A stretch of 10,148 bases of DNA, taken from NCBI GenBank assembly GCA_937864895.1, contig CALMDF010000378.1, positions 1-10,148 of the forward strand, given 5' to 3'. A program made the position numbers and the translations under genes. How positions within the stretch are numbered: position 1 is the first letter of the stretch; every line of letters starts with the position of its first letter. Shown here in pieces: positions 1 to 10,148 of the stretch. Origin of the DNA: an uncultured Holophagales bacterium (lineage in GTDB: Bacteria > Acidobacteriota > Thermoanaerobaculia > UBA5066). A model generated the notes under the pieces. The model was given only the letters and a program-made list of their open reading frames with translations. It ran no database searches and was not told the origin of the DNA.

Positions 1-175
1 CAACTGGCTGGCAATCAGGCTCCATACCAGCTCGTCGCGCTCATGGACTCGCTGCCCGGCCGCAACCAGCGATTCGGCACGAGCGGACTGCAGGTAGTAG
101 ACCCGCCAGACCTGCCCGTCCACCGGCAGCTCCACGAAGCCCGAGGCGTTCGGTCGGCGAGGCAGTTGCGCGCCC
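1..175 (-). other. Probable foreign segment: QseC-type sensor kinase periplasmic fragment joined to the propeller frame
   Basis: Read on the minus strand in the propeller frame, this stretch encodes LPRRPNASGFVELPVDGQVW, then RVYYLQSARAESLVAAGQRV and HERDELVWSLIASQL. The pattern GF-x-elpvdGxxWRVyyL...VaaGQRxxxRDELvWslxxSQL matches the end of the periplasmic N-terminal domain of proteobacterial QseC/PmrB-like histidine kinases (2CSK_N type), just before the second membrane helix. This is recognised from memory and was not searched. Six of its seven leucine codons are CTG and none is CTC, whereas in the propeller part CTC outnumbers CTG about three to one. GC in the first 120 bases is about 66%, lower than the rest. 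The exact breakpoint is blurred because DREG could belong to either side. A natural gene fusion is possible but less likely than an assembly join or recombination. Confidence 0.6.
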
Positions 176-1218
176 TCGCGGTCGACGAAGACGGCCCACG
201 CCACGTCTCCCGAGAGCCCCTCCTTCACGCCCCACGAGGTGAACGAGGCCTCGGAGAGCTTGTTGAGCCCGCCGTCCTGAGTTCCGACCCAGAGGGTCCC
301 CTCACGGTCTTCCAGAACGGCCAGGACGTTTCCGTTCGAGAGCCCCTCGGCGGACCCGAAGCGATCGATCCGGCCGTCGACGAGGCGGGCGAGCCCGGCC
401 GAGGTGCCGATCCAGACCGTTCCACGCCGGTCGCGCAGGGCGCAGCTCACGACCTCCGAGGGGAGCCCCTCCGCCGTCCCGACGGCCTGGACCCGCCCGT
501 CCCTGAGGATCCGGAGGCCGTGGGCCGTTCCGGCGAGGACCGTCCCGTCCGGGGCCGAGTGGAGGAAGAGCACCGGCTCTCGCACGCCGGCTCTCGCGAA
601 CAGCTTCCCCGTTCGACGGAAGAGACCCTCCGCCGTTCCGGCCCAGAGGGTCCCCCCCGGATCGACGGCCAGGGCCCGGACCGGTCCTGTGGGCAGCCCG
701 GTGGAGGCGCCCCAGGTCGCGAACGACCTCTCGTCGCGGCTCTGGAGACCGGCTTCCGTTCCTATCCAGAGGGTCCCGTCCTGATCCTCGGCGAGGGCCC
801 GGACGATGGCGCTCGCCAGGCCGTCGGTCGGGCCGAAGGTCCGGAAACGCCCCTCCTGCAGGACCGTGAGGCCGCCCCCCTCCGTTCCGAGCCAGAGGCG
901 TCCCTGGCGATCCTCGAGGAGCGAGAGGACCCTGTTGTGGCGGAGTTCCGGGGTGGAGGCCTTGTCGAAGACCGCGAAACGCGTCCCGTCGAAGCGAGCG
1001 AGGCCCTCCTGGGTACCGATCCACAGGTAACCGTCCCGCGTCTGCGCGAGCGCCTCGGCAGAGCTCTGGGGAAGCCCCTCCCGGGTCCGCCACACCTCGT
1101 GGCGGTACTGGGTGATCGCCTTGGCGGGGTCGAGAGCTGCCGCCCGGGATGACGGGAGGACGGCCAGGAAAAGGCCAAGGGCGAGAGTGCGCGGGCCAGG
1201 CGCCATGGCGCGGACCAT
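1..1218 (-). CDS. Two-component-regulator propeller protein, N-terminal part (runs off left edge; distal ~170 bases likely chimeric)
   Basis: The frame is open from position 1218 to position 1 with no stop. It begins MVRAMAPGPRTLALGLFLAV, a typical signal peptide that should end near Ser-Arg-Ala-Ala. The ATG at 1206 is an equally possible start four codons later; neither has a convincing Shine-Dalgarno site. After the signal comes the sequence ITQYRHEVWRTREGLPQSS, typical of acidobacterial propeller sensors. Seven repeats follow at about 40-residue spacing, each with a core such as DGYLWIGTQEGLARFDG, DRQGRLWLGTEGGGL, DQDGTLWIGTEAGL or DREGTLWVGTQDGGL. In this family the propeller is periplasmic and is normally followed by a Y_Y_Y domain, a membrane helix and a histidine kinase or GGDEF output. 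Here an eighth repeat starts (GLSGDVAWAVFVDREG) but never reaches its expected LWxGT core. The frame instead continues into sequence resembling a QseC-type kinase sensor domain (see finding). The propeller part is secure; the native C-terminus is not in this window. Confidence 0.85.
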   Translation of the reverse strand, partial: MVRAMAPGPRTLALGLFLAVLPSSRAAALDPAKAITQYRHEVWRTREGLPQSSAEALAQTRDGYLWIGTQEGLARFDGTRFAVFDKASTPELRHNRVLSLLEDRQGRLWLGTEGGGLTVLQEGRFRTFGPTDGLASAIVRALAEDQDGTLWIGTEAGLQSRDERSFATWGASTGLPTGPVRALAVDPGGTLWAGTAEGLFRRTGKLFARAGVREPVLFLHSAPDGTVLAGTAHGLRILRDGRVQAVGTAEGLPSEVVSCALRDRRGTVWIGTSAGLARLVDGRIDRFGSAEGLSNGNVLAVLEDREGTLWVGTQDGGLNKLSEASFTSWGVKEGLSGDVAWAVFVDREGAQLPRRPNASGFVELPVDGQVWRVYYLQSARAESLVAAGQRVHERDELVWSLIASQL

Positions 1219-1397
1219 ACAGGACAAGTCCGGCCGCGGCCCGGGCCACGGTCCCCACGTGTGGCGTTTCGCCTCGCACCCCCCCTGAAACGAACCTTCC
1301 CGCCGACCCTCCGTATCGCCTTATCGACCTTCGCCGGATTTCCCGCCCGAAGGAACACGTGCCCGTCCACGGGCTCGACAACCTCGGAGTGCGCGCC
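1219..1397. promoter_or_regulatory. Divergent intergenic region between propeller sensor and efflux operon
   Basis: About 180 bases separate the two divergent starts, so promoters for both directions should lie here, but no convincing sigma-70 -35/-10 pair can be read. Visible structure: two CACGTG palindromes exactly 100 bases apart (1256-1261 and 1356-1361), the first inside CCACGTGTGG, and a short perfect inverted repeat GCCCGT-CC-ACGGGC at 1361-1374. These could be operator half-sites, but short palindromes are common at this GC content. The minus frame stays open up to 1321 without a further start codon, so no additional coding is claimed. Confidence 0.4.
1386..1389 (+). promoter_or_regulatory. 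Ribosome binding site GGAG deciding the adaptor start
   Basis: GGAG lies 8 bases before the ATG at 1398. This selects 1398 as the start of the adaptor, over the longer open frame that reaches back to 1149 and would overlap the divergent gene's start. Confidence 0.7.
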
Positions 1398-2618
1398 ATG
1401 AGCAAGAAGTGGATCCTCGTCTCGGCCCTCGGAGTCACGCTCGTCGGAGCCGGCGTCGTCTTCGCCTCCCGCGGGGGCAAGGAGAAGCCGGGCGCCGCGG
1501 CCGACAACCTGCCTTTCCGGCTCGGAACCGTGACCGCCGAGGACCTGCAGGTGAGCGTGCGGGAGGTCGGTGTCGTCGACCCGGTCACGAAGGTCGAGGT
1601 GAAGTCGGTGGTGTCGGGTCGCGTCGTGAAGCTGAACGTGCGCGACGGCGCCGTCGTGAAGGCGGGCGACGTCCTCGCCGAGGTCGAGCCCGACGTCACG
1701 CAGGCCCAGTCCCTCTCGGAGGTCTCCGCGGGGCTGACCCAGGCCGAGCTCGGCCTCAAGGACGCCGAACGGCAGCTCCGCGCGCAGCAGGCGCTCTGGG
1801 ACGCCGGGCTCGTGGGACACGAGACCCTGAAGGACTTCGTGGCCCGGAGGGACGTCGCCGCCGAGTCGCTCCGGGCGGCGAAAGCCCGCTACCGCATCGT
1901 CGAGGACCACGGCATCCCGATCTCCTCGGCCGGCGCCTCCCAGGTGGCCCGGGTCGCGAGCCCGATGTCGGGCGTCGTCATCAGGAAGGGCGTCGAGCTC
2001 GGTGAGACCGTGACCTCCGGCGTCTCCTCGTTCAACGCGGGGACCGTCCTCTTCACCGTGGCCGACCTCAAGTCGCTCATCGTGAAGGTGAACCTGAACG
2101 AGGTGGACATCGCGAAGGTCTCCGTGGGGCAGCCGGTCCGGATCACCCTCGACGCCTACCCCCAGACGGTCTTCGGCGGGAAGGTCCGCTTCGTCGCCCC
2201 CGCGGCGACGCTCGTCGAGAAGATCAAGGTCTTCGAGAGCGAGATCGCCCTCGACGAGCTGGGAGACGCGTTCCGGACCGGCATGAGCGCGAACGTCGAG
2301 ATCCTGGGCGACAAGCGCGCCAAGGCCCTCTCCCTCCCGCTCGAGGCTCTCCAGAAAAGAGAGGGCGCGACGGTGGCCTACGTCCTGAAGAAGGACCTCG
2401 ACGTCAAGGCGATCGAGAAGGCGAAGGCCGGCCTCGCGGGCCGCGCGAAGTTCGTCTGGCTCTCCGAGAACTGGAAGGACTACTTCAACCCGGTCCCGGT
2501 CAGGGCGGGGATCGCGACGCTCGAGCGGGTGGAGGTCCTCGCCGGCCTCTCGCCCGGCGACAAGGTCTGCCTCGAAGACCCGACCCGCAAGAAGGTCGAG
2601 AAGGACGAGGACAACTGA
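1398..2618 (+). CDS. Periplasmic adaptor subunit (MacA/HlyD-type membrane fusion protein) of an ABC efflux system
   Basis: A 406-residue protein starting MSKKWILVSALGVTLVGAGV, with one N-terminal membrane anchor (about residues 5-24) and the rest periplasmic. Domains in order: the first half of a lipoyl/barrel-sandwich domain at about 60-98 (VEVKSVVSGRVVKLNVRDG); a short coiled-coil hairpin at about 100-170 (TQAELGLKDAERQLRAQQAL); the second lipoyl half at about 185-222 (ASPMSGVVIRKGVELGETV); a beta-barrel at about 225-305; and a membrane-proximal domain ending RVEVLAGLSPGDKV (377-390). In this family the adaptor links an inner-membrane pump to an outer-membrane channel. A roughly 30-residue Lys-rich stretch (about 332-365, containing SENWKDYF) sits between the last beta strands and is longer than in the usual MacA layout. 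First gene of a four-gene operon; the ATPase starts 3 nt after its stop, supporting a MacAB-like exporter. The exported substrate cannot be read from sequence. Confidence 0.92.
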   Translation: MSKKWILVSALGVTLVGAGVVFASRGGKEKPGAAADNLPFRLGTVTAEDLQVSVREVGVVDPVTKVEVKSVVSGRVVKLNVRDGAVVKAGDVLAEVEPDVTQAQSLSEVSAGLTQAELGLKDAERQLRAQQALWDAGLVGHETLKDFVARRDVAAESLRAAKARYRIVEDHGIPISSAGASQVARVASPMSGVVIRKGVELGETVTSGVSSFNAGTVLFTVADLKSLIVKVNLNEVDIAKVSVGQPVRITLDAYPQTVFGGKVRFVAPAATLVEKIKVFESEIALDELGDAFRTGMSANVEILGDKRAKALSLPLEALQKREGATVAYVLKKDLDVKAIEKAKAGLAGRAKFVWLSENWKDYFNPVPVRAGIATLERVEVLAGLSPGDKVCLEDPTRKKVEKDEDN

Positions 2619-2621
2619 GCC

Positions 2622-3311
2622 ATGAACGCCGTCATCGAGACGAGAGGCCTGACGAAGGTCTTCGGGCTGAACGGGAACGCCGTCCACGCCCTCCGGGGGA
2701 TCGACGTCGAGGTGGCGCGGGGCGAGTTCGTCGCGCTCGTCGGCCCGTCGGGCTCCGGGAAGTCGACCCTGATGGCCATCCTCGGCTGCCTCGACTCCCC
2801 CACCGCCGGGAGCTACTCCCTCGACGGGCAGCCCGTCGAGGGGCTCACGGGGAGCGCCCTGGCCCGCATCCGCAACGAGAAGGTCGGCTTCGTCTTCCAG
2901 ACCTACAACCTCCTCCCGAAGGCCTCCGTCGTCCGGAACGTCGAGCTCCCGATGCTCTACGCCGGCGTCGGCGGGCGCGAGCGGCGGGAGCGAGCGCTCG
3001 AGCTCCTCGAGAAGGTCGGGATCCCCGAGAAGGCGAACCGCCTCCCCTCCGAGCTCTCCGGCGGCCAGCGGCAGAGGGTCGCCATCGCGCGCGCCCTCGC
3101 GAACCGCCCCGCCCTCCTCCTCGCCGACGAGCCGACGGGCGCTCTCGACTCGAGGACGGGGGCCGAGGTCCTCGGCCTCTTCCAGGCGCTCCACCGGCAG
3201 GGGCACACGGTCGTCCTCGTGACCCACGACCCGTCCATCGCGGCCCTCGCGGGCCGGCGGGTCGAGCTCTACGACGGCCTCGTCCGCCTCCCCGAGGCGA
3301 AGGCGGCGTGA
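2622..3311 (+). CDS. ABC transporter ATP-binding protein, MacB/LolD type
   Basis: A 229-residue cytoplasmic ATPase. All nucleotide-binding motifs are visible: Walker A GPSGSGKST (41-49), Q-loop glutamine at Q93 in GFVFQTYNLLP, signature LSGGQRQRVAIARAL (145-159), Walker B LLLADEP (165-171) followed by TGALD, and the H-loop histidine H202 in LVTHD. The stretch ARIRNEKVGFVFQTYNLLP marks the MacB/LolD/FtsE-like branch, whose members work with FtsX-type permeases as mechanotransmission pumps rather than classical importers. Length matches stand-alone LolD/MacB-type ATPases. It starts 3 nt after the adaptor stop, and the first permease starts 1 nt after its own stop, so the genes are almost certainly co-transcribed and translationally coupled. 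Only one ATPase is present for two permeases, so a homodimer of it probably serves both. Confidence 0.95.
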   Translation: MNAVIETRGLTKVFGLNGNAVHALRGIDVEVARGEFVALVGPSGSGKSTLMAILGCLDSPTAGSYSLDGQPVEGLTGSALARIRNEKVGFVFQTYNLLPKASVVRNVELPMLYAGVGGRERRERALELLEKVGIPEKANRLPSELSGGQRQRVAIARALANRPALLLADEPTGALDSRTGAEVLGLFQALHRQGHTVVLVTHDPSIAALAGRRVELYDGLVRLPEAKAA

Positions 3312-3312
3312 C

Positions 3313-4563
3313 GTGCGGTTCTCCGGCGCCTTCCGCCAGCGGGTCGCCGAGGCCTGGATCGAGATCCGGGAGAACCTCGGCCGCTCGGCCCTCCAGGGGC
3401 TCGGCATCATGGTCGGCGTCGCGTCGGTCCTCGGCGGCTTCGCGATCTCCGACTCGAGCCAGCGCCGCTCCGACGAGAGGTGGCGCAAGCTCGGCGGCAT
3501 CGAGCGGCTGAACGTCCAGCCCGCCGCCGCGATGCGCGAGGGGAGCGTCTCGGCCCTTTCGCGCGCGAACCTCGGCCTGCGCAACGACGACGCCGTGGAC
3601 GGCGAGGAGATGAACCCGAAGGCCGTCCACGCGACGAGCGTCCAGCGCTTCGCCCGCGCCCGCCTCCGGTCCCCCCACGCCGACCAGGAACGGCAGATCA
3701 GCGGCATCGGGGGCGACTTCCTCCCGCTCAACGGGTACGACGTGGAGAGGGGGCGCGCCTTCTCCATGACGGCGCTCGCGAGCGGCGCCCCCGTCTGCCT
3801 CCTCGGTGCCGAGGCGGCCTCCGTCTTCTTTCCCTCGGGCGACGCCGTCGGGCAGACGGTGCGCCTGGGAGACTTCCCGGTCGTCGTCGTCGGCGTCCTC
3901 AGGGAGCTCGTCTTCCGGTGGAGGGACGGCGAGCCGAACGCCATGGCGTGGCGCAACCGGATCGTCGCGGTCCCGTCGGCCCTCGTGGCGGCGCGAATGC
4001 AGGGGGACCGCTACGAGCGCGTCGACCGGATGACGTTCAAGATCCCCGAGCTGAACCTCATGGAGGGCTTCGCGCGCGACCTCACCTCGCTCCTCAAGGC
4101 GAACCACCGCCAGCAGGACGACGTGAGGATCGACGACATCGCGGCCCGGATCCGCAAGCGCCAGAGCCAGGGTCAGGTCTACAACATGATCTTCATGCTC
4201 GCCGGGATCCTCTCGCTCATCGGCGGCGGCATGGTGAACGTGAACATCCAGCTCGCGAGCCTCAGCGAGCGCGTCCGGGAGGTCGGCGTCCGCATGGCCA
4301 TCGGCGCCTCGGGCGGCGAAGTCTTCAAGAGCTTCATGACCGAGGCGCTCCTCCTGACCTCGCTCGGGAGCGCCGTCGGCCTCGTCGCCGGCGTCGCGTT
4401 CGCGAAGTGGATCTGCCTCTTCCTCGACATCCCCCTCTTCCTTTCCCCGAAGAGCTTCTTCGCGGCCTTCTTCGTCGCGTCCGCCTTCGGCTTCGTCTTC
4501 GCCCTCTTCCCGGCCTGGAAGGCCTCCCGCCTCTCTCCCATGGAGGCCCTCCGGTATGAATAG
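3313..4563 (+). CDS. FtsX/MacB-type ABC transporter permease, first of two
   Basis: A 416-residue inner-membrane permease with a GTG start one base after the ATPase stop, indicating translational coupling. Topology is as in MacB: TM1 at about 24-46 (LQGLGIMVGVASVLGGFAI); a large periplasmic MacB_PCD-like domain of about 240 residues; then three helices at about 289-313, 341-372 and 380-402. The conserved cytoplasmic coupling segment LSERVREVGVRMAIGAS (317-333) and the C-terminal signature AWKASRLSPMEALRYE are present. No nucleotide-binding domain is fused, unlike canonical MacB, so the ATPase comes from the upstream gene. Its last codons overlap the start of the second permease by 8 nt. It differs clearly from that permease, so the pair looks like a heterodimer rather than a recent duplication. 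Confidence 0.92.
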   Translation: MRFSGAFRQRVAEAWIEIRENLGRSALQGLGIMVGVASVLGGFAISDSSQRRSDERWRKLGGIERLNVQPAAAMREGSVSALSRANLGLRNDDAVDGEEMNPKAVHATSVQRFARARLRSPHADQERQISGIGGDFLPLNGYDVERGRAFSMTALASGAPVCLLGAEAASVFFPSGDAVGQTVRLGDFPVVVVGVLRELVFRWRDGEPNAMAWRNRIVAVPSALVAARMQGDRYERVDRMTFKIPELNLMEGFARDLTSLLKANHRQQDDVRIDDIAARIRKRQSQGQVYNMIFMLAGILSLIGGGMVNVNIQLASLSERVREVGVRMAIGASGGEVFKSFMTEALLLTSLGSAVGLVAGVAFAKWICLFLDIPLFLSPKSFFAAFFVASAFGFVFALFPAWKASRLSPMEALRYE

Positions 4564-5860
4564 CCGCAGCCACGCCGCAGAGCTCCCTCTCGCCGCCGCC
4601 CCCGGGGTCCGCGACCGCCGCGACTCCCTCCCTGCCCGCCTCGCCCTCGTGGCCGAGGTCGTGCGGAGCGGCTTCCTCGAGCTCTGGGCGCACAAGCTCC
4701 GCTCGATCCTGACCCTGACGCTCCTCATGCTCGGCGTCTTCACTCTCGTCGTCCTGACGTCCGTCATCGACGGGGTCATCGACAAGGTCCAGACGGGCTT
4801 CGCGGGCCTCGCCTGGGACGGCACGGCCATCCTGCAGCCCCGAGACCCGAAGACGACGGAGGACCAGAAGCGTTTCGCGATGTCGCCCGGGCTCCGGTTC
4901 GACGACCTCCCGCGCCTCACGACGCCTCATCCCGGGGTGACGGCCTTCCTCCCCCGCGCCACGAAGCGGACCACGATCCGGGTGGCGGGGGGAACCGAGC
5001 GGGTCTTCGTCACCGGGGTGACCCCCGACTACGCCGTCTTCATGAACCGACCCGTCGCGCTCGGACGCGGCCTCACCGCCGACGACGCCCGCAGGCGGAG
5101 CACGGTGGCCGTCGTCGGCGCGACGCTCGCGTCGAAGCTCTTCGGCGGCGCCGACCCCGTCGGCCGGGACGTCGTCATCGACGGGGTCCCCTGGCGGATC
5201 GTCGGCGTGACGGCTCCCCTCATGATCTTCAGCGAGGAGCTCTACTACGACGCGAACGGCCTGATGGTGCCTCTCGAGACCTACGTCCTCCGGCTGGACG
5301 CCGACCGGAAGCTGACGCACCTCGCCGTGAAGCTCCGCGCGAAGCGGGACCTCGAGGAGGTCTCCTCGATGCTCCTCTCGCGGTCCCGCCAGGCGCACCA
5401 CGGGATCGAGGACACCGAGATCAAGGACCTCGACGCAGAGGCCGCCAAGGGCTACTCCCAGTTCATGGAGGAGATGCGGTCCTGGCGCGTCATCCTCTCC
5501 GCGCTCGCCGGGACCGTCCTCCTCGTGGGGGGCGTCGGCGTCCTCTCCGTGATGCTCATCTCCTACTCCTCGCGGCGCTACGAGATCGGCCTCCGGAAGG
5601 CGATGGGGGCCTCGGACACGGAGATCCTCTTCCAGTTCCTCCTCGAGGCGCTCGTCCTCGCCTCGATCGGCGCGCTCCTCGGCACCGTGGGCGGGGCCTT
5701 CCTCTGCCAGAAGCTCTCCCACTTCTTCCCGTGGGGCCTCGTCGTGAACCCGCTCGGCCTCGTGGCGGCCTGGGGAGTCGCCCTCGGGCTCGCCCTCGTG
5801 TTCGGGCTCTACCCCGCCCTCAGGGCCGCGAAGCTCTCGCCGATGGCGGCGATGCGGTGA
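4556..5860 (+). CDS. FtsX/MacB-type ABC transporter permease, second of two
   Basis: A 434-residue inner-membrane permease. The ATG overlaps the last 8 nt of the preceding permease (shared ATGAATAG). It has a longer cytoplasmic N-terminus of about 45 residues ending FLELWAHKLRSILTLTLLML, then TM1 (about 49-71), a periplasmic MacB_PCD-like domain with the typical RVFVTGVTPDYAVFMN, LGRGLTADD, VGATLASKLFGGADPVG and WRIVGV stretches, and three C-terminal helices (about 311-336, 358-384, 396-420). The coupling segment SSRRYEIGLRKAMGAS (338-353) and the terminal LYPALRAAKLSPMAAMR are diagnostic of the MacB/FtsX family. It closes the operon; the next gene is convergent. With the first permease, the ATPase and the adaptor it likely forms one exporter; function in antibiotic, lipoprotein or peptide export is undetermined. 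Confidence 0.93.
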   Translation: MNSRSHAAELPLAAAPGVRDRRDSLPARLALVAEVVRSGFLELWAHKLRSILTLTLLMLGVFTLVVLTSVIDGVIDKVQTGFAGLAWDGTAILQPRDPKTTEDQKRFAMSPGLRFDDLPRLTTPHPGVTAFLPRATKRTTIRVAGGTERVFVTGVTPDYAVFMNRPVALGRGLTADDARRRSTVAVVGATLASKLFGGADPVGRDVVIDGVPWRIVGVTAPLMIFSEELYYDANGLMVPLETYVLRLDADRKLTHLAVKLRAKRDLEEVSSMLLSRSRQAHHGIEDTEIKDLDAEAAKGYSQFMEEMRSWRVILSALAGTVLLVGGVGVLSVMLISYSSRRYEIGLRKAMGASDTEILFQFLLEALVLASIGALLGTVGGAFLCQKLSHFFPWGLVVNPLGLVAAWGVALGLALVFGLYPALRAAKLSPMAAMR

Positions 5861-5929
5861 CCCCCCGACAGCATCGGCCGCCCGTCCCCGCCGTCGGACA
5901 GGCCAAAGGGCCCCTCTGGCACCCGCCGG
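5861..5929. other. Convergent intergenic gap between permease and diguanylate cyclase
   Basis: Sixty-nine bases between two convergent stop codons. Only weak potential hairpins are visible, for example GCCGG-TCAGG-CCGGC across 5925-5939 and CCGAC/GTCGG at 5865-5869 and 5893-5897. There is no T-tract on either strand, so no terminator is called with confidence. Confidence 0.3.
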
Positions 5930-7507
5930 TCAGGCCGGCTCCGCTCCCGGGCCGGCCGGAGCGGCAGCCGCTCCGCGGGCCACGAGCGCTTCCCCGAGCT
6001 CGCGGTCGCCGTGGGCGATGTGGCTCACGAGCCACTCCTTGAGCGACTGAAGGGTCAGCATCAGGCTCGCGCCGGTGGCGTGCGCCCGGATGCTGGCCAG
6101 GTCGGCGAGGAGCTTTCGGTGCTCCTGCCCATGAGCGAGCGCGCCCGGGTACCCGAACTTCTCCATCAGCCGCTCCTCGGTCTCGAAGTGGTGACGGGTG
6201 AAATCGACGACCTCGCCGAGCAGCACGGCGACGCGGTCCCGGTCCTGCCCGCTCTTGACGGCCTCGGCGACGCGGTTGAGGAGCTCCGCCAGGCGGGCGT
6301 GCTGCCGGTCGATGACGGGCACGCCGACATTCATATCGGCGCCCAGGTCGAGGAAGTCCTTCTTCGGGGACTCTCCCGTCGAGAGGTCCGGACGGTGGCA
6401 CGTGAAGCGGTTCTTTCCGTTCGCCTTGCTTTCGTACATGGCGGCGTCGGCCCGGCCGAGAAGCGCCTCGATGTCGTCCCCGTCCTCGACGCTCACGCAG
6501 ATGCCGATGCTGGCGCCCACCCGGCACTCGCGGGCGCCGAGGAGAAACGGTGCGTCCAGGGCGGCGAGCATCTTCCCCGCCACCGCGGCGGCCGAATCCC
6601 TGTCGCCGAGGCCGCTCAGGAGGACCACGAACTCGTCGCCCCCGATCCGCGCTACCGTGTCCGTCTCGCGGACGCATCCCTGGAGGCGTTGCCCGACCGC
6701 ACGCAGGAGCGCGTCGCCGGTCTCGTGGCCGTGGACGTCGTTCACCGCCTTGAAGCCGTCCAGGTCGAGCATGAGGAGGGCGAACGGCTCCCGGCCCCGC
6801 CTCCCGTGGGCGAGGGCCTGGCCCAGCCGGTCGTAGAGGAGAGCGCGGTTCGGGAGGTCGGTCAGCGGGTCGTAGAACGCGAGGTACTTCAGCTGCCGCT
6901 GCGCCCGGACCCGCTCGGTGACGTCCAGCGCCATTCCCACGATCGCGGGATGCCCGTCGTGGTCGATCTTTTTTCCGCTCATCTCGACGTCGATGAGGGC
7001 GCCGTCCTTCCGGATCGCGCGAAAACCGGTCGCGCGGTCCTCGTCGCGTCCCTCGAGCCGGCTCCGGACCATTTCCCGGATCGACTCGCGGTCGGCCTCG
7101 GCGGCGACGTCCGAAAGGCCCATGCCGGCCGTCATCTCCTTCGCCCCGTGCCCGAAGATCTCCGAGAAGCGCGCGTTGACCCAGGCGAACCTGTCATCCT
7201 GGAGGATGCAGATCCCGACGGTGGACTGCTCGAGGAGGCCGCGGAGCTTCTCCTCCGCGGCCCGGCGCTCGCACACCTCGCGGCGCAGGCGGCGATTGAG
7301 GCGCAAGAAGTACGCAGCGACGAATCCGCCGGCCACGGCCAGGCCGAACAGTCCCACGAGAGACGGGCCGAGCCAGCCCCGATCGGTCCCCGGGACGGGA
7401 CCGGAGGGCCCCGAAGCGGCGGGGAGGCCTGTCAGGGCGATGCCGAGGGCCAGGAGACCGACTCCCCATCTCCCACCCACGCTCCCTCTGGCACGGCCTG
7501 TACTCAC
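5930..7507 (-). CDS. Membrane-anchored PAS-GGDEF diguanylate cyclase with C-terminal hemerythrin domain
   Basis: A 525-residue protein with a GTG start preceded by GAGG at 5-nt spacing. Two N-terminal membrane helices (about 14-33 and 47-69) are followed by a short helical linker and a PAS domain (about 86-200; SEIFGHGAKEM and the PAC-like RAIRKDGALIDVEMSGKKI, ending ALDVTERVRAQRQLKYLA). The GGDEF domain (about 206-370) has DPLTDLPNRALLYDRL, DLDGFKAVND, the intact active site GGDEF (289-293), and an intact inhibitory I-site RETD (280-283) five residues before it. This predicts an active, feedback-inhibited c-di-GMP synthase. The C-terminus (about 390-510) is a bacteriohemerythrin with all expected di-iron ligands visible: H403 in VIDRQH, H440 and E444 in HHFETEE, H459 and H463 in HGQEH, H496 and D501 in HIAHGD. 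A di-iron, O2- or redox-responsive input is therefore likely. No EAL domain is present. It is monocistronic as far as visible. Confidence 0.93.
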   Translation of the reverse strand: MSTGRARGSVGGRWGVGLLALGIALTGLPAASGPSGPVPGTDRGWLGPSLVGLFGLAVAGGFVAAYFLRLNRRLRREVCERRAAEEKLRGLLEQSTVGICILQDDRFAWVNARFSEIFGHGAKEMTAGMGLSDVAAEADRESIREMVRSRLEGRDEDRATGFRAIRKDGALIDVEMSGKKIDHDGHPAIVGMALDVTERVRAQRQLKYLAFYDPLTDLPNRALLYDRLGQALAHGRRGREPFALLMLDLDGFKAVNDVHGHETGDALLRAVGQRLQGCVRETDTVARIGGDEFVVLLSGLGDRDSAAAVAGKMLAALDAPFLLGARECRVGASIGICVSVEDGDDIEALLGRADAAMYESKANGKNRFTCHRPDLSTGESPKKDFLDLGADMNVGVPVIDRQHARLAELLNRVAEAVKSGQDRDRVAVLLGEVVDFTRHHFETEERLMEKFGYPGALAHGQEHRKLLADLASIRAHATGASLMLTLQSLKEWLVSHIAHGDRELGEALVARGAAAAPAGPGAEPA

Positions 7508-7512
7508 CTTCG

Positions 7513-7516
7513 CCTC
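7513..7516 (-). promoter_or_regulatory. Ribosome binding site GAGG for the GTG start of the diguanylate cyclase
   Basis: On the minus strand GAGG is followed by CGAAG and then GTG at 7507-7505. The spacing supports this GTG as the true start, placing the first membrane helix properly at the N-terminus. Confidence 0.6.
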
Positions 7517-7565
7517 GATTCCCGAACACTATCCCGGGGGAGGGGCCGGCGGAGCGAGGTTCCGG

Positions 7566-7593
7566 CGACCCCGGGGCACGCCCCCCGGGGTCG
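7566..7593 (-). terminator. Strong GC hairpin downstream of the peptidase gene, possible terminator
   Basis: CGACCCCGGGG (7566-7576) and CCCCGGGGTCG (7583-7593) form a perfect 11-bp stem with a 6-base loop, beginning 6 bases after the stop of the cysteine peptidase on the minus strand. There is no U-tract after it in that direction, so it may be a factor-dependent stop or an mRNA 3'-end stabiliser rather than a canonical intrinsic terminator. It separates the secretion cassette from the diguanylate cyclase gene, which has its own ribosome binding site. Confidence 0.5.
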
Positions 7594-7599
7594 GGGACG

Positions 7600-8757
7600 T
7601 CAGCGGACGATCCCGAGGTCCTTGAGGAGAGCTTCGCCGAGCTTGCCTGCGTCGATCGGCTCGGCGGGTTTCGTGGCGGCCTCCTGCGCCTTCGCGACCG
7701 CCTCCTCCTCCTGCTTCACCTTCGCCTGGAAGTCCTTCATCTCCGCGGAGGCCTGCGCGCGCCGGGCGAGCTCCTCCTGCTCGGCGAGCCGGAGCTTCTC
7801 ACGGTTCTCGCGGATGCTGGCGAGCTGCTCCTTCACGTCCGGCCGTCGGGCCGCCGCCTTGTTGGCGGAGACGTGCGCCTCGAGCTTGTCGAGCTCGGCG
7901 AAGAGGGGGCCGAGGTTCCAGAGTCCCTCCTCCGGCCTGGCCGGCTCCTCGGGGGGCTTGACGGAGAAGGTCCAGGTGAAGTCGCAGGAAGGGCAGCATA
8001 CGTAGCTCCACTGGCGGCTCAGGCAGTCGGCGCCGACACAGCCGAGTAGGGTCGCCGGGGAGAGGGGCACCTTCGCGGTGCACTTCGGGCAGCTCACTTT
8101 CGACGGGACCTCGAGCGCGCAGCCCCCGCACTTGCGCTCCTCGGGCGCCGGTGCGGCGATGCCGATGATCATGTTTCCCACGATCTCGGAGTTCGCGTAC
8201 TTCGGCTGCCACAGCTCGAGAAGCTCCCCGTAGGGAATCCGGTGATCGGGCCCGAAGTAGGGGTCGTGGACGATGACGTGCCCGGCGTCCATTCCGGTGA
8301 GGACGGTGTAGTGCCCCGCCGGGCCGTCGGCCCTGAGCCGATGGTTCAGGATGGCGCGAATGCCGCGCTGCTGGCAGGTGAGGATCGTCTGCAGGGGGTG
8401 GGTCGCCTGGATCGCCACGGCCGCATAGCCTCTCTCGAGGGCGTCCTTCACCATCAGGTGGGTGACACAGGCCGGGTGGCCGAGCCGGTTCGGCTTCGAG
8501 ATACGGGGCATGATCTCGGCCTGCGTCACGTCGGTGCCCCGTCGGGCCCCGCGCCGCCGGTCCACGCCGTCGAGGGGTCCTGCCTGCCGGTTCCGTCGGT
8601 CCTTGCGTCCCCCGGCGGCCAAAGGCTCGCCCGCCGGGGCCGGCGGGCGAGGGAGAGACCGATAGACCATGGCGAGGGCCGCCGCCCCGCACGTCCGGTT
8701 GCTCTCGCGATCGGTCTGCCCCTCGTACGGGATGGCCTGGCCGTGGTGTCGGGTCAT
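7600..8757 (-). CDS. C39-like (papain-fold) cysteine peptidase with two zinc-ribbon-like clusters and coiled coil, candidate T6SS cargo
   Basis: A 385-residue protein whose start is supported by AGGAG at 8766-8770, 8 nt before the ATG. The N-terminal domain resembles C39-like_2 peptidases: nucleophile C23 in ESNRTCGAAALAMVY, histidine H149 in GPAGHYTVLTG and aspartate D165 in VIVHDPYFG, together a complete catalytic set. The core also has THLMVKDALERGYAAVAIQA and RAILNHRL, as in this family. An extra Arg/Pro/Gly-rich stretch (about 36-75) interrupts it. Cysteines C210, C213, C223, C226 (CxxC-x9-CxxC) form a zinc-ribbon-like knuckle, and C240, C245, C254/C255, C258 a second. Residues about 285-362 are charged, Ala/Glu/Lys-rich and predicted coiled coil. 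There is no signal peptide. It follows vgrG, a DUF6931-like gene and PAAR on the same strand, 49 nt after PAAR, so it may be delivered by the spike (murein, lipid or protein target unknown) or may process a cassette protein. The peptidase fold is fairly secure; the role is inference. Confidence 0.85.
   Translation of the reverse strand: MTRHHGQAIPYEGQTDRESNRTCGAAALAMVYRSLPRPPAPAGEPLAAGGRKDRRNRQAGPLDGVDRRRGARRGTDVTQAEIMPRISKPNRLGHPACVTHLMVKDALERGYAAVAIQATHPLQTILTCQQRGIRAILNHRLRADGPAGHYTVLTGMDAGHVIVHDPYFGPDHRIPYGELLELWQPKYANSEIVGNMIIGIAAPAPEERKCGGCALEVPSKVSCPKCTAKVPLSPATLLGCVGADCLSRQWSYVCCPSCDFTWTFSVKPPEEPARPEEGLWNLGPLFAELDKLEAHVSANKAAARRPDVKEQLASIRENREKLRLAEQEELARRAQASAEMKDFQAKVKQEEEAVAKAQEAATKPAEPIDAGKLGEALLKDLGIVR
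8533..8652 (-). repeat. Arg/Pro/Gly-rich in-frame insert in the peptidase, with perfect 12-bp inverted repeat at 8626-8651
   Basis: CTCGCCCGCCGG (8626-8637) and CCGGCGGGCGAG (8640-8651) are perfect reverse complements separated by two G's. They lie in codons 36-44 of the peptidase. The surrounding roughly 40 codons encode low-complexity sequence (PRPPAPAGEP, then RKDRRNRQ and RRRGARRG) where C39-like relatives, from memory, pass directly from the helix after the catalytic Cys to a short loop and the TQAEI segment. The frame stays open across it. It could be a captured small palindromic element or a divergent surface loop. Confidence 0.5.
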
Positions 8758-8806
8758 GGGCGAGTCTCCTGGTCTTCTTCCGGTGTCGGCCGGGGCGACG
8801 CGGCGG

Positions 8807-9103
8807 TCATGCGAGGACGTTGAAGCAGCCGAAGACGATGACCCCGCCGTGGACGGTCGCGTCGCCCATCCGGGCGATCGGGAGGCCGCCCACGAGGACC
8901 ATCGGGTTGCAGCCGACGATCATGTCGGGGACCGTCCCGACGCAGGTGACGACGTCGGTGGCCCGGGCCGCGGGAAGGCCCCCGATGAGGACGTTCGGAC
9001 AGCCGGGCGCGGTGATCGGGCCGCCGACGTGCGGGGTTGCGGTCACCGGGTCGATCATCGGGCAGGTGTGGAGGTCGGTGAGGCGGGCGGCAGGCTGAGG
9101 CAT
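8807..9103 (-). CDS. PAAR-domain spike-tip protein of a type VI secretion system
   Basis: A 98-residue stand-alone PAAR protein, the usual size for a bare tip without an effector extension. It contains the name-giving motif almost literally twice: PAARATD (44-50) and PIARMGD (75-81), followed by ATVHGGVIVFGCFNVL. Candidate zinc ligands are H12, H25, H85 and C93. PAAR proteins form the conical zinc-bound point on the VgrG trimer and recruit effectors. The start ATG at 9103 is preceded by AGGGAGG (9109-9115), which touches the stop codon of the upstream gene, so translation is probably coupled. The long open frame upstream to 9772 in this register is a shadow of the neighbouring gene. As PAAR has no toxin domain of its own, an effector is expected nearby; the next gene is the peptidase. 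Confidence 0.93.
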   Translation of the reverse strand: MPQPAARLTDLHTCPMIDPVTATPHVGGPITAPGCPNVLIGGLPAARATDVVTCVGTVPDMIVGCNPMVLVGGLPIARMGDATVHGGVIVFGCFNVLA

Positions 9104-9114
9104 CGGGCCCTCCC

Positions 9115-9744
9115 TCAGAATCCCCAGGTTTTGCCGGCGGCCTTCGGCTTCACGTCGGGCCAGGTGACCCTGCCCTCGGCGACGCCCGTGCCGAGCTCGA
9201 CGAAAAGGCGCTGGGTCTCCTCGATCCCGGCCCCGGCCCCTTTGACGGAGGCGAGAAGGACGGCTCCCGCGACCCCCTTGGCCGGGAGGTAGGGCCCGGG
9301 GACGACAGGGGGCACCTTCGGCATCGGGGGCGCGAGGGTCCCGCCCGTGAAAGTGACCGCCGTCGCGAGGCCCCCTGCGGGGGTCTCTATTCCCGCGGCC
9401 TCCGCTGGCGCCCTGGCCGCGTTCCGGTTCGCGTCGGACGGGTCGAGGACCCAGGAGACGGCAGCCTTGAGGGCCGAGGCCTCGGCCGCCGGCAGCGCCG
9501 CGTCGCCCGAGGCGTGCTTGACGCAGAGCGAGCCCCACCAGACCGCTTCGCGGTGGGGCAGGGCGTGGGCGAGGAACCGGATCGCGGTCCGGAACTGCTT
9601 CTGCTCGACGAGCTCGTCGAGGAGCTCCCTCGGGGAGGTCTTCGGACTGAGGAGGGGCTTCGCCTCGGGGTCGAGGTCGAAGTGCTCGCAGACCTGTGCG
9701 GCGGTCGTGGCGCGCACTTTCCGGAGCGGCGGTGCGGCGGGCAT
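9115..9744 (-). CDS. T6SS-associated protein of unknown function (DUF6931-like)
   Basis: A 209-residue protein with start ATG at 9744 and AAGGAAGGA just upstream. The N-terminal half is helical and includes SPRELLDELVEQKQFRTAIR and ALPHREAVWWGSLCVKH (61-77). This Pro-His/Arg-Arg-Glu-Ala-Val-Trp-Trp motif, with a following helical segment ending in AVSWVLDPSDANR, is what I recall for the DUF6931 family found beside VgrG/PAAR genes; no search was made. The C-terminal half is Pro/Ala/Gly-rich (TLAPPMPKVPPVVPGPY) and then has one amphipathic helix (AGAGIEETQRLFVELG). There is no signal peptide or membrane segment. It lies between the vgrG end (24-nt gap) and PAAR (11-nt gap), so it is probably an adaptor or chaperone for loading PAAR or cargo onto the spike. 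That role is inference. Confidence 0.75.
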   Translation of the reverse strand: MPAAPPLRKVRATTAAQVCEHFDLDPEAKPLLSPKTSPRELLDELVEQKQFRTAIRFLAHALPHREAVWWGSLCVKHASGDAALPAAEASALKAAVSWVLDPSDANRNAARAPAEAAGIETPAGGLATAVTFTGGTLAPPMPKVPPVVPGPYLPAKGVAGAVLLASVKGAGAGIEETQRLFVELGTGVAEGRVTWPDVKPKAAGKTWGF

Positions 9745-9768
9745 GGCGGTTCCTTCCTTTCCGGCCCG

Positions 9769-10148
9769 TCAACCGATCATCGTGAGGGCGCCGCCGACCT
9801 TCGTGATGGCGGTCGACTGGACCGTCGTCATCATTCCCTTGACCTCGGTCAGGAGCTGGCCCGACAGGCGGACCGTCAGACCCTCGATCGTCACGCCTTC
9901 CGGCCCGATCCTGATCTTGGCAACCCCTCCGGCAACCGAGAGCGTGATTCCCGTGAGGCTCTCGATCGTGACCGGCATCGACCCGGCGTTGATCTTGATC
10001 CCGGCGGGGGTCATCTCGATCTTCTGGTCGACGGGGAGCATGCCCCGCTCGAGCGTGATGCTCTCGAGGTTTCCCGTGACGACCTCGACTCCTTTCGTCG
10101 AGCTCGAGCTGCCCGGGGGCCCCACGGGCGGAGCCGGGCCGGCGACCA
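9769..10148 (-). CDS. vgrG: VgrG-like spike protein, C-terminal end (gene continues past right edge)
   Basis: The frame is open to the right edge, giving the last 125 residues of a larger protein. The first visible part is a Pro/Gly/Ser linker (AGPAPPVGPPGSSSSTKG), then about 105 residues rich in alternating hydrophobic residues, Gly, Thr and Val: KIEMTPAGIKINAGS, TIESLTGITLSVAGG, KIRIGPEGVTIEGLTVRLSG, and the end TKVGGALTMIG. Short beta-helix-like repeats of the form hxhxPxGhxI match the needle-like C-terminal region of VgrG/gp5-type spikes. Together with the adjacent PAAR gene this makes VgrG the best call; an Rhs-like or other spike cannot be excluded without the N-terminal gp27/gp5 domains. 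The GTG at 10125 would give a 118-residue stand-alone protein but lies within the linker with no ribosome binding site, so it was not used as a start. Confidence 0.7.
   Translation of the reverse strand, partial: VAGPAPPVGPPGSSSSTKGVEVVTGNLESITLERGMLPVDQKIEMTPAGIKINAGSMPVTIESLTGITLSVAGGVAKIRIGPEGVTIEGLTVRLSGQLLTEVKGMMTTVQSTAITKVGGALTMIG

Follow-up and report, generated by a model that had tools for sequence, protein, structure and literature searches.

C39 domains usually partner ABC exporters. For the C39 leader protease LahT, substrates follow a Leu-12/Glu-8/Leu-7 pattern, and a -4/-7 spacing is known (PMC6363468, excerpt). Papain-like toxins linked to type VI secretion systems (T6SSs) form another described group: Cpe1 targets GyrB/ParE, which it cuts at double-glycine sites, and the survey of such toxins, encoded after PAAR/VgrG, included some from Acidobacteriota and 15 homologues from distant phyla (PMC12136450, excerpt). 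The papain-like peptidases of polymorphic toxins have been proposed to release toxin parts during delivery (PMC3482391, excerpt). Among spike accessory proteins, TvpC of Serratia forms a beta-prism and holds PAAR in the way that VgrG does (PMC13373197, excerpt). Concerning VgrG cleavage, the literature that we found is about a host caspase (PMC11856931), and our search of the open-access PMC literature found no description of a producer-encoded protease processing a T6SS spike, nor any paper on DUF6931.

The window, i.e. the whole analyzed stretch of 10,148 nucleotides, is a contig of an uncultured Holophagales bacterium (genome G000) and carries the end of a T6SS spike cassette whose last gene encodes a C39 protein. 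Loci and genomes are designated below by L and G numbers.

The C39 gene and its product

The C39 gene (7600..8757, minus strand) encodes 385 aa and is documented by its ORF, a Pfam C39_2 match, homologues, a 40-row alignment, a predicted model and fold matches. The first-pass annotation had read this ORF as a C39-like peptidase with Cys23, His149 and Asp165 as active site, two cysteine clusters and a coiled-coil tail, and the analysis bore out these parts, the coiled coil as a candidate. The protein matches C39_2 with 28.8 bits over residues 8-167 (curated cut-off 24) and stays just under the cut-off of the classical family PF03412 (20.7 bits for a cut-off of 22); at E<=0.01, PF03412 (Peptidase_C39) matches 39 of the 40 family members and C39_2 37 of them. 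Among about 5.8 billion proteins searched, 252 are homologues at E<=0.001, this count being drawn from the 7997 scored candidates sharing most words with the query, and each of the 120 homologues listed has E<=5.3e-85. As judged from these sequences, the resemblance is more than chance.

The protease domain (residues 7-205; 8143..8739, minus strand) is supported by residue invariance and by its VIA-align alignment to LahT (6mpz_D) over residues 4-204. In the 40-row alignment, Cys23 (codon 8691-8689), His149 (8313-8311) and Asp165 (8265-8263) never vary and the oxyanion residue Gln14 (8718-8716, all on the minus strand) is kept in at least 90% of the rows, while Arg21 and Gly24 are also invariant across the 40 sequences, the window included. 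All four active-site residues are intact in the 23 fetched rows holding this part, which represent 20 distinct loci. The model of the protein displays a C39/papain fold, for which the top Foldseek row is the phytochelatin synthase Alr0975 and not a double-glycine protease. With its intact active-site residues and its modelled fold, the protein is probably an active protease. A profile search of PDB sequences with the 40-row alignment gave as second row the Cpe1 entry 9l5u (E 0.0044); the best row, a C-type lectin aligned at the coiled-coil part, was regarded as coiled-coil noise.

The ABC-exporter architecture (AMS/PCAT) is absent: the protein stands alone, the ABC domain being unmatched in Pfam searches. 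Its N-terminus, which the first-pass annotation had read as devoid of a signal peptide, is hydrophilic by eye. An insert specific to the window lineage, at about residues 36-78, is modelled with low confidence. Among at least 10 loci of the genome collection, the nearest named relative (61% identity) is encoded by L007, from an Acidobacteriota MAG. When 297 genomes of the phylum were searched with the window protein, and 396 by means of the alignment, the sole full-length match was in the window's own genome; weak partial matches in five and 12 other genomes, respectively, were taken as other C39 proteins. A scan of viral contigs gave two weak partial matches.

After the protease domain come two clusters of zinc-ribbon type with four cysteines each (residues 210/213/223/226 and 240/245/255/258; 7984..8130, minus strand), whose eight cysteines are invariant in all 40 rows. 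In a zinc ribbon, two CxxC-type knuckles bind one zinc; the pattern of the cysteines would fit such binding, but at E<=0.01 none of the 40 members matches a Pfam zinc family, and the model itself contains no metal. The model predicts one long helix (residues 306-362; 7672..7842, minus strand), a coiled-coil candidate that is missing from the short forms of planctomycetes. A conserved C-terminal element (residues 366-382; 7612..7662, minus strand; consensus approximately PLDGxALGxALLKxLG) includes the invariant residues D369, L373 and G382. The long helix and the C-terminal element go with the spike cassette.

Composition and order of the spike cassette

Three genes lie upstream of the C39 gene on the same minus strand. 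The nearest encodes the PAAR protein or spike cap (8807..9103; Pfam PAAR_motif, 73 bits; start codon set from the sequence) and the next a DUF6931 protein (9115..9744; PF22011, 139.8 bits), a companion of VgrG-PAAR operons. The third, which has lost its 5′ end at the contig end, encodes a detached spike-tip-like protein, BHP (9769..10146; BHP profile positions 81-170, 108.6 bits). Therefore, of the VgrG-DUF6931-PAAR arrangement initially read here, DUF6931 and PAAR stand and the supposed VgrG at 10146-9769 is BHP; this incomplete ORF matches no Pfam family above cut-off and reaches the NCBIfam TssI model at E 0.0056, far under its cut-off. BHPs constitute a separate family of about 160 aa, encoded between VgrG and DUF6931 in other loci. 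The BHP of L011 (8513-8989) also matches no Pfam family above cut-off, and the BHP profile additionally matches the C-terminal end of the VgrG cluster in three DUF6931 loci devoid of C39. A glycine motif is found near the BHP N-terminus in eight of the 11 loci showing this part (L007, L012, L053, L054, L056, L057, L063 and L136), L008, L011 and L055 being without it.

At least 10 of the compared loci come from the genome collection and further ones from whole genomes. The order VgrG, BHP, DUF6931, PAAR, C39 was found in eight of the nine loci that span VgrG to C39 (L007, L008, L011, L012 and L054-L057); in the ninth, L053, PAAR is absent and DUF6931 adjoins C39. Pfam searches confirmed all of VgrG, DUF6931 and PAAR for L011; for L007 they confirmed VgrG. 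The contigs of the window, L052 and L063 hold only part of the cassette, which is visible in each, and L016 begins inside the C39 gene. Overall, PAAR (DUF6931 in L053) adjoins C39 in all 12 long-form loci whose upstream side is visible. The link of the C39 long form to T6SS spike genes is thus strongly supported. The first-pass annotation had named two refuting outcomes, homologues mostly away from T6SS genes or a structure without papain-like catalytic geometry; as these loci lie beside spike genes and the model has the C39/papain fold, neither was observed for the long form. The short forms mostly lie away from PAAR.

In genome G000, another contig (C409, L136) carries a tailed VgrG, which would fit the window cassette, followed by the start of a BHP. 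This BHP and that of the window are nearly the same protein in their shared part. Since they show a few differences and the contig ends have no exact DNA overlap, C409 would hold either the window locus as it stands in a variant strain or another copy of it. Two ORFs lie upstream of this VgrG on C409 (170-3093), one resembling by eye a multi-haem cytochrome (CxxCH motifs) and the other an outer-membrane beta-barrel protein.

The Bryobacteraceae genome G397 has five C39 matches on five contigs (L008, L016, L052, L053 and L054), two of which are contig-end halves that could be one gene. One of its cassettes has an internally deleted VgrG that keeps the glycine site and the tail, and an integrase-like ORF lies beside one C39 copy. 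The C39 cassette seems to multiply in this genome.

Downstream genes and T6SS core genes

Directly downstream of the C39 gene, the window encodes a diguanylate cyclase with PAS and C-terminal hemerythrin domains (5930-7507, minus strand). Further on, the strand opposite to C39 carries a gene series (1149-5860, plus strand) that by eye looks like a MacAB-like exporter: a HlyD-type membrane fusion protein, then an ABC ATPase, then two permeases of FtsX/MacB type.

No recurrent gene or immunity candidate was found 3′ of C39 in 12 loci (up to three ORFs each, on either strand, blastp E<=1e-3), a comparison that highly diverged immunity proteins could escape and whose ORF caller was crude, since in the window it skipped the true next gene (PAS-GGDEF-hemerythrin, same strand as C39). 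The sole recurrence links the window to L053, through a distant permease match.

TssB was found in all eight acidobacterial long-form genomes besides G000; it was not found in G000, a genome that is 75% complete, and it is present in one of eight planctomycetes with the short C39 form. However, in one order 157 of 250 genomes have TssB above cut-off, and because of this base rate its co-occurrence with C39 was set aside as proof of T6SS use.

DUF6931 operons without C39, the VgrG tail and the short forms

DUF6931 exceeds the cut-off in 40 of 250 genomes of the order of G397, and often shares a contig with TssB there (listed places, by eye). Loci were fetched from 20 of the 35 genomes that have DUF6931 above cut-off and are devoid of C39. 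These 20 loci encode VgrG and DUF6931, plus PAAR where the contig and the gene caller allow, and the genes that follow vary from one locus to another, belonging by eye to ordinary metabolism or to the T6SS core. The C39 cassette departs from these operons by three linked differences: a VgrG tail with hydrophobic segments, a tip encoded by a separate gene (BHP) and C39 after PAAR. As DUF6931 is common without C39, it was rejected as a C39-specific immunity protein.

A profile of the tail finds six of the 250 genomes, five with C39 plus G454, in which the match covers 40 residues inside a VgrG without tail or motif. The tail was also found in G000, G396, G400 and G401, and in none of the eight planctomycete genomes with the short C39 form. 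In G399, the tail is found where one contig ends, and C39 (L063) near the start of another. The co-occurrence of tail and C39 (Fisher p 7.7e-10) is partly trivial, the genes sharing one cassette. Tail and C39 are not separated, whereas DUF6931 is also found where both are missing.

The short forms of planctomycetes share the active site of the long form, have no tailed VgrG, and in one of the eight cases adjoin PAAR. The eight cysteines are all kept in four of these loci; one is cut by the contig and three are without some of them. Since the short forms have an intact active site without a tailed VgrG, the C39 domain has other uses. In L013 (9545-10663), whose genome gave no TssB match, a planctomycete PAAR gene directly precedes that of a short C39-cysteine-cluster protein, and the pair would represent a spike cap plus protease without evident T6SS.

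The glycine site before the VgrG tail

A search with VgrG residues 565-804, a region including the glycine site, retrieved 52 tailed VgrGs, which are related and so not independent. All 52 carry a glycine motif directly before the tail, nearly always GG(G)SGGG or a longer run; its Ser is present in 51, the last one having plain glycine. When the proteins are aligned on their core, Pro is at -3 in 40 of the 52 and Gly or Thr at -1 in 51. All 52 thus have a candidate GG cleavage site, at which the protein could be cut. Such a motif was not found in any of 18 VgrG ORFs from the C39-less DUF6931 loci, some of these ORFs being partial. The VgrG model has a mean pLDDT of 65, with values <50 across most of the spike and the glycine region, and is therefore uninformative on this site.

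Natural gene splits occur at the glycine site (loci L056 and L134). In G570, the VgrG ORF stops just ahead of the motif, and the tail gene that follows has its own start codon and encodes 15 residues and then GGGSGGG; in G399, the VgrG core ends in IPGGS-stop and is followed by a new start for the tail gene. A search with the G570 tail gene gave 61 proteins. Of these, 12 contain VgrG sequence ahead of the tail, 37 are separate and have an N-terminal motif, eight are separate and were classed as without it, and four are unassigned, the separate ones coming from a protein database without genomic context. Inspection by eye indicates that the 37 include VgrG fragments, namely P0209 and probably P0231, and that the starts of P0190 and P0199 may be wrong. 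In 31 of the 37, the first residue of the motif is at position 16-19. Among the eight proteins classed as motif-free, P0197 has a relaxed form and seven begin at or near the tail. The exact GGxGG core is also absent from P0194 and P0201. In the 35 proteins P0173-P0208 (minus P0204), the exact core is present in 32, of which 22 have Pro at -3. Agreement among 30 compared tail proteins is 18% in the leader residues and 40% in the first 45 or so tail residues. It should be emphasized that the region query, the tail profile and the G570 query all contain the site and favour motif-bearing relatives; seven motif-free tails were still found.

With several registers tried at each site, the LahT -4/-7 spacing fits 38 of the 52 sites in some register; for the other GG pairs of these proteins, the figure is 21 of 370. 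A helix of LahT type is unlikely in this segment. Gly-Ser stretches are common flexible linkers. However, a linker as such would have no need to keep a constant motif after the parts that it joined have become separate genes, so that this constancy points to a processing or docking signal. It is the main argument that the site is recognized and, at the level of sequence, suggests C39 as the obvious candidate.

Possible roles of the C39 protein

We propose that this stand-alone C39-fold cysteine protease serves an orphan T6SS spike cassette composed of tailed VgrG, BHP, DUF6931 and PAAR. It would act in the producing cell, before firing, would dock on spike parts via its cysteine-cluster/helix tail and would cut VgrG at GG(G)SGGG, between the core and the C-terminal tail with hydrophobic segments. 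The cut core could then carry the separate spike tip (BHP) and PAAR, and the tail, released as its own chain, could be a membrane-active payload or a placeholder. We give about an even chance to the proposal that C39 is a dedicated spike-maturation protease cutting VgrG at the glycine site. More tentatively, and with slightly less confidence than an even chance, we envisage that a T6SS spike is matured by proteolysis at GG(G)SGGG in the producer, some lineages having replaced the cut by a gene split at this place and in part kept a leader-plus-GG form like a bacteriocin-type double-glycine leader. If true, double-glycine leader processing and contractile injection, thought to be separate, would become linked, and there would be a function for the acidobacterial C39 family as well as a reason for VgrGs with membrane-type tails. 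The first-pass annotation had hesitated between a cargo effector and a maturation protease for another effector. The latter idea fits better, with the modification that the likely substrate is the VgrG tail and not a separate effector, given the site found in 52/52 tailed VgrGs and the tail-C39 co-occurrence; the former is the weaker of the two.

A cargo effector of the Cpe1 (Tox-PLC39) type would be loaded on PAAR/VgrG by its tail and injected, and would cut essential proteins of the target cell at double-glycine sites or act on eukaryotic prey. The slot directly after PAAR is a usual effector position, the C39 fold has an intact active site, TssB is present in the eight acidobacterial long-form genomes mentioned above, and Cpe1-type toxins are T6SS-linked, cut double-glycine sites and occur in some Acidobacteriota (PMC12136450, excerpt). 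Nevertheless, no 3′ gene recurs in the 12 loci, whereas most Cpe1-type toxins precede a putative immunity gene (same excerpt), conservation extends along the whole protein in a single fixed cassette, the C39-less VgrG-DUF6931-PAAR operons hold by eye no constant gene in that slot, and TssB is common anyway and not found in G000. Since an anti-eukaryotic effector would need no immunity gene, this explanation survives as a possible, rather doubtful one; a toxin here would be a new Cpe1-class architecture without recognizable adjacent immunity gene.

In HlyB, a C39-like domain without activity serves to bind the substrate. By analogy, the C39 fold could be an adaptor or chaperone binding the glycine-rich segment of VgrG or BHP uncut, with the cysteine clusters and the helix docking on the spike. 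The conserved non-catalytic parts (cysteine clusters and C-terminal element), the fixed cassette and the existence of other spike accessory proteins, namely the Tvp complexes (PMC13373197, excerpt), would fit such a role. A pure binder would not need the Gln, Cys, His and Asp that are kept in 23/23 rows (20 loci), planctomycete forms included, and we consider this role improbable.

A housekeeping double-glycine protease lying beside PAAR by chance and serving, for example, the MacAB-like export genes of the window is very improbable: the planctomycete short forms are mostly without PAAR, C39 domains have ABC exporters as usual partners and an apparent HlyD-ABC-permease operon is present by eye, but spike genes lie beside 12/12 long-form loci with visible upstream side, and this operon is on the other strand and recurs only as one distant permease-like match in L053.

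Comparison with known systems

Unlike the C39 leader proteases (peptidase domains of LahT150, ComA and PCAT1), the window protein is not fused to an ABC transporter and adds zinc-ribbon-type clusters and a helical tail; furthermore, the substrate proposed for it belongs to the T6SS spike, and the glycine site there has a Pro/Thr/Gly context in place of the Leu-12/Glu-8/Leu-7 pattern.

Like the Cpe1-type toxins, whose PLCP gene is fused to or follows PAAR, VgrG or Rhs, C39 comes directly after PAAR in the window and in eight of the nine VgrG-to-C39 loci. Unlike most of these toxins (PMC12136450, excerpt), it has no adjacent immunity gene that we found, and the upstream DUF6931 also occurs without C39. 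Compared more broadly with the papain-like T6SS and CDI toxins Cpe1, EvpQ and TsaP and with Tox-PLC39, the family is without recurrent downstream immunity candidate, has extra cysteine-cluster and helix parts, and belongs to a fixed cassette with a tailed VgrG.

Like the Tvp complexes, the cassette includes, next to its VgrG and PAAR genes, one for a detached protein similar to a VgrG tip, here BHP; unlike the cassette, Tvp uses DUF2169/DUF4150 proteins, and a spike-cutting protease is not mentioned in the excerpt (PMC13373197). Finally, the peptidases of polymorphic toxins are domains of the toxin itself (PMC3482391, excerpt), whereas the C39 of the spike cassette is a separate protein.
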